Below are positions 1-64,000 of a stretch of 64,000 nt of DNA, piece by piece. The notes below the pieces were generated by a model, which saw only the letters and a list, made by a program, of their open reading frames with translations, did not search any database and had not been told where the DNA came from. The translations under genes were made by a program, and so were the position numbers. Every line of letters begins with the position of its first letter. Position 1 is the stretch's first letter. The DNA is from Bradyrhizobium sp. CB1650 (GTDB taxonomy: Bacteria > Pseudomonadota > Alphaproteobacteria > Rhizobiales > Xanthobacteraceae), in assembly GCF_029761915.1 (NCBI RefSeq), contig NZ_CP121695.1, positions 9,205,501-9,269,500 on the forward strand, in the 5' to 3' direction.

Positions 1-19
1 TTGCCGGAGTTTCGTCGCC

Positions 20-1828
20 ATGGGGGCTGAACAGCCTGAAACGATCGCCGCGATCGTGGCCGCGCATCGCGCAGGCACGATCACGCCAGCGCAAACGATC
101 GCGCGCTGCTATCGGCGCATCCGCGATCACAACGATCCCGCGGTCTTCATCAGCCTGCGCGACGAGGCGGATGCGATCGCCGAGGCCGACAAGCTCGCCG
201 CACGGAAGGATGCAGCAAACCTGCCCCTCTACGGCGTTCCGGTCGCGGTGAAGGACAATATCGACGCGCTGGGCTTTGCGACCACGGCCGCGTGCCCAGC
301 ATTCTCCTACACGCCGACGCATGATTCCACTGCGGTGGAGCGGCTGCGCGCCGCCGGCGCCATCATCATCGGCAAGACGAACCTCGACCAGTTCGCCACC
401 GGCCTTGTCGGCGTCCGCTCGCCCTATGGCATCCCCAAAAATTCGATCCGCGAGGATCTGATCCCGGGCGGCTCGAGCTCGGGATCGGCGACCGCCGTCG
501 GCGCAGGGCTGGTGCCGCTATCGCTCGGCACCGACACCGCCGGATCAGGCCGCGTGCCGGCGATGCTGAACAATATCGTCGGGCTGAAGCCGAGCCTCGG
601 CATGATCCCGACCGCGGGTGTTGTGCCGGCCTGCCGCACGCTCGACTGCATCTCGGTGTTCGCGCTGACGGTCGACGACGCCGCACTCGCGCTCTCCGTG
701 ATGGCGGGCCCAGACCAGGCCGATCCGTTCTCCCGCGACAGGCCACTGGGCGCGCTCACGCCGTTCCCGGCGAACTTGCGGCTCGGTGTGCCGCGCAACG
801 GACAATTGATCTTCTTCGGCGACAAGAGGGCGGAGGCGGCCTACGCCGAGGCGCTGCAGCGCTGGACCGCGCTCGGCGCGACACTGGTCGAATTCGACCT
901 CGAGCCGTTCTACGAGACGGCGCGGCTACTCTACGAAGGACCGTGGGTCGCCGAGCGTTATCTCGTGATCCGCAACCTGCTCGCCTCCGCACCGGATGCG
1001 ATCCACCCTGTCACGCGCGAAATCACCGCTGCCGGCGCGCGGCTCACGGCGGCGGAGACTTTCTCCGCGCTCTACCGCCTGCAGGGTCTGCGCAAGACCG
1101 CCGAGCGCACCTTCGCCGATCTGGATGCGCTGGTGCTGCCGACGGCGCCGACGGTCTATTCGACCGCGCAGGTGCTCGCCAACCCGATCGAGCTCAACAG
1201 CCGGCTCGGCACCTACACCAATTTCGTCAACCTGCTCGATCTCTGCGGCCTCGCGCTGCCGGCATCGATGCGGGCCGACGGCGCGCCGTTCGGCATCACG
1301 CTTCTCGCCCCCGCAGGACGCGATGCGCAGCTCGCCGGCATCGGCCGCGTTTTCCATGCCGATACCAAGCTGAGCGTCGGCGCGAAGGGCGTCGCGCAAC
1401 TACCGCTCGCTCGGCTTGCCGCGAGCACAAGCGACGAGATTCCGATCGCGGTGGTCGGCGCGCATCTCTCCGGCATGGCGCTGAACGGCGAATTGAAGGC
1501 GCTGGACGGACGCCTGATCGAGGCGACCAAAACCGCGCCGGACTACAAGCTCTATGCGCTTCAGACCACGCCGCCGAAGCCCGGGATGCTGCGTGTCGAA
1601 GCCGGCAAGGGCGCCGCGATCGAGCTGGAGATCTGGTCGCTGTCGGCGGCCGCCTTCGGCAAATTTGTCAATGCGATTCCCGCGCCGCTGTCGATCGGCA
1701 CGGTGCGCCTCGCCGATGGCCGCAGCGTGAAGGGTTTTATTGTCGAACCCGAAGCGCTGGGGGACGCACGCGACATCACTGCCTATGGCGGCTGGCGCGC
1801 GTATATGGCGGAGAAGGCGACGGCTTGA
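20..1828 (+). CDS. atzF: Allophanate hydrolase / urea-dicarboxylate hydrolase (AtzF)
   Basis: Amidase-signature hydrolase that completes ureide nitrogen release, turning allophanate (or urea-1,3-dicarboxylate made by AtzEG) into ammonia and CO2 in the cytosol. The 602-residue protein has the Ser-cisSer-Lys triad region: Lys near 78 in VAVKDN, the GGSSSGS stretch near 151-157 and the nucleophile Ser near 176 in DTAGSGR. Residues from about 470 form the extra C-terminal domain typical of full-length AtzF, ending in GGWRAYM. An ATG at 20 is preceded by GGAG at 5-8; the frame stays open to the window edge, so an upstream start cannot be excluded. It converges on the atzGEH/transporter operon rather than being part of it. 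No urea carboxylase gene is visible, which favours the AtzEG-AtzF route over urea amidolyase. Confidence 0.9.
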   Translation: MGAEQPETIAAIVAAHRAGTITPAQTIARCYRRIRDHNDPAVFISLRDEADAIAEADKLAARKDAANLPLYGVPVAVKDNIDALGFATTAACPAFSYTPTHDSTAVERLRAAGAIIIGKTNLDQFATGLVGVRSPYGIPKNSIREDLIPGGSSSGSATAVGAGLVPLSLGTDTAGSGRVPAMLNNIVGLKPSLGMIPTAGVVPACRTLDCISVFALTVDDAALALSVMAGPDQADPFSRDRPLGALTPFPANLRLGVPRNGQLIFFGDKRAEAAYAEALQRWTALGATLVEFDLEPFYETARLLYEGPWVAERYLVIRNLLASAPDAIHPVTREITAAGARLTAAETFSALYRLQGLRKTAERTFADLDALVLPTAPTVYSTAQVLANPIELNSRLGTYTNFVNLLDLCGLALPASMRADGAPFGITLLAPAGRDAQLAGIGRVFHADTKLSVGAKGVAQLPLARLAASTSDEIPIAVVGAHLSGMALNGELKALDGRLIEATKTAPDYKLYALQTTPPKPGMLRVEAGKGAAIELEIWSLSAAAFGKFVNAIPAPLSIGTVRLADGRSVKGFIVEPEALGDARDITAYGGWRAYMAEKATA

Positions 1829-1838
1829 GTTCAACAAC

Positions 1839-1870
1839 AGTGTCGTCCCGGCCTTCGCCGGGACGACACT
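1839..1870. terminator. Perfect 14-bp palindrome between convergent genes
   Basis: Arms of 14 bases (1839-1852 and 1857-1870) pair perfectly around a CTTC loop. The core belongs to the dispersed GTCGTCCCGG...CCGGGACGAC repeat family seen elsewhere in the window. It lies between the ends of atzF and the gntR gene, so it could stop transcription from both sides; there is no T-run, so intrinsic termination is only inferred. Confidence 0.6.
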
Positions 1871-1894
1871 GGAGATGTGGAAGCCAGTGTCGCC

Positions 1895-2617
1895 CTAAAC
1901 CGACACCGCGTAGATCTCGTACTCCCCGCGCACCAGTTCGATATGCGCGCGCATGGCGGCGGCGGCGCCCTGCTTGTCGCCGCGCATGATGGCGACCACG
2001 ACGCGGTCGTGCTCGGCTTGCGACTTGGCCAGACGCCCGAGGTTGCGGAACTGGGCGCGGCGGAACGGCTGCACGCGTACGCGCGTGGCGAGCGTGATCT
2101 CGGCGATGTAGCCGTTCTGCGAGCCGGCATAGATCGCATTGTGGAAGCGCTCGTTGACCTCGTGGAAGCGCTCGGGATTGCCGGCGTAGCTCAGGAGCCG
2201 GAGCTCCTCGTGGATGGCCTCGAGATGATGGCGCTCGGCCGCGGACATGCGCTCGGCAGCAAGCCCCGCGCACAGCGCTTCGAGTTCGGCCATCGCCTCG
2301 AACATGCTTGTCAGCCGCTCGATCGAAGGCTGCGCCACCACCGCGCCGCGATGAGCGCGCGCCTCGACGAGGCCGCTGGCCACGAGCTGGCGCAGCGCCT
2401 CCCGCACCGGCGTGCGCGAGACGCTGAAGCGACGCGCGATATCGGTTTCGTCAAGCGGCGCGCCGGGGGCTAAGGTTCCGCGCACGATCTCGTCGGCAAG
2501 TTGCAGGCGCAGCTCCTCGGCGCGCGTCACCTTGTGCAAGGTCGGCTGCGGCCGGTCGACACGTGGCACCACCGGCTCCGCCGGCAGTGCCCCCTGCGGT
2601 AAGTCGTCGAGCGTCAT
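1895..2617 (-). CDS. GntR-family regulator (FCD type) of the atz locus
   Basis: 240-residue transcription factor. The N-terminal winged helix-turn-helix (about residues 25-95) carries the GntR signature with LADEIVRGTLAPG and VSRTPVREALRQL; the C-terminal all-helical FCD ligand domain follows (about 100-235) and includes the His-rich HEELR and NERFHNAIYA segments that usually bind a metal and an organic acid. The ATG at 2617 was chosen because it is only 4 bases beyond the stop of the preceding atzH gene and starts immediately ahead of the recognisable domain. It is the last gene of the leftward operon, which suggests autoregulation and ligand-responsive control of ureide uptake and breakdown. 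The ligand is unknown. Confidence 0.88.
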   Translation of the reverse strand: MTLDDLPQGALPAEPVVPRVDRPQPTLHKVTRAEELRLQLADEIVRGTLAPGAPLDETDIARRFSVSRTPVREALRQLVASGLVEARAHRGAVVAQPSIERLTSMFEAMAELEALCAGLAAERMSAAERHHLEAIHEELRLLSYAGNPERFHEVNERFHNAIYAGSQNGYIAEITLATRVRVQPFRRAQFRNLGRLAKSQAEHDRVVVAIMRGDKQGAAAAMRAHIELVRGEYEIYAVSV

Positions 2618-2621
2618 GCGA

Positions 2622-3014
2622 TCACGTCTCTTTCGGCTCGTCGATGATGCTGACATGGGCGGCGACGACGCGCCAGCCCTCCGGGAAGCGGATCCAGGTC
2701 TGCATCTGCCGACCGACCTTGCCGGGCGCCGTGTCGCGATAGAACAGGGTGGAAGCGACCGCGGTGTCGCGGCCATAGCTGGTGATGACGGTTTTCGCGG
2801 TGCGACGATTGAGGCCGACGGGCGAGCGCGCGGCACGAAAGCTCGCGATCGCCTCATAGCCATAGAGGTTCTCGCCGATGCCGTAGCGCAGCGTGCGAGG
2901 ATCATTGCGGAAAAGCTCGCCGAGCACGGCGACGTCGTTGTTGACCAGCGCCGTCTCGTAACGCTCGAACGCGGCTTTGACATCCGCGATCACGTCGGGA
3001 AGATCGATTTCCAT
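2622..3014 (-). CDS. atzH: AtzH-like / HpxZ family protein (NTF2 fold, DUF3225)
   Basis: 130-residue small protein of the SnoaL/NTF2-like fold annotated as AtzH or HpxZ (oxalurate catabolism) in related operons. The start at 3014 gives an ordinary family-length protein beginning MEIDLPDV; upstream codons in frame are not conserved in character. Recognisable features are the [19 protein letters not shown] region and the terminal [14 protein letters not shown] strand. The gene sits one base from the atzE stop and 4 bases from gntR, so it is co-transcribed. In related gene sets it accompanies the AtzE/HpxY amidase and has been proposed to act on an intermediate, but its exact reaction is not visible from sequence. 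Confidence 0.85.
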
Positions 3015-3015
3015 T

Positions 3016-4410
3016 TCAAAATCCTCTCGGCGACGGCGCTGATACCACGCCCATTCGTTCCAGCGTATGCGCGACGCGCAGCGCGACGTCCTCGCGCCAG
3101 GGCGCTGTGATGATCTGCACGCCGATCGGCAACGGCTCGAGCGGGACCGGCACGGCAACCACGGGCAGGCCGATGAACGAGATCGGCTGAGTGTGGATGC
3201 CGATATTGGCGCGCACCGGCAGTTCGACGCCGTCGAGCGTGAAATTCACCTGACCGAGCTTCGGCGCCGTACAGGGCGTTGCGGGGGCGAGCAGCACGTC
3301 GACCGACTTGAACAGCTCCATCACTTGCGCGCGGTACCAGCGGCGGAATTTTTGCGCGCGGTCGACCAACGAAGCCGGCACCATGGCGCCAGCGATCAGC
3401 CGGTCGCGCACCGCCGGATCGAAATCGTTCGGGCGCTTGCGCAGGCGATCGAGATGCAGCGAGGCGCCTTCCGTCGTGGTGATGACGTAAGCCGCCGCGC
3501 GAGCGCGCGAGGCTTCGGGAATCTCCACCACCTGCGTTGCGCCGAGCGCCTTGGCGACAAGGCTGACGGCCTCGACGGCCTCGGGAAACACGTTCTTCTG
3601 GAAATGGCCGCCGGCGATCGCCACGCGCAGGCCCGCAATGGATTCGCCGAGCAGCGGCGTCACCGGCTCGATTGGTCGTGTGGTGCAGGCACCATCGTCG
3701 GCATCCGGCCCCTGCATCGCGTCATAGGCCAGCGCCAGATCGGTAACGGAACGCGCAAGCGGGCCGAGATGATCGAGGCTCGCCACGAACGGGAAAGAGC
3801 GCGCGCGCGACAGGCGGCCGTATGTGGGCTTGAGACCAAAAATGCCGCAGAACGAGGACGGCACGCGGATCGAGCCGTTGGTGTCCGAGCCCAGCGCGAT
3901 CGGTACCAGCGCGCCGCCGACGGCGCTGCCCGAGCCGCCCGAGGAACCGCCGGTCATCCGCGTGGTGTCATGCGGATTGCGCGAGGGACCGTCATGGACG
4001 TTCTCGCCGGTGAAGTCGTAGGCGTATTCGCCCATGTTGAGCGCACCGACCAGCACGGCGCCGGCTGCTTCCATACGCTCGATCAGTGTCGCGTCGCGCT
4101 TAGCCTTCGGCAGGTCGCGGTTGATCTTCGAGCCGGCGCGCGTCGGCAGGCCCGCAACATCGAACAGGTTCTTTACCGCAAAGGGTACACCGGCGAGCGG
4201 ACCGACCTGCTTACCGTTGGCAATGTCGGCGTCGATGGCGAGCGCCTTCGCGCGAGCGCGCCTGCCAGTGATGTCCGTAAAGGCACCAAGCAGGAGGTGG
4301 TATCGAGTGATGCGCGCCAGCGCCGCTTCGGTGACCTCGAACGCAGTTAGCTTCCGGGTGGCAATAGCTGCGGCGATCTCCGCGGCCGTCATTTCGGGAT
4401 GAACCATCAT
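3016..4410 (-). CDS. atzE: AtzE-family amidohydrolase (1-carboxybiuret or oxalurate amidase)
   Basis: 464-residue amidase-signature enzyme. The triad region is intact: Lys in [14 protein letters not shown], the [14 protein letters not shown] cis-Ser loop and the Ser nucleophile in [13 protein letters not shown]. Members next to a small GatC-like AtzG (DUF4089) subunit deaminate 1-carboxybiuret in cyanurate breakdown, while the HpxXY pair of enterobacteria handles oxalurate; sequence alone does not choose. Two adjacent ATG codons (4410 and 4407) can start it, 7 bases after atzG. Tight spacing with atzG and atzH and co-orientation with an oligopeptide-type ABC importer indicate uptake followed by stepwise amide hydrolysis, feeding AtzF. 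Confidence 0.88.
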
Positions 4411-4417
4411 GGCGGCG

Positions 4418-4597
4418 TCAGGCCGTGAACACGGGCGCCGGCTCGGTCTCGTCCGGCAGCGCGAATTCGTCGACGAGGCGGCCGAGCCGCAGCGACACGT
4501 CGAGGTTGGCGCGCACCGCCGGCCGCCAGGCGTCCTCGACCGGCAGCGCCAGAGCTTTCGATACGGCGTCGATATAATCGTCCAGCGGTTCGGCCAT
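4418..4597 (-). CDS. atzG: AtzG small subunit (DUF4089, GatC-like)
   Basis: 59-residue protein starting MAEPLDDYIDAVSKALAL, matching the DUF4089/AtzG family in size and in the helix-rich DDYI...RLGRLVDEFALPDE pattern. AtzG is a GatC-like partner that wraps around and stabilises AtzE, analogous to GatC with GatA. It lies 17 bases after the ABC ATPase stop and 7 bases before atzE. Short and easily missed, but its place directly ahead of atzE makes the call strong. Confidence 0.85.
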   Translation of the reverse strand: MAEPLDDYIDAVSKALALPVEDAWRPAVRANLDVSLRLGRLVDEFALPDETEPAPVFTA

Positions 4598-4614
4598 AAC
4601 GCTCTCACAGTCCC

Positions 4615-6411
4615 TCAGTGCACCGGCAACGGCGGATGCGGAATCGCCGTCAACAGCGCCTTGGTGTAGTCGTCCTGCGGATCGCTGAGGACCTTCTCGG
4701 AAGATCCTTCCTCCACGATTCGACCCGTCCGCATCACAATGACACGATCGCACAGCAAGCGCACCACATTCAAATCATGCGAGACGAACAGGTAGCTCAT
4801 GCGTAGCCGCTGCTTGAGATCCTCGAGCAGATTCAGCACCACCGCCTGGACCGAGACGTCGAGCGCCGCGGTCGGCTCGTCCAGGATGACGAGCTTCGGA
4901 TGCAGCGCGATCGCCCGCGCAATGCCGACGCGGGCCTTCTGGCCGCCGGACAATTGATGCGGGAAACGATCGAGCAGATCGAGCGGCAATCCGACCATCG
5001 CCGCCAGCTCTTCGCAGCGGGCACGAAGCGCATCGCGCCCTTTGATGTCGCCGAGCTGCAGAAGCGGATCGGCGATCGCGCGCGCTGCGGTGAAGCGCGG
5101 ATTGAGGCTGTCGGTCGGGTCCTGGAACACCATCTGGATGCGGCTGCGCAGCGGCAGGCGCGCAAAGGCGCTCGGCATGATGCCGCCGATCTCCTCGCCA
5201 TCGAACTGGACGCGGCCCGAGGTCTGGTCGAGCAGCCGCATCACCATCATCGACGTCGTCGATTTGCCGCAGCCGGATTCGCCGACGAGGCCGACACTCT
5301 CGCCATGACCGATCGAGAAGCTGATGCCGTCGACGGCGCGGAACACATCCGGCTCGACCGGCGGCTTGCGGCCGAACAGCTTGCCGAGCACGGCGGTGGC
5401 GCCCTGGCGCGGATATTCCTTGACGAGCTTTTCGATGAGGAGGAGGGGTTTGTCGCTCTTCTCCCTCTCCCCGCTCTTCGCGGGGAGAGGGATGGGGTGA
5501 GGGGCTGTTTCCGCGAGCTCGACTCGCGGAGAGTCCCCCTCACCCGCCGCACTTCGTGCGCCGGGAGAGGCAAGAGCAGCGGCTTCGTCTTCCGGCAACA
5601 GATCGCGCAGCGACACACCGATCCGCGGCGTCGCGCGCATCAGCTTGCGCGTGTAGGGATGCTGCGGGTTCGCGAAGATGTCGGCGGCCCTTGCGGTCTC
5701 GACCACCCGGCCCTTCTCCATCACCACGACGCGGTCGCAATAGGCCGCCGCAAGGCCGAGGTCGTGCGTGATCAGGATGGTCGACATCGCGCGCCGCTTG
5801 GTCAGTTCGACGATCAGATCCATCACGGCCTTCTGGGTGGTGACGTCGAGGCCGGTGGTCGGCTCGTCCGCGATCAGGAGCTGCGGATTGCAGGCGAGCG
5901 CGAGCGCGATGACGACGCGCTGGCACATACCGCCCGAGAGCTCGAACGGATAGGCATGATAGCGCTCGCGCGGGCGCGCGATCTTGACCTGCTCCAGCGC
6001 CTCGATTGCCTTCTCGCCGCGACCTGTGACCTGGGCCTGCTGCACGTGGGTGCGCAGCACGTCCTCGATCTGGTCGCCCACTTTGCGGATCGGGTTGAGC
6101 GCGGCGCGCGGGTTCTGGAAGATCATCGAGACCTCGCGGCCGCGCAGGTCGCGCATCTGGTCCTCGGTCGCGGCCTTCACATCGATACCGGAGAACATCA
6201 CCGAGCCCTCGGCGATCCGGCCTGCGCGATCGAGGATCCGCATCACCGCGTATGACGTCACCGACTTGCCAGAGCCGGATTCGCCGACGATTGCCAGCGT
6301 CTCGCCCTTGGCGACGGAGATGTCGACGTGCTGCACCGCCTTCACGATGCCGCGGCGCGTGGTGAATTCGACGGTGAGGTCGCGGACGTCAAGCAGGGGC
6401 TGGGTGGTCAT
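4615..6411 (-). CDS. Fused dipeptide/oligopeptide-type ABC transporter ATPase (DppD-DppF)
   Basis: 598-residue tandem ATPase powering the two permeases upstream. The first nucleotide-binding domain (about 5-265) has Walker A GESGSGKS, signature LSGGMCQR and Walker [13 protein letters not shown]; the second (about 320-590) has [18 protein letters not shown] and [12 protein letters not shown]. Both carry the C-terminal peptide-transporter extension (HPYTRKLM and DYTKALL). ATG at 6411 gives a start right before the first domain; the open frame runs 14 codons further. The linker between the halves is unusually long because a palindromic repeat (5463-5571) is read through in frame as a Pro/Ser/Glu-rich stretch at about residues 281-317. 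Upstream gene dppC-like lies across a 320-base gap containing the same repeat. Confidence 0.92.
5463..5571. repeat. Palindromic CTCTCCCC repeat inside the ATPase gene
   Basis: Mosaic palindrome: hairpin CCTCTCCCCGC/GCGGGGAGAGG at 5464-5490, a central GGTGAGGGG...CCCCTCACC pair, and a right GCGC...GGGAGAGG end. The same element occurs in non-coding DNA at 6551-6702 and 56111-56241. Here it is translated within the linker of the fused ATPase without breaking the frame. Confidence 0.85.
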
Positions 6412-6550
6412 GCTGGCCTCCCCAGCAAAAATCCGCAAAACAACCCCATGCAAAGTAGCGAAGCGTCGGTCCCGGCGGACCAGTGCCGAGAGTGGCGGCG
6501 CGCAGCAAGAGCTTCAAACCATTCGAACATTTACGCCCTCCGCGCAAATC

Positions 6551-6702
6551 TTCTCCCTCTCCCCGTTCTTACGGGGAGAGGGTTGGGGTGAGGGGCCTCT
6601 ATCCGCGCGAACAATTGCCAAAGGAGTTCGCGGAGAGCCCCCCTCACCCGGTCCGCTAACGCGGCCCGGCCTCTCCCCGCAGGCGGGGAGAGGCGAAGGA
6701 GA
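6551..6702. repeat. Palindromic CTCTCCCC repeat between transporter genes
   Basis: Left hairpin CCCTCTCCCCGT/ACGGGGAGAGGG, centre GGGTGAGGGG...CCCCTCACCC and right CCTCTCCCCGCAGGCGGGGAGAGG hairpin. It fills the 320-base gap between the permease and ATPase genes and might modulate expression of the distal part of the operon. No gene was found in this gap. Confidence 0.85.
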
Positions 6703-6731
6703 GCGCGGCGCCGGTCGAAACCACCCATCGC

Positions 6732-7631
6732 TCACGTCCTCCGCTGCGGGTCGACGATGTCGCGAAGACCGTCGCCGAGCAGGTTGAAGCAGAACACGGC
6801 GATCATCAGGGCGAGGCCCGGGAACAGCGCGATCCACCATTCGCCGGAGACCATGAAGCCGGCGCCCTCGGCGACCATGATGCCCCATTCGGCGGTCGGC
6901 GGGCGCACGCCGAGGCCGATGAAGGAGAGGCCGGCGGCATTGAGGATGGCGTAGCCCATGGTCAGCGACATCTGCACGATCATGATCGGCATGATGTTGG
7001 GCAGGATATGCACCAGCAGAATCCGGAATTCGCCGTTGCCCGACAGCCGCGCCGCCTGCACGAAACCGGCATTGCGGCGGACGTTGGCTTCGGCGCGCGC
7101 GACGCGGGCATAGAGCGGGAAGTTCACGATGGCCGTGGCCAGGATGATGTTCTGCACGGTGTTGCCGAGCGCCGCCACGATGCCCATCGCCAGCACGAAC
7201 AGCGGAAAGGCCATGATGGTATCGGCGATGCGGCCGACGATGCGGTCGGTCCAGCCGCCGAAATAGCCCGCCGCGATGCCGGCGAGCCCGCCCATCAGGA
7301 ACACCAGCGCGACCGATGCGACCGCGATGAAGAAGTCGAGGCGCGTTGCGACGATGACACGGCTGAAGATGTCGCGGCCCAATTGATCAGTGCCGAACCA
7401 GTGCGCCGCCGACGGCGGTTTCAGTGCGGCCGCGGTGTCCGAGGCGAGCGGATCGTGCGGCACGATGGAGGGACCGAACAGCGCCGCGAAGGCGATCAAC
7501 AGCAGCAGCACGAAGGCAAAGCCCGTGACCCTGTTCTCGCCGAGCACATAGCGGGCGTGCTCGAACATCGCCGCGAGTCCTGAGGTTCGCGCCGGACCGA
7601 CCGGTTCAACAGCAGGCGCAACAGTGCTCAT
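6732..7631 (-). CDS. Peptide/opine-type ABC transporter permease, DppC family
   Basis: 299-residue inner-membrane permease with an N-terminal cytoplasmic tail, a first membrane helix near 35-55 (VTGFAFVLLLLIAFAALF), the characteristic periplasmic HDPLASDT...HWFGTDQLGRDIFSR segment (about 75-105) and five further helices. The EAA loop (AARLSGNGEFRILLVHILPNIMPIMIV) couples to the ATPase. It begins 9 bases after the DppB-like gene stops. Together they form the channel of a peptide-family importer; these importers also carry nickel, opines or ureides, so substrate is not defined. Confidence 0.92.
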   Translation of the reverse strand: MSTVAPAVEPVGPARTSGLAAMFEHARYVLGENRVTGFAFVLLLLIAFAALFGPSIVPHDPLASDTAAALKPPSAAHWFGTDQLGRDIFSRVIVATRLDFFIAVASVALVFLMGGLAGIAAGYFGGWTDRIVGRIADTIMAFPLFVLAMGIVAALGNTVQNIILATAIVNFPLYARVARAEANVRRNAGFVQAARLSGNGEFRILLVHILPNIMPIMIVQMSLTMGYAILNAAGLSFIGLGVRPPTAEWGIMVAEGAGFMVSGEWWIALFPGLALMIAVFCFNLLGDGLRDIVDPQRRT

Positions 7632-7640
7632 CTCCCACCC

Positions 7641-8654
7641 CTACCCCTCAAGCCTGACACGCGGATCGATCACGCCGTAGAGAATGTCGATCAGGAGATT
7701 GAGCAGCACGTACACGACCGCCATGGTCAGCACGAAACCCTGCACCGGCGCGAAGTCGGACGCGATCAGCGCTTCGACAGCATAGGAGCCGATGCCGGGC
7801 CAGGCGAAGACCTTCTCCACCAGCACGTTGGCGCCCAGCAGGAACGAGAACACCATGCTGAGCGTGGTGATCACCGGCAGCATTGCGTTGCGGAAGGCGT
7901 ATGTGACGATGACGGTTGCCGGCGACAGGCCGCTGGCACGTGCGGTGCGGACGAATTCGGAGGCGAGCACCGCCAGCATCGAGGCGCGCGTCATGCGCGC
8001 GATCGGCGCCAGCGAGAAGATCGCGAGCGTCGCCGCCGGCAGGATGAGCTGGCTCAGCGCCGAGCGGAACGCCTCGAAGTCGCGCGCGATCAGGGTATCG
8101 ATCAGATAGAAGCCGGTCACCGTCGGCGGCGCGCTGTAGAACACATCGAGCCGGCCGAGCGGCGCGGGCGACCAGCCGAGCCGGAAATAGAAGACGTAGA
8201 CCAGCACGAGGCCGGTGAAGAACACCGGCAGCGACACGCCGGCCGTCGTCGTCACCCGGCAGAGATGATCGATCCATGAGCCCGGCCGCGTCGCCGCCAG
8301 GACGCCGAGCGGGATGGCGATGGCAATGGAGACGACGAGGCCGAGCAGCGTCAGCTCGGCGGAGGCCGGCAGGCGGTTGCGGATCTCGGTCGCGACGGGC
8401 TGGCCGGTCGTCAGCGAGGTGCCAAAATCGCCGTGAGCGAGATCGCTGGCGTAGCGGAAGAACTGCTCGACCAGCGGCTTGTCGAAGCCGAGTTTCTTGC
8501 GGATCTGCTCGACGGCCTCCTTCGTCGCGGCGGGACCGGCGAAATACGCAGCCGGATCACCCGGCAGCGCGCGCGTGAGCAGGAAGGTGACGATGACGAC
8601 GCCGATCAACGACGGGATCGCGAACATGAGACGCTTGCCGATCAGGGTCAGCAT
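7641..8654 (-). CDS. Peptide/opine-type ABC transporter permease, DppB family
   Basis: 337-residue inner-membrane permease. It starts MLTLIGKRLMFAIPSLIGVV with the first helix, followed by the family RALPGDP motif and IRKKLGFDKPLVEQFFRY periplasmic loop, then five more helices and an EAA loop (ARASGLSPATVIVTYAFRNAMLPVI). The ATG at 8654 was chosen because the open frame upstream runs through a palindromic repeat and encodes only Pro/Gly-rich residues. Pairs with the DppC-like permease 9 bases downstream. Confidence 0.92.
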   Translation of the reverse strand: MLTLIGKRLMFAIPSLIGVVIVTFLLTRALPGDPAAYFAGPAATKEAVEQIRKKLGFDKPLVEQFFRYASDLAHGDFGTSLTTGQPVATEIRNRLPASAELTLLGLVVSIAIAIPLGVLAATRPGSWIDHLCRVTTTAGVSLPVFFTGLVLVYVFYFRLGWSPAPLGRLDVFYSAPPTVTGFYLIDTLIARDFEAFRSALSQLILPAATLAIFSLAPIARMTRASMLAVLASEFVRTARASGLSPATVIVTYAFRNAMLPVITTLSMVFSFLLGANVLVEKVFAWPGIGSYAVEALIASDFAPVQGFVLTMAVVYVLLNLLIDILYGVIDPRVRLEG

Positions 8655-8715
8655 GGCGAAGCGCTCCTCCTGCACTGCATTTTTGAGCAGGCTCGCGCCA
8701 CTTGTCTCACCGCGT

Positions 8716-8821
8716 TCCCTCCCCCCTTGCGGGGGAGGGTTAGGGAGGGGGTGGCCCAGGGAGAGGTCGGAGCTCGTGGCTACCCCCCTCCCCGCCCCTC
8801 CCCCGCAGGGGGGGAGGGAGT
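8716..8821. repeat. CCCTCCCCC palindromic repeat
   Basis: Inverted repeat pair TCCCTCCCCCCTTGCGGGGGAGGG and CCCCTCCCCCGCAGGGGGGGAGGGA around a GTGGC...GCTAC core. A close copy lies at 32867-32970. Sits between the binding-protein and DppB-like genes, in a gap of about 240 bases without a gene. Confidence 0.85.
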
Positions 8822-8898
8822 GAGAGAGTGGTGGCCGCCTCACGTGGATTGGTGACGGCGGACAGTGCCAATGCGTCCCTGACCATCAGCAAGGCCCC

Positions 8899-10521
8899 TC
8901 ACCCCTTCGCCATCGCGCGGTAGTCGAGCCTGCGATGGAACCAGTATTGGTAGCCGGAGATGTTCTTCTGCATCGCGACGTTGACGAAGGGCTGGTAGAG
9001 CGGAATGCGCGGGACGTCGGCGTAGGCGAGATCGACGAAACCCTTCACGTCGGCGTCGTAGGTGGCCTTGTCGCCGGTCGCGGCAGCAACGCGCGCGCCG
9101 TCGATGAGCTTGTCCATCTCGGCCGACTTGTAGCTCATGGTGTTGAAGACGGAATTGTTGCCGTGATAGCACCAGTAGAAGAAGTACTCGGGGTAATCGA
9201 GCCAGCCCGAGAACACGTTGGTGAAGAGCGGCATCTCCTTCTTGTTCAATTCGGTGCGCCAGTTGGCGCCGGGCACCTTGTTGATGGTGGTCTTGATGCC
9301 GAGCTGCGCAAGTGATTCCTGTACCAGCACGCAGAGCGGTTCGTTGACGCCGGCGAAGTTGAGGTCGAACGAGATCGTGGTCTCGAAGCCGCCTGCGTAG
9401 CCGGCCTCGTTGAGCAGCGCCTTCGCCTTCTCCATGTCGGTGTTGAATTTGTGCGGCTGCGGCCAGGCGACCTCGGTAGCCTTGTCCCTGGCGGCGCCGA
9501 ACATGGGATTGCCGAGCCCGAACAGCACGGCGTCCATGATCTTCTGATACGGCATCGCATAGGCCATCGCCTGCCGCACCTTCGGATTGTCGAACGGCGG
9601 CCTGGTCACGTTCATGCCGATGTACTGGATGCCGTTCGAGAACGGCAGCGACACCACGTTGAGCTTGCCGTTCGCCTTCATCTCCTGGAAATCCTTGAAC
9701 GGCAATTCGTAGGAGATGTCGGCATCGCCGCGCTCCAGGAGCGCTCGGCGGTTGCCGGCCTGCGGCACCATGCGCCAGATCACGCGCTTGATCTTCGGCA
9801 GGGGACCGCAGACCCAATCGTCATTGCGCTCCATCACCACTTCGGTGCCCGCGGTCCACTTCGTCACCTTGTAGGCGCCGGAGCCCGCGGTCTGCTGTTT
9901 CGTATATTCGAGCCCCCACGGATCCTTCTCGCTGGCGTTCTTCTTCACGAGTTCCGAATTGACGATGCAGGGGACGATCACCGCGAGATCGGGAATCGTG
10001 AGCCGATCCTTCTTCAGGTAGTCGACGCGCACGGTGGTGTCGTCGACCACGACGAACTGCTCGGGTTTTGTCAGCGAGCCCGCACTCATCTGGAAGGTCG
10101 GAAAGCCGCCGACGCTGACGGCGCGATCAAGCGACCATTTCACGTCCTTCGCAGTGACCGGCGTGCCGTCATGGAATTTGGCGTTCTTGCGCAGCTTGAA
10201 GGTGGCCGACATGTCGTCGATCTTGATGTCCTCCGCGAGCTCGCCCTTGAACTTGTCGCGGTCGTAATAGGGCACGCCGCCGGGACCGCTCTTCATCTCG
10301 TGACTGATCAGGCGGTCGTAGCAATTCCAGGACACCTCATAGCCGGGCACGTTGGTGCCGACGCCGTGGATGTCGAGATTGTTGGGCCCGCCTTCGGAGA
10401 CGATCAGCAGCGTCTCGGAGCGCGCATCGGCCCTGGCGGAAGAGATCACGGCCGGCATCGCCGGAAGCGCCGCGCCTGCGGCCAATCCGGACACGGACTT
10501 GAGGAAATCGCGGCGCTTCAT
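8899..10521 (-). CDS. ABC transporter substrate-binding protein, peptide/nickel family (SBP_bac_5)
   Basis: 540-residue periplasmic binding protein, first gene of the leftward atz operon. ATG at 10521 gives the twin-arginine-like leader MKRRDFLKSVSGLAAG, so export by Tat is likely; GGAG lies 7 bases upstream. The mature part has family-5 features (DIHGVGTNVPGYEVSWNCYD near the N-terminus, FKLRKNAKFHDGTPVTAKDV, and RQAMAYAMPYQKIMD). It delivers ligand to the DppB/DppC-like permeases. Because the operon also encodes AtzGEH, the ligand is inferred to be a ureide, biuret-like or oxalurate-like compound rather than a peptide; this is untested. A sigma-54 promoter lies just upstream. Confidence 0.92.
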   Translation of the reverse strand: MKRRDFLKSVSGLAAGAALPAMPAVISSARADARSETLLIVSEGGPNNLDIHGVGTNVPGYEVSWNCYDRLISHEMKSGPGGVPYYDRDKFKGELAEDIKIDDMSATFKLRKNAKFHDGTPVTAKDVKWSLDRAVSVGGFPTFQMSAGSLTKPEQFVVVDDTTVRVDYLKKDRLTIPDLAVIVPCIVNSELVKKNASEKDPWGLEYTKQQTAGSGAYKVTKWTAGTEVVMERNDDWVCGPLPKIKRVIWRMVPQAGNRRALLERGDADISYELPFKDFQEMKANGKLNVVSLPFSNGIQYIGMNVTRPPFDNPKVRQAMAYAMPYQKIMDAVLFGLGNPMFGAARDKATEVAWPQPHKFNTDMEKAKALLNEAGYAGGFETTISFDLNFAGVNEPLCVLVQESLAQLGIKTTINKVPGANWRTELNKKEMPLFTNVFSGWLDYPEYFFYWCYHGNNSVFNTMSYKSAEMDKLIDGARVAAATGDKATYDADVKGFVDLAYADVPRIPLYQPFVNVAMQKNISGYQYWFHRRLDYRAMAKG

Positions 10522-10563
10522 GCAATGGCTCCAACACAAACGCTTTTGGTTGGAGCTGGCTTC

Positions 10564-10578
10564 GCAAGGTTCGTGCCA
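10564..10578 (-). promoter_or_regulatory. Sigma-54 (RpoN) -24/-12 promoter of the transporter-atz operon
   Basis: Read leftward the sequence is TTGGCACGAACCTTGCGAA: TGGCACG, four bases, TTGC, with exactly ten bases between the GG and the GC. This fits the RpoN consensus closely. The predicted start point falls about 12 bases downstream of the GC, near 10552, giving a leader of about 30 bases before the ATG at 10521. No clear NtrC palindrome was found upstream; the activator is not identified. Confidence 0.8.
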
Positions 10579-10757
10579 AGGATGAACGAAGCCTTAGCCT
10601 CAATCTAAGCAACTGATATTGCGACGGAATATAAAGAAAAGGTCGCCACCGGCTCGCTCGGGCGGCTCTCAAATTGCATACAAAGACGCGTGTTTGCTTA
10701 CGAAATAAGCTGAAGCCCGCCCGCGCTCATTTGTTGAGCCGGCGTCCCACCGCGCTG

Positions 10758-12080
10758 CTACCGGTCCGGGCTGGCGCGCTCGAACTGGCGCAAGAGCTTG
10801 TTGCCGCGCTCGACCGCGGAATCGAGTGCGGCCTGGGCCCCCTTCTTGCCGGCAAAGGCCTGCTCCAGCTCGTCCTCGATCGCGCCGCGGATCAGCACGA
10901 AGGAGCCGAGCCGGATGCCCTTGGAATTCTCCGTCGGCGAATGCAGCGTGATCTCCTCGAACGAGATCGCCGAGCCCGGGTCGCGCTCGTAGAATCCTTG
11001 CGCGCGCGTCAACTCGAAGGCGGCGCGGGTGATCGGCAGATAGCCGGTGTTCTGGTGCCAGGCCGCCTGCACGCCGGGCTGCGACAGGTAGGCGAAGAAC
11101 CTCGCCACGCCCTTGTATTCCTCGCGCGGGCGATCGCGCAGCACCCACAGCGTGGCGCCGCCGATGATCGAGTTCTGCGGCGCGTCCTTCACGTCCGGCC
11201 AGTACGGCATCATGCCGTAACCGATCTCGAACTTCGAATTCGCCTTGATGTCGGCGCGCGTCGCCGAGGAGCCGATGAAGATGCCGCACTCCCCGTTCTG
11301 GAAGCGCGGCTCGGCCGACTGCCCGCGGCCGCTGTAGTCGAACACCTTGTCCTTCTGCCATTCGGCGAGCTGGGCGATGTGATGCACCAGCGGCGCATTG
11401 TTGATGGTCAGCTCCGCATCCAGCCCGGCAAAGCCGTTGGTGCGGCTCGCGAGCGGAAGGTTGTGGAAGGCGGAAAAATTCTCGACATGGATCCAGGACG
11501 GCCAGGACGTGGTGAAGCCGCACACCGCGCCGCGCTCGCGCAGGCGTTTTGCAGCAAGCCCCAGCTCCGGCCACGTCTTCGGCGGCTTCTCCGGATCTAG
11601 GCCGGCGCCGCGGAACATGGTCTTGTTGTAGTAGAGGATCGGCGTCGACGCATTGAACGGGAAGGACAACAGATTGCCCGCCGCGTCGGCGTAATAGCCG
11701 GAGACCGCGGGAAGATAGACCTCCGGCCTGAACGGCTCGTTCAAATCCCTCATCAGGCTGGACACCGGATAGATCGCGCCCTTGGCCGCGGTCATGGTCG
11801 CGGTCGCGACCTCGTTGACCTGGACGATCGCAGGCTGGCCGCGCGAGCGGAAGGCGAAGATCGCCGCCGTCACGGTCTCGGTGTAGTTGCCCTTGTAGCT
11901 CGGCAGGATCCGGTAGTCGGATTGCGAGGCGTTGAAGTCGGAAGCGAGCTTCTCCAACTGTCGGCCGAGCTCGCCCGACATCGCGTGCCACAGCGCGATG
12001 TCGGTGGCGGCGCAGGCCGGCGCGGTCAGGGCAAGGACCGTGGCGGCGGCAAGGGCTTGCAAGAGGCGCGAGGCGGACAT
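10758..12080 (-). CDS. Orphan extracellular solute-binding protein, UgpB-like (family 1)
   Basis: 440-residue periplasmic binding protein with a Sec signal (SASRLLQALAAATVLALTAPACA, cleaved after about residue 24) and family-1 features of sn-glycerol-3-phosphate binders: TDIALWHAMSG, LASDFNASQSDYRI, and a central YYNKTMFRGAGLDP...PKTWPEL hinge. ATG at 12080; a GTG one codon earlier is also possible. No permease or ATPase gene accompanies it. It is divergent from a TRAP-type binding protein followed by a sensor kinase and two regulators, and it lies upstream, in the same direction, of the nitrogen operon. It may feed a distant transporter or act as a ligand sensor for the kinase. Substrate is not defined. 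Confidence 0.85.
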   Translation of the reverse strand: MSASRLLQALAAATVLALTAPACAATDIALWHAMSGELGRQLEKLASDFNASQSDYRILPSYKGNYTETVTAAIFAFRSRGQPAIVQVNEVATATMTAAKGAIYPVSSLMRDLNEPFRPEVYLPAVSGYYADAAGNLLSFPFNASTPILYYNKTMFRGAGLDPEKPPKTWPELGLAAKRLRERGAVCGFTTSWPSWIHVENFSAFHNLPLASRTNGFAGLDAELTINNAPLVHHIAQLAEWQKDKVFDYSGRGQSAEPRFQNGECGIFIGSSATRADIKANSKFEIGYGMMPYWPDVKDAPQNSIIGGATLWVLRDRPREEYKGVARFFAYLSQPGVQAAWHQNTGYLPITRAAFELTRAQGFYERDPGSAISFEEITLHSPTENSKGIRLGSFVLIRGAIEDELEQAFAGKKGAQAALDSAVERGNKLLRQFERASPDR

Positions 12081-12153
12081 CACGATTCGCTCATCCCGTC
12101 GGCTGCGAACAAAAACGCGACTTTCGTTCGCTCGTGCTTAAGGCCCGGCATTC

Positions 12154-12167
12154 CCGGTTTCAACCGG
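12154..12167. promoter_or_regulatory. Candidate operator, CCGGTT-TC-AACCGG
   Basis: A 14-base palindrome with perfect 6-base arms, in the 214-base region between the divergent UgpB-like and DctP-like genes. A bound regulator here could control both binding proteins, possibly the OmpR-type regulator of this locus. Only symmetry and position support it. Confidence 0.35.
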
Positions 12168-12294
12168 AAATAAGGCTCAATCGCACCGCACAATCAACAG
12201 CCGGGTCGCGGCGGGATGGCCTTCCCCTAACCATCTGCTAGATTGCATTGAACCTTTTGGTCCCGCCATAGACTCCATCACTGAGGGGTTGAGT

Positions 12295-13290
12295 GTGCCA
12301 GTGTTGAACCGTGCCGAACTCTCGCGGACCGGGGTGGTTTTTGTCGTGCTCTTGATCGCGATGTGCGCGACGGGGACGTTTGCGCGCGAATTTCGCGCCG
12401 CCGACACCCAGAGCGAGGATTACCCGACCGTCCAGGCGCTGCGCTACATGGGCGCCCTGATCGCAGAGCGCACCGGTGGCCGGCACGAGATCAAGGTGTT
12501 TCACTCCCGCCAGCTCGGCGAGGAAAAGGAGACGATCGAGCAGACCCGGGCCGGCGCGATCGACCTCAACCGGATCAATGTGGCACTGATCGGCAACTTC
12601 GTCCCGGCGATGAATGTGCTCGCCATGCCGTTCCTGTTCCGCTCCATCGAGCACATGCAGAAGGTGGTGGACGGGCCGATCGGCCGTGAGATCCTGGACA
12701 GCTTCGAGCCCTACGGCTTCGTCGGCCTCGCCTTCTACGATTCCGGCGCGCGGTCGATCTACAACGGCGCCCGGCCGGTGAAGAGCGTGGCCGACCTCGG
12801 AGGCTTGCGCATCCGGGTGCAGCAGACGGAGTTGATGAGCGAGATGATCCGCTCGCTCGGCGCCGAGCCGGTCGAGCTGCCCTATGGGCAGGTGCTCACG
12901 GGGCTTGCCACCCATCTGATCGATGGGGCGGAGAACAACTGGCCCTCTTTCGTGACGACGGACCACTACAAATATGCCGGCTACTACACGCTCACCGAAC
13001 ACACCATGAGCCCTGAGGTGCTGGTGATCTCGCTCAAGGCCTGGCAGAGCCTGTCGGCCGACGACCGCAAGATCTTCAAGGAGGCCGCGCTGCGCTCCGG
13101 CCGATTCATGCGCGAGAAGTGGCGCGACCTCGAGGAGCAGTCGCAGCACAAGGCGGAGGCCGCCGGCGTCGTCATCGTTCGCAACATCGACCGCAAGCCG
13201 TTCGAAGACGCGATGGCTCCGATCTACGCCAAGGCCGCGCGCGACCCCGCGGCGGCGGCGCTGATCGAACGCATTCGCAAGGTGGAGTGA
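12295..13290 (+). CDS. TRAP-type solute-binding protein, DctP family, linked to a sensor kinase
   Basis: 331-residue periplasmic protein with an N-terminal signal helix (GVVFVVLLIAMCATGTFA) and the DctP fold. Family hallmarks include the QLGEEKETIEQTRAGAID segment, FRSIEHMQKVVDGPIG, the conserved GGLRIRVQQTELMSEMIRSLGAEPVELPYG strand-helix with its carboxylate-binding Arg, and the LIDGAENNW motif. GTG at 12295 is preferred because GAGGGG lies 6 bases before it; a TTG at 12289 is in frame too. No DctQ or DctM membrane subunits follow; instead the sensor kinase begins 6 bases later. This suggests a role as an extracytoplasmic sensor partner for an organic-acid-like ligand. Confidence 0.87.
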   Translation: MPVLNRAELSRTGVVFVVLLIAMCATGTFAREFRAADTQSEDYPTVQALRYMGALIAERTGGRHEIKVFHSRQLGEEKETIEQTRAGAIDLNRINVALIGNFVPAMNVLAMPFLFRSIEHMQKVVDGPIGREILDSFEPYGFVGLAFYDSGARSIYNGARPVKSVADLGGLRIRVQQTELMSEMIRSLGAEPVELPYGQVLTGLATHLIDGAENNWPSFVTTDHYKYAGYYTLTEHTMSPEVLVISLKAWQSLSADDRKIFKEAALRSGRFMREKWRDLEEQSQHKAEAAGVVIVRNIDRKPFEDAMAPIYAKAARDPAAAALIERIRKVE

Positions 13291-13296
13291 GGCGTC

Positions 13297-15375
13297 TTGG
13301 CCGAGCCCGGACACAGCGAGCACGCAGACCGGCTGCCCGGCCCGGTCGGGCGGCTGCGCGCGCGCCTGGTCGGCGCGTTGCGGGCGGTGCCGATCCGCTG
13401 GCGCATCCTGTCGATCGCGGCGCTCAACTCCGCGGTGGTGGTGGTGCTGGTCGGACTGATCTGGAACGGGTCGCAAGTGCTGGGCATGGCCTGGGACGAC
13501 GTGCGCCAGGTGCGCGAGTCCGACAAGATCCTGGCGCTGCTCGAAAGCGAAACCGGGCGCCTGCAGAACCTGATCCACCGCTACATCAACCAGCCGAGCC
13601 CGGACCTGTTCGCCGAAATCCTGCTGCTGCGCGAGGCCGTGCTGGGCACGCTGACCAACCGCGCCGCAAAGGACCCGATGCTGGCCGGCTCGGTCGAGGA
13701 GCTGGAGCGCACCACCGAGCGCTTCCTCAACGGCTTCGGCGAGCTGCGCAGCGTGCAGGCGACCATCGCCAAGACCTATGAGGAGCAGGTGCAGGGCCCC
13801 GCCAAGGACATGGCGGGCCTCTATTCGATCATCGAAGGCGCCACCGGTCACCGCGACGCGCTGATCTGGCCTTCGCTCGGCAAATCCCGCGAGGCCTTCA
13901 CCGCCATGCTGGTCGCGGCGAACTCCTATTACCTGTCGCTGTCACCGGCCGCCGCGGACGACGCGCGCCGCAACACCGAGACGATCGAGAAGACCATTCC
14001 CGTGATGATCGATCTCGCCGACAACGACCTGCAGCGCATGGCGCTGCAAAAGCTGGCGTTGCGCACCACCGCGATGCGCGAGGGATTTGCAAAGCTCTCC
14101 GAGCAGCTCACCAGCCGCACCGAGCTGCTGCGCAACACGATCGATGCCAGCCAGGCCGAGGCGATCGGCGCCATCGACGACCTCTCGACCAAGATGCGCC
14201 AGCGCGAGCAGAAGGCGCAGGAGACTTTCGACCGCACGCTGGCGGACATTTCGCGGCGGGTGCTCTCGATCGCTGTGATCTTCCTCGGCATCATCCTGAG
14301 CGCAGGCGTGCTGATCGCGCTGTCGATCCGGCTGCCGCTGCAGCAGATCATGACCGCGATGCGCGCGATCACGCTGGGCGATCTCGACCGCGAGGTTCAG
14401 GGCATCAAGGCGCGCGACGAGGTCGGCGCCATGGCACGCGCGGTGGAGGTGTTCCGCGAGAACGCGATCGCCAAGCGCAAGGCCGAGGACGAGCTGCGCG
14501 CGTCGAAGGAAAAGGCCGAGAGCGCGCTGCTCGAGCTCAACACCGCCCAGCAGAACCTGATCGATGCCGAGCGGCTCGCGGCGCTCGGCGGCCTCGTCGC
14601 CGGCGTCGCCCACGAAGTCAACAACCCCATCGGCATCAGCCTCACCGTGGCCTCGAGCTTCGCCCGGCGCAGCGATATCTTCGGGGCGCAGCTCAAGGGC
14701 GACGGCGGCCTGCGCCGCTCGCAACTCGAGGAATTCGTGCAGGCCTCGCGCGACGCCTCGCAACAGCTCGTCGCCAACCTCACGCGCGCCGGCGAGTTGA
14801 TCCAGTCGTTCAAGCAGGTCGCGGTCGACCGCTCGCATGCCGAGCGGCGGCAGTTTTCGCTCAGCGAAGCCACGGACCAGATCATCGCGAGCCTGCGCCC
14901 CGTCCTGAAACGCTCGCCGATCACGCTGCAGGTCGACGTGCCCGAAGGGTTACTGCTCGACGGCTATCCCGGCTCCTACGGCCAGATCCTCACCAACCTG
15001 TTCCTCAACGCCGCCAACCACGCCTTCGGCGACGGCCGCGCCGGCACCATCGCGATCTCGGCACGGCCGCGCGGATCCGACGACATCGAGATCATCTTTG
15101 CCGATGACGGGGCCGGCATGACGCCCGACGTGCAGCGCCAGGCCTTTGACCCTTTCTTTACCACCCGGCGCAATGAAGGCGGCACGGGCCTCGGCCTGCA
15201 TATCGTCTACAACCTGGTGACCCAGCAGCTCGGCGGGCGAATGATGCTGGAATCCAAGCCGGGACAAGGCACTACTTTTCGGATTATCATGCCGCGGGTC
15301 GCCAAGGGCGGCGCGCAAAGCACAGAGACTGACGGGACTTCTCAATGGCCGAACAGGACGATGTCCTCCACCTGA
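13297..15375 (+). CDS. Membrane sensor histidine kinase, TorS-like layout
   Basis: 692-residue kinase. Order: membrane helix about 37-56, a helical periplasmic region about 57-321, second helix 322-343, HAMP 344-395, coiled coil, HisKA with phospho-acceptor His 439 in AGVAHEVNNPIG, and HATPase_c with N-box NLFLNAANHA (568-577), DDGAGM and GGTGLGL. The long all-helical periplasmic region between two helices resembles TorS, which reads a partner binding protein (TorT); here the DctP-like protein is the adjacent candidate partner. TTG start at 13297 has GGAG about 9 bases upstream and lies 6 bases after the binding-protein stop. There is no receiver or Hpt domain. Its 3' end overlaps the next gene by 31 bases. 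Confidence 0.9.
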   Translation: MAEPGHSEHADRLPGPVGRLRARLVGALRAVPIRWRILSIAALNSAVVVVLVGLIWNGSQVLGMAWDDVRQVRESDKILALLESETGRLQNLIHRYINQPSPDLFAEILLLREAVLGTLTNRAAKDPMLAGSVEELERTTERFLNGFGELRSVQATIAKTYEEQVQGPAKDMAGLYSIIEGATGHRDALIWPSLGKSREAFTAMLVAANSYYLSLSPAAADDARRNTETIEKTIPVMIDLADNDLQRMALQKLALRTTAMREGFAKLSEQLTSRTELLRNTIDASQAEAIGAIDDLSTKMRQREQKAQETFDRTLADISRRVLSIAVIFLGIILSAGVLIALSIRLPLQQIMTAMRAITLGDLDREVQGIKARDEVGAMARAVEVFRENAIAKRKAEDELRASKEKAESALLELNTAQQNLIDAERLAALGGLVAGVAHEVNNPIGISLTVASSFARRSDIFGAQLKGDGGLRRSQLEEFVQASRDASQQLVANLTRAGELIQSFKQVAVDRSHAERRQFSLSEATDQIIASLRPVLKRSPITLQVDVPEGLLLDGYPGSYGQILTNLFLNAANHAFGDGRAGTIAISARPRGSDDIEIIFADDGAGMTPDVQRQAFDPFFTTRRNEGGTGLGLHIVYNLVTQQLGGRMMLESKPGQGTTFRIIMPRVAKGGAQSTETDGTSQWPNRTMSST

Positions 15376-17090
15376 TCGACGATACCGGTACCGCGTCGGA
15401 GGATAGCAACTCCCGGAAATGGAAGATCGCCGTCATCGACGACGACCCGGCCGTGCATGACGGCACCCGCTTTGCGCTGTCCGACTACAGCCTCAACGGC
15501 CAGACCCTGGAGATCCTCTCCGCCCATTCCGCGGCGGAAGGTCGCAAGCTGATGCGCCAGCACGGCGACATCGCCGCCGTGCTGCTCGATGTCATCATGG
15601 AGACGGACGTCGCCGGCCTCGAGCTCGTCGAGTTCATCCGCAACGAGCTCAAGAACGAGACCGTTCGCATCATCCTGCGCACCGGCCAGCCCGGCCAGGC
15701 GCCCGAGCGGCGCGTGATCGTGCAGTACGACATCAACGACTACAAGGCCAAGACCGAGCTCACCGCAGACAAGCTGTTCACCTCGCTGACTGCGGCGCTG
15801 CGCTCCTATCAGCAGCTCGAGCGCATGGTGCAGACGAGGCGCGGGCTCGAAATCATCATCGATGCGGCCTCGACGCTCTACGACTTCAAGTCGATGCAGC
15901 GCCTCGCCGAGGGCGTGCTGACCCAGCTCGCCTCGCTGCTCAACGTCGACTGCGCCGGAATCCTGGTGCTGCGCGACAATGGCGGATCGGACGCCGAGCT
16001 CTCCGTGCTCGCGGGGAGCGGCTGCTACAGCCGCTTCATCGGCACGACCTCCTCGAAGGCGCTCGATCCCGATCTGCGCGCGATGGTGGAGGCCGCGTTC
16101 CAGCGCCGCAAGAACGAATTCGCCGACCACCGCAGCGTGATCTACCTGCGCACCGGCAGCGGCCGCGAGGTCGTGGTGCTGCTGCAGGCCGAGCGTGAGC
16201 TGTCCGAGACCGACCGCTCGCTCGTCGAGATCTTCTCCAGCCGGCTCTCGATCGCCTTCGACAACGTGATCCTCTATCAGCAGCTCCAGGACGCCAACAC
16301 CCAGCTCGAGGACCGCGTCGCCCAGCGCACCCGCGCGCTGATGCAGGCCAATCGCCGCCTGTCGGCGCAATGGCTGCGGCTGCAACGCGCCAACGGCTTC
16401 AAGAACGAGATCCTGGGCACGGTCGCGCACGACCTGAAGAATCCGCTCGGCGTCATCCTCGGCCGCACCGAGATGCTGAAGGAACTGATCTCGACCGGCG
16501 CCTCCGAAGGCGGCGTGATCTCCCAGGTCGACCACATCCGCGACGCCACCAAGCGGCTGACCACGATGGTGGATCATCTGATCTCGGACGCGATGGCCGA
16601 TGCCTTCGACATCACCATTCGCCGCGAGCCGGTCGACGTCGCCGCGCTGGTCCAGGAGGTCGCCGAAGCCAACCAGCCGCTGGCGGTCAACAAGCAGCAG
16701 GCGATCACCGTCGCGGCGCCGCCCAACATCGTCACCATGTGCGACACCGACCGGATCCGCGAGGCGATCGACAATCTGATCAGCAACGCGATCAAATACA
16801 GCCCGATCGGCGGCAGGATCGCCGTGGCGGTCACGCACGAGGGCAACGACACCGTCGTGCGCGTCAGCGATGACGGCGCCGGCCTGTCGCCGGAGGATCT
16901 CGGCCGCCTGTTCGGCCGGTTCCAGCGGCTGTCGGCCAAGCCGACCGCGGGCGAGAGCTCGACGGGCCTTGGGCTTTCCATCGTCAAGCGTATTATCGAC
17001 ATGCATGGTGGCGAGGTAACCGCCGAGAGCGGCGGCCCCGGCAAGGGAGCGACCTTCACCATCACGCTGCCCGCGACCGAAATGCCATGA
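15345..17090 (+). CDS. Hybrid regulator: receiver - DUF3369 (GAF-like) - histidine kinase
   Basis: 581-residue cytosolic protein with no membrane helix. Receiver domain about 25-150 (acidic IDDDP pocket and phospho-acceptor Asp near 82 in LLDVIMETD), DUF3369/GAF-like domain about 160-310, coiled coil about 310-350, HisKA with AHDLKNPLG near His 362, and HATPase_c with NLISNAIKYSP, DDGAGL and STGLGL. The N-terminal receiver placed ahead of a kinase makes it an intermediate relay: it can accept phosphate from the upstream kinase and then signal through its own kinase. It overlaps the preceding kinase gene and is followed by a separate OmpR-type regulator after a short repeat-containing spacer. 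Confidence 0.9.
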   Translation: MAEQDDVLHLIDDTGTASEDSNSRKWKIAVIDDDPAVHDGTRFALSDYSLNGQTLEILSAHSAAEGRKLMRQHGDIAAVLLDVIMETDVAGLELVEFIRNELKNETVRIILRTGQPGQAPERRVIVQYDINDYKAKTELTADKLFTSLTAALRSYQQLERMVQTRRGLEIIIDAASTLYDFKSMQRLAEGVLTQLASLLNVDCAGILVLRDNGGSDAELSVLAGSGCYSRFIGTTSSKALDPDLRAMVEAAFQRRKNEFADHRSVIYLRTGSGREVVVLLQAERELSETDRSLVEIFSSRLSIAFDNVILYQQLQDANTQLEDRVAQRTRALMQANRRLSAQWLRLQRANGFKNEILGTVAHDLKNPLGVILGRTEMLKELISTGASEGGVISQVDHIRDATKRLTTMVDHLISDAMADAFDITIRREPVDVAALVQEVAEANQPLAVNKQQAITVAAPPNIVTMCDTDRIREAIDNLISNAIKYSPIGGRIAVAVTHEGNDTVVRVSDDGAGLSPEDLGRLFGRFQRLSAKPTAGESSTGLGLSIVKRIIDMHGGEVTAESGGPGKGATFTITLPATEMP

Positions 17091-17132
17091 TCTGAACGCC
17101 AAGCTCCGAACGCCAAGCTCTGAACGCGAAGA
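17091..17132 (+). repeat. Three 14-base direct repeats between regulator genes
   Basis: Units TCTGAACGCCAAGC, TCCGAACGCCAAGC and TCTGAACGCGAAGA follow directly on the hybrid-kinase stop codon, with a partial fourth (TCCGAG) ending close to the next start. The block fills the whole spacer before the OmpR-type gene, which lacks an obvious Shine-Dalgarno sequence apart from the GAG at 17136-17138. Confidence 0.7.
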
Positions 17133-17142
17133 TCCGAGTGAC

Positions 17143-17877
17143 ATGACCCAAAGCCAGCACATCATGATCGTCGACGACGAGGCCCCGGCCCGAGAAATGG
17201 TCGGTGATTACCTCAAGATGCACGGCTTCACCGTGACGCTGTGCGACGGTGGCAAGAGCCTGCGCGACGCGATCGAAGGCGGCATGCCCGATCTCGTCGT
17301 GCTCGATCTCAACATGCCCGAGGAAGACGGGCTCTCGATCATCCGCGACTTGAAGAGTCGCATCAACGTGCCGGTGATCATGCTCACGGCGACCGCGAGC
17401 CCGATCGATCGCGTCGTGGGCCTCGAGCTCGGCGCCGACGACTACGTGGCCAAGCCCTGCGAGCTGCGCGAATTGATGGCGCGCATCCGCTCGGTGCTGC
17501 GGCGGAGCGCGCCGGCAAAGGCGGCACCGGAAGCCGCTGCGGCGAAGTCCGACAAGGATCAGCTCGTGCGCTTCGGCACCAAATGGCTCGACCTCGAGGC
17601 CCAGGCCTTGCGCGACGACGAGGGCAACGAGCATCCGCTGACCGCGTCCGAGTTCGGGCTATTGAAAGTGTTCGCGGCCAATCCGAAGCGTGTGCTGTCG
17701 CGCGAGCGTCTGTTGGAATTGGCCAATGCGCGCGATGCGGAAGCGTTCGACCGCGCCGTCGACCTGCGCATCATGCGCATCCGCCGCAAGATCGAGCCCG
17801 ACCCGACCAAGCCCGCCGTGATCCGCACCATCCGCGGCGGCGGCTACCTGTTCTCGCCGGCGGGCGAGAAGGCGTAA
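17143..17877 (+). CDS. OmpR/PhoB-type response regulator
   Basis: 244-residue DNA-binding regulator. Receiver domain (about 5-120) has the DDE acidic pair at 11-12, phospho-acceptor Asp 55 in VVLDLNMPEEDG, the Thr of MLTATAS and Lys in YVAKPCELRELMAR. An Ala/Lys linker leads to a winged-helix output domain (about 140-240) with LTASEFGLLKVFAANP, VDLRIMRIRRKIE and the terminal IRTIRGGGYLFS. It is the last gene of the binding-protein/kinase/relay cluster and so the likely transcriptional output. Target genes are unknown; the divergent binding-protein promoters are candidates. Confidence 0.92.
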   Translation: MTQSQHIMIVDDEAPAREMVGDYLKMHGFTVTLCDGGKSLRDAIEGGMPDLVVLDLNMPEEDGLSIIRDLKSRINVPVIMLTATASPIDRVVGLELGADDYVAKPCELRELMARIRSVLRRSAPAKAAPEAAAAKSDKDQLVRFGTKWLDLEAQALRDDEGNEHPLTASEFGLLKVFAANPKRVLSRERLLELANARDAEAFDRAVDLRIMRIRRKIEPDPTKPAVIRTIRGGGYLFSPAGEKA

Positions 17878-17900
17878 GGCGCAGGCAACTCCCCTCTGGC

Positions 17901-18041
17901 GTCGTCCCGGCGAAGGCCCTAAAGCGCGATGAGATTAGGATGAATCGTCATCGCGCTTTAGGTTGTTGTTTGAGCATGATCTTTTCGGAAAACCGCTGCA
18001 CACTTTTCCGGATCATGCTTTAGGGCCTTCGCCGGGACGAC
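17901..18041. repeat. Nested palindromic repeat (one element inside another)
   Basis: Outer arms of 24 bases (17901-17924 and 18018-18041) are perfect reverse complements and carry the common GTCGTCCCGGCGAAGGCC sequence. Inside them lie two further palindromes: CTAAAGCGCGATGA...TCATCGCGCTTTAG (17919-17961) and AGCATGATC...GATCATGCT (17973-18019). A copy of the last one alone is at 22554-22602. It occupies much of the 422-base gap after the OmpR-type gene; the rest (18042-18299) is an AT-richer leader of the sigma-factor gene without an ORF. Confidence 0.85.
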
Positions 18042-18299
18042 GGCGGAGATTGAGGCCGGACCGAACGCAAGACCCTGCGATTCGTTCCTGGGCCCCCAAA
18101 TCCCCCACCCCGTATTTTCCGCACATTGAAATTGCACGATTTTTTGCCCCGAATGTTTCGTCGCCCCCCTTCCGACGAAACAATTTGACGGCGCACGAAA
18201 CCATTTTTCGCTTGTCGCGCAGACGTCCCGAAACGCTGGCTCTTTAACACTTTCACCTAAGGAAACGCCGCTCGGTTGCGGCGCTACGGGGAGCCAGTC

Positions 18300-18911
18300 A
18301 TGCAAAACGTCGTCGCCATCAACGCCGAAGCCAGCCAGAGCATCATTGCTGCTCAGGCGACCTCGGACGACATGCTCCTGGAAAGCATCGCCGACGGCAA
18401 CCGTACGGCCATGCACATCCTCTATTGCCGGCATAATGTGCGGGTGTACCGCTTCATCCTGCGCATCGTGCGCGACGCCACCACGGCGGAAGACCTCGTC
18501 AGCCAGGTTTTCCTGGACGTGTGGCGCACCGCCAGACAATTCCAGGGCCGCTCGCAGGTCTCGACCTGGCTGCTCTCGATCGCCCGCTTCAAGGCGCTGA
18601 CCGCGATGCGCCAGCGCCGCTTCGAGGACATCGACCAGGAAGACGTGCGCGAGATTCCCGACGAGGCCGACACGCCCGAGACCTCGCTCGACCGCAGCGA
18701 CACCAGCGCGATCCTGCGCGCCTGCGTGGCAAAGCTGTCGCCCGCGCATCGCGAGATCATCAACCTCGTCTACTACCATGAGAAGTCGGTGGAGGAGGTC
18801 GGCGCGATCATCGGCATCCCCCAGAGCACGGTGAAGACGCGGATGTTCTACGCCCGCAAACAGCTCGCCGATTTGCTTAAAGGCGCCGGCGTCGACCGCT
18901 TCGCCGCGTAA
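18300..18911 (+). CDS. ECF-type RNA polymerase sigma factor
   Basis: 203-residue sigma-70-family factor with region 2 (about 35-100: HILYCRHNVRVYRFILRIV, DLVSQVFLDVWRTARQF) and region 4 (about 140-195: LSPAHREIINLVYYHEKSVEEVG followed by IPQSTVKTRMFYARKQL). Regions 1 and 3 are missing, as in extracytoplasmic-function factors. ATG at 18300 is preceded by GGGGAG at 18288-18293. No anti-sigma factor gene is next to it: upstream is the two-component cluster and downstream a repeat-rich gap, so its control is not apparent. It is not recognisably EcfG, since NepR and PhyR are absent. Confidence 0.9.
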   Translation: MQNVVAINAEASQSIIAAQATSDDMLLESIADGNRTAMHILYCRHNVRVYRFILRIVRDATTAEDLVSQVFLDVWRTARQFQGRSQVSTWLLSIARFKALTAMRQRRFEDIDQEDVREIPDEADTPETSLDRSDTSAILRACVAKLSPAHREIINLVYYHEKSVEEVGAIIGIPQSTVKTRMFYARKQLADLLKGAGVDRFAA

Positions 18912-19036
18912 AAATATTGGATTTCAAGGGGATAGGACCAAGGCCTTGGCCCTATCCCGCTCGCGAAAGCGTTACCGGGCGCGAAACAATTGAAACAAAC
19001 CACAACATCAGGCGGAAAAACTTCGTCCCTATAAAA

Positions 19037-19112
19037 CCTCCATACGGTTTTGCTTAAACCTCCCAAGGACCTCCAGCGACCCGGACGGGATGCCCCCCTC
19101 CGGGTCGTTTTG
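19037..19112 (+). ncRNA. Candidate small RNA with anti-Shine-Dalgarno CCTCC motifs
   Basis: A TATAAA box at 19030-19035 is followed by about 75 bases holding four CCTCC motifs (19037, 19059, 19070 and, within the hairpin loop, 19097) and ending in a terminator hairpin. No ORF is present. Rhizobial and Rhodobacter small RNAs that bind ribosome-binding sites carry similar CCUCC-rich segments. No convincing -35 element was found, so transcription is a guess; it could also be just a leader and terminator. Confidence 0.35.
19078..19111 (+). terminator. Rho-independent terminator
   Basis: Stem GACCCGGA (19078-19085) pairs with TCCGGGTC (19099-19106), followed by GTTTTG. It stands about 165 bases after the sigma-factor stop, so it ends either that transcript or the candidate small RNA. 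Confidence 0.65.
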
Positions 19113-19170
19113 TGTTTGGGCTTCACTTCAGCTCGTTTCTGCCGTGGGAGTCGCGCCGCCTCCTCAGTCT

Positions 19171-19255
19171 CGTCATGCCCGGGCTTGTCCCGGGCATCCA
19201 CGTTCTTCGTACTCGCGGGCAGGCGTGGGTGGCCGGGTCAAGCCCGGCCATGACG
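19171..19255. repeat. CGTCATGCCCGGG palindromic repeat
   Basis: Starts CGTCATGCCCGGGCTTGTCCCGGGCATCCACG and ends GGCCGGGTCAAGCCCGGCCATGACG, forming nested hairpins. Copies lie at 23819-23904 and 29242-29343. Part of the 472-base gap between the sigma factor and ccdA, which holds no gene. Confidence 0.85.
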
Positions 19256-19383
19256 ATACGGATAGCTCGGCGCCCCCAAGCACCAAGATAGCCGGCCGAT
19301 ACCCCGTCACGAATACGTGACGTTGCGTAACGACGTCTGGCCTCCTCGCGAACAGCCTCCCAAGACCCCTTCACGAGTGCCCG

Positions 19384-20082
19384 ATGCTCGACCTGATTTT
19401 CGCCGTGCTTGCCGGCATCCTCACCATCGCTGCGCCCTGCACGCTGCCGATGCTGCCGATCCTGCTCGGCGCCTCGATCGGCCGCAGTTCGCATTTGCGC
19501 CCCGTGATGATCGCGCTCGGCTTCGTCATCTCATTCTCGGCCGCCGCGCTGCTGCTCGGCGCGCTCACCCGGCTGTTCGATTTCGATCCCAATCTGCTGC
19601 GCTCGACCGCCGCGATCCTGCTGATCGGATTCGGCCTGTTGATGCTGTGGCCGGCGCCGTTCGAGTGGCTCTCGCTCCGGCTCAACGGCTGGCTCGACCT
19701 CGGCGCAACCAGCGCCGCGCAGCGCGACGGCGCGCTCGGCGGGCTCGTGCTCGGCACCACGCTGGGTCTGGTCTGGACACCCTGCGCCGGCCCCGTGCTT
19801 GGCTCGATCCTGACGCTGGTTGCGACGTCGAAGAACCTATCCTGGGCCGGCACGCTGCTGGTCGCCTACGCCATCGGCGCGGCGATCCCGATGCTGGCGA
19901 TCGCCTATGGCGGGCAGGCCGCGACCACGCGCGTGCGCAGCCTCGCGCGCATCTCGCCCCGCCTGCAGCAGGGTTTTGGCGTCGTCGTGATCGCCTTCGC
20001 GCTCGCCGCCTACTTCCAGTACGACACGCTGATCGTGGCGTGGCTCACCGGCTTCTATCCCACCGGCCAGATCGGCCTGTGA
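19384..20082 (+). CDS. ccdA: CcdA/DsbD-type thiol reductant transporter
   Basis: 232-residue membrane protein with six predicted helices. The two redox cysteines sit in the family contexts AAPCTLPMLP (near residue 20) and WTPCAGPVLG (near 138). CcdA proteins carry electrons from cytosolic thioredoxin across the inner membrane to periplasmic thioredoxin-like partners for cytochrome c maturation or oxidative repair. A periplasmic thioredoxin-like gene starts 28 bases downstream, so the pair probably forms one pathway. Sox clusters often use a similar SoxV/SoxW pair; the Sox genes lie 14 kb away, so this link is only a possibility. Confidence 0.85.
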   Translation: MLDLIFAVLAGILTIAAPCTLPMLPILLGASIGRSSHLRPVMIALGFVISFSAAALLLGALTRLFDFDPNLLRSTAAILLIGFGLLMLWPAPFEWLSLRLNGWLDLGATSAAQRDGALGGLVLGTTLGLVWTPCAGPVLGSILTLVATSKNLSWAGTLLVAYAIGAAIPMLAIAYGGQAATTRVRSLARISPRLQQGFGVVVIAFALAAYFQYDTLIVAWLTGFYPTGQIGL

Positions 20083-20110
20083 TCATCCCCTTGCACCGGA
20101 GGAAGCTTCC

Positions 20111-20674
20111 ATGTCTCTAAAACTGCTCACTGTATCTGCCGCGCTGATCGGCTTCGTCCTGACCGGCGCCGTCATCCCCGGCATCTGCGACGAGGCCTCG
20201 CGCGCGGCGCCGATCGTCACCGCGGCCGCAAGCCACCAAGCCGCGCCCGAGTTCGTCGGCATCAACAACTGGTTCAACTCCAAGCCGCTCAGCATTGCCG
20301 ATCTCCGCGGCAAGGTCGTGCTGGTCGACTTCTGGACCTATGGCTGCGTCAACTGCGTGAATACGCTGCCGCACGTCACCGCGCTCTACGCCAAATACAG
20401 GGATAGGGGCCTGGTCGTGGTTGGCGTGCACACGCCCGAATTTCCGTTCGAGCGCTCGGCCTCCAATTTGCAGGCCGCGCTGAAGCGCCACGGCATCACC
20501 TATCCGGTCGCGCAGGACAACGACTCCCGGACCTGGAACGCCTACCGCAACCAGTATTGGCCGGCGCAGTACGTCATCGACCAGAACGGCAAGATCGTCT
20601 TCCAGCATGCCGGCGAAGGCAGCTATGACGAGATCGACCGGACGGTGGCGCGCCTGCTCAACGTCAATAGCTGA
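20111..20674 (+). CDS. Periplasmic thioredoxin-like protein with CVNC active site
   Basis: 187-residue secreted thioredoxin-fold protein: signal peptide in the first 25-35 residues, then the TlpA/DipZ-like domain beginning near LSIADLRGKVVLVDFW. The redox site is YGCVNCVNTLP, as in the C-terminal domain of DipZ-type proteins, and the cis-Pro is in the YPVAQDN...WPAQYVIDQNG region. It is reduced most likely by the CcdA-type protein encoded just upstream. Substrates cannot be told from sequence; peroxide or methionine sulfoxide repair and cytochrome or Sox maturation are all possible. Confidence 0.85.
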   Translation: MSLKLLTVSAALIGFVLTGAVIPGICDEASRAAPIVTAAASHQAAPEFVGINNWFNSKPLSIADLRGKVVLVDFWTYGCVNCVNTLPHVTALYAKYRDRGLVVVGVHTPEFPFERSASNLQAALKRHGITYPVAQDNDSRTWNAYRNQYWPAQYVIDQNGKIVFQHAGEGSYDEIDRTVARLLNVNS

Positions 20675-20725
20675 TGCCGTGCCGACGTCGCGTGGCTGGT
20701 TCCGCCTGTCGCTATTGTTGCTTGA

Positions 20726-20747
20726 CTCCACGGATTCGTCCGTGGAG
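20726..20747. terminator. Nine-base-pair hairpin with TTCG tetraloop
   Basis: CTCCACGGA pairs perfectly with TCCGTGGAG around the very stable TTCG loop. It follows the thioredoxin gene by about 50 bases and precedes the next start by 30. No T-run follows, so it may be an RNA-stabilising or weak termination structure. Confidence 0.5.
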
Positions 20748-20776
20748 GTTCGTGCCGACGGAATCAGCCGCCCGCA

Positions 20777-21751
20777 ATGGACGACGCGACCACCAGCACC
20801 GACATTCGCCTTCGCGAAGGCTCTTCGATCGCGCAGCGGCTGGTCATGGCCGGCTTTGCGGCAGCCGTTTCGCTCTGCTTCACGCCAGGCCTGTTCACGC
20901 ACGATGTCCTGGAGGCGATCATCGCCGTGGTGGCGCTCTTGTTGGGGGCCGCGTTCATCGGCGCCGTCATGCTTGCACCGGCCGTGGTCTGGATCATCAC
21001 GCCGAATGAAATCCTGATCGGGCAACAGCGACCGTTCGGGCGGCTCCGCAGCAGGATCGTCGCGAAGAACGACATAGCGGGACTACGGGTCCCGGCAAGC
21101 AGAATTTCCAGAGCGCGCTTCCATCTGGTCTTCACACTTGCTTCGGGCGAGCGCCTGACCTCCCCGCCGATCTCCGACGTCACGCATGTTCGTGAAACGG
21201 TTGCCCGGATCGCCGCGCAATTCGGCGTTCCCGACGTCGAGGCGCCGGTCAATCCGCTCGACGCCACCAATCCCGAGATGCATCTCGGCGAACCCGTCGA
21301 GCCGTTCAGCGAAAGGGACGTTCGGATCGTTGCATCGATCGTCGTCGCATTGTCCGTCATTCCCTACGCCTACAAGCTCTGGCGCGGCTTGTCGCCCGGC
21401 CCGATCGACATCGTGCTGCTGCCGCTTGGCGCGATCGCTGCGTTCGCCGTTCACCGGTATGCCAATCTCGTGACCGGCACCTTCTGGATCATCCGGCAAG
21501 AGGATATTCGCGTCGAACGCTTGTCGGGCGACGGCAAGCTGCGCGCCGACCATATCGAGGGGCGCGACGTGAAGGCGATCACGGTCGAGCGCCGCGGTCG
21601 ATCCGAGGACGAGCACTGCATCGTCGTGATCCGATTGCGGTCCGGACAAAGATTTCGCAGCCCCCGCATCGGCTCGCGGCACGAGGCCCACGCCGTGAGG
21701 GCCGAAATCATCCGACGCCTCGGGATCCAGCCTCAGAGCGACCAGATCTGA
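20777..21751 (+). CDS. Membrane protein with duplicated two-helix plus PH-like unit
   Basis: 324-residue protein of unknown function. Two similar halves are visible: each has a pair of membrane helices (about 22-68 and 180-230), then a soluble part starting WIITPNEILIGQQRPFGRLRSR or WIIRQEDIRVERLSGDGKLRAD and continuing with RLTSPPISDVTHVRETVARI or RFRSPRIGSRHEAHAVRAEI. The second parts resemble bacterial PH-like domains (YdbT/DUF304 type), whose motif is a Trp/Tyr-rich strand after the helices. The repeated pattern suggests an internal duplication. Separated from the thioredoxin gene by a hairpin; no operon partners. Confidence 0.65.
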   Translation: MDDATTSTDIRLREGSSIAQRLVMAGFAAAVSLCFTPGLFTHDVLEAIIAVVALLLGAAFIGAVMLAPAVVWIITPNEILIGQQRPFGRLRSRIVAKNDIAGLRVPASRISRARFHLVFTLASGERLTSPPISDVTHVRETVARIAAQFGVPDVEAPVNPLDATNPEMHLGEPVEPFSERDVRIVASIVVALSVIPYAYKLWRGLSPGPIDIVLLPLGAIAAFAVHRYANLVTGTFWIIRQEDIRVERLSGDGKLRADHIEGRDVKAITVERRGRSEDEHCIVVIRLRSGQRFRSPRIGSRHEAHAVRAEIIRRLGIQPQSDQI

Positions 21752-21947
21752 CATGCGGCCACCCGCCGTGGATGTTACGGCACGGCTTTTCGCGCCATCC
21801 CCTTTTTGTGGCATTGCCGCGCCTCGTCAAAAAATCAAAGCATTCTCGTGACATACCAGCCGGGCGCGCCATGGACTTGCCATGAAGCTGCCCCTGAGTT
21901 CTGATGGTTCCGAATGATTTGTACTAGGCAGCGGGGAGAGCTTTGAA

Positions 21948-22541
21948 ATGACGGATTTTCGTCGCCTGACCGGGATGTTCATGGTCGCGATCGGGCTGAT
22001 CCTGTCCGGGCCCCAGGCTTCCGCCCAGCAGCCCGACCGCGGCGACGAGCCGGGCCTGATCGCCGACGACAGCTTCCAGCTCGATCCGGAATGGCAGAAG
22101 CAGGTCGTTTATTTCCGCACGACCGAAGCGCCCGGCACGATCATCATCTCGACCGCCGAACGCCACCTCTATCTGGTCCAGCCAGGCGGGCGCGCGATCC
22201 GCTACGGCATCGGCGTGGGACGCGACGGCTTCCAGTGGCAGGGCCTGCTGAACATCACCAACAAGAAGGAATGGCCGGACTGGACGCCGCCGCCGGAAAT
22301 GATCCAGCGCCAGCCCTATCTGCCGCGCTTCATGGCCGGCGGCCCCGGCAATCCGCTCGGCGCGCGCGCGATGTATCTCGGCACGACGGTCTACCGCATC
22401 CACGGCACCAATCGGCCGGACACGATCGGCACCAAGGTGTCGTCGGGCTGCTTCCGCCTCGTCAACAACGACGTCGCCGACCTTTATGACCGGGTCCCGG
22501 TCGGCACCAAGGTCGTGGTGCGGCAGAAGCCTGAACTCTGA
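21948..22541 (+). CDS. L,D-transpeptidase (YkuD domain)
   Basis: 197-residue secreted enzyme: Sec signal in the first 27 residues (VAIGLILSGPQASA), then the YkuD catalytic domain, about 60-197, with TAERHLYLVQPGGRAIRYGIGVG and the active-site stretch VYRIHGTNRPDTIG...VSSGCFRLVNNDVADLYD holding the catalytic Cys and His. Such enzymes make 3-3 peptidoglycan crosslinks or attach envelope proteins, and are numerous in rhizobia. GGGAGAG at 21932-21938 sits 9 bases before the ATG. No operon partner is obvious; a palindromic repeat follows 12 bases later. Confidence 0.92.
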   Translation: MTDFRRLTGMFMVAIGLILSGPQASAQQPDRGDEPGLIADDSFQLDPEWQKQVVYFRTTEAPGTIIISTAERHLYLVQPGGRAIRYGIGVGRDGFQWQGLLNITNKKEWPDWTPPPEMIQRQPYLPRFMAGGPGNPLGARAMYLGTTVYRIHGTNRPDTIGTKVSSGCFRLVNNDVADLYDRVPVGTKVVVRQKPEL

Positions 22542-22553
22542 GGGTCATGCTTT

Positions 22554-22602
22554 GAGCATGATCTTTCCGGAAAACCGCTTCGCACTTTTCCGGATCATGC
22601 TC
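22554..22602. repeat. GAGCATGATC palindromic repeat
   Basis: GAGCATGATC...GATCATGCTC arms enclose CTTTCCGGAAAACCGCTTCGCACTTTTCCG. The same unit is the inner element at 17973-18019. It lies in the short gap between the L,D-transpeptidase and the binding-protein gene. Confidence 0.85.
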
Positions 22603-22652
22603 TCCGCCTCCGTCCAAATTCCTTTTCCCGATTTCTTCGAGAGAGAGACATC

Positions 22653-23690
22653 ATGCGCACATTCCGAGGCGGCCTGCTGATCGGCCTCGCGGTCGCCGTA
22701 CTGGTCGGCGCCCTGGCGGTCACCTACGAGTTCTACGACACCCGCACGCTGAAGCGCACGATCCGGCGTGGCGAGGTGCTGTGCGGCGTCAACAAGGGCC
22801 TGCCGGGCTTCTCGATTCCCGACGACAAGGGCAACTGGACCGGCTTCGACGTCGATTTCTGCCGCGCGGTGGCGAGCGCCATCTTCAACGATCCGAGCAA
22901 GGCGAAATTCGTTCCGCTCGACGCCAGCGAGCGCTTCAAGGAATTGCAGAGCCGCAAAGTCGACATCCTCTCGCGCAACTCGACCTGGAGCATGGCGCGT
23001 GAGCTCGACTACGACCTCTATTTCCCGGCCGTCGCGTATTACGACGGCGCAGGCTTCATGGTCCCGCGCGCACGCAACAAGGAGACCTCGCTGGATCTGA
23101 CCGGCAGCAAGGTCTGTGTGCAGGCCGGCACCACGACGCTGCTCAACCTCGCCGACTACTTCCGTGCCAACAACATGAAGTATGAAGAGGTGAAGCTCGA
23201 CAAGCTCGACGACGTGGTGAAGGCCTACGACGCCGGCAAGTGCGACACGCTGACCGCCGACGTCTCCCAGCTCTATGCGCTGCGGCTGAACCTGTCCAAG
23301 CCCGGCGACCACATGATCCTGCCGGACATGATCTCCAAGGAGCCGCTCGCCCCCGTGGTGCGCCAGCGCGACGACGACTGGATGATGATCGTGAAGTGGA
23401 CGCTCTATGCGATGATCAACGCCGAGGAGCTCGGCGTCACCTCGGAGAACATCGACGAGGCGCTGAAGTCCAAGAAGCCCGACGTGATGCGGCTGGTCGG
23501 CACCGAGGGCAATTACGGCGAGCAGCTCGGCCTCACCAAGGACTGGGCCGTGCGCATCATCCGCCACGTCGGCAATTACGGCGAGATGTACGAGCGCAAT
23601 ATCGGCGAGAAGTCCAAGCTGAAGATCCCACGCGGCATGAACCAGCTCTGGAACGCCGGCGGCGTGCAGTATGCACCCCCGGTGCGGTAA
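22653..23690 (+). CDS. AapJ-like general amino-acid binding protein, orphan
   Basis: 345-residue periplasmic protein with an N-terminal helix (GGLLIGLAVAVLVGALAVTYEFYDT) acting as signal or anchor, then a family-3 solute-binding fold: GEVLCGVNKGLPGFSIPDDKG, GFDVDFCRAVASAIF, SRNSTWSMARE and VQAGTTTLLNLADYF. These match AapJ/BztA binding proteins for acidic and general L-amino acids. The usual AapQ, AapM and AapP genes do not follow, so this is a lone paralog that must share a transporter encoded elsewhere, or sense. A cluster of repeats follows the stop. Confidence 0.9.
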   Translation: MRTFRGGLLIGLAVAVLVGALAVTYEFYDTRTLKRTIRRGEVLCGVNKGLPGFSIPDDKGNWTGFDVDFCRAVASAIFNDPSKAKFVPLDASERFKELQSRKVDILSRNSTWSMARELDYDLYFPAVAYYDGAGFMVPRARNKETSLDLTGSKVCVQAGTTTLLNLADYFRANNMKYEEVKLDKLDDVVKAYDAGKCDTLTADVSQLYALRLNLSKPGDHMILPDMISKEPLAPVVRQRDDDWMMIVKWTLYAMINAEELGVTSENIDEALKSKKPDVMRLVGTEGNYGEQLGLTKDWAVRIIRHVGNYGEMYERNIGEKSKLKIPRGMNQLWNAGGVQYAPPVR

Positions 23691-23700
23691 CCATTTCACT

Positions 23701-23786
23701 CGTCATTGCGAGGAGCGAAGCGACGAAGCAATCCAGACTGCCTCCGCGGTAACGGTCTGGATTGCTTCGCTGCGCTCGCAATGACG
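23701..23786. repeat. CGTCATTGCGAG palindromic repeat
   Basis: Starts CGTCATTGCGAGGAGCGAAG and ends GCTTCGCTGCGCTCGCAATGACG around CAATCCAGAC...GTCTGGATTG. First of three different repeats in the 360-base gap between two convergent genes. Another copy is at 27882-27961. Confidence 0.85.
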
Positions 23787-23818
23787 ATGTGGATGCCGTC
23801 CCGCGCCATATCTTCAGT

Positions 23819-23904
23819 CGTCATGCCCGGGCTTGTCCCGGGCATCCACGTTTTTGGAGCCGCTGTAAGAACGTGGATGGCCGGGACCAGCCCGGCCATG
23901 ACGA
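23819..23904. repeat. CGTCATGCCCGGG palindromic repeat
   Basis: CGTCATGCCCGGGCTTGTCCCGGGCATCCACG...ACGTGGATGGCCGGG...CCCGGCCATGACG. Middle element of the three in this gap; same family as 19171-19255. Confidence 0.85.
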
Positions 23905-23930
23905 CTTGCGCTACAGGTGACACTCTCGCT

Positions 23931-24040
23931 CCTCATCCTGAGGAGCGCGGAAGGCGCGTCTCGAAGGATGAAGGCCGAGGTGCGAGAGCGGGGGCCTTCA
24001 TGGTTCGAGACGGCCGCTACGCGGCCTCCTCACCATGAGG
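23931..24040. repeat. CCTCATCCTGAGGAG palindromic repeat
   Basis: Begins CCTCATCCTGAGGAGC and ends CTCCTCACCATGAGG with GAAGGATGAAGGCC and GGCCTTCATGG as inner arms. Third repeat of the cluster; the only copy of this family seen in the window. Confidence 0.8.
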
Positions 24041-24050
24041 GGATAGAGCC

Positions 24051-25190
24051 TCAATACCCCCGCGCCCGTGCGAGCTGATCGGCGTGGTAGTTGGCGTCGC
24101 CGAACAGCTCCTCGCAGACCCGCGCGCGCTTCATGAAGAAACCGATGTCGAACTGATCGGTCATGCCCATTCCGCCGTGCATCTGGACGCCTTCCTGCAC
24201 CGCGCGCGTCGCGGTGGCGCCGGCGCGCGCCTTGGCCACCGCAACGGCCGAGGCGGCCTTGGCGACGTCGGTATCGAGCGCCTGCAGTGCCTTCATCACC
24301 GCGGCGCGGGTGATCTCGATGTCGACATAGAGCTGAGCGGCGCGATGCTGCAGCGCCTGAAATTCGCCGATCAGCTTGCCAAACTGCTTGCGCTGCTTGA
24401 GGTACTCAGTGGTGCGGCCGAACACCTCTTCGCTGAGGCCCACCATCTCGGAGGCCACCGCGCCGCGGCCGATGTCGAGCACGCCTTGAAGCAGGCCGGC
24501 GCCTTGATCGATCTCGCCGAGCACGCCGTCGGCATTGACCTCGACATTGGCGAGCTCGATCCGCGCCGCGTTGTGGGAATCGACCATGATGGTGCGCTCG
24601 ATCGCAACGCCCCTGGCCTTGGAGTTGACCAGGAACAGCGTCAGCCCCTCGCGTTCACCGGCTGAGCCCGCGGTGCGCGCGGCGACGATCAGGAGATCGG
24701 CGACGTGGCCGTCGACGACCAGCGCCTTGGCGCCGGAGAGCTTAAATCCGTTGCCGGCGCGCACGGCCTGAAGGCTGGTCTGGAGCGGCCGGTGTTTTGC
24801 GCCCTCGTCGATCGCAAGGGTGGCAAGCAGCGAGCCGTTGGAGATTCTTGGCAGATATTCGGACTTCTGCGCGGTATTGCCGCCGCGGTTGAGCGCCGAG
24901 GCCGCGACCACGCTGGTCGCCAGGAACGGCGAGGGCATCAGCGTGCGGCCGATCTCCTCCATGACGACGCCGGCCTCGACATGACCGAGGCCGCTGCCGC
25001 CGAACTCCTCCGGCACGAGCAGGCCGGCAAAGCCCATCTCGGCGAAGGACTGCCAAAACTCCTTGGAGAAACCGGTCGGATCCTTGGAGTCGCGCAAGTG
25101 GCGCAAGTGCGACACCGGCGCCTTGTCACTGATCAGCCCGCGCGCCGAGTCGCGGAGCATCGATTGTTCTTCGGTGAGGACGAGGGCCAT
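24051..25190 (-). CDS. Acyl-CoA dehydrogenase (FadE-type), second of a pair
   Basis: 379-residue flavoenzyme with the three acyl-CoA dehydrogenase regions: N-terminal helical domain (MALVLTEEQSMLRDSARGLI, PEEFGGSGLGHVEAG), a beta middle domain (LLATLAIDEGAKH, SGAKALVVDGHVADLL) and a C-terminal helical domain (LKQRKQFGKLIGEFQALQHRAAQ, GGMGMTDQF...FFMKRARVCEELFGD). It oxidises acyl-CoAs using FAD and electron-transfer flavoprotein. It follows a related, equal-sized gene across a gap of 151 bases that contains a repeat, so the two may form a heteromeric enzyme, as described for steroid-degrading FadE pairs; this is inference. Acyl chain specificity is unknown. Confidence 0.9.
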   Translation of the reverse strand: MALVLTEEQSMLRDSARGLISDKAPVSHLRHLRDSKDPTGFSKEFWQSFAEMGFAGLLVPEEFGGSGLGHVEAGVVMEEIGRTLMPSPFLATSVVAASALNRGGNTAQKSEYLPRISNGSLLATLAIDEGAKHRPLQTSLQAVRAGNGFKLSGAKALVVDGHVADLLIVAARTAGSAGEREGLTLFLVNSKARGVAIERTIMVDSHNAARIELANVEVNADGVLGEIDQGAGLLQGVLDIGRGAVASEMVGLSEEVFGRTTEYLKQRKQFGKLIGEFQALQHRAAQLYVDIEITRAAVMKALQALDTDVAKAASAVAVAKARAGATATRAVQEGVQMHGGMGMTDQFDIGFFMKRARVCEELFGDANYHADQLARARGY

Positions 25191-25225
25191 GGTGGTTGTT
25201 TCCGATTAACGTTCTATCTGTTCGT

Positions 25226-25324
25226 CGTCATTCCGGGATGGCCCGAAGGGCCAGGCCCGGAATCCATACTCGAGAATGGTGATTATGGATTCCGGGCTCG
25301 CGCTTCGCGCGCCCCGGAATGACG
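25226..25324. repeat. CGTCATTCCGGG palindromic repeat
   Basis: CGTCATTCCGGGATGGCCCGAAGGGCCAGGCCCGGAATCC...GGATTCCGGGCTCGCG...CCCCGGAATGACG. It lies between the two acyl-CoA dehydrogenase genes, which share direction. A similar element is at 62160-62242. Confidence 0.85.
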
Positions 25325-25341
25325 TATTGCGAAAGTTTGCC

Positions 25342-26556
<1,215 letters not shown>

Positions 26557-26714
26557 GGGTCGTTTCCATCAGTCAAAATCGACTTGTTGCTGAGGACTCT
26601 GAGCCATCGCACCGCGGAATTCAACCACTTCCGTGCGCTCCGGCTACTCACGCCATCCGGCATCAGGCTATAGTCGCCGCCACGGCGACGCCTAAAAACG
26701 AAGAGGAAACAACG

Positions 26715-27260
26715 ATGCGCCTGAAACTACTTTCGCCTGGCGAAATGAGCGACAACCAGCGGCAGACCTATGAGGAGTCGATTGCCGGAAAACGCGGCAA
26801 GCCGCCGGCGCCGATGATGGCTTGGCTGAGCAGCCCCGACATGGCCCGTCACGCCACGCGGCTCGGCGAGGTCCTGCGCTTCGACACTGTCTTCCCCGCA
26901 AAGCTCTCGGAGATCGCGATCCTGGTGACGGCGCGGCATTGGACCGCGCATTACGAATGGTACGCGCACAAGCGCCTGGCGCTCCAGGGCGGCATGAGGC
27001 CTGAGATCATCGAGGCGATCCGCGATCGTCGCACGCCGGAGTTCGACGATCCCAAGGCCAAGATGATCTATGACGTCGCGAAGTCGCTGCATGAGGGTCA
27101 CGGCGTCGAGAAGCGCCTCTACGACGATGCGGTCGAGCTGCTCGGCGAGCGCGGGCTGGTCGAGGTGATCGGACTGTGCGGCTATTACACGCTGGTGTCG
27201 ATGACACTCAACACGTTCGAGTTCGGCTTGCCGGAGGGCGAGGTGTCGGAGCTCGCGTAA
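26715..27260 (+). CDS. Carboxymuconolactone decarboxylase family protein
   Basis: 181-residue protein of the AhpD-like/CMD helical fold: LRFDTVFPAKLSEIAILVTARHWTAHYEWYAHKRLALQGG and LYDDAVELLGERGLVEVIGLCGYYTLVSMTLN. The AhpD redox motif CXXC is absent, so a peroxidase role is unlikely and the CMD-type lactone or related acid chemistry is more plausible. ATG at 26715 follows GAGGAA at 26703-26708 (in-frame upstream codons are the mirror of the dehydrogenase promoter region and were rejected). It is 158 bases from the divergent acyl-CoA dehydrogenase and 110 from the VOC gene that follows, hinting at a shared ring-fission pathway. Confidence 0.82.
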   Translation: MRLKLLSPGEMSDNQRQTYEESIAGKRGKPPAPMMAWLSSPDMARHATRLGEVLRFDTVFPAKLSEIAILVTARHWTAHYEWYAHKRLALQGGMRPEIIEAIRDRRTPEFDDPKAKMIYDVAKSLHEGHGVEKRLYDDAVELLGERGLVEVIGLCGYYTLVSMTLNTFEFGLPEGEVSELA

Positions 27261-27370
27261 TTGCGCATCCGGATCCGCAATTGCGCATCCGGAAACGCTG
27301 GGTTTCGGGATAGGCCGGTAGCACCGTCCCGGAGCCCGCCCTATGTGGAGTTCATCAACGGAGCAACCGC

Positions 27371-27865
27371 ATGTCGCAAACCCCAGCCGTCAATGCCGGC
27401 ACAAGGATCGGCCACGTTCACCTCAAGGTCGCCGATCTCGATCGCGCGCTGGGCTTCTATTGCGGCGTACTCGGCTTCGAGCTGATGCAGCGCATGGGCT
27501 CCGGTGCGGCCTTCATCTCCGCCGGCGGCTATCACCACCACATCGGGCTCAACACCTGGGAAAGCAAGGGCGGCTCACCGCCGCCGCCCGGCACGACCGG
27601 GCTCTATCACACCGCGATCCTCTATCCGACGCGTTCCGCGCTGGCCGATGCGCTGCATCGCGTGCTCGCGGCCGGCATCGCGCTCGACGGCGCCAGCGAC
27701 CACGGCGTCAGCGAGGCGCTTTACTTGCGCGATCCCGACGAGAACGGCGTCGAGCTTTATTGGGACAAGCCGAAAGAGCAATGGCCGTTCGGGCCGGACG
27801 GCAAGCTTGCGATGTTCACCAAGCGGCTGGATCTCGAGGATTTGTTGAAGCAGCGGCAGGCCTAG
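27371..27865 (+). CDS. VOC-family (glyoxalase/extradiol dioxygenase-like) metalloprotein
   Basis: 164-residue vicinal-oxygen-chelate protein, with repeated beta-alpha-beta modules. Likely metal ligands are His in IGHVHLKVADLDRALGF, His in TTGLYHTAILYP and Glu in PDENGVELYWDKP, in the order typical of catechol 2,3-dioxygenase-like CatE domains. The hydrophobic GLYHTAILYPTRSAL stretch and DHGVSEALYLRDPD strand match that subgroup. Substrate is not defined. It follows the CMD-like gene and is separated by a palindromic repeat from the convergent MFS gene. Confidence 0.85.
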   Translation: MSQTPAVNAGTRIGHVHLKVADLDRALGFYCGVLGFELMQRMGSGAAFISAGGYHHHIGLNTWESKGGSPPPPGTTGLYHTAILYPTRSALADALHRVLAAGIALDGASDHGVSEALYLRDPDENGVELYWDKPKEQWPFGPDGKLAMFTKRLDLEDLLKQRQA

Positions 27866-27881
27866 ACTCGCTCCCACCCCT

Positions 27882-27961
27882 CGTCATTGCGAGCGCAGCG
27901 AAGCAATCCAGACTATCACCGCGGAGGGACTCTGGATTGCTTCGCTGCGCTCGCAATGACG
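27882..27961. repeat. CGTCATTGCGAG palindromic repeat
   Basis: CGTCATTGCGAGCGCAGCGAAGCAATCCAGAC...CTCTGGATTGCTTCGCTGCGCTCGCAATGACG, nearly a full hairpin. Lies between the convergent VOC and MFS genes. Confidence 0.85.
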
Positions 27962-27987
27962 GAGTGTGTTGGAGCGTCGTCGCTCCT

Positions 27988-29268
27988 CTATGACGTCTTC
28001 GCGCGCGACCCCGGCACCATGATCAGCGCCGCGGCCGTCAGCTCCAACGCGATGCAGACATAGAACGGCAGCGCGTAGCCGCCGGAGAAATCGCGCAGGA
28101 AGCCGACCACGCCTGGGCCGAATGCGTAGGTGACCTGGTTGATCGCGGTGTTGAGGCTGATCAGCACGCCGAACGAACGCGGGTCGAACTCCTGCTGCAC
28201 GATCAGCGACGGGAGCGTGATGAGGTTGCCGACCGAGAAGCCGAACACCGCGCAGGCGGCGATCAGCACGTAATCATTGTGCAGGTTGATGACGATGCAA
28301 AGCGCCGCCGCCTGGCTCAGGAATGACAGCGCGGAGGCGAGCCGCTGGTTGAGATGATCGATCACCGTCGAGAACAGCACGCGCCCGACCACGGCCATCG
28401 CCGTCAGCACCGCGACCGCGACCGCCGCACGCTCGCGCCCGATCACGGGATCCAGGAACGAGATCAGGTGCACGATGAAGCCGACCTGCGCGAACAGCAC
28501 CAGCGCGAACGCGGTCGTCACCGTGAGGAAGCCGGCATCGCGCAGCGCCTCGCTGCGGATTTGCGTCGATGATTGCGGCTGCGCTTCTGTCGCCGCGTGC
28601 CAGCCGTGGCGGTCGGGCGGATGCCCGACCACGACCAGGATCACCGGCACGAGCAGCACCAGCATGGCGCCGGCGGCCGCGAACATCGCGTTCGAGAAGC
28701 CGACATGGCCGATCATGGTCACGAGCAGCGGCACGCCGGCGATGCCGCCGAAGCTGGCGCCGTTGAGCGCCAGGCTGATCGCCATGCCGCGCTTGTGGTC
28801 GAACCACAGGCTGATGGTGTTGGTGATCATCGCGAGACTCGTGCCGGCCCAGCCGAAGGCGAGCACGGCATCGGCGAGATAGAGCTGCCAGGGCTCCCGT
28901 ACCGCGCCGATCGCAACCGCAGCCGCCGCCATTGCCAGCGTGCCGGCGATCAGGCAGCGCCGCGGGCCATATGTCCTGATCGCCTCGCCGACGAAGACGA
29001 CGAGCAAAGCGCCGAACAGATAGAAGAACGTCGTGCCCGAGGAGATCAGCGAGGCCGACCAGCCATGCGCGCGCTGAAGCTCGGCGACATAGATGCTCTG
29101 CCCATAGAAGCCGAGCCCCCAGCCGAAGGTCGCGAGCAGAAAGCAGACCACGACGATGCGCCAGCCTTCGTAGCGGAGGGAGGATTCGATGGCGGTGGGG
29201 CTGGATGCGTCCACTTGCTGTTCTCGTTGTCGTTTCTGTTCCGGCTTGTCCCGGGCATCCACGTCCAT
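27988..29268 (-). CDS. MFS transporter
   Basis: About 410-residue carrier with 12 predicted membrane helices, beginning RIVVVCFLLATFGWGLGFYGQSIYVAELQ and carrying the loop-2-3 region GEAIRTYGPRRCLIAGTLAMAA and SLWFDHKRGMAISLALNG, seen in monocarboxylate/oxalate-type MFS proteins. The open frame starts at 29268, inside a dispersed repeat (29242-29343), so the first 15-18 residues (MDVDARDKPEQ...) are repeat-coded; a GTG at about 29214 may be the true start. Substrate is unknown. It is next to a disrupted MFS gene. Confidence 0.85.
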   Translation of the reverse strand: MDVDARDKPEQKRQREQQVDASSPTAIESSLRYEGWRIVVVCFLLATFGWGLGFYGQSIYVAELQRAHGWSASLISSGTTFFYLFGALLVVFVGEAIRTYGPRRCLIAGTLAMAAAAVAIGAVREPWQLYLADAVLAFGWAGTSLAMITNTISLWFDHKRGMAISLALNGASFGGIAGVPLLVTMIGHVGFSNAMFAAAGAMLVLLVPVILVVVGHPPDRHGWHAATEAQPQSSTQIRSEALRDAGFLTVTTAFALVLFAQVGFIVHLISFLDPVIGRERAAVAVAVLTAMAVVGRVLFSTVIDHLNQRLASALSFLSQAAALCIVINLHNDYVLIAACAVFGFSVGNLITLPSLIVQQEFDPRSFGVLISLNTAINQVTYAFGPGVVGFLRDFSGGYALPFYVCIALELTAAALIMVPGSRAKTS

Positions 29269-29343
29269 CCTCGCGCCAAGAACGTGGATGGCCGGGACAT
29301 TTGGCGTGAAGACGCGCTTCGCGCTTTAGCCCGGCCATGACGA
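29242..29343. repeat. CCCGGGCATCCACG palindromic repeat overlapping an MFS start
   Basis: CGGCTTGTCCCGGGCATCCACG...ACGTGGATGGCCGGGACA...GCCCGGCCATGACG. It covers the possible start region of the MFS gene at 27988-29268. Same family as 19171-19255. Confidence 0.8.
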
Positions 29344-29423
29344 CATCTATTAGCGCCGACCACAAGGCCTAAAGCTTCGATGCAAATCGAAGCTTTAACG
29401 CTGCTGCCAGGCTCCTGCCAGTC

Positions 29424-30562
29424 TCAGATCGCGTCGGGGAGCTCACCCATCGCGGCTTCCAGCCGCGCCTTGCGGCGACGGGCCCAGGAGGCGAGCGAGA
29501 GGACGACGAGACCGAGCAGCACCGGCGGGAACACCACCATGTTCACCGCCGACCAGCCGTAATTGGCGAGCAACTGGCCCGACGAGAACGAGCCGATCGC
29601 CATCATCCCGAACACCAGGAAATCGTTGAAGGCCTGTACCTTGTTGCGCTCCTGCGGGCGGTGCGTCTCAAGCACCAGCGCGGAGGCGCCGATGCCGCGA
29701 CGATTCTGGGCGCGCCGAAGCGTGCGATCAGCGAGCCCGTGAAGAAGCTCGGCCCGTACATGGCGACGATGTGCCACTGGATGCCGAAATTGGAATCGCT
29801 GACGCTGAGACCGCAGAGCTTCATGGCCAGCGGCGCCGAGGTCATCACCAGATTCATCATGGGATAGGAGATGACGCCGCACAGCGCCGCGGCGATGAAG
29901 CGCGGCTGGGTCACGATCCGGATCAGCGGCCGCCCGCCATGGAGATCGGCTGCCGCCGGCTTCGGAATGTCGACGCCGGCGACAATGCCCATGGCCACCA
30001 GCGCGACCGCGGCCTGGATCACGAAGCTGAAGGCGAACAGATAGGGCGGCCAGACGTCCATGGTCCATTGCACGAGCTGCGGCCCGAGCACGCCGGCGAA
30101 CACGCCGCCGGCCATCACCCAGGACACCGCCTTGGGCCGATACGCGGCGCTGGCGCCGTCGGCGGCGGCGAAGCGATAGGATTGCGCCACCGCGCCATAG
30201 AGGCCGCCGAGGAAGGTCGCGAGACAAAACAAGGGAAACGAGGCGTGCAGGATCGCAAACGCGCCGAGCAGGCCGGTCAGCGTGCCGCAGGCCGTGCCGA
30301 TGATGAACGCTGTGCGGCGTCCGAAGCGGCGCGAGATCGCGCCGGTCGGCAGCGTGCCGGCGGCGAGCCCGAGCACGTACATCGACAGCGGCACGGTCGC
30401 GAGCGACATGTCGGGCGCGAGCGTCGCGCCGACGATCGAGCCGGTGGCGAAGATCACGGCCGAGTTGGCGCCGGTCAGGGCCTGCGCGGCCGCAAGGCGC
30501 ACCACATTGGCACGCGCACGGGCGTCATCGGCGATCTCGTCGGCTGAAGTCACGTCTAGCAT
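29424..30562 (-). pseudogene. MFS transporter, broken by deletion and frameshift
   Basis: The N-terminal part (from ATG at 30562) reads through eight membrane helices, ending GSLIARFGAPRIVAA near 29700. There the frame is lost; in another frame the C-terminal part resumes with GIGASALVLETHRPQERNKVQAF and continues through two helices (FGMMAIGSFSSGQLLANYGW and NMVVFPPVLLGLVVLSLASW) to the stop at 29424. An ordinary 12-helix MFS has helices 9 and 10 between those points; they are missing here, so about 40 residues were deleted with a shift of frame. The halves are otherwise normal, with no other stop codons, so the damage looks recent. Confidence 0.85.
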
Positions 30563-30752
30563 CGGTATTTTCGCCCGAAGGCGCTCAGGTGATTCCCGGC
30601 ACTATGCAGACGGCATCGGGGGCGGGCAACCGGCGCAAACGGGCGCAAGCCATGCCCTTGACGCAATTGGCCGGAGTATGACGGGGTCGCGCTTGTGCAC
30701 GCTTGCGCACGATCAAACCGCATGCCGCGGTCGATCTGTTGGAGATCCCATC

Positions 30753-32828
30753 ATGTCCGTCGACGACAGGCCCACGCTCGAAGCTCCGGACGATGATCCC
30801 TGGCTCTGGCTGGAGGAGATCGAGGGTGCGCGGGCACTCGACTTCGTCGAACAACAGAATCGCCTGACGCTGGCCAAGTTCGGCGGCGCGGCCTTCACCC
30901 GCGACCGCGACACGCTCGCCGCGATCTATGATCGCCCGGACAACATCCCCTATGTCAGCCGCAGCGACGGCCTGCTCTACAATCTCTGGAAGGATGCGAG
31001 CCATCCGCGCGGCCTGTGGCGGCGAACCACGATGGCTGAATTTCGCAAGACCAATCCGTCCTGGGAGATCCTGCTCGACATCGACCAGTTCGCGGCAGAA
31101 GAAGGCGAGGACTGGCTGTTGAACTGGTCGAGCTCGCTGCCCGGGGCAGCGCCGCAGACGATGCTGAGCCTGTCGCGCGGCGGCAGCGATGCCGTCACCT
31201 TGCGTGAGTTCGACCTGAATACGAAGAGCTTTGTCGCCGACGGCTTCAGCTTGCCGGAAGCCAAGGGCGGCGCGGTCTGGGTCGATCCTGATACGTTGCT
31301 GTTGTCCAGCGCCTACGGCGGCGACGACATGGTGACGAGTTCGGGCTATGCGCGGACGGTGCGCCTATGGCGGCGCGGTGAGCCGATCGAGCCGGCGCGT
31401 GTGGTGTTCGAGACCACGTCCGACCGGATGAGCGCGTATTGCGACGTCGACCGCACCGGCGAGACGCCGCGGGTCTGGTTCATCGACCGACTGGATTTCT
31501 TCAATCTCGACCTCTGGCTCGGCACCGAGCATGGCGCGACCGTCAAGCTCGACCTTCCTTCCGACGTCTGGTTCGAAGCGCATCGGGACTGGTTTGCCAT
31601 CAAGCTTCGCTCGCCCTGGACGGTCGCCGGCATGACCTATGAACCGGACACCGTGCTCGGCATGTCGCTGTCGGCGTTTCTCGCCGGGAAGCGCGATTTC
31701 GCAGTCGTGTTTGTGCCGGCGCCACGCCGCGCGCTGCAAGGATGGTTCTGGGCCAACGGCAGGCTCGTCCTCTCGATCCTCGACGAGTTGCGGCCGGTGT
31801 TCGAGATCTGCACGCCGTCGGCGGCCGGCTGGAGCCGCGAACGCCTGCACGGCCTGCCCGGGATCGGCGTCGTCGACGTCTGGCGCTTCGATAGCCATGA
31901 ATCCGAGAGCAACGGCGATCTGCTCGCCAACGTCCAGGATCCGCTCACGCCGCCGTCCCTGTTGTTGGTCGAGCCCGATGTCGCGAGTCCGACCGTCTTG
32001 AAGCAGGCGCCGCGGACGTTCGCCGCAGATGGTCTGGTGGTCGCCCAGCACGAGGCGATCTCGATCGACGGCGAGCGCATCCCCTATGTGCAGACCGGTC
32101 CCGCCGGGGAAACCGGCGATGCGCCGGTTTACATGAGCGCCTATGGCGGCTTCGGATATTCGGTGAAGCCGTACTACAACTCCGCACTCGGCAAGCTGTG
32201 GCTGGAACGCGGCGGCACCATCGTGCAGGCGAATTTGCGCGGCGGCGGCGAGTTCGGCACGCGCTGGCACAATGCCGGCCGGCTCGCCGGCAAAAGACTG
32301 TCGCATGACGATTTCGCAGCCGTCGCATCCGACCTCGTCCGCCGCGGCGTCACCCGCGCAGAGCGCATTGCGGCGCAGGGCGGATCGAATGGCGGCATCC
32401 TGATCACCAATATGCTGACGCGCTATCCCGAGCGTTTTGGTGCCTTGTTCTGCACCATCCCGCTGGTCGACATGCGCCGCTACACCAAGCTGCTCGCGGG
32501 CGCGAGCTGGATCGCGGAGTATGGCGATCCCGATAAGGTGGAGGAGTGGGAGTGGCTGAAGACCTACTCCGCCTACCACAACGCGAAACCGGGCCAGCCC
32601 TATCCGCCGATCCTGATCGCCACCACGCGGCGCGACGATCGCGTCCATCCCGGACATGCGCGCAAGATGGCGGCAAAACTCCAGGCGATGGGCTATGAGG
32701 CCTATTTCTACGAGCCCGCAGCGGGCGGCCACGGCTACGGCAAGGACAACAAGGAGCGTGCCGGCTTCGAAGTGCTGGGCTTCCGGTTTTTGAAAGACAA
32801 GATTGGGTGGAAGGACGGCGAGGCCTGA
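30753..32828 (+). CDS. Prolyl oligopeptidase family (S9) serine peptidase
   Basis: 691-residue cytosolic or periplasmic peptidase with an N-terminal beta-propeller (about 70-400) and a C-terminal alpha/beta-hydrolase domain. The catalytic Ser is near 545 in GGSNGG, the Asp near 630 in TRRDDRVHPGH, and the His near 664 in GGHGYGKD. DDDPWLWLEEIEGARALDFVEQQN at the N-terminus is the typical family start. GGAGA at 30741-30745 precedes ATG 30753. It cleaves short peptides, probably after proline; no signal peptide is obvious. Stands alone, divergent from the MFS pseudogene and convergent on the methyltransferase. Confidence 0.9.
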   Translation: MSVDDRPTLEAPDDDPWLWLEEIEGARALDFVEQQNRLTLAKFGGAAFTRDRDTLAAIYDRPDNIPYVSRSDGLLYNLWKDASHPRGLWRRTTMAEFRKTNPSWEILLDIDQFAAEEGEDWLLNWSSSLPGAAPQTMLSLSRGGSDAVTLREFDLNTKSFVADGFSLPEAKGGAVWVDPDTLLLSSAYGGDDMVTSSGYARTVRLWRRGEPIEPARVVFETTSDRMSAYCDVDRTGETPRVWFIDRLDFFNLDLWLGTEHGATVKLDLPSDVWFEAHRDWFAIKLRSPWTVAGMTYEPDTVLGMSLSAFLAGKRDFAVVFVPAPRRALQGWFWANGRLVLSILDELRPVFEICTPSAAGWSRERLHGLPGIGVVDVWRFDSHESESNGDLLANVQDPLTPPSLLLVEPDVASPTVLKQAPRTFAADGLVVAQHEAISIDGERIPYVQTGPAGETGDAPVYMSAYGGFGYSVKPYYNSALGKLWLERGGTIVQANLRGGGEFGTRWHNAGRLAGKRLSHDDFAAVASDLVRRGVTRAERIAAQGGSNGGILITNMLTRYPERFGALFCTIPLVDMRRYTKLLAGASWIAEYGDPDKVEEWEWLKTYSAYHNAKPGQPYPPILIATTRRDDRVHPGHARKMAAKLQAMGYEAYFYEPAAGGHGYGKDNKERAGFEVLGFRFLKDKIGWKDGEA

Positions 32829-32866
32829 CGGCGCCGTCGTGCGTGAGGCGGGCACCGTTCTCTCAT

Positions 32867-32970
32867 TCCCTCCCCCCTTGCGGGGGAGGGGCAGGGAGGG
32901 GGTAGCCACGAACACCGACCTCACCCGGGGCGACCCCCTCCCCAACCCTCCCCCACAAGGGGGGAGGGAG
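32867..32970. repeat. CCCTCCCCC palindromic repeat
   Basis: TCCCTCCCCCCTTGCGGGGGAGGGG...CCCTCCCCCACAAGGGGGGAGGGA around GGTAGCCACGAACACC. Same family as 8716-8821, here between convergent peptidase and methyltransferase genes. Confidence 0.85.
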
Positions 32971-33000
32971 CGCACCTTCTTCCTGGCTGCAGTTCAGATC

Positions 33001-33690
33001 TCATCCCATTGCGCTTCGCGCGCGTGCAAACACCAGCGTGAGGTTGTTCGCGGGCATGTCGATCGTATCGACCAGGGCGAGACCTGCGCGTTGCGCGAGC
33101 TTCTCGACCTCACCGACGTCCCGCACGCCCCATTCGGGGTTGCCCTCGCGCAAGGAGGTATCGAACACGGCATTGCTCAGCGCGGTGTGCTTGCCGTCGC
33201 GCTTGAACGGGCCGTAGAGGCACAGCTTGCCGTCGGCCCGCAAATAGCGGCCGGCCCCCGCAAACAGCCCCTCGGCCACGTTCCATGGCGCAATGTGGAT
33301 GACGTTGGCGCAGAAGATGGCCGCAAGGTTCGCCGGCCCCTCGCCGCTCTTCATTTCCGGGCACCATGCAGGATCGGACAGATCGATCCGCAGCGGCGGG
33401 CGGATGTTCGACAGGCCGGCATGGACGCGCCAGGCCTCGATGCTCTTCAGGTGGCGCTGATTGAGGTCGCTGGGCCACCAAATGAGGCCGGGCGTATGGC
33501 GCGCGAACTGGACCACATGCTGGCCGGTTCCACTGCCGACCTCGACCACCTGGCCCGAAAGCCCTCTGAGGTGCTTTTCCAGGGCCGCCCAGATCGGCTC
33601 GTGATTGCGATGAAACGCCGGTGCGTCGAGCCGGCCGTCGGGCTCGACCCGCCCGCCGTCCCTGCCGAATTCGACCAGATATTCAGCCAA
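33001..33690 (-). CDS. SAM-dependent methyltransferase-like protein (DUF938)
   Basis: 229-residue protein of the DUF938 family: the entry motif DAPAFHRNHEPIWAAL, the SAM-binding glycine motif VVEVGSGTGQHVVQFARHTP and an acidic end of the next strand (WPSDLNQRHL). TTG at 33690 is chosen over the farther TTG at 33753 because GGGGA lies 6 bases before it, and the upstream in-frame residues are not family-like. Substrate is unknown. Divergent from the Sox cluster; no clear functional link. Confidence 0.8.
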   Translation of the reverse strand: MAEYLVEFGRDGGRVEPDGRLDAPAFHRNHEPIWAALEKHLRGLSGQVVEVGSGTGQHVVQFARHTPGLIWWPSDLNQRHLKSIEAWRVHAGLSNIRPPLRIDLSDPAWCPEMKSGEGPANLAAIFCANVIHIAPWNVAEGLFAGAGRYLRADGKLCLYGPFKRDGKHTALSNAVFDTSLREGNPEWGVRDVGEVEKLAQRAGLALVDTIDMPANNLTLVFARARSAMG

Positions 33691-33927
33691 TTCAGGTCCC
33701 CAAAAAATGAGAAGACGATGAAACCGAAGATGAAGCGCCGGAACGCCTTGCAATGAGGCCCGCGCCCGGGCCGCATCCGCCGAACCGGTAAGCTCTGGGT
33801 TGCAATGCGGCAGATATTAACGCCGTTTTGGGGCGTGCATAGTCTTGATTGTCAGGCGAAGCCCTTTGTGCTTTGAGCATTGTATTTCCGCGAACGAGAT
33901 CATCGACATAACGGTTTGGAACGCCCC

Positions 33928-33957
33928 TTGCTGGAACGACCCTTGCTGGAACGACAC
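33928..33957 (+). repeat. 15-base tandem repeat at the soxX translation start
   Basis: TTGCTGGAACGACCC (33928-33942) and TTGCTGGAACGACAC (33943-33957), with a degenerate partial copy just before. Each unit contributes an in-frame TTG and a GGAA that sits 7 bases before the next TTG. Confidence 0.7.
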
Positions 33958-34314
33958 TTGCCCGCAATTCCCCGTAAGCCTGCCCTGATGTTCATGCTGG
34001 CCATGCTGGCCGGCCTTGCCGTGAGCCCGGCGCGGGCGCAATCCGCCGTGGCCGAGGGCCAGAAGCTCGCGTTCGACCGCGGCAAGGGCAATTGCCTGAC
34101 CTGCCATGTCATCAAGGGCGGCGACCTACCCGGAACGATCGGCCCCGAGCTCAAGGACATCAAGAGCAGGTATCCTGACCGCAACGAGCTGTTCGCGATT
34201 CTGTTCGATGAGACCAAGCGCAATCCGCAGACCATGATGCCGCCGTTCGGACGGAACCGGATTCTGACCGAACAGGAGATCAACGCGATCGTTGATTTCC
34301 TGCAAACGCTGTGA
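33958..34314 (+). CDS. soxX: SoxX, c-type cytochrome of thiosulfate oxidation
   Basis: 118-residue periplasmic monohaem cytochrome: signal helix LMFMLAMLAGLAVSPARA, haem motif in GNCLTCHVIKGG and distal Met ligand in TMMPPFGRN. SoxX pairs with SoxA to attach thiosulfate to the SoxY carrier. The start is uncertain: TTG at 33958 gives a basic n-region (PAIPRKP) and has GGAA 7 bases upstream; ATG at 33988 or further upstream TTG codons are possible. It begins a tightly spaced Sox operon on the plus strand, opposite the methyltransferase gene. Confidence 0.85.
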   Translation: MPAIPRKPALMFMLAMLAGLAVSPARAQSAVAEGQKLAFDRGKGNCLTCHVIKGGDLPGTIGPELKDIKSRYPDRNELFAILFDETKRNPQTMMPPFGRNRILTEQEINAIVDFLQTL

Positions 34315-34340
34315 CGGCCGGCACGCCAGGAGACCCCCCG

Positions 34341-34832
34341 ATGACGACAACCACCGGCCCTCTCGCGACGCGGCGCCTGATTCTTCAGGGCGCGGCGTGT
34401 GTCGCGCTGATCGGCCTCGGCAACCTGCCGTTCGGTGCCCAGCCTGCGCGTGCCGCAGCCAACGACAAATACCCGGAAGAGGCGTTCAGGCAGAAGAGCG
34501 AAGCCGACGCCATCAAGGCCCTCTACGGCAAGGCCGCCGAGCCCTCCGACAAGGTCAAGCTCGATGCGCCCGAGATCGCCGAGAACGGCGGCGTCGTGCC
34601 GATTGCCGTGACGACCACGCTCGACAAGGTGACCTCGATCTCGTTCTTCGTGGCCGAGAATCCGAACGCGCTCGCAGCGTCCTACAAGATCCCGGACGGC
34701 ACGGTGCCGAGCGTCGCCAACCGCCTGAAGATGGCGAAGACCACCAACGTCGTCGCGATCGTCGAGGCCGACGGCAAGCTCTATAGCGCGACCAAGGAAG
34801 TCAAAGTCACCGTCGGCGGCTGCGGCGGTTAA
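34341..34832 (+). CDS. soxY: SoxY, sulfur carrier subunit
   Basis: 163-residue periplasmic protein with a long leader (TRRLILQGAACVALIGLG, twin-arginine-like) and the ending VGGCGG, whose Cys is the swinging arm on which sulfur is loaded. AGGAGA lies 7 bases upstream of the ATG. Located 26 bases after soxX and 10 before soxZ, with which it forms the SoxYZ carrier. Confidence 0.95.
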   Translation: MTTTTGPLATRRLILQGAACVALIGLGNLPFGAQPARAAANDKYPEEAFRQKSEADAIKALYGKAAEPSDKVKLDAPEIAENGGVVPIAVTTTLDKVTSISFFVAENPNALAASYKIPDGTVPSVANRLKMAKTTNVVAIVEADGKLYSATKEVKVTVGGCGG

Positions 34833-34842
34833 GGAGATCGAG

Positions 34843-35154
34843 ATGGCATCCAGCATTCGCGTACGCGCCACCGCCAACGGCGACATCACCGAGGTGCAGG
34901 CGCTGATCCAGCACCCCATGGATTCCGGCTTCGTCAAGGATTCCAAAGGCGAGCTGATCCCGGCGCATTTCATCCAGGAGCTGAAGTTCGAATGTAACGG
35001 CAAGGACGTCTTCGTCGCCGATTGGGGACCGGCCGTCTCCAAGGACCCCTACGTCAAGTTCAGCTTCAAGGGGGCCAAGAAGGGCGACGACCTCAAGATC
35101 TCCTGGATCGACAACAAGGGTGCGTCGGATACGACCACCGCGAAGATTTCGTGA
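34843..35154 (+). CDS. soxZ: SoxZ, sulfur carrier partner
   Basis: 103-residue beta-sandwich protein without a signal peptide; exported, in known systems, together with SoxY. Features include IRVRATANGDITEVQALIQHPM, KDPYVKFSFKG and the terminal SWIDNKGASDTTTAKI. The start lies 10 bases after soxY with AGGAGA upstream, and the stop codon overlaps the soxA start (TGATG). Confidence 0.95.
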   Translation: MASSIRVRATANGDITEVQALIQHPMDSGFVKDSKGELIPAHFIQELKFECNGKDVFVADWGPAVSKDPYVKFSFKGAKKGDDLKISWIDNKGASDTTTAKIS

Positions 35155-36017
35155 TGAAGGCCCGATCCGCAATCCTGCTCGGCTCCGCACTTGCCGCGCT
35201 TGGCGCGGTCGCCCTTGCGTCGTCGCAAGGGATCGCTGCCGACAAGGTCGATCCAGTCGCTGACGCCAAGGCGTTCCAGAGCTTCTTCTTCCAGAAGTTT
35301 CCGACCGTGAAGCACGAGGATTTCGTCAACGGCCCTTATTCCATGAACGAGGACATGAAGCGGCAGTGGCAGGAGAAGGAGGAATTCCCTCCTTATGAGT
35401 TCGCGCTCGATGCCGGCAAGGAGATGTTTTCGACGCCGTTCAAGAACGGCAAGACCTATGCCGACTGCTTCCCGAACGGCGGCATCGGCATCCGCCAGAA
35501 CTATCCTTATTTCGACGAGAAGGAAGGCAAGGTCGTCACGCTGGAGCTCGCGCTCAACCGCTGCCGCGAGGCGAACGGCGAAGCACCCTATTCCTACGTC
35601 AAGGACGAGATGGCCTCGCTGACCGCCTACATGGCCTACACCTCGCGCGGCAAGCCGATGGACATCAAGATCCCCGATGATCCGCGGGCGCTTGCCGCTT
35701 TCGAGAACGGCAAGCGCTATTTCTACACGCGCCGCGGCCAGATGAATTTCTCTTGCGCGAGCTGCCATGTGCAGAGCCCGGGCGAGCGCATCCGCGCCGA
35801 GATCCTGGCACCGGCGCTCGGCATCCTCAATGCGATGCCGATCTACCGCTCGGAATGGAGCGGCATGGGCACGACCAGCCGCCGCTTCATCACCTGCAAC
35901 AGCCAGACCCGCGCGGTTCCGCTGGAGCCGCAGGCGGATGAGTATCGCGACGTCGAGTATTTCCTCTCCTACGTTGCCAACGGCCTGCCGATTTCCGGAC
36001 CGGGAGCACGGCCATGA
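35154..36017 (+). CDS. soxA: SoxA, c-type cytochrome (single-haem type)
   Basis: 287-residue periplasmic cytochrome with a signal helix (AILLGSALAALGAVALASSQGIAA). It carries one CXXCH haem site, in NFSCASCHVQSPGE, and a later ITCNSQTR Cys that serves as axial ligand in known SoxA proteins. The first haem site of two-haem SoxA is replaced by ADCFPNGG, so this is the single-haem form. Together with SoxX it forms the thiosulfate-attaching enzyme. ATG at 35154 overlaps the soxZ stop; its own end overlaps soxK. Confidence 0.93.
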   Translation: MKARSAILLGSALAALGAVALASSQGIAADKVDPVADAKAFQSFFFQKFPTVKHEDFVNGPYSMNEDMKRQWQEKEEFPPYEFALDAGKEMFSTPFKNGKTYADCFPNGGIGIRQNYPYFDEKEGKVVTLELALNRCREANGEAPYSYVKDEMASLTAYMAYTSRGKPMDIKIPDDPRALAAFENGKRYFYTRRGQMNFSCASCHVQSPGERIRAEILAPALGILNAMPIYRSEWSGMGTTSRRFITCNSQTRAVPLEPQADEYRDVEYFLSYVANGLPISGPGARP

Positions 36018-36322
36018 AGCGGTCACTTTCCCTCGCCTTGCTGCTTGCAGTGATCTTCGCGCTGCCATCGGCGCGCGCGGCGACCGAAGCGGACTACAAG
36101 GCGGCCTTCGCCGCCGCGGAGGCCGCATCCAAGGAGGCGGCCAGCTTGCGCAACCAGTGGACCACGACCATCTCGAATCTAACGGCAGCGAAGAAGGCGG
36201 CCGACGGCGGCGATTTCGACCGCGCCGTTGCCGCAGCGAAAGAGGCCGAGGCGCTGGCGAAGGCGTCGATCTTCCAGGCCACGTCCGAAAAAGAAGCCTG
36301 GAAGGCGATGGAAATCCGCTAA
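36014..36322 (+). CDS. soxK: SoxK-like SoxXA-binding protein
   Basis: 102-residue secreted protein: signal KRSLSLALLLAVIFALPSARA and an Ala/Lys-rich helical mature part (AAFAAAEAASKEAASLRNQW, AKKAADGGDFDRAVAAAKEAEALAKASI). It overlaps soxA by four bases and precedes soxB. Size, location and composition match the SoxK subunit that stimulates SoxXA in some bacteria; sequence conservation in this family is weak, so the assignment relies on context. Confidence 0.75.
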   Translation: MKRSLSLALLLAVIFALPSARAATEADYKAAFAAAEAASKEAASLRNQWTTTISNLTAAKKAADGGDFDRAVAAAKEAEALAKASIFQATSEKEAWKAMEIR

Positions 36323-36382
36323 ACTGGCTCCGTGGAACTTTCCGACGATCTTGCTCTTCTCAAGGGGCGCGGAGAATTTGAG

Positions 36383-38131
36383 ATGGCCATCCGCCGCCGC
36401 GATTTCCTGAGAGCCGCAGGCGCTGCCGCCGTAACAGCCGGTCTGCCGCGGCTTGCGCGCGGCGCCGAGACGGCCAGCATCTACGACCTCGAGCGTTTCG
36501 GCAATGCGCGGATCCTGCACATCACCGACACGCATGCGCAGCTCAATCCAGTCTATTTCCGCGAGCCCAGCGTCAATATCGGCATCGGCGAGATGGCGGG
36601 ACGGCCGCCGCATCTGGTAGGCCGCGCGTTCCTGGACCATTTCGGCATCCGCTCCGACAGCGCCGATGCCTATGCCTTCACCTGCTTCGAGTTCGAGAAG
36701 TCCGCGCCACGCTTCGGCAAGCTCGGCGGCTTTGCCCACCTGAAGACGCTGGTCGACCGCTTGCGCGGCGATGTCGGCGAGAAGCACTCGGTGCTCGTCG
36801 ACGGCGGCGACCTTTGGCAGGGCACGGGCCTCGCCAACATCATGCAGGGCCGCGACATGGTGGAGGTTGCCAATTTGCTCGGCATCGAGGCGATGACCGG
36901 GCATTGGGAATTCACCTATGGCGAACAGGTGCTGCGCGACAATCTCGAGCGCTTCAAGGGCGAGTTTCTGGCGCAGAACGTGTTCCTGACCGAGGAGGCC
37001 GCGTTCAACGACGCCATCGCCTTCGACAAGGCCACCGGCCGCGTTTTCAAGCCCTCGATGATCCGGGAGCTCGGCGGCCGTCGCGTCGCGATCATCGGCC
37101 AGGCCTTCCCCTATGTGCCGATCGCGCATCCCAAGCGGTTCACACCGGACTGGACCTTCGGCATCCGTGAGGAGGAATTGCAGAAGCATGTCGACGGCCT
37201 GCGCAGCCACGACAAGGTCGATGCCGTCATCCTGCTGTCGCACAACGGCATGGATGTCGATCTCAAGCTCGCGAGCCGCGTCACCGGCATCGACGTCATC
37301 CTCGGCGGCCATACCCATGACGCCGTGCCGCAGCCGGTCGCGGTGAAGAATGCGAGCGGCACGACACTCGTCACCAATGCCGGGTCCAACGGAAAGTTCG
37401 TGGCGGTGCTCGATCTCGCGCTCGAGAAGGGCAAGGTCGGCGATGTCAGATACCATCTGCTGCCGGTCTATTCCGAGCTGTTGAAGCCCGATCCGGCGAT
37501 GGCCGAATTGATCGGCCGGGTGCGCGCGCCCCATGTCACGGACTGGTCGGAGAAGATCGCAACGCCCGACCGCCTGCTCTATCGCCGCGGCAATTTCTCC
37601 GGCCCCGTCGATCAGGTGATCTGCACGGCACTGCGCACCGAGCTCGATGCCGAGATCGCGCTGTCGCCGGGCTTCCGCTGGGGTGTCACCGCGCTGTCCG
37701 GTCAGCCGCTGACGATGGAGGACATTCTCGCGGAGACCGCGATCTCCTATCCGGAGACTTATGTGCAGGAGATGACGGGCGCGCAGATCAAGGACGCGCT
37801 CGAGGACATCTGCGACAACCTCTTCAACGCCGATCCCTACTATCAGCAGGGCGGCGACATGGTGCGCGTCGGCGGCCTCACCTACACCTGCACGCCAACG
37901 GTCGCGGTCGGCAGCCGCATCTCGGAGCTGCAGCTCGATGGCGGCAAGGCGCTCGCCGCAAGCAAGCGTTACAAGGTCGCGGGCTGGGCCTCGATCAACG
38001 CCCGGCAGGGCGCGCCGGTGTGGGACGTCGTCGGCAAATATCTGCGATCGGGCCGGATGCCCGAGCCCTACCATTCCGGCGTCACGCTGCAGGGCGTTGA
38101 AGACAATCCGGGCATTGCAGGACAGGGATGA
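36383..38131 (+). CDS. soxB: SoxB, thiosulfohydrolase
   Basis: 582-residue dimanganese hydrolase of the 5'-nucleotidase family. Twin-arginine leader RRRDFLRAAGAAA, then the metal-binding motifs HITDTHAQL (near 52-60), VDGGDLWQGTGL, GHWEFTYG, LLSHNGMDVD and GGHTHD, and the C-terminal nucleotidase domain. It releases sulfate from the sulfur-loaded SoxY carrier. ATG at 36383 is preferred for its GGAG 8 bases upstream and the Tat motif; an in-frame GTG at 36332 exists. It overlaps the DsrE-like gene by four bases. Confidence 0.95.
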   Translation: MAIRRRDFLRAAGAAAVTAGLPRLARGAETASIYDLERFGNARILHITDTHAQLNPVYFREPSVNIGIGEMAGRPPHLVGRAFLDHFGIRSDSADAYAFTCFEFEKSAPRFGKLGGFAHLKTLVDRLRGDVGEKHSVLVDGGDLWQGTGLANIMQGRDMVEVANLLGIEAMTGHWEFTYGEQVLRDNLERFKGEFLAQNVFLTEEAAFNDAIAFDKATGRVFKPSMIRELGGRRVAIIGQAFPYVPIAHPKRFTPDWTFGIREEELQKHVDGLRSHDKVDAVILLSHNGMDVDLKLASRVTGIDVILGGHTHDAVPQPVAVKNASGTTLVTNAGSNGKFVAVLDLALEKGKVGDVRYHLLPVYSELLKPDPAMAELIGRVRAPHVTDWSEKIATPDRLLYRRGNFSGPVDQVICTALRTELDAEIALSPGFRWGVTALSGQPLTMEDILAETAISYPETYVQEMTGAQIKDALEDICDNLFNADPYYQQGGDMVRVGGLTYTCTPTVAVGSRISELQLDGGKALAASKRYKVAGWASINARQGAPVWDVVGKYLRSGRMPEPYHSGVTLQGVEDNPGIAGQG

Positions 38132-38583
38132 CGCGTTTGCAGATGTTTCGCGCAATGACGCTGGTGCTGCTCGCCTTCATGGCGGCGCCGGCCGCAGCCC
38201 AGCAGGTGCCGCTCCAGGACAAGCCGTTCGCGGAGCACAAGATCGTGCTGCAACTGTCCGACGGCGATGCCAGGAAGCAGGCGCTGGTGCTGAGCGTCGC
38301 CAACAATTTGTTGAAGTTCTATGACCCCGACAAGGTCGCGATCGAGGTGGTGGCGTTCGGTCCCGGCGTCGACTTGCTGCTCACCGGCAGCGACCATCGC
38401 AAGCAGGTCGAAAGCCTGATCGCCCAGGGCGTGCGCTTCGACATCTGCCTCAACACGGTCGATACGATCGAGCGGGACAGCGGCAAGCGGCCGGACTTCA
38501 TCCCCTCGGCCACGCCGGTGCAGGTCGGGGTCGGGCAGATCCTGTTCCTGACCGCGAACGGCTACACGCTGGTAAGGCCGTAA
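38128..38583 (+). CDS. DsrE-family periplasmic protein
   Basis: 151-residue secreted protein: signal MTLVLLAFMAAPAAAQ, then a DsrE/DsrF-like fold (KIVLQLSDGDARKQALVLSVANNLL, VVAFGPGVDLLL, GVRFDICLNTVDTIERD). The Cys in RFDICLN lies where sulfurtransferases of this family carry a reactive Cys. It overlaps soxB (ATGA), so it is part of the Sox operon; a periplasmic sulfur-trafficking role is likely but unproven. Confidence 0.85.
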   Translation: MTRLQMFRAMTLVLLAFMAAPAAAQQVPLQDKPFAEHKIVLQLSDGDARKQALVLSVANNLLKFYDPDKVAIEVVAFGPGVDLLLTGSDHRKQVESLIAQGVRFDICLNTVDTIERDSGKRPDFIPSATPVQVGVGQILFLTANGYTLVRP

Positions 38584-38606
38584 TAGTCTTCGCAGCGCCC
38601 TTCCCC

Positions 38607-38870
38607 GTCGTCCCGGGGCGGTCCGTGGGACCGAACCCGGAATCTCGAGAGCCGTCATGGACGCTATAGTTCCGCCTCACCTACCGCTGTCATTCCCCGC
38701 GAAGGCGGGGAATCCAGTACGCCGCGGCTTCTCCGTACCCCTCGCTGTCTCTGGAGTACTGGATCGCCCGCCCCAGTGCGCAATTGCGCACAAGGCGGGC
38801 GATGACAGCGAGTGTGTTGCGAGGACGTGCAACGAATTCCGGGTTCAGTCCTGTGGACCCCCGGAACGAC
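38607..38870. repeat. Repeat-rich gap after the Sox operon
   Basis: Three different imperfect palindromes follow one another: CGTCGTCCCGGGGCGG...ACCCGGAATCTCGAG, then CTGTCATTCCCCGCGAAGGCGGGGAATCCAGTA...CTGGATCGCCCGCC...GGCGGGCGATGACAG (about 38688-38812), and finally a degenerate AATTCCGGGTTC...CCCCCGGAACGACAA. This accounts for most of the 395-base gap before the persulfide dioxygenase gene; no ORF of note lies there. Confidence 0.7.
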
Positions 38871-38978
38871 AATTACGTAAAATAATATTCCCTATTTACC
38901 TCCGTACACAGTGACTTGCTTCTCCTTTTAACCCGTGGCGTAGTAGGAACCTGAAATCAGTTCATGCCGGGTCCTGCC

Positions 38979-40019
38979 ATGATCTTTCGCCAGCTCTTCG
39001 ACAGCGTTTCGGGCACCTACAGCTATGTCCTTGCAAGTCGCCCCGGCGGCGAGGCGCTGATCCTCGATCCCGTGCTGGAGAAGGTCGATCGCTACTGCCA
39101 GTTGCTGCGCGAGCTTGACCTCAAGCTGGTCAAGGCCGTCGACACGCATCTTCATGCCGACCACGTGACCGGCCTCGGCGAGTTGCGCGACCGCACTCAT
39201 TGCATGACCATCATGGGCGACCAGAGCAAGGCCGACGTGGTGGCGATGCGCGTCTCCGACGGCGACAAGGTGACGATCGAGGGCCTGTCGCTGGACGTGA
39301 TGTACACGCCCGGCCACACCGACGATTCCTACTCCTATCTGATGGGCGACCGCGTCTTCACCGGCGACACGCTGCTGATCCGCGGCACCGGCCGCACCGA
39401 TTTCCAGAACGGCTCTTCGCGCGCACAATACGAGTCGATCTTCAATCGGCTGCTCAAGCTGCCGGAGGAAACGCTGGTGTTCCCGGCACATGACTACAAG
39501 GGCGATACCGTCTCCACCATCGGCGAGGAGAAGCGCTATAACCCGCGCCTCCAGGTGCGCTCGGTCGACGAATATATCGAGCTGATGGCCAATCTGAAGC
39601 TGCCCAATCCGAAGATGATGGACGTAGCTATCCCTGCCAACATGCATGTCGGGCTGCATCAGGAGGAGCTGGAGAAGGAAGGCCGCGTGCTCAGCGCGGT
39701 CGAGGCGATCCGCTCGCTCGGCCGGCCCGATATCCTGCTGGTCGACCTGCGCGAGAGCAACGAGCGCGCCAAGTACGGCATGCTCGAAGGCGCGCTGCAC
39801 ACGCCCTATGCCACCGTCGAGGAGAGCCTGAAGCCCGGCGGCATGCTGCGCGAGGTCGCGTCCGCCACCGGCCGTCGCGTCGTGTTCTTCTGTGCCTTCG
39901 GCGAGCGCTCGGCTATGGCCGTGGCCGCGGCCAAGGAGGCCGGGCTTGCCAACACCGCCCATATCGCCGGCGGCATCGACGCCTGGAAAAAGGCCGGCGG
40001 CCCGGTGATGCCGGCCTGA
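38979..40019 (+). CDS. Persulfide dioxygenase-rhodanese fusion (ETHE1-like)
   Basis: 346-residue fusion. The metallo-beta-lactamase-fold part (about 1-235) has metal motif DTHLHADHVTG, GHTDDSYSYLMGDRVFTGDTLLIRGTGRTDFQNGSS and FPAHDYKG, matching ETHE1-type persulfide dioxygenases that oxidise glutathione persulfide to sulfite. The C-terminal rhodanese domain (about 250-345) has LLVDLRESNERAKYG and the catalytic Cys in FFCAFGERS, and can join sulfite and persulfide into thiosulfate. Such fusions (PRF) are known. Starts: ATG at 38979 is preferred; another ATG at 38964 is in frame. It follows the Sox operon, separated by repeats. Confidence 0.9.
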   Translation: MIFRQLFDSVSGTYSYVLASRPGGEALILDPVLEKVDRYCQLLRELDLKLVKAVDTHLHADHVTGLGELRDRTHCMTIMGDQSKADVVAMRVSDGDKVTIEGLSLDVMYTPGHTDDSYSYLMGDRVFTGDTLLIRGTGRTDFQNGSSRAQYESIFNRLLKLPEETLVFPAHDYKGDTVSTIGEEKRYNPRLQVRSVDEYIELMANLKLPNPKMMDVAIPANMHVGLHQEELEKEGRVLSAVEAIRSLGRPDILLVDLRESNERAKYGMLEGALHTPYATVEESLKPGGMLREVASATGRRVVFFCAFGERSAMAVAAAKEAGLANTAHIAGGIDAWKKAGGPVMPA

Positions 40020-40103
40020 CGCCATCGGCGGCTTGAGATAAGTCAGGAACCCTCGGCCATTTCCGGCTAAAATCGGATGCAGCATCACCATCCGGGACCA
40101 GCC

Positions 40104-40259
40104 ATGGCCAAGACCGGCAAGACCAGCGAACCGCCCAAGAAGGCGGACGACAAGGCGAAGAAGCCGCAGCCCCCGCGCGACACCGACGACGATTACGAGG
40201 ACGGCGACATCGCCACCCCGAAGCGCGATCGCTACGGCACGGATGACGAGCCGTTGTGA
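40104..40259 (+). CDS. Small highly charged hypothetical protein
   Basis: 51-residue hydrophilic protein beginning MAKTGKTSEPPKKADDKAKK and ending DRYGTDDEPL. About half of the residues are Lys, Asp, Glu or Pro, so it is probably disordered. GGGA lies about 9 bases before the ATG. It shows typical codon use but no recognisable domain; only its position between two real genes and compact reading frame support it. Confidence 0.45.
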   Translation: MAKTGKTSEPPKKADDKAKKPQPPRDTDDDYEDGDIATPKRDRYGTDDEPL

Positions 40260-40306
40260 GGGTGGCGAGACAGCGTTCGCCTTGAGCGCACACTCGCACA
40301 ACACCC

Positions 40307-40332
40307 GTCGTCCTGGCTTTCGCCAGGACGAC
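40307..40332. terminator. 11-base-pair palindrome of the GTCGTCC family
   Basis: GTCGTCCTGGC (40307-40317) and GCCAGGACGAC (40322-40332) pair perfectly. Located 48 bases after the small ORF; could end its transcript. Remainder of the gap to 40487 shows no gene. Confidence 0.5.
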
Positions 40333-40487
40333 ATTGGGGATCGGACCCGCCCGCACCACTGCTGACTTCGCCGGGACGACGATGTTGTTGGAGCCCGCCC
40401 CTTACTACCTGCCATGCGCCGCCGTTCATGGACAAATAACTGCCCTGGCCGATAGTTTGCGCCCACTGAACGCAACACGGAACTGCA

Positions 40488-41699
40488 ATGGTCGACGTTC
40501 TCGCCGCACCGCAGCAAGGCAAGGCGGACAGCGCGCTGCGCACGCTGACCGGAATCTCGATCGCGCATTGGGTCAGCCATTACCATCTGCTGGTCCTGCC
40601 CATGCTGTTCCCGTTCCTGAAGGATAGGCTCGGTGTCGGCTATATCGAGCTCGGCTTCGCGCTGACCGTGTTCGCGGTGGTGTCCGGCCTGACGCAGGCG
40701 CCGACCGGCTATCTCGTCGACCATTTTGGCGCGCGAAAAATCCTGCTGGCGGGACTGGTGCTGGGCGGCTTCGCGCTGATCCTGCTCGGCTTGCATCTCA
40801 GCTACGTCTCGCTGATTACCTGCGCCGTGCTGCTGGGGCTCGCCAACAGCGTCTATCACCCGGCCGATTACGCGATCCTCGCCGAGCACACGGATGAGGC
40901 GCGGATGGGCCGCGCCTTCTCGATTCACACCTTCGCCGGCTATCTCGGCGGCGCGGTCGCGCCGGCGATCGTCGCGGCCCTCGTCACGGTGTCCGGCGGC
41001 GTCGGCGCGCTGATCGCATCGGGCGCGATCGGCGTGGCGGTGGCTCTGCTCCTGGTTGCCATGAACATTCCCGACGCCGGCGCGCACAAGAAGAAGCCGG
41101 GCAGCGCGAAGGCACCGAAGCAGGCCGTCATCACGCCGGCGCTGATCATGCTGACGATGCTCTTCATGCTGCTCAGCCTGTCGGTCGCCGGCATCAACAA
41201 TTTCGGCGTGGTGGCGCTGATGAGCGGCTATGGCGCATCCTACTCCACGGCCAACGTCGCGCTGACGGCGTTCCTCGGCGCCAGCGCCGTCGGTGTGCTC
41301 GCAGGCGGATTCCTCGCCGATCACACCGAGCGTCACGGCCAGGTCGCCGCAGCCTGCTTTGCCGCCAACGCAGCGATCGTGCTGCTGATCGCGCTGGTCA
41401 CGCTGCCGGGCTGGGCACTGACCGCCACGATGACGGCCGCGGGCTTCCTTTCCGGCGTAATCGCACCCTCGCGCGACATGCTGGTGCGCAATGCCGCGCC
41501 TCCTGGCGCCGCCGGCCGCGCCTTCGGCATCGTCTCCACCGGCTTCAATCTCGGCGGCATCGTCAGCCCGCTGCTGTTCGGCTGGATCATGGACCAGAGC
41601 GCGCCGCACTGGGTGTTCGGCGCCTCCGTGATCTTCATGGTGGCGACGGTGGTGCTGTCGCCGTTCACCGAGCGAAAGCCGCAAGCTGCTGCGAATTGA
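40488..41699 (+). CDS. MFS transporter (fosmidomycin-resistance-like)
   Basis: 403-residue carrier with 12 predicted helices. Residues 20-60 (GISIAHWVSHYHLLVLPMLFPFL), YLVDHFGARKILLAGLVLGGF and ILAEHTDEARMGRAFSIHTF match the FsrA/YfnC-like group of MFS exporters. GLANSVYHPADYAIL is a family hallmark. Transport substrate is unknown. Stands alone; a large inverted repeat follows. Confidence 0.85.
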   Translation: MVDVLAAPQQGKADSALRTLTGISIAHWVSHYHLLVLPMLFPFLKDRLGVGYIELGFALTVFAVVSGLTQAPTGYLVDHFGARKILLAGLVLGGFALILLGLHLSYVSLITCAVLLGLANSVYHPADYAILAEHTDEARMGRAFSIHTFAGYLGGAVAPAIVAALVTVSGGVGALIASGAIGVAVALLLVAMNIPDAGAHKKKPGSAKAPKQAVITPALIMLTMLFMLLSLSVAGINNFGVVALMSGYGASYSTANVALTAFLGASAVGVLAGGFLADHTERHGQVAAACFAANAAIVLLIALVTLPGWALTATMTAAGFLSGVIAPSRDMLVRNAAPPGAAGRAFGIVSTGFNLGGIVSPLLFGWIMDQSAPHWVFGASVIFMVATVVLSPFTERKPQAAAN

Positions 41700-41724
41700 G
41701 TGGTCGGGATCGCCACAAACTCAA

Positions 41725-41858
41725 GTGTCGTCCCGGCGAAGGCCGGGACCCATAACCACAGGGAGAAGTCGTAGCGTGAGCTGGTAATGATCAGTCTTCG
41801 CCAAACTCAATCTTGTGGCTATGGGTCCCGGCCTTCGCCGGGACGACGGTAGAGAGAA
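41725..41858. repeat. Long imperfect inverted repeat GTCGTCCCGG/CCGGGACGAC
   Basis: GTCGTCCCGGCGAAGGCCGGGACCCATA at the left and TATGGGTCCCGGCCTTCGCCGGGACGAC at the right are near-perfect reverse complements with about 80 bases between them. Related ends occur at 17901-18041, 49934-49955 and 59120-59184. Confidence 0.8.
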
Positions 41859-41885
41859 CCAAAAACAACAAACGGGAAGAAACAC

Positions 41886-43604
41886 ATGACCAATCCTGAT
41901 CTCGTGATCCGCGGCGGCACGATCGCGGACGGTCGCGGCGGTGGGCTGTTCGAGGCCGATATCGCCATCAGTGGCGGCAAGATCAGCGAGGTCGGGAAGG
42001 TTGCTTCAAAGGGACGAGAAGAGCTCGACGCGCGCGGCAAACTGGTGACGCCGGGCTTCGTCGACGTCCACACCCACTATGACGGCCAAGTCACCTGGAG
42101 CCACGACATCACGCCGTCGTCGCAGAACGGCGTCACCACCGCGATCATGGGCAATTGCGGCGTCGGCTTTGCGCCGTGCAAGCGTGAGGACCACACCCGC
42201 CTGATCCAGCTCATGGAGGGCGTCGAGGACATTCCCGAGCCCGTGCTGAGCGCCGGCATCCCCTGGGCTTGGGAGAGTTTTCCCGACTACATGAACTGGT
42301 TGTCGAAGCGCGACTTCGACATCGACGTCGGCGCGCAACTGCCGCATGCAGCGCTGCGCGTCTATGTCATGGGCGAGCGCGGCGCGCGCCGTGATCCCTC
42401 GACGGCCGAAGACAATGCGGCGATGGCAAAGCTCGCGGGCGAGGCGGTGCGCGCCGGCGCGCTCGGCTTCTCGACCTCGCGCACGCTCAATCATCGCACC
42501 TCGACCGGTGATTTCACGCCGACCCTAAAGGCGGGCGAGGACGAACTCACCGCGATCGCCGGTGCCATGCACCGCGAAGGCCGCAGCGTGCTGCAATTCG
42601 TGCTCGATCTCTCCACAATTCACGAAGACCTGCCGATGATGCTGCGGGTCGCCGGCACCACGAAATGCCCGATCTCGTTCTCGATCACGCAGAACGACAA
42701 GTCGCCGCGGCGCTGGCGCCAGACGCTGGACGAGATCAATGCGGCGGCACAGCGCGGCCTCTCCATCACCGCGCAGATCGCGGCGCGGCCCGTCGGCTTG
42801 CTGCTCGGGCTCGAACTGTCGCGCAATCCGTTCCAGACTCATCCAAGCTACAGGAGAATCGCGCACCTGCCGCTAAGGGAGCGGCTGGCGCGGCTGCATC
42901 AGCCGGACGTACGCAAGTCGATCCTCTCGGAGACGGCGACCGCGACCGACGATCCGCTGTTCTTCCGGCCCAATTACGACAAGATGTTTCTGCTCGGCGA
43001 TCCCCCGGACTACGAGCAGCCGCTGGAGAATGCGCTGGGCCCGCAGGCGCGCAAGCAAGGCCGCCAGCCGGAGGAGCTCGCCTATGACGCGATGCTCTCG
43101 GATGAGGGCCGCGGCATGCTCTACGTACCGTTCCTCAACTACGCCGACGGCAATCTCGACGCGACGCGCGAGATGCTGATCGATCCGCAATCGGTGCCCG
43201 GCCTCTCCGACGGCGGAGCGCATTGCGGCATCATCTGCGACGCGAGCTTTCCGACCTATCTGCTGACGCACTGGACGCGCGACCGCAAGCGTGGCGAGAA
43301 GCTGTCGATCCCCTTCGTGGTCGCGGCGCAGTCGCGCAAGACCGCGCTTTCGGTCGGGCTGACCGATCGCGGGCTGATTGCTCCAGGATACAAGGCCGAC
43401 GTCAACGTGATCGACTATGACCGGCTGTATCTGCATCCGCCGAAGGTGCATTACGACCTGCCGGTCGGCGGCCGCCGTCTGCTCCAGGATGTCGACGGCT
43501 ACGAGGCCACCATCGTCTCCGGCATGGTGACACGACGGCAGGGTGAAGCGACGGGACGCCGACCGGGCAAGCTGATTCGCGGCGCGCAGGGGATGGTGCA
43601 GTAG
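41886..43604 (+). CDS. D-aminoacylase-like amidohydrolase
   Basis: 572-residue metal-dependent hydrolase of the N-acyl-D-amino-acid deacylase group. Start [17 protein letters not shown] with typical [20 protein letters not shown], metal-binding His pair near residue 60, the NCGVGFAPC Cys loop and [14 protein letters not shown]-terminal [20 protein letters not shown] and [32 protein letters not shown] complete the fold. Substrate could be an N-acyl-D-amino acid, a dihydropyrimidine-like ring or another amide; no operon partner helps. Confidence 0.85.
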
Positions 43605-43644
43605 CTTCGACTGTGAGGCACGAAGGCTGCGCCTTAATCTCGCT

Positions 43645-43784
43645 GTCGTCCTGGCGAGGGCCAGGACCCATTGCTCCAGAGAGAAGTTGCGGCGCGAAGC
43701 TCGTGACCACGAGCCTCGCCAAACTACTCCCTGTGGTTATGGTCCTGGATCAGCGCTCGCTCCGCTCGCTTGTCCAGGACGACA
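43645..43784. repeat. GTCCTGG palindromic repeat region
   Basis: GTCGTCCTGGCGAGGGCCAGGACCCATTG...ATGGTCCTGGATCAGCGC...TTGTCCAGGACGAC, an imperfect inverted repeat. Lies between the convergent amidohydrolase and MFS genes. Confidence 0.8.
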
Positions 43785-43812
43785 GTTGCAATTGGGGCGG
43801 TAGCACCCCGCC

Positions 43813-45162
43813 TTACGTCGGCGACACCGCGCGCTTCAGCGCGCTCGGCTGCGCGGCGGCGCCGCGGGTCAGCCTGGCGCGCTCGGTATTCGGCCAGAGC
43901 AGCAGGAGCCCGAGCAGGCCGGAGCCGACCATGACCGCGGCGTTGATGGTGAAGCCGGTCATGTAGCCGCCGAGCATGCTGCCGGCTCGCTGGATCACCG
44001 TGCCCATCACGCTCGGCGCGATGATGCCGGCGAGCGTGTAGAGCGCGCCGTAGATCGCGATGATGGCACCGCGCTGCGACACCGGCGTGAATTCGCCGAG
44101 CATGGGCGGGCAGACGACGTAGATCGCGCCGCATAGACCCGTTCCGACCACGAGCAACGCGAGCTGGAGACCCGCCCCCTCAACATGCGGCATCAAGGCC
44201 AGGATCAGGCCGCCGATGACCAGCGGCACGGAGCCGAGCACGCCGCGCGCGATGCGGGTGTTCGCGCCGCGCGCCATCATCACCTGCGAGATCCAGCCCG
44301 TCAGGATCACGATGGTGGCGCCGAACACCCAGGGCAGGATCGAAATCCAGCCCGCATCGGTCTGCGAGAAGCCGAGCCCCTTGACGATGAAAGGTGTGAA
44401 CCAGGTCAGCCCGAGCGACAGCGCCCAATAGGCGCCGAAAGTCGCGGCCACGCAGCCGATGAAGGTGCGCGAGGTCAGAAGCTGGAGATAGGGGATTTTC
44501 GGCTCGGTCTCGGCGAGGACCTGTGTGTCCTCCAGCGGGCCTTCTTTGCCGAGCGCGAGCCAGGCCGCGACCCAGATCAGGCCGACGACACCGAGCGCGC
44601 CGAACGCGTAATGCCAGGAATGATTGACGATGACCCAGTTCAGCGCCGGCACGGCCAGGATGACGCCGAAGGCGGAGCCCTGCGACAGGATCGCGGTCGG
44701 CAGCGTACGCTTCTCATCGGGAAACCATTTGTAGATGGCGTGCGCGGCAACCGCGAAAGCTGGCCCCTCGCCCGCGCCCAGCACGATGCGGCAGATCAGG
44801 AGTGTGGTGAAACTGACGGTGCCGACCATCGGAAACTGCGCAAGTGCCCAGATCACGGCGAGCGTCAGCAGCACCCAGCGCGTCGCCACCTTGTTGACGA
44901 TGAAGCCGACCACGATGGCCGAGATCGAAAACAGGAAGAAGAAGGACGAGCCGAGCAGGCCGAATTGCTCGGGCTCGAGCTTCATATCGGTCATGATCGG
45001 CACGCCGGCGAGCCCCACGACGATCTTGTCGGCGAAATTGACCAGCATGAACAGAAACAGGAGAAATGTGATTGTCCAAGCGCCCTTTGGTGTTTGCTTG
45101 CCGGCTTCTCTGGACGTCACTGTCGTCTTGCCCGCCGCCATTGGCGTTCCCTGAGCGCTCAT
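43813..45162 (-). CDS. MFS transporter (anion/cation symporter-like)
   Basis: 449-residue carrier with 12 predicted helices, the first at about 35-55 (ITFLLFLFMLVNFADKIVVGLAG). LGAGEGPAFAVAAHAIYKWFPDEKRTLPTAI matches the hexuronate/glucarate-type and aromatic acid subfamily. GGGGAG lies 5 bases before ATG 45162, which beats the GTG at 45189 that has none. Divergent from the AttH-type ABC operon. Confidence 0.87.
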   Translation of the reverse strand: MSAQGTPMAAGKTTVTSREAGKQTPKGAWTITFLLFLFMLVNFADKIVVGLAGVPIMTDMKLEPEQFGLLGSSFFFLFSISAIVVGFIVNKVATRWVLLTLAVIWALAQFPMVGTVSFTTLLICRIVLGAGEGPAFAVAAHAIYKWFPDEKRTLPTAILSQGSAFGVILAVPALNWVIVNHSWHYAFGALGVVGLIWVAAWLALGKEGPLEDTQVLAETEPKIPYLQLLTSRTFIGCVAATFGAYWALSLGLTWFTPFIVKGLGFSQTDAGWISILPWVFGATIVILTGWISQVMMARGANTRIARGVLGSVPLVIGGLILALMPHVEGAGLQLALLVVGTGLCGAIYVVCPPMLGEFTPVSQRGAIIAIYGALYTLAGIIAPSVMGTVIQRAGSMLGGYMTGFTINAAVMVGSGLLGLLLLWPNTERARLTRGAAAQPSALKRAVSPT

Positions 45163-45306
45163 CGTTCTCCCCGCTGTCTTTTTTGGCACTTTTTTGATTT
45201 GGCCGTTTTGGAGCTAACAACGGCTTTGAAGCCAACGCAACCCCGGCATTTCCGCACCGAGTGTGCTACGCAGCATTCCGGTTAATTCCGTCCGGCGCCA
45301 TTCACC

Positions 45307-45960
45307 GTGCTCAGCATCAAAAATCTCTCCAAGAGTTTCTCCTCAGCCGGCGAGCCGGTCCGCGTGCTGCGCGGCGTCGATCTCGACCTTAAGGCAGGCG
45401 AACGCGTCGCTCTGACCGGGGAATCCGGCAGTGGCAAGAGCACGCTATTGCATCTGATCGCCGGGCTGGATGCCGCCGACGGTGGCTCGATCCGGCTCGA
45501 GGACACCGAGGTCACCGAGCTATCCGACGCGGAGCGCGCAAGGCTGCGGCGCGACCGAATCGGCTTGGTCTTCCAGCAGTTCAACCTGATCCCGAGCCTG
45601 TCGGTCGAGGACAATCTCGCCTTCCAGGCACGAATCGCCGGCCGCCATGATGCGGCCTGGAGCAAGGAGCTGGTCGAGCGGCTCGGGCTCGGCAGCCTGC
45701 TCAAGCGCTATCCCGAGCAATTGTCCGGCGGCCAGCAGCAGCGCGTCGCGATCGGCCGCGCGCTGGCAACGAAACCCTCGCTGCTGCTTGCGGACGAGCC
45801 GACCGGCAATCTGGACGAGACGACCGCCGACGACGTGCTGGCGCTGACGCGCGACCTCGTTGCGCGGACCGGTTGCGGCTTCCTGATGGTGACGCACAGC
45901 CTGCATCTCGCCGCCACGCTCGATCGCCATGTCACCCTGCACGCGGGGCGGATCACATGA
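45307..45960 (+). CDS. ABC transporter ATPase, LolD/MacB type
   Basis: 217-residue ATP-binding subunit: Walker [12 protein letters not shown]-loop VFQQFNLIPS, signature LSGGQQQR, Walker B LLLADEPTGNLD and the H-loop in MVTHSLHL. Starts at GTG 45307, with a weak upstream context. It overlaps the FtsX-type permease gene by four bases (ATGA), so both act together. LolD-like ATPases power extraction or export from the outer leaflet of the inner membrane rather than uptake. Confidence 0.92.
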   Translation: MLSIKNLSKSFSSAGEPVRVLRGVDLDLKAGERVALTGESGSGKSTLLHLIAGLDAADGGSIRLEDTEVTELSDAERARLRRDRIGLVFQQFNLIPSLSVEDNLAFQARIAGRHDAAWSKELVERLGLGSLLKRYPEQLSGGQQQRVAIGRALATKPSLLLADEPTGNLDETTADDVLALTRDLVARTGCGFLMVTHSLHLAATLDRHVTLHAGRIT

Positions 45961-48419
45961 GGCGCGCGCTGTGGGTCCTCGCGGTGCTCCTGAGCCATTG
46001 GCGGCGGCACAAGATGCAGTTCGCGACATTGCTGATCGGGCTGATCGCGGCGACTGCGTTGTGGAGCGGGGTGCATGCCATCAACCAGCAGGCCCGCAAC
46101 GCCTATGATCGCGCCGCGGCGACCTTTGGCGGCGTGCGAACGGCGATGCTGGTCGCGCCGAAAGCCGTAACGTTCTCACAAGATTTGTTCGTCAAGCTCA
46201 GGCGCGCCGGCTGGCCGGTCTCGCCGGTGCTCGAAGGCCGCATCCAGCTCAACGGGCATTCGCTCCGCCTGCTCGGCATCGAGCCGGTGACGCTGCCGGC
46301 CGATGTCGGCAACGCGCCGCGCCTCGGCGCCGCGGATTTGACGCGCTTCGTCGCGCCGCCGGGCCAGACGCTGGTCGCACAGGAGACGCTGACCGATTTG
46401 CAGGAGCCCGAAGGCGCGGCCCCGCCGATCAGCAGCGGCGCGAGGCTGCCGCCGTTGCATGTGCAGCTTCAGCTCGTGCCTGATGTGCTGGTCGTCGACA
46501 TCGGCGTGGCCCAGCGACTCCTGAACAAGCCGGGCCAGGTGTCGCGGCTCCTGATCGGCACGCCGAAGGGCAAGCCGGCGCCGCTTCAAAGCGTCGTCGG
46601 GGACCAGTTGCAGTGGATCGAACCGACCGCGGAGACCGAGCTGGAGCGTCTGACCGACAGTTTCCATCTCAACCTCACGGCGTTCGGCCTGTTGTCGTTC
46701 TTCGTCGGTCTCTTCATCGTCAACTCGGCCGTCGGCCTCGCTTTCGAGCAGCGGCTGCCGATGCTGCGCACCTTGCGCGCGTGCGGTGCTTCGGCGCGGC
46801 TCGTCAACACGGTGCTGGTGGTCGAGCTGGTGGTGCTGGCGCTGATCGCCGGCCTGATCGGGCTCGCCTGCGGCTATTTCATTGCGGCCGCGCTGCTGCC
46901 CGATGTCGCGGCGTCGCTGCGCGGGCTCTATGGCGCGCAGATTCCGGGACAGCTCACGCTGCATGCGGAATGGTGGTTCGCCGGCATCGGCATCAGCATC
47001 GCCGGCGCGATCGTGGCGGCGGCGACCAGCCTGATCAAGGCGATCCGGATGCCGGTGCTGGCGACTGCGCAGCCGCGCGCCTGGCAGCAGGCGCAGCATC
47101 GCTGGTTGATCCTGCAAAGCACCGCTGCATGCGCCGTCTTCGCGGTCGCGCTGCTCGTGCTTCGCTACGGCGAATCGCTGATCGCCGGCTTCGGCGTGCT
47201 TGCGGCGCTGATGCTGGGTGCGGCGCTGATCCTGCCGGCCTTCCTCGAGATCATACTGCTCGCATGCCAGCGCCGCGCACGCGGACCGCTCGCGCTGTGG
47301 TTCTGGGCCGACAGCCGGCAACAGCTCTCCGGACTGTCGCTGGCACTGATGGCGCTGCTGCTTGCGCTTGCCGTCAATGTCGGCGTCTCCACCATGGTGG
47401 AAACCTTCAGCCGCACGTTCACCGGCTGGCTCAATGGACGGCTGGCCGCCGACGTCTACATCAGCGCATCCGACAACGCGCAAGGCATTGCGATCCGAAA
47501 CTGGCTGAAGGACCGCAGTGAGGTGCAGGCGATCCTGTCGGGGGGGCGCGCCGAGACGCAAGTTCAGGGACAGCCGGTGGAGTTGCTCGGACTGCCCGAT
47601 CACGCGCTCTATCGCGAGCGCTGGCCGCTGCTGGAAGCCGTGCCCCGCGGCTGGGCCCGGCTCGTGCCGGGCAATGCAGCCTTCATCAGCGAACAATTGA
47701 GCCGCCGCCTGAACGTCCGCGTCGGCGATGTGATCGAGGTCCCGGCGCCGGGCGGTCCCTGGGAGCTCGACATCGTCGGCATCTATGCCGACTACGGCAA
47801 TCCCAAGGGGCAGCTCGCCGTCAATGTCGCGGCGCTGATCCGGCAATTTCCGCAAACGCCGCAGACCCGGATCGGCCTCATCGTCCCACGCGACAAGATC
47901 CCCGCGCTGATCGCAGTATTGCAGCAGCAGTTTGCGCTCGAGGACCGCAGCGTCGCCGACCAGGCCACGGTGAAAGCGGAATCGATCCGCATCTTCAACC
48001 GCACCTTCGCGGTCACCTCCGCGCTGAACGCCTTCACGCTCGGCGTCGCCGGAATTGCGCTGCTGACCAGTCTTCTGACGCTGGCGAACTCGCGTCTGCC
48101 GCAGCTCGCGCCGCTGTGGGCGATCGGCATCACGCGGCCACGGCTCGCCGCGATCGAGCTGACCAAGACACTGTCGGTCGCGCTGTTCACGGCGCTCCTG
48201 GCGCTGCCGCTGGGGCTGGTGGTGGCCTGGTGCCTGATCGCGATCGTGAATGTGAAGGCGTTCGGCTGGCGGCTGCCGTTCCACGTGTTTCCGCTGCAGC
48301 TCGTCGAGCTGGTGGCGGTCGCGCTGTTCGCGGCGCTGCTGGCCGCACTGCTGCCCGTGGTACGGCTGGCACGCATGCAGCCGACCGACCTCGTCAAGGT
48401 GTTTGCCAATGAGCGCTGA
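45957..48419 (+). CDS. FtsX/MacB-type ABC permease (AttF/AttG-like)
   Basis: 820-residue permease with an N-terminal helix (about 15-38), a large extracytoplasmic part, a first FtsX-type set of helices around 240-360, additional helices around 385-500, a second periplasmic domain, and a final set around 690-810. This is a duplicated FtsX arrangement in one polypeptide. The operon (ATPase, permease, AttH-like lipocalin) corresponds to the attEFGH-type loci of Agrobacterium, Vibrio and others; here AttF- and AttG-like parts seem merged. The exported material is not known. ATG at 45957 overlaps the ATPase stop. Confidence 0.88.
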   Translation: MRRALWVLAVLLSHWRRHKMQFATLLIGLIAATALWSGVHAINQQARNAYDRAAATFGGVRTAMLVAPKAVTFSQDLFVKLRRAGWPVSPVLEGRIQLNGHSLRLLGIEPVTLPADVGNAPRLGAADLTRFVAPPGQTLVAQETLTDLQEPEGAAPPISSGARLPPLHVQLQLVPDVLVVDIGVAQRLLNKPGQVSRLLIGTPKGKPAPLQSVVGDQLQWIEPTAETELERLTDSFHLNLTAFGLLSFFVGLFIVNSAVGLAFEQRLPMLRTLRACGASARLVNTVLVVELVVLALIAGLIGLACGYFIAAALLPDVAASLRGLYGAQIPGQLTLHAEWWFAGIGISIAGAIVAAATSLIKAIRMPVLATAQPRAWQQAQHRWLILQSTAACAVFAVALLVLRYGESLIAGFGVLAALMLGAALILPAFLEIILLACQRRARGPLALWFWADSRQQLSGLSLALMALLLALAVNVGVSTMVETFSRTFTGWLNGRLAADVYISASDNAQGIAIRNWLKDRSEVQAILSGGRAETQVQGQPVELLGLPDHALYRERWPLLEAVPRGWARLVPGNAAFISEQLSRRLNVRVGDVIEVPAPGGPWELDIVGIYADYGNPKGQLAVNVAALIRQFPQTPQTRIGLIVPRDKIPALIAVLQQQFALEDRSVADQATVKAESIRIFNRTFAVTSALNAFTLGVAGIALLTSLLTLANSRLPQLAPLWAIGITRPRLAAIELTKTLSVALFTALLALPLGLVVAWCLIAIVNVKAFGWRLPFHVFPLQLVELVAVALFAALLAALLPVVRLARMQPTDLVKVFANER

Positions 48420-49491
48420 GATGATCTCGCGGCGTGCATTCGCCGGCGGCATCGCCGCGCTGGCGTTCGCCCACCGCGCAGGCGCGCAGGGTTATGCCGG
48501 TCTCGGCGACACTGCCAACGGCTTTGCGCCGGTCACGGCCGGAAAGGTATTTGCCTTTCCGGCCGACCACGGGCCGCATCCGGAGTTTCGGATCGAGTGG
48601 TGGTATCTCACGGCGAACCTCACCGATGCCAGCGGCGCGGCTTGCGGCCTGCAATGGACGCTGTTCCGCCAGGCGACGCAGCCGGGACCGCAAGCAGAGG
48701 GCTGGGCCAATCGGCAGGTGTGGATGGGACATGCCGCAGTGACGCGCGCCGACACCCACCGCTTCAGCGAGTTGTTTGCACGCGGCGGCGTGGGACAGGC
48801 CGGCGTGGAAGCAAAGCCGTTCATGGCCTGGATCGACGATTGGGAGATGAAGGGCTCCGCGCGCACCGACGATCGCACATTGGCACCGCTGACGCTGAAG
48901 GCATCGGGCGTCGATTTCAGCTACGCGCTGACGCTTGAAGCCGATCGTCCCGTGGTGTTGCAGGGCCATGCCGGTTACAGCCGCAAATCCGATCGCGGCC
49001 AGGCGTCCTATTATTACAGCCAGCCGTTCTTCCGCGCGCGCGGCACGCTGACCATCGACGACAGACCGGTCAACGTCTCGGGCGAGGCCTGGATGGACCG
49101 CGAATGGAGCAGCCAGCCGCTCGCATCCGACCAGACCGGCTGGGACTGGTTCTCCCTGCATCTGCCTGATGACGAGAAGCTGATGCTGTATCGGCTGCGC
49201 CAGAAGGACGGCCGCGACAACCTCTTCGGCAACTGGATCACACCGGATGGCCGCTCGGTCGAGATCGCGGCGCCCGGCAACAGCCTCACGCCGCTGGCGA
49301 TGACCGAGATCGATGGCCGCAAGCTGCCGACGTCATGGCGCGTGAACCTTCCCACCCGCGGGCTCGTTATCGAAACCACGCCACTTAATCCGCGGAGCTG
49401 GATGGGAACCGGGTTCTCCTATTGGGAGGGCCCGATCCGATTTACAGGCAGCCACGCCGGAATCGGCTATCTAGAGATGACCGGATATTGA
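48409..49491 (+). CDS. AttH-like lipocalin-fold protein (CrtC-like)
   Basis: 360-residue exported protein: leader SRRAFAGGIAALAFAHRAGAQ (twin-arginine-like), then a two-domain lipocalin-like fold of the AttH/carotenoid 1,2-hydratase group with FPADHGPHPEFRIEWWYLTANL, LQWTLFRQ, SYYYSQPFFRARGTL and GEAWMDREWSSQPLASDQTGWDW. ATG at 48409 overlaps the permease stop (alternative ATG at 48421). It is likely a periplasmic partner of the FtsX-type transporter, perhaps binding a hydrophobic ligand. Confidence 0.85.
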   Translation: MSAEMISRRAFAGGIAALAFAHRAGAQGYAGLGDTANGFAPVTAGKVFAFPADHGPHPEFRIEWWYLTANLTDASGAACGLQWTLFRQATQPGPQAEGWANRQVWMGHAAVTRADTHRFSELFARGGVGQAGVEAKPFMAWIDDWEMKGSARTDDRTLAPLTLKASGVDFSYALTLEADRPVVLQGHAGYSRKSDRGQASYYYSQPFFRARGTLTIDDRPVNVSGEAWMDREWSSQPLASDQTGWDWFSLHLPDDEKLMLYRLRQKDGRDNLFGNWITPDGRSVEIAAPGNSLTPLAMTEIDGRKLPTSWRVNLPTRGLVIETTPLNPRSWMGTGFSYWEGPIRFTGSHAGIGYLEMTGY

Positions 49492-49516
49492 GACCAGCAA
49501 CGAGGGAATGCCTGCA

Positions 49517-49903
49517 ATGTATCATGACACGGCGATCGTCACCTGCCTTGCCGTCGCTTTCTACTTCTTCACCGCAACGCAGGTCGCGCGCGCCCGCATC
49601 CGCTACGGCGTGACCTTGCCGGCGATTTCAGGCAATGCGGATTTCGAGCGCATGTTCCGCATCCAGATGAACACGCTGGAATGGATGCCGATCTTCCTGC
49701 CGTCGCTGTGGCTGTTCGCGATCTATATCAGTGATGCCATTGCGGCGGCGCTCGGCCTCGCCTGGATCATCGGCCGTATCGTCTACTTCGTCGGCTATCG
49801 CGAGGCGGTGGCCAAGCGCAGCCCGGGATTCGCGATCCAGGCCTTCGCCTGCATCATCCTCTGGGCCGGCGCGACCGGCGCCGTGGTCTGGCGCGCGATT
49901 TAG
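49517..49903 (+). CDS. MAPEG family membrane protein
   Basis: 128-residue integral membrane protein with four predicted helices and the MAPEG signature FERMFRIQMNTLEWMPIFLP. MAPEG proteins conjugate glutathione or related thiols to electrophilic or lipid substrates. GAGGGA (49502-49507) is well spaced for the ATG at 49517; the ATG at 49508 is immediately adjacent to it and was rejected. Convergent on the LivK-type gene; separated from it by two hairpins. Confidence 0.88.
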   Translation: MYHDTAIVTCLAVAFYFFTATQVARARIRYGVTLPAISGNADFERMFRIQMNTLEWMPIFLPSLWLFAIYISDAIAAALGLAWIIGRIVYFVGYREAVAKRSPGFAIQAFACIILWAGATGAVVWRAI

Positions 49904-49909
49904 GAGCAC

Positions 49910-49955
49910 GACGGCGGCCTGACTCACCGCCGTCGTCCCGGCGAAGGCCGGGACG
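49910..49955. terminator. Two hairpins between convergent genes
   Basis: First hairpin GACGGCGG (49910-49917) with CCGCCGTC (49927-49934); second CGTCCCGGC (49934-49942) with GCCGGGACG (49947-49955), around GAAG. Probably a bidirectional stop between the MAPEG and LivK-type genes. Confidence 0.6.
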
Positions 49956-49994
49956 AGATTGAAGTTGTGGCGCTGGCGTTGTCTTTTTCCCGCC

Positions 49995-51185
49995 TCACTT
50001 CGTCAGTGGGCAGCCGCTTTCCTTGGCGGTGAAGAATGCCTTGTCGCCGGGGACGGTGGCCAGCAGCTTGTAATAGTCCCAGGGCTTCTTCGACTCCGAG
50101 GGCTTCTTCACCTCGAACAGATACATGTCGTGGACCATGCGGCCGTTCTCCAGCACCTTGCCTTGCGCGAAGGCGTCGTCGACCGGCAGCTCCTTCAGCT
50201 TCTTGGCGACCGCGTCCGGATCCTTGGTGCCGGCCGCCTTGACCGCCTTCAGGTAGCTCAGCGTCGCCGAATAGGTGCCGGCGTGGATCATGCTCGGCAT
50301 CCGCCCGGTGCGCTTGAAGAACCGTTCGCCGAGACTGCGCGTCTTGTCGTTGAGATCCCAGTAATAGCCCTCGGTGAGCACCAGACCTTGGGCGGCCTGG
50401 AGGCCGAGGCCGTTGACCTCGGCGAGCGTCATCAGGAGGCCCGCGAGCTTCTGGCCGCCGGTGACGATGCCGAACTCGGACGCCTGCTTGATCGAGTTGG
50501 TGGTGTCGAGGCCGGCGTTGGCGAGCCCGACGATCTTGGCCTTCGAGCTCTGCGCCTGGAGCAGGAAGGAGGAGAAGTCCGACGAGTTGAGGGGGACACG
50601 GACCGAGCCGACCACCTTGCCGCCATTGGCCGTGACGATCTCGCTGGTGTCCTTCTCCAGCGCGTAACCGAAGGCGTAGTCGGCAGTGAGGAAGAACCAG
50701 GTGTCACCGCCGGCCTTGGTCAGCGCGCCGCCGGTGCCGACCGCAAGCGCGCGGGTGTCATAGGCCCAATGAAAGCCGTAGGGCTGGCAGGCGTCGCCCG
50801 TGAGGCGCGATGTCGCTGCACCCACGACGATGTCGATCTTCTTCTTTTCCTTCGAGAGTTCGTGGATCGCGAGCGCGACGGAGGACGTCGTCAGTTCCGT
50901 GATCATGTCGACGTTCTCGACGTCGTACCAGCGCCGCGCGATCGAGGTCGCAAGGTCCGGCTTGTTCTGGTGATCGGCGGTGACGAGCTCGATCTTCCGG
51001 CCCAAAACTTCGCCGCCGAAATCCTCGATCGCCATCCTGGCGGCTTCGACCGACCATTTGCCGCCATAATCGGCATAGACGCCGGACTGGTCGTTGAGGA
51101 TGCCGATCTTGACGCCTTGCGCGGACGCCGGCGCCGCCAGCAGCAGGGCGGTGGTTGCGACGGCGGCCAAAAGTGCCGATTTCAT
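49995..51185 (-). CDS. Branched-chain-type ABC substrate-binding protein (LivK-like), orphan
   Basis: 396-residue periplasmic protein of the leucine/amide binding group: signal KSALLAAVATTALLLAAPASA, then GVKIGILNDQSGVYADYGGKWSVEAARMAIEDFGG and typical hinge segments. Rhizobial relatives bind aromatic acids or amides as often as amino acids. GGGAG 7 bases upstream of the ATG. No permease or ATPase genes accompany it, so the transporter must be elsewhere; a repeat-rich gap separates it from the RND efflux operon in the same orientation. Confidence 0.9.
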   Translation of the reverse strand: MKSALLAAVATTALLLAAPASAQGVKIGILNDQSGVYADYGGKWSVEAARMAIEDFGGEVLGRKIELVTADHQNKPDLATSIARRWYDVENVDMITELTTSSVALAIHELSKEKKKIDIVVGAATSRLTGDACQPYGFHWAYDTRALAVGTGGALTKAGGDTWFFLTADYAFGYALEKDTSEIVTANGGKVVGSVRVPLNSSDFSSFLLQAQSSKAKIVGLANAGLDTTNSIKQASEFGIVTGGQKLAGLLMTLAEVNGLGLQAAQGLVLTEGYYWDLNDKTRSLGERFFKRTGRMPSMIHAGTYSATLSYLKAVKAAGTKDPDAVAKKLKELPVDDAFAQGKVLENGRMVHDMYLFEVKKPSESKKPWDYYKLLATVPGDKAFFTAKESGCPLTK

Positions 51186-51306
51186 ATGTGAACTCCCAGC
51201 AGTTTTCTGTTTTGAAATCGCGCGGATACTAGTGAAGAACCCCGGCCCTGCCCATCCATTTCGGCCTCAGCCGTTAGTATGGCGGGTGTGCGCTTCAACC
51301 TCTCTC

Positions 51307-51505
51307 GTCGTCCCGGACAAGCGTAGCGCCGGGCAGCGCGTAGCGCTGTCCCGTAGCGGAGCGCAGATCCGGGACCCCCGCGCGAGCGCTTGCGCTCGTC
51401 GCGATAGCCACAGGGAGCGGTTTGACGAAGATTCGTGGTTGCCAGCCTCGCGCCACAACCGCTCCCTGGGTTGGTTAATGAGTCCTGGCTTTCGGCCAGG
51501 ACGAC
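51307..51505. repeat. Complex palindromic repeat region
   Basis: GTCGTCCCGGACAAGCG...GCGCAGATCCGGGAC on the left and ACCGCTCCCTGG...GTCCTGGC...GCCAGGACGAC on the right, with GGTTTGACGAAG...CTTCG inner parts. It fills most of the 330-base gap between the LivK-type and RND genes; no ORF there. Confidence 0.75.
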
Positions 51506-51515
51506 GTTGGTGGGA

Positions 51516-54500
51516 TCAGGCCGCAACCTCCGGCTTCTTGTCTCGGCGACCCTCCGCCAGATTGCGCACGACCACATAGAAGATCGGCGTGAACAGCAGG
51601 CCGAACAGGGTGACGCCGATCATGCCGAAGAAGACGGCGACGCCGACGGCCTGGCGCATCTCCGAGCCCGAGCCGGTCGAGATCACCAGCGGCAGCACAC
51701 CGAGGATGAAGGCGAAGGAGGTCATCAGGATCGGCCGCAGGCGCAGGCGGCAGGCCTCGATCACGGCTTCCAGCCGCGGTTTGCCTTCGAGCTCGATGTC
51801 GCGGGCGAACTCGACGATGAGGATGGCGTTCTTGGCGGCGAGGCCCACCAGCACGACGAAGCCGATCTGGGTGAGGATGTTGACGTCCTGGCCCATGATG
51901 CGCACGCCGATGGTGGCGGCGAGCAGGCACATCGGCACGATCAGGATCACCGCAAACGGCAGGCTCCAGCTCCCATATTGCGCGGCGAGCACGAGGTAGA
52001 CGAACAGCACGCAGATCGGGAACACGAACAGGCCCGCATTGCCGCCGGTGACCTGTTGATAGGACAGGTCCGTCCATTCGAACGAGAAGCCGCTCGGCAA
52101 GGTGTCGTCCGCGAGCTTCTTGATGGTGTTGAGGGCAGTGGTCGAGCTCGTGCCCGGCGCCGGCTCGCCCTGCAGTTCGGAGGCCGCGTAGAGGTTGTAG
52201 CGCGCGACGCGGTCGGGACCCGAGACGTCGCGGAAATCGACCACACTGCCGAGCATCACCATGTCGCCGGAAGCGTTGCGCGTGCGCAGCCGCGAAAGGT
52301 CGCTGGTCTCTTTTCGGAACGGCAGGTCGGCCTGCGCGGTGACGTGATAGGTGCGGCCGAACAGGTTGAAGTCGTTGACGTAGGTCGAGCCGAAATAGGT
52401 CTGGATCGTCTCGTTGATGCTCGCGATGGGAACGCCGAGCTTCTGCGCCTTGGTGCGGTCGATGTCGACGAAGAGCTGCGGCGTGTTCGCCGTGAACGGC
52501 GAGAACACCGAAGCCAGATTGGGCGACTTGCGCGCGGCGGCCACCAGCTCGTCGGTTGCGGCCGCGAGCATTTCCGGTCCGCGGCCCTGACGGTCCTGGA
52601 TGCGGATGGTGAAGCCGCCGCCAGTGCCGATGCCGGGCACGGCCGGCGGCGGAATCACGATGATGAAGGCGCCCTGGATCGCGGCGAGGCGCTTGCGCAG
52701 CTCGGCGGTGATGGCGTTTGCCGACAGTCCCTTCTTCAGGCGGACCTCGGGCTCGTCGAACACCGGAAACAGTGCCGCCGCATTGCCGGCCTGGGTGCGT
52801 GTGGCCCCCGAGAAGCCGGCGAAGGCGGCGACGCGGACGATGCCCGGCGTATCCAGCGAGATCCGCTCGATCTCGCGCACCACCTCGGTGGTGCGTGCCA
52901 GCGACGCCGCGCCCGGCAATTGCACGGAGACGATGACGTAGCCGCGATCCTGCGCGGGAATGAAGCCCTGCGGCGTGGTCACGATCAGCCAGCCGGCGCT
53001 GCCGATCAGCACGACGTAGACCAGGAGCATCACCACCGAATGCCGGATCACGAAATTGGCGACATCGGCGTAGCCATGCGACAAACGGTCGAACACGCGA
53101 TTGAAGACGCCGGTGAAGGCGTCCCAGCCCCGCGCGATGACGTTCCAGCGCGCCGGCGGCCGCTTCTCCTCGTACGGCACCAGGATTTGCGAGGCCAGCG
53201 CCGGTGACAGCGTCAGCGAGCAGAAGCAGGAGATCGCGGTCGCAACCGCAATCGTGACGGCGAATTGCTGGAAGAACTGCCCGGAAATGCCGCCCAGGAA
53301 TGCGGTCGGCACGAACACCGCGCACAGCACCAGCGCGATCGAGACCAGCGCGCCGCCGACCTCCTCCATGGTCTTCAGCGCGGCATCGCGCCGACTCAGA
53401 CCGTGCTCGAGATGGCGCTCGACATTCTCGACCACCACGATGGCATCGTCGACCACGATTCCGACCGCGAGCACGAGGCCGAACAGCGTGAGATTGTTGA
53501 TGGAGAAGCCGAGCGCCGCCATCACCGCGAAGGTCCCGACCAGCGAGACCGGGATCGCGATGATCGGAATGATCGCGGGCCGCCAGCCCTGCAGGAAGAC
53601 CAGCACCACGATGACCACGAGCAGCATGGCCTCGTAGATGGTCTTGATCAGCTCGTGGACGGACTGCGCGATGAACTCGGTCGGGTTGTAGCCGATGTTG
53701 TAGTCGAGGCCCTTCGGGAAGCTCGCCTTGAGCTTCGTCATGGTGTCGGAAATACTCTTTGCGGTCGCGAGCGCGTTCGATCCGGGCCGCTGGGTCACCA
53801 GCATGGCGACCGCCGATTTGCGCAAGAGGAAGCTGTTGGTGGTGTAGGACAGCGCGCCGAGCTCGATGCGGGCGACGTCGCGCAGCCGCACCGTGCGGCC
53901 ATCCGAGCCGGCCTTGATCAGGATGTCCTCGAATTGCTTCTGGTCCTTCAATCGCCCCGTGAAGGTGAGGTTCGGCTGGAAGGCGCGGTCCGCGATCGGT
54001 GGCTCCGCGATCTGCCCGCCAGCGATCTGCACGTTCTGGGCGCGGATCGCCGCGAGCACCTCGGTCGAGGTCAGGCCGAGATTGGCGATCCGGTCAGGAT
54101 CGAGCCAGAGCCGCATCGAATAGTCGCGTGCGCCGAAAATCTGGATGTCGCCGACGCCGTCGAGCCGCAGGAGCTGGTCGCGAACCTGCAGCAGCGCATA
54201 GTTGGAGATGTAGAGCTGGTCGAAGGTGTCGTCGGGCGACAGCATGAACACGACCATCAGGATGTCGGGCGAGTTCTTGCGCGTGGTGACGCCGTTGCGC
54301 TGGACTTCCTCGGGCAGGCGCGGCTGCGCGATCGCGACGCGGTTCTGCACCAGCACCTGGGCCTTGTCGAGATCGGTGCCGAGCTTGAAGGTGACGGTGA
54401 TGGTGAGCTGGCCGTTCGAGGTGGCCTGGCTGTAGAGATACAGCATGTCCTCGACGCCGTTGATCTCCTGCTCGATGGGAGCGGCGACCGTGTCGGACAC

Positions 54501-54674
54501 GGTCTGGGCGGAGGCGCCGGGATATTGCGTGGTGACGACGACGGTGGGCGGCACCACTTGCGGATATTCGGAGACCGGCAGCGTGGTGTAGGCGATCGCG
54601 CCGACGATCAGGAGCACGATCGACAGCACCATCGCCAGGATGGGCTGGTTGATGGAGAGACGGCCGAGATTCAT
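51516..54674 (-). CDS. RND efflux transporter, HAE1 family (AcrB/MexF-like)
   Basis: 1052-residue inner-membrane pump with 12 predicted helices and two large periplasmic loops. The proton-relay pair is present in helix 4 (GIVVDDAIVVVENVERH) and the N-terminus MNLGRLSINQPILAMVLSIVLL is typical. PVSEYPQVVPPTVVVTTQYPGASAQTV marks HAE1 drug exporters. The adaptor gene overlaps its start by four bases; there is no outer-membrane factor gene next to it, so a shared TolC-type channel is needed. Probable substrates are hydrophobic drugs or plant compounds; not specified by sequence. Confidence 0.94.
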   Translation of the reverse strand: MNLGRLSINQPILAMVLSIVLLIVGAIAYTTLPVSEYPQVVPPTVVVTTQYPGASAQTVSDTVAAPIEQEINGVEDMLYLYSQATSNGQLTITVTFKLGTDLDKAQVLVQNRVAIAQPRLPEEVQRNGVTTRKNSPDILMVVFMLSPDDTFDQLYISNYALLQVRDQLLRLDGVGDIQIFGARDYSMRLWLDPDRIANLGLTSTEVLAAIRAQNVQIAGGQIAEPPIADRAFQPNLTFTGRLKDQKQFEDILIKAGSDGRTVRLRDVARIELGALSYTTNSFLLRKSAVAMLVTQRPGSNALATAKSISDTMTKLKASFPKGLDYNIGYNPTEFIAQSVHELIKTIYEAMLLVVIVVLVFLQGWRPAIIPIIAIPVSLVGTFAVMAALGFSINNLTLFGLVLAVGIVVDDAIVVVENVERHLEHGLSRRDAALKTMEEVGGALVSIALVLCAVFVPTAFLGGISGQFFQQFAVTIAVATAISCFCSLTLSPALASQILVPYEEKRPPARWNVIARGWDAFTGVFNRVFDRLSHGYADVANFVIRHSVVMLLVYVVLIGSAGWLIVTTPQGFIPAQDRGYVIVSVQLPGAASLARTTEVVREIERISLDTPGIVRVAAFAGFSGATRTQAGNAAALFPVFDEPEVRLKKGLSANAITAELRKRLAAIQGAFIIVIPPPAVPGIGTGGGFTIRIQDRQGRGPEMLAAATDELVAAARKSPNLASVFSPFTANTPQLFVDIDRTKAQKLGVPIASINETIQTYFGSTYVNDFNLFGRTYHVTAQADLPFRKETSDLSRLRTRNASGDMVMLGSVVDFRDVSGPDRVARYNLYAASELQGEPAPGTSSTTALNTIKKLADDTLPSGFSFEWTDLSYQQVTGGNAGLFVFPICVLFVYLVLAAQYGSWSLPFAVILIVPMCLLAATIGVRIMGQDVNILTQIGFVVLVGLAAKNAILIVEFARDIELEGKPRLEAVIEACRLRLRPILMTSFAFILGVLPLVISTGSGSEMRQAVGVAVFFGMIGVTLFGLLFTPIFYVVVRNLAEGRRDKKPEVAA

Positions 54675-55870
54675 GACTTGCCACCAGCCGTCGCTTGCGC
54701 GGCTTTCGGGTTGACCTTGGCACCGACGCGGGCGCGCTGGATGCCGTCGACGATGACGCGATCCTCGGCCTTGAGCCCTTCGCGGATTACCCGCAGCCCT
54801 TCATCGAGCGGCCCCAGCGTCACGGCGCGCGCCTCGACGGTGTCGTCGGGCTTGACCACGAACACGATCTTGCGGGACTGGTCGGTCGCGATCGCGACGT
54901 CCGGGATCAGCAGCGCCTCATAGGGCGCGCTGCCGATCAGCCGCACGCGGCCGAACTGTCCCGGCAGGATCGAGAGATCGGTGTTCTTGATCACGGCACG
55001 GCTGCGCAGCGTGCCGGTCGAGACGTCGAGGCGGTTGTCGAGGAAGTTGATGGTGCCCTCATGCGACGGCTTGGTTTCGCCGGCGAGCGTCACCTGGACC
55101 GGGTTTGCCGTGTCCCGCGAGCTCGGGCGCCGGCCTTCGAACCACAGCTTGCTGTATTTGATGAACGTCGCCTCATCCATGTCGAAATAGATGTAGATCG
55201 GATCGAGCGTGACGATCGAGGTGAGCAGCGTCGACGAGCCGGCGTCGCTGCCCTGCACGAGGTTGCCGGGGCTGACGAGATGGCGGCTGACGCGACCGGT
55301 GATCGGCGCCACCACATGCGTGAACTCGATATTGAGCTTGGCGGCCTTCAGCGCACCTTCGGCCTGCATCTCGGCGGCGTGCGCGGCCTGCAACGCCTGG
55401 CGGCGTTGATCGACGACCTGCTCGGAGACCGCGCTGGTCTGAACCAGGTTCAGGCCGCGGTCGAGTTCGCGCTTGGCAAGCTCCACCTTGGCGCGCGCGT
55501 CAGACAACTGCCCCTCTGCCTGCGTGGCGACCGCTTCGAAGGGACGCGAATCGATCACATAAAGGAGATCGCCGGCATGCACGATCGCGCCGTCCTGGAA
55601 TTCGACTGTATTGACGTAACCACCGACGCGGGGACGCACCTGCACTTCCTCGACGGCCTCGAAGCGGCCGGTGAATTCGTCCCAGTCGGTCACGGTGCGC
55701 TTGACTGGCTGGGCAACGGTGACGGCGGGCGCTGGCGGGGCGGCCGCCTGCGAGGCCGGCTTCTCACAGCCGGCGAGCAAGCCGGCAAATGCGAGCGCCA
55801 GGACCGCAGAAAGGGCAGGCGGCGCGAATCGCCATCGAGCTGAGTGCAATCCTCGGTTCGGCTCGCTCAT
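54671..55870 (-). CDS. RND efflux periplasmic adaptor (MexE/AcrA-like lipoprotein)
   Basis: 399-residue membrane fusion protein. The N-terminal signal ends in the lipobox LLAGC, so it is lipid-anchored. Order: barrel-sandwich start (VQVRPRVGGYVNTVEFQDGAIV), alpha-hairpin (AKVELAKRELDRGL...QALQAAHAAEMQAEGAL), then beta-barrel (YIYFDMDEATFIKY) and membrane-proximal domain. ATG 55870 is favoured by AAGGGG about 7 bases upstream. It overlaps the pump gene and heads the two-gene operon; a palindrome 37 bases upstream may be a repressor site. Confidence 0.92.
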   Translation of the reverse strand: MSEPNRGLHSARWRFAPPALSAVLALAFAGLLAGCEKPASQAAAPPAPAVTVAQPVKRTVTDWDEFTGRFEAVEEVQVRPRVGGYVNTVEFQDGAIVHAGDLLYVIDSRPFEAVATQAEGQLSDARAKVELAKRELDRGLNLVQTSAVSEQVVDQRRQALQAAHAAEMQAEGALKAAKLNIEFTHVVAPITGRVSRHLVSPGNLVQGSDAGSSTLLTSIVTLDPIYIYFDMDEATFIKYSKLWFEGRRPSSRDTANPVQVTLAGETKPSHEGTINFLDNRLDVSTGTLRSRAVIKNTDLSILPGQFGRVRLIGSAPYEALLIPDVAIATDQSRKIVFVVKPDDTVEARAVTLGPLDEGLRVIREGLKAEDRVIVDGIQRARVGAKVNPKAAQATAGGKS

Positions 55871-55906
55871 GTCTTGCCCCTTCCTTGGTGGCTGTGCCAG
55901 CAAACA

Positions 55907-55922
55907 GGGTAACTACTTACCC
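55907..55922. promoter_or_regulatory. Candidate operator of the RND operon, GGGTAA-N4-TTACCC
   Basis: Perfect 6-base arms around CTAC, 37 bases upstream of the adaptor start, within the leader/promoter area. Size and symmetry suit a TetR-family repressor, which often governs RND pumps, though no such gene adjoins. Rest of the 55871-56332 gap is non-coding except for the repeat at 56111-56241. Confidence 0.45.
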
Positions 55923-56110
55923 GCAGGCGGCACAAGATGGGTTTCGATGATGAAACCTTCAAGACGAGAAGAACATGCAATTTCTTAGGTGGGTGATCCT
56001 AGCCGAGTGGACGGGTTGACAGAGAGACAGTCGCGCGCGCACGCGGCGACAATCGGGCGGATGCGAATGAATTTACGCGCTGGGTTCATGAGTGGAGCAG
56101 CGGGTTCTTC

Positions 56111-56241
56111 CTTCGCCTCTCCCCGCCTGCGGGGAGCGGCCGACGCGCAAAGCGCAGCGGGGGAGCCGAGTCCACTCTTACCGTCCCCGCGGAGAGACCC
56201 CCTCACCCCGACCCTCTCCCCGCAAGCGGGGAGAGGGGGAA
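56111..56241. repeat. CTCTCCCC palindromic repeat
   Basis: CCTCTCCCCGCCTGCGGGGAG...GCGCAAAGCGC...CCCCTCACCCCGACCCTCTCCCCGCAAGCGGGGAGAGGGG. Same family as 5463-5571 and 6551-6702. It lies between divergent genes. Confidence 0.85.
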
Positions 56242-56332
56242 GAGAAGGCCAGCGTCTTCGCACATGACGCAGGCCACAGCCTCGGCTAGATTGTCCGAAC
56301 AAAAACAAGAGGAATTGCCCCGGAGGACAGCC

Positions 56333-57487
56333 GTGCACCAAGGGCGTGTCGTTTTCGGCGCGATCGAGGAGGTCGTGTTCGGCCATCCGGCCGCGAGCGC
56401 CATTCTGGCGCAGATGGACCGCGTGCGATCGAACCGCGCCTTCCTGATGGTCTCGGGCACGCTGAACCGGCAGACCGACGAGATCGCCAAGATCCAAGCG
56501 GCGCTGGGTTCGCGCTGTGCGGGCGTGTTCGATGCCATGCCGGCGCACACGCCGCGCGAGGCGGTGATCGCCGCCGCGAACGCAGCACGGGACGCCAAGG
56601 CGGATCTGATCGTCACCGTCGGCGGCGGCTCGATCACCGACGGTGCCAAGGCGGTGCAGCTCTGCCTCGCCAACGACATCGACGATGTCGACGGCATCGA
56701 GCGCATCCGCGTGCACAAGGGCGTTGCACCCGAGATGAACGCACCATTGGTGCGGCAGATCAGCGTCCCGACCACAATCGCGGGCGGCGAGTTCAGTTCG
56801 ATCGCAGGCGTGACCGACCGCAGCACCCATGTGAAGCAGATGCTCAGCCATCCGCTGGTGGTGCCGCGCGCGACCATCCTCGATCCCGCCATCACCGTGC
56901 ACACGCCGGAATGGCTGTTCCTGTCGACCGGCATCCGCGCCGTCGATCATTGCGTCGAGGCGATTTGCTCGCGCGAGACGCACCCTTATGCAGACGCGCA
57001 ATCGGTGAAGGGCCTTGCGATGCTCGCCGACGCACTGCCGCGGGTGAAGGCCAATCCCGCCGACCTCGATGCGCGCATGGACGCGCAGCTCGGCACCTGG
57101 CTGTCGATGGGCGCGCTTTCGGCCGGCGTGCCGATGGGTGCCAGCCACGGTATCGGCTATGTGCTGGGTGCGGCCTTCGACGTGCCGCATGGCTACACCT
57201 CCTGCATCATGCTGCCGGCGGTGATGCGCTGGAATGCGACTGCCAATGCCGAGCGCCAGCAGATCGTCGCGGCGGCGATGGGCTTCCCCGGCCAGAATGC
57301 CGCCGACGTGCTCGACGCCTTCATCCGCTCGCTCGGCATGCCGCGCAGCCTCACGGAGGTGCGCGTGTCGCCGGAGCATTTCGATGCCATCGCAAAGCAG
57401 GCGATGCGAACGCCCTGGGTGCCGCGCAATCCGCGCCGGATCGACGGCCCTGCGCAGGTGCGCGAAATCCTGCTTCTCGCCGCATAA
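56333..57487 (+). CDS. Iron-containing alcohol dehydrogenase (maleylacetate reductase-like)
   Basis: 384-residue group III dehydrogenase: MHQGRVVFGAIEEVVFGHPA, NAD-binding glycine stretch VGGGSITDGAK, SVPTTIAGGEFSSIAGVTD, and metal ligands in GIRAVDHCVEAI and ASHGIGYVLGAAFDVPHG. The GTG at 56333 is preferred because GGAGGA is 5 bases upstream; the ATG at 56264 has no proper site and its frame passes through residues without family character. The next gene (an acyl-CoA synthetase) starts 17 bases after the stop, so the pair is an operon for catabolism of an acid or ring-fission product. Confidence 0.87.
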   Translation: MHQGRVVFGAIEEVVFGHPAASAILAQMDRVRSNRAFLMVSGTLNRQTDEIAKIQAALGSRCAGVFDAMPAHTPREAVIAAANAARDAKADLIVTVGGGSITDGAKAVQLCLANDIDDVDGIERIRVHKGVAPEMNAPLVRQISVPTTIAGGEFSSIAGVTDRSTHVKQMLSHPLVVPRATILDPAITVHTPEWLFLSTGIRAVDHCVEAICSRETHPYADAQSVKGLAMLADALPRVKANPADLDARMDAQLGTWLSMGALSAGVPMGASHGIGYVLGAAFDVPHGYTSCIMLPAVMRWNATANAERQQIVAAAMGFPGQNAADVLDAFIRSLGMPRSLTEVRVSPEHFDAIAKQAMRTPWVPRNPRRIDGPAQVREILLLAA

Positions 57488-57504
57488 TCCAAGCCGGAGG
57501 ATCG

Positions 57505-59055
57505 ATGTACACAGGTACGCATGCCCGCCTACGCCCGCTCCAGCCCGCCTTCATCATGGCCGGCACCGGCGAGACCGTGACGTATCGCGAGTTGGAGGCG
57601 CGCAGCAACCGGCTTGCGCATCTGTTTCGCAAGCACGGCCTGAAGCGGCTCGACCACTACTCGATCTTCATGGAGAACAATTCGCGCTATCTCGAAGCCT
57701 GCGGCGCTGGCGAGCGCACCGGGCTTTACTATACCTGCATCAATTCCTTTCTCACGCCGGGCGAGCTCGCCTACCTCCTCGTCAACAGCCAGTCAAAAAT
57801 CCTGATCACGTCGGTGGCGAAGCTCGACACCGCGCGGGAGGCGATCAACGCCTGCCCCGAGGTCAAGCTCTGCATCGTCGCCGATGGCCCCGGCGAGAGC
57901 GACCGCATCGTCGGGCTGGTGGAGGCGACCGCCGATCTGCCCACGACACCGATCGCGGACGAATGGCTGGGCACGGCGATGCTCTATTCGTCGGGCACGA
58001 CAGGGCGGCCAAAGGGCATTCTGCGGCCGCTGCCACAGGAGCCGCCGAAGCACAACCTGCCGCTGTTCGATTTTCTCACCAAGCTGTGGCACTACCGGGA
58101 AGGTATGGTCTATTTGTCGCCGGCGCCGCTCTATCATTCGGCGCCGCAGGCCGCGGTCAATCTCACGATCCGCATGGGCGGCACCGTGATCATCATGGAG
58201 AGTTTTGATCCCGAGCGTTATCTCCAGCTCGTCGAGACATGGGGCATCACCCACAGCCAGCTCGTGCCGACGATGTTCTCGCGCATGCTGAAGCTGCCGG
58301 AGGAGGTGCGTGGCCGCTACGACCTGTCCTCGCTCGAGATCGCGATCCATGCCGCCGCGCCCTGCCCGGCACTGGTCAAGGACGACATCATCAAATGGTG
58401 GGGGCCGATCATCCACGAATATTACGGCGCGACCGAAGGCCTCGGCTTCACCGCCTGCAACAGCGAGGAATGGCTGGCCCATCGCGGCAGCGTCGGCAAG
58501 GTGCTGCTCGGCGACCTGCACATTCTCGACGAGAACATGAAGGAATGCCCGACCGGCACCGCCGGCACGGTGTGGTTCAAGACGGGATCGCCGTTCGAAT
58601 ATTTCAACGATCCTGAGAAGACCAAGGAAGCCCGCTCGGCCGATGGCAGCATGAGCACGGTCGGCGACGTCGGCTATGTCGATGAGGACCGCTTCCTCTA
58701 TCTCACCGACCGCGCCACTTTCATGATCATCTCGGGAGGCGTGAACATCTACCCCCAGGAATGCGAGAACTTGTTGATTACCCATCCGAAGGTCGCCGAT
58801 GCCGCGGTGTTCGGCGTGCCCAATGCCGACCTTGGCGAAGAGGTCAAGGCCGTGGTGCAGCCGATGCCCGGCGTGGTGCCGGGCCCGGCGCTCGCCGAGG
58901 AGCTGATCGCCTTCTGCAGCCAGTCACTGTCGCGGCAGAAGGTGCCGCGCTCGGTCGATTTCGAGAAGGAGCTGCCGCGACTGCCGACGGGAAAGCTTTA
59001 CAAGCGGCTGCTGCGGGACCGGTATTGGGGGAACAAGACGTCAAGGATTGTGTGA
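57505..59055 (+). CDS. AMP-binding acyl-CoA synthetase
   Basis: 516-residue adenylate-forming ligase: TYRELEARSNRLAHLFRKHGL, phosphate-loop MLYSSGTTGRPKGIL, YYGATEGLGF, GDVGYVDEDRFLYLTDR and the C-terminal LPRLPTGKLYKR containing the catalytic Lys. It makes acyl-CoA from an acid, ATP and CoA. GGAGG precedes ATG 57505. Chain type is not readable; the neighbouring iron dehydrogenase, SDR, GntR and LivH-type importer suggest a dedicated pathway for one organic acid. Confidence 0.93.
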   Translation: MYTGTHARLRPLQPAFIMAGTGETVTYRELEARSNRLAHLFRKHGLKRLDHYSIFMENNSRYLEACGAGERTGLYYTCINSFLTPGELAYLLVNSQSKILITSVAKLDTAREAINACPEVKLCIVADGPGESDRIVGLVEATADLPTTPIADEWLGTAMLYSSGTTGRPKGILRPLPQEPPKHNLPLFDFLTKLWHYREGMVYLSPAPLYHSAPQAAVNLTIRMGGTVIIMESFDPERYLQLVETWGITHSQLVPTMFSRMLKLPEEVRGRYDLSSLEIAIHAAAPCPALVKDDIIKWWGPIIHEYYGATEGLGFTACNSEEWLAHRGSVGKVLLGDLHILDENMKECPTGTAGTVWFKTGSPFEYFNDPEKTKEARSADGSMSTVGDVGYVDEDRFLYLTDRATFMIISGGVNIYPQECENLLITHPKVADAAVFGVPNADLGEEVKAVVQPMPGVVPGPALAEELIAFCSQSLSRQKVPRSVDFEKELPRLPTGKLYKRLLRDRYWGNKTSRIV

Positions 59056-59119
59056 GGGTGTTCGCCTCCGCGCAATTGGCGAGAGTCGAAAATTTCACGC
59101 AGGGCGAGCCACACACTCG

Positions 59120-59184
59120 ATGTCGTCCCGGCGAAGGCCGGGATCCATATCGCGTGATCTATCAAGTGGAAAGCCGGGACGACA
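59120..59184. repeat. GTCGTCCCGG inverted repeat
   Basis: TGTCGTCCCGGCGAAGGCCGGGATCC at the left; GCCGGGACGACA at the right. Lies between the convergent ligase and SDR genes, as in the other convergent gaps. Confidence 0.75.
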
Positions 59185-59204
59185 GTGGAGTTTGTTGACG
59201 CATC

Positions 59205-59981
59205 TCACCCCAGCATCTGCGTATCGCCGCAGATCGAAATCGCCTGTCCCGAAATGGTCCGGCCGCGCGGGCTGCACATGAACAGGATCTGGTCGGCGAT
59301 CTGCTCCGGCGTGACGTAATCCTTGATCGACGTATAGGAGAATGCGATGCGCTCCATCTCGGCGTAGGAGATGCCGCGCTGCTGCGCCTTGGCCTCTAAC
59401 ACGCGGCGCTGGCGGTCGCCGGCAACCAGGCCCGGCAGGATGGCGTTGACGCGGATCTTGTCGGGGCCAAGCTCGATTGCCAGCGACTTGGTCAGGCCGA
59501 TCACGCCCCACTTCGCAGCCGCATAGGGCGTGCGCATGGCAAAGCCGACCTTCCCCGCCGCGGACGAAATATTGACGATCGAGGCGTTGTTGCTCTCGCG
59601 CAGCAGGGGCACCGCAAGCCGCGTGCAGTTGAACTGGCCGGTGAGGCAGACCTCGACGCAGCGGTCCCAATCCTCGGGATTCATCTCCTCGACCTTGGCG
59701 GTCGGGCCGGCGATGCCGGCGTTGTTGACGAGCACGTCGAGCCCGCCGAGCGCGCTGACCGCCGCGTCGAACATCGTCTTTACCGCGGCACGGTCGGACA
59801 CGTCGCACTGCGAGCGCGTGAGGGCGGGATCGCTGCTGGCAAGCGCGGAGAGCGCCATCTCATCGACATCGCAGACATGCACCTTTGCGCCCTCGCCGGC
59901 AAAACGGCGGGCGACTGCAAGCCCTATGCCGCCCGCACCCGCGGTCACCAATACGCGCAAACCTTTGATGTCGAGATCCAT
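59205..59981 (-). CDS. Short-chain dehydrogenase/reductase
   Basis: 258-residue classical SDR: TAGAGGIGLAVARRFAGEGA cofactor motif, NNAGIAG, and catalytic Ser in ISSAAGK with Tyr and Lys in PYAAAKWG. VNAILPGLVAGDRQRRVLEAKAQQRGI matches 3-oxoacyl or hydroxyacid dehydrogenase subfamilies. Likely NAD(P)-dependent oxidation of a hydroxy acid. It is separated by 30 bases from the GntR regulator gene upstream, so both are probably co-transcribed. Confidence 0.9.
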   Translation of the reverse strand: MDLDIKGLRVLVTAGAGGIGLAVARRFAGEGAKVHVCDVDEMALSALASSDPALTRSQCDVSDRAAVKTMFDAAVSALGGLDVLVNNAGIAGPTAKVEEMNPEDWDRCVEVCLTGQFNCTRLAVPLLRESNNASIVNISSAAGKVGFAMRTPYAAAKWGVIGLTKSLAIELGPDKIRVNAILPGLVAGDRQRRVLEAKAQQRGISYAEMERIAFSYTSIKDYVTPEQIADQILFMCSPRGRTISGQAISICGDTQMLG

Positions 59982-60011
59982 GGTGGCTCCAGTTTCTTAA
60001 CGTAGGGGATG

Positions 60012-60710
60012 TCAGCCGGCGAGCCGCCCGCGAGACAGTATGAATTCGGCGGCGCCGCTGATGTCGGCTGCGATACCGGCCCGCGCGGTCTCGGCATCGC
60101 CCGACGCGATCGCCTTGCGCACATCGGCATGGAAGCGGATCGCGCCGCCCTTGGCGAGCCTCTCCGGGTTCTCCCGCAGATCGAGATTGATCACCGGCCC
60201 GGCCTTTAGCCACAGCGCGCGGATGATCTCGGTGAGGATCGGCGAGTGCGCTGCTTCATAAACCGCGAAGTGGAAGGTCTTGTTGAGCTCGACGGCGCGC
60301 GGCAGGTCGGGCAATTTCGCTCGGCTCACGGCCAGCATCGCCTCTTCGGCTTCCGCGATCGCGGCGATGTCGGTCTTGGCGCGATTGCGCGCGGCCTCGG
60401 CCGCGGCGTGGCCTTCGATGGTGGTGCGCACTCGCGTCAGATCGCGAAATTGCGCCGTCGTCATCAGTGGAACCCGCACCGCCCGATTGGGCGCGACCTC
60501 CAGCGCCCGATCGGCGACCAGGCGCGACACCGCCTCGCGCACCGGCATGATGGAAACGCCGAGCACATCGGCCGCCCCGCGCAGCGACAGCTTTTCGCCG
60601 GGCGCGAGACGGCCGGACATCAGGAGATCGGCCAGCCGGGCATAGGCCCGCTCGCCAAGGGTTTGGCGGTCGAGCGGCTCAACCAAATGGAGCGCGGCGG
60701 GTAGATCCAA
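60012..60710 (-). CDS. GntR-family regulator (FCD type)
   Basis: 232-residue repressor-like protein: winged helix (about 15-80) with LADLLMSGRLAPGEKLSLRGAADVLGVSIMPVREAVSRL, then FCD helices (about 95-220) with ELNKTFHFAVYEAA and RFHADVRKAI. It starts at TTG 60710, supported by AGAGGAAA 7-8 bases upstream; no ATG is near the family start. Encoded with the SDR and divergent from a binding-protein gene; a CTGTGATCACAG palindrome lies between them. Confidence 0.87.
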   Translation of the reverse strand: MDLPAALHLVEPLDRQTLGERAYARLADLLMSGRLAPGEKLSLRGAADVLGVSIMPVREAVSRLVADRALEVAPNRAVRVPLMTTAQFRDLTRVRTTIEGHAAAEAARNRAKTDIAAIAEAEEAMLAVSRAKLPDLPRAVELNKTFHFAVYEAAHSPILTEIIRALWLKAGPVINLDLRENPERLAKGGAIRFHADVRKAIASGDAETARAGIAADISGAAEFILSRGRLAG

Positions 60711-60777
60711 GTCGTTTCCTCTCGTTGCCGAATCCGGAACTAGGACTCGACAATCGCTTCGACTTTTGCAACTCTAA

Positions 60778-60789
60778 CTGTGATCACAG
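60778..60789. promoter_or_regulatory. Candidate GntR operator CTGTGATCACAG
   Basis: A perfect 12-base palindrome, partly repeated by the overlapping GATCACAGATCACAG, in the 180-base gap between the divergent gntR and binding-protein genes. FadR/FCD-type sites usually have T-G-T...A-C-A symmetry, as here (TGTGATCACA). Binding would link regulation of both transcripts. Confidence 0.5.
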
Positions 60790-60890
60790 ATCACAGCAAG
60801 CACAGACAACCCACTCCTTTGAAGCGGGACGGCCTGCCGGAGAACAACAGCCGCAAGCTTGTTGCGGCCCACGAGGGAGAGCCAGGGCTC

Positions 60891-62147
60891 ATGTCGAACA
60901 ACCTTCATTTCACGCGCCGCCGCCTGCTCACGACGGCAGGCACGCTTGCGCTCGCGTCGGGAATCTCCGCACCCGGCATCCTGCGCGCGCAGGGCACCGA
61001 AGTGATCCGGATCGGGCACCTGACGCCGCGCACCGGCTTCCTCGGCCCGCTCGGCGAATACGCCGTGATGGCGGCCGATCTCGCGATCGAGGAGATCAAC
61101 GCCGCGGGCGGCATGATGGGCCGCAAGGTCGAACTCCTGAAGGAGGACTCGGTCAATCCGCAGACCGCCTCGACCAAGGCCGAGCGCATGATCGAGCGCG
61201 ACAAGGTCGCTTGCATCATCGGCGAGATCTCCTCGGCCTCGTGCCTGACGATCGCGCAGGTCGCTCAGCGCAACAAGGTGCTCTACATCAATACAGGCGG
61301 CAATTCCGACGCCCTGCGCGGCTCCGACTGCAAGCGCTACATGTTCCATGTCGAGTCGCAAAACTCGATGTATGTGAAGAGCGTCGGCCGCTCGTTCCTG
61401 CGCGAGGGTCTGGTCAAGGGCAAGAAGTGGTACTCGCTGACGGCGGACTACGCCTTCGGCCATGACCTGTTGAAGGTTGCCAAGCGCTTCATGGAAGGCA
61501 ATGGCGGGCAATTCGCCGGCGACGATCTGGTGCCGACGGACGCGACCGACTTCTCCGCCTACCTGCTCAAGATCCGCGATGCCAAGCCGGACCTCGTCGT
61601 GATCAATCTCGCGGGCACCCAGACCACCAACTTCCTCAAGCAATATGCCGAGTTCGGCCTCACCTTCCCGGTCGGCGGCTTCGGCTTCGATACTGCGCTC
61701 GCCTGGGCCGCCGGCAAGGGCAATTTCGTTGGCACTTGGCCGGTGGTCTGGCATCACCTCGTCGACACGCCCGGCACCAAGAACTTTGTCGCCGCCTTCA
61801 CCAAGAAGTACTCCAAGCCGCCGGAAAACCAGGCCTGGGGCGACTATGTCGCAACCAAGATCGTGGCGCAGGCGGTGAACGAATTGAAGTCGACGGACTC
61901 GACCAAGATGATCGAGTATTTCGAGAAGGGCGCGAAGTTCGACCTCTTGAAGACGCGGCAGGGCTACTTCCGGACTTCAGACCACCAGTTGATGCACGAG
62001 ATGTACGCCGTCACTGCGCTGCCGGCCGACAAGATCAAGAACCAGTGGGACATCTTCACGTCCAGCGCGCCCGTGCCGGGGCCAAACGAAGATCTCGAAG
62101 CGATCGCTGCGACCAAGGAAGAGAATAGCTGCACCTTCCCGACGTAA
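60891..62147 (+). CDS. ABC substrate-binding protein, urea/amide-branched-chain type
   Basis: 418-residue periplasmic protein: twin-arginine-like leader TRRRLLTTAGTLALASG, then GTEVIRIGHLTPRTGFLGPLGEYAVMAADLAIEEINAAGGMMGRK and WYSLTADYAFGHDLLK. It belongs to the family that also binds urea, amides and aromatic acids. ATG 60891 is chosen because an upstream in-frame start gives a non-signal extension; AGGG lies close to the ATG. It is followed by LivH and LivM permeases, so the binding protein of that importer; the ATPase genes would lie beyond the window. Confidence 0.9.
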   Translation: MSNNLHFTRRRLLTTAGTLALASGISAPGILRAQGTEVIRIGHLTPRTGFLGPLGEYAVMAADLAIEEINAAGGMMGRKVELLKEDSVNPQTASTKAERMIERDKVACIIGEISSASCLTIAQVAQRNKVLYINTGGNSDALRGSDCKRYMFHVESQNSMYVKSVGRSFLREGLVKGKKWYSLTADYAFGHDLLKVAKRFMEGNGGQFAGDDLVPTDATDFSAYLLKIRDAKPDLVVINLAGTQTTNFLKQYAEFGLTFPVGGFGFDTALAWAAGKGNFVGTWPVVWHHLVDTPGTKNFVAAFTKKYSKPPENQAWGDYVATKIVAQAVNELKSTDSTKMIEYFEKGAKFDLLKTRQGYFRTSDHQLMHEMYAVTALPADKIKNQWDIFTSSAPVPGPNEDLEAIAATKEENSCTFPT

Positions 62148-62159
62148 GCAGCAGCAACG

Positions 62160-62242
62160 TCATTCCGGGGCGCTCGCGCCAGCGAGCGAATCCGGAATCT
62201 CGAGGTTCCGGGCTCGCGCTTGCGCGCGCCCCGGGGCGACCC
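62160..62242. repeat. CGTCATTCCGGGGCG palindromic repeat
   Basis: CGTCATTCCGGGGCGCTCGCGCCAGCGAGCG...CCGGAATCTCGAGGTTCCGGGCTCGCGCTTGCGCGCGCCCCGGGGCGAC. Located between the binding protein and LivH genes; similar to 25226-25324. Confidence 0.8.
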
Positions 62243-62264
62243 GAATTCATCACGGAAGCCACCC

Positions 62265-63134
62265 ATGTTGTTGACCCAGCAAATTCTCAACGGGCTGCTG
62301 GACGGCGTCTACTATCTCCTGATCGCGCTCGGCCTTTCGCTGATCTTTTCGCTTGGCGGCATCGTCAATCTCGCGCATGGCGCGTTCTATGCAATTGGCG
62401 CCTACCTCACGCTGGTGTTTTCTGCCTATCTCGGCTTTGGCGGCGCGTTTATCGCGGCACCCGTGGCCGTCGCACTGCTCGGCATGATCATCGAGCGCAC
62501 GCTGTTTCGCCGCTTCTATCGCGCCGATCCGATCCTGTCGCTGCTGATGACCTTCGGCCTTGCCATGATCGCCGAGCAGGCGCTGCGCATGATCTTCGGT
62601 GCGCCGCCACTATCCTACTCGATACCGCCCTGGCTTCGCGGCCAGGTCGCGATCGGCGGCTTCATCTATTCCTTCTATCGAGTGGTGCTGCTCGGTATTG
62701 CGGCGGCCTGCGTCGCAGGATTGTGGCTCCTGCTGCAAAAGACCTCGTTCGGACGCGTGGTCCGCGCCGGCGTGCAGAACCCCGACATGGTCGGCGCGCT
62801 CGGCATTTCGCTCCAACCTTATATGTCGGCGGTCGCCGCGATCGGAATCGGGCTCGCCGGCCTTGCCGGCGTCCTGCTAGCACCGATCTATTCCATCCAC
62901 CCTGCGATGGGCCAGGAGATCATTACGCCGGCCTTTGTCGTGGTCGTGATCGGCGGCCTCGGCTCGTTCTGGGGCGTAGTCGCCGCGGCGCTCCTGGTCG
63001 GGCTCGTCAAGGGCATCATGGTTGGCATCGGTTATTCCGCCGCCTCTACCGCCGCGATCTATCTGTTGATGCTGCTGGTGCTGCTGTTCAGGCCGCGCGG
63101 CCTGTTTGGCGAGCGCATCCTGCGCTTCGAGTAG
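62265..63134 (+). CDS. livH: Branched-chain-type ABC permease LivH
   Basis: 289-residue inner-membrane protein with 7-8 predicted helices. GVYYLLIALGLSLIFSLGGIVNLAHGAFYAIGAYL and the EAA-like ALGISLQPYMSAVAAIGIGLAGLAGVLL loop are typical of the HAAT family. Forms the channel with LivM; the livM start lies 11 bases after its stop. Confidence 0.92.
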   Translation: MLLTQQILNGLLDGVYYLLIALGLSLIFSLGGIVNLAHGAFYAIGAYLTLVFSAYLGFGGAFIAAPVAVALLGMIIERTLFRRFYRADPILSLLMTFGLAMIAEQALRMIFGAPPLSYSIPPWLRGQVAIGGFIYSFYRVVLLGIAAACVAGLWLLLQKTSFGRVVRAGVQNPDMVGALGISLQPYMSAVAAIGIGLAGLAGVLLAPIYSIHPAMGQEIITPAFVVVVIGGLGSFWGVVAAALLVGLVKGIMVGIGYSAASTAAIYLLMLLVLLFRPRGLFGERILRFE

Positions 63135-63145
63135 GGCGATAACCA

Positions 63146-64000
63146 ATGCTCAAACGCCTGCCTTTTCCACTGTTCATTGCCGGCTTCGTGCTGCTGGTGC
63201 TGCCGCCGCTCCTGCTCGCGCTCGGGCTGACCATGACGTCGGCGAGCGAAGTCGTGATCTACGCCATGGCCTGCATGGCGTTGAACATCCTGGTCGGCCA
63301 TACCGGCCTCGTCTCCTTCGGTCACGGCGCCTGGTTCGGGCTTGCGGCCTATGCCGCAGCCCTCGTCCAGCGCAACCTGATGCCGGATTCGTTCTTCGGT
63401 GCGACGATCTCCGGCGTGCTGATCGTGGCCGTGATCGCCGCCGCCTTCGGCTTTCTCATCCTGCGCCGCCGCGGCGTCTATTTCTCGCTGCTCACGCTCG
63501 CGCTGTCGGCGATGTTGTACGCGGTCTCGTTCCGCTGGACCGAGGTGACCGGCGGCGAGAATGGTCTGGGCGGCATCACCCGGCCAACCCTGTTCGGCGT
63601 CAACCTGGAGTCTTCCACCAACTACTACTGGTTCGTCGCGGTCATCGCCCTTGTCGTGCTGGTGCTGTTGTGGCGCTTCCATAATTCCGCGGTCGGCAGC
63701 GTGCTGGTTGCGATCCGCGAGAACGAGCAGCGCGCGCGTTTCCTCGGCTATCCCACCAACCGCTACAAGCTGTTCGCCTTCGTGCTGTCGGCATCCATCA
63801 CCGGGCTTGCCGGCATTCTGCTCCTGTTCCAGAACCGCATGACATCGGCCGATCCGATCTCGGTCGCATTCTCCGGCGATCTCCTCGCCATGGTCGTGAT
63901 CGGTGGCATGCGGAGCTTCCTGGGGCCGGCGCTGGGTGCGCTGTTTTTCATCCTGTTCCGGGAGTTTCTCGGCATCTACACCGAGAACTGGCTGTTCTGG
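63146..64000 (+). CDS. livM: Branched-chain-type ABC permease LivM (partial)
   Basis: Reading from ATG 63146 gives 285 residues with no stop before the window edge: several membrane helices, ALNILVGHTGLVSFGHGAWFGLAAYAAAL, RRRGVYFSLLTLALSAML and ENEQRARFLGYPTNRYKLFAFVLSA, all LivM features. Full length is usually about 300-330 residues, so only the C-terminus is missing. The livG and livF ATPase genes are expected just beyond. Confidence 0.9.
   Translation, partial: MLKRLPFPLFIAGFVLLVLPPLLLALGLTMTSASEVVIYAMACMALNILVGHTGLVSFGHGAWFGLAAYAAALVQRNLMPDSFFGATISGVLIVAVIAAAFGFLILRRRGVYFSLLTLALSAMLYAVSFRWTEVTGGENGLGGITRPTLFGVNLESSTNYYWFVAVIALVVLVLLWRFHNSAVGSVLVAIRENEQRARFLGYPTNRYKLFAFVLSASITGLAGILLLFQNRMTSADPISVAFSGDLLAMVVIGGMRSFLGPALGALFFILFREFLGIYTENWLFW

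Follow-up and report, generated by a model that had tools for sequence, protein, structure and literature searches.

Gene content of the locus

The window (the whole 64,000-nucleotide stretch of DNA analysed here) contains two divergent genes for periplasmic binding proteins, one of the UgpB type and one of the TRAP-family DctP type, the latter followed by genes for a membrane histidine kinase (HK1), a second kinase (HK2) and an OmpR-type response regulator (RR; Table 1). Open reading frames and family assignments thus confirm the gene set as it had been described from the sequence in the original prediction. The gap between dctP and HK1 is 6 bases, HK1 and HK2 overlap by 31 bases, and 52 bases separate HK2 from RR, a layout which suggests that dctP-HK1-HK2-RR is an operon.

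Table 1 Features of the locus, with positions in the window.
Feature	Position	Strand	Description
Orphan UgpB-type ABC binding protein	10758..12083	-	Divergent from dctP; NCBIfam UgpB equivalog (NF008211) 549.5 bits, cut-off 411
Divergent intergenic region	12084..12288	.	Block conserved upstream of dctP around TTGAACCTTTTG..TAGACT in an alignment of 20 related intergenic regions; putative promoter
DctP, TRAP-family (PF03480) periplasmic binding protein without DctQ/DctM	12289..13290	+	
HK1 membrane histidine kinase	13297..15375	+	TTG start; TM 37-55, helical periplasmic sensor ~60-321, TM 322-340, HAMP, H439, HATPase
HK1 residues 189-196 codons	13861..13884	+	Part of putative DctP docking patch (L189, K196)
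HK1 residues 236-240 codons	14002..14016	+	Part of putative DctP docking patch (V236, D239, L240)
HK2	15345..17090	+	REC (D82)-DUF3369-HisKA (H362)-HATPase
RR, OmpR-type response regulator (D55)	17143..17877	+	REC plus Trans_reg_C
ECF sigma factor gene	18276..18911	+	NF009168 349.5 bits, cut-off 236

The claim that no transporter subunit accompanies these genes also holds, both in the window and at the orthologous loci of the family. In tblastn searches with DctQ, DctM, UgpA and UgpE from the same genome (E 1e-6, at least a quarter of the query covered), no UgpA, UgpE or DctQ was found at 96 orthologous family HK1 loci. The sole DctM-like match (27%, at L060) lies beyond the regulator gene of a locus without either binding protein, and UgpC matches at the family loci (25-37%) are those of generic ATPases. 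Of a DctPQM TRAP transporter the locus therefore encodes a DctP-family protein with no adjoining DctQ or DctM, and of the Ugp ABC transporter it encodes UgpB with no adjoining UgpA, UgpE or UgpC. What is encoded together is a binding protein, a kinase and a regulator, as in the three-component systems AioXSR and CuaDSR. Elsewhere, the genome (9.43 Mb, one contig) has 21 DctP places and 19 DctM places, and among the places listed the DctM nearest to the window dctP is ~280 kb away.

Two neighbours were noted in passing. The ECF sigma factor gene frequently accompanies the locus, with a tblastn match in 79 of 114 loci and none seen in 17 loci from other families. Further along the window, the reading frame at 22653-23690 (+) appears by eye to encode an amino-acid binding protein; the next large reading frames include no permease-like gene, and it is perhaps another orphan.

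An old unit of DctP, two kinases and a regulator

HK1 orthologues are present in 97 of 296 genomes of the family (two of them fragmentary), including all 27 of the genus, so the gene set is not a chance assembly. Within the order, 33 of 397 genomes have one, 17 of these in three other families; a search outside the order matched 2 of 385 genomes of the class, both of the window's own genus. We read the 97 family loci (window included) and the 17 from other families, with the proviso that the locus counts rest on draft genomes and that family loci short of upstream sequence, three for DctP and three for UgpB, were set aside as not judgeable.

At the family loci DctP is intact in 39 cases, a remnant in 6, absent in 49 and not judgeable in 3. 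Since the dctP of L151 is frameshifted, intact DctP stands at 38 of the 94 judgeable loci, and it is absent, remnant or frameshifted at the other 56. UgpB is divergent at 80 of the 97, absent from 13, a remnant at 1 and not judgeable at 3. At the 17 loci from other families DctP is intact in 15, a remnant in one and absent from one, and UgpB is found at none: it follows that dctP-HK1-HK2-RR is the older unit and that UgpB joined it within one family. Across one bacterial order, Hyphomicrobiales to judge by the named relatives, the four genes have long been inherited together as a signalling unit.

The DctP of the window is a clear member of its family (PF03480, 273.5 bits, cut-off 23.4; TIGR00787 also above cut-off). 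Of the 296 family genomes, 39 encode a protein with at least 58% identity to it; so do 18 of the 259 order genomes, of which 12 lie outside the family. The next-best family DctP matches reach 52% or less. DctP of this class directly adjoins HK1 in all 51 distinct genomes that contain it. Its 21 nearest relatives read all have adjoining DctQ and DctM, and none has an HK1-like kinase; DctQM co-inherited with the kinase-linked DctP, the counter-case named beforehand, was looked for and not found. Of 144 plasmid records that matched DctP, none reached 60% identity. Identities of DctP and of HK2 are correlated (r 0.88, 1378 pairs), matching the expectation for vertical inheritance.

The kinase-linked DctPs also carry a signature: Q41, H72, E78 and M183 are present in 53 of 53, whereas the transport DctPs (n = 21) have mainly H, N/P, S/G and W/F at these positions, the kinase-type residues being rare or absent. 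Q201 and V222 were dropped from this signature, as eight of eight Tardiphaga transport DctPs with adjoining DctQ and DctM have both. No variation was seen at R176 in any of the 53, 21 and 19 copies compared. Among solved structures, the DctPs closest to that of the window (4n8y, 4mij, 4ovr, 4x8r and 4n15) are presumably uronic acid binders.

The HK1 sensor and the relay

HK1 had been likened to TorS in its layout. The likeness is borne out by the predicted fold and is absent from the sequence: in a single-chain prediction, the sensor matches TorS and McpS, the two-module all-helical periplasmic type, while HK1 scores 93.5 bits against TIGR02956 (cut-off 676.5) and 56.6 against NF008543 (cut-off 982). 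Sequence kinship of the sensor with that of TorS was rejected, as hhalign of the sensor alone gives a probability below 1% and similarity to E. coli TorS is not detected. A Pfam search at E up to 1 finds HAMP in ten of ten members, and every other family in at most two, at E 0.03 or worse.

By Pfam, HK1 contains only HAMP and HATPase_c, with no REC or HPt domain of its own; the REC domain sits on HK2, which is without a convincing membrane segment. Four HK1 orthologues from family f28 (L200, L201, L202 and L215) have an insertion of ~90-125 residues between the HAMP/linker and the kinase core; trimming may have removed their N-terminus, and the patch residues discussed below could still be read.

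DctP has been lost repeatedly, and sensor residues change with its loss

A tree of 112 loci was built from HK1 and HK2 by a quick method, leaving out the fragments L136 and L128, and 70 of its 109 inner branches are well supported. The minimum number of changes on it is 13 for DctP presence and 6 for UgpB; if DctP was never regained, it was lost 16 times. At five loci (L086, L153, L156, L157 and L158) a DctP leftover of ~91-97 residues lies directly upstream of HK1, and those of L153 and L156-L158 retain a signal-peptide-like start. HK1 H439 and N571, HK2 D82 and K134, and RR D55 are invariant in every aligned row, those without DctP included, and HK2 H362 is found in all rows but one, which has a gap. 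The relay is therefore not decaying where DctP is gone.

Changes in HK1 after DctP loss are concentrated in the sensor. Among sites conserved in DctP-bearing loci, the 16 loss lineages show 77 changes at 61 sensor sites and 48 changes at 119 sites of the kinase core, a normalised ratio of 3.1. The same treatment of 17 held-out DctP-bearing lineages gave 30 and 46 changes (ratio 1.3); sums and ratios were calculated by hand from the table rows. Conserved columns of HK1 and HK2, 440 in all, were also scanned over phylogenetically independent pairs. The leaders are all in the sensor: L189 (9:0), V236 (5:0), D239 (4:0) and K196 (4:1), with a maximum of 3 outside it. Averaged per conserved column, the value is 0.77 in the sensor, 0.53 in TM2-HAMP and 0.12-0.40 elsewhere in HK1 and HK2; the regulator gives 0.03 and UgpB 0.13. 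The pairs test for L189 gives a median p of 0.004, uncorrected for the number of columns, for which the controls from other domains are the better guard.

All 52 DctP-bearing rows have L189, V236 and D239, and 51 of them have K196; in the 57 rows without DctP, L189 has changed in 33, V236 in 13, D239 in 26 and K196 in 22. L189 is still the top column when only UgpB-bearing loci are considered (5:0). In further non-duplicate rows from named genomes, which are relatives of the first set and not an independent sample, all four residues are kept in 23 of 23 DctP-bearing and 4 of 12 DctP-less rows. The change is not universal: an old loss clade of the Tardiphaga type (17 loci) keeps the patch, and changes at any one conserved sensor site affect fewer than a quarter of its loci. 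We also considered whether the sensor relaxes as a whole once DctP is lost and saw no sign of it, the rates within UgpB-bearing loci being 0.79 vs 0.85 with overlapping intervals. The site analyses exclude L135; the rate analysis excludes L135, L132 and every row that lacks HK2; the tally of further rows excludes L254 and L277.

In the structure prediction, residues 189, 196, 236 and 239 cluster at one end of the helical bundle. This end probably points away from the membrane, where a docking site would be expected.

Proposed role of DctP

It had been proposed that a TRAP-type protein takes the part of TorT at this locus. That DctP may be a dedicated partner of HK1 is supported by its constant position beside HK1 and by the sensor residues that change upon its loss; that it is an obligatory one is contradicted by the 56 loci at which it is missing or broken. 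Most likely, DctP docks on HK1 and modulates it, and HK1 does not depend on DctP.

In the mechanism that we favour, the periplasmic ligand of DctP would be a carboxylate, possibly a sugar acid, and DctP would dock on the membrane-distal tip of the helical sensor, around residues 189-196 and 236-240. Docked DctP would shift the kinase/phosphatase balance of HK1, phosphate could pass from HK1 to the REC domain of HK2 and/or to the regulator, and from HK2 to the regulator, which would set transcription. DctP may thereby raise sensitivity or add a ligand while being non-essential. Where it is gone, HK1 seems to be still working, either by sensing directly or through another protein, the leading candidate being UgpB. 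We give this model as a whole, with docking at the sensor tip, modulation of the kinase and relay to the regulator, a probability of roughly 0.6.

UgpB and other possible inputs

UgpB is a later recruit of the Ugp-transporter type to the HK1 locus, to judge by family assignment and distribution; its closest solved chains are 4aq4 and 9lff. As the genome has a complete ugpBAEC operon elsewhere, with UgpB, UgpC, UgpE and UgpA above NCBIfam cut-offs and a UgpB only 50% identical to that of the window, the latter is an extra copy. UgpB of the window type adjoins UgpA in 13 of 20 copies away from HK1, compared to none at the 96 HK1 loci. Its binding motifs, which we take from E. coli UgpB to be the ligand motifs, are conserved in the 79 copies aligned. 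Moreover, UgpB is present on the branches of 12 of the 16 DctP losses and absent from those of the other 4 (one of the 12, L081, now has a UgpB remnant only), an excess over the expectation from branch length (one-sided P 0.015; 0.008 when one clade is treated differently). Together, the missing UgpA and UgpE, the conserved motifs and the gathering of DctP losses on UgpB branches suggest that UgpB may have become a second or replacing input of HK1. In the original prediction the two scaffold proteins might report different ligands, and such a role for the late-joining UgpB is conceivable. At L223 (G081), a ugpAEC locus without HK1, tandem UgpB genes are found, one of the window type (67%) and one of the operonic type (81% to the operonic copy of the genome), perhaps a stage of duplication.

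A stronger form of this idea would make UgpB the working input in this clade: having joined the locus, it would have taken over sensing, of glycerol-3-phosphate or a related compound, leaving DctP redundant and on its way to being lost. Its presence at 80 of 97 family loci, against 38 with intact DctP, fits such a takeover, as do the observations above. Against it, UgpB of this type is found in 19 genomes without HK1 and has been lost at several loci that keep HK1, which also led us to reject it as an obligate partner. Furthermore, no UgpB site changes with DctP loss, and the sensor patch follows DctP; for UgpB no such link could be shown, its gains and losses being too few to give statistical power. 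We therefore consider a complete takeover unlikely.

Alternatively, the helical bundle of HK1 could sense a small molecule directly in the manner of McpS, the binding proteins being neighbours or regulated targets. The best structural match of the sensor is indeed the ligand-binding domain of McpS, whose structure was solved with malate and succinate, and seven family loci keep HK1 and the catalytic residues with neither binding protein intact at the locus. Direct sensing predicts neither the strict linkage of DctP and HK1 nor the change of sensor residues after DctP loss, and is in our view improbable as the main explanation.

That DctP and UgpB are ordinary transport proteins which use distant permeases (the genome's DctM places and ugpBAEC operon would provide these) and merely sit beside the kinase, perhaps as its targets, is the least probable account, contradicted for DctP by its kinase-specific residues and constant adjacency to HK1, while for UgpB, with only three class-specific residues, this rival may hold.

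Comparison with known systems

Docking and modulation by DctP, the reading that we favour, has its analogue in TorT, which is described as binding TorS with and without ligand (PMC6321045): DctP would modulate HK1 as TorT does TorS. The present system differs from TorT-TorS-TorR in that the binding protein is of the TRAP family and not of the TorT family, that the sensors have no detectable sequence kinship, that a separate REC-DUF3369 kinase follows an HK1 which has no REC or HPt, and that DctP is dispensable over evolution. The arsenite-sensing AioX-AioS-AioR likewise encodes a binding protein, a kinase and a regulator and has turned a transporter-type family to signalling; AioX, however, is PhnD-like, and all three aio genes are reported as essential there (PMC5908839).

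The cellobiose system CuaD-CuaS-CuaR is reported to have a dedicated binding protein that binds the kinase, and its two-component form to sense still, if less well, without CuaD (PMC10384115). A binding protein that adds to sensing and does not enable it therefore has a precedent. CuaD differs in being an ABC-type lipoprotein of a Gram-positive organism, and the reported targets are the adjacent transporter operon (PMC10384115). In the citrate system BctC-BctE-BctD, the sensor kinase is described as being stimulated by a binding protein from the TTT class of secondary transporters (PMC5812351); BctC is reported also to serve its own linked transporter BctBA (PMC5812351), whereas no permease is linked here. 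McpS, with its helical bimodular bundle, differs in being a chemoreceptor that binds malate and succinate directly.

One account puts the characterised binding-protein-fed kinases at about ten, and the binding-protein families known to touch receptors at 13 of 22 (PMC9602780). Searches of open PMC full text brought up no case of a DctP-family protein that acts on a sensor kinase; a published case may exist.

An evolutionary scenario that we regard as rather unlikely is that of input swapping: the ancestral DctP would have been displaced repeatedly after the recruitment of UgpB, with the docking tip remodelled and the catalytic relay fixed. If this is true, the ligand of a receptor would change by exchange of the periplasmic scaffold instead of the sensor. 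Related kinases exist that are accompanied by DctP, by UgpB, by both proteins or by neither, the loci of Tardiphaga and Rhodopseudomonas being among those that lack DctP, and four candidate docking residues are at hand. The acquisition, loss or exchange of a periplasmic input protein by a kinase can thus be tested directly in Bradyrhizobium, Tardiphaga and Rhodopseudomonas.
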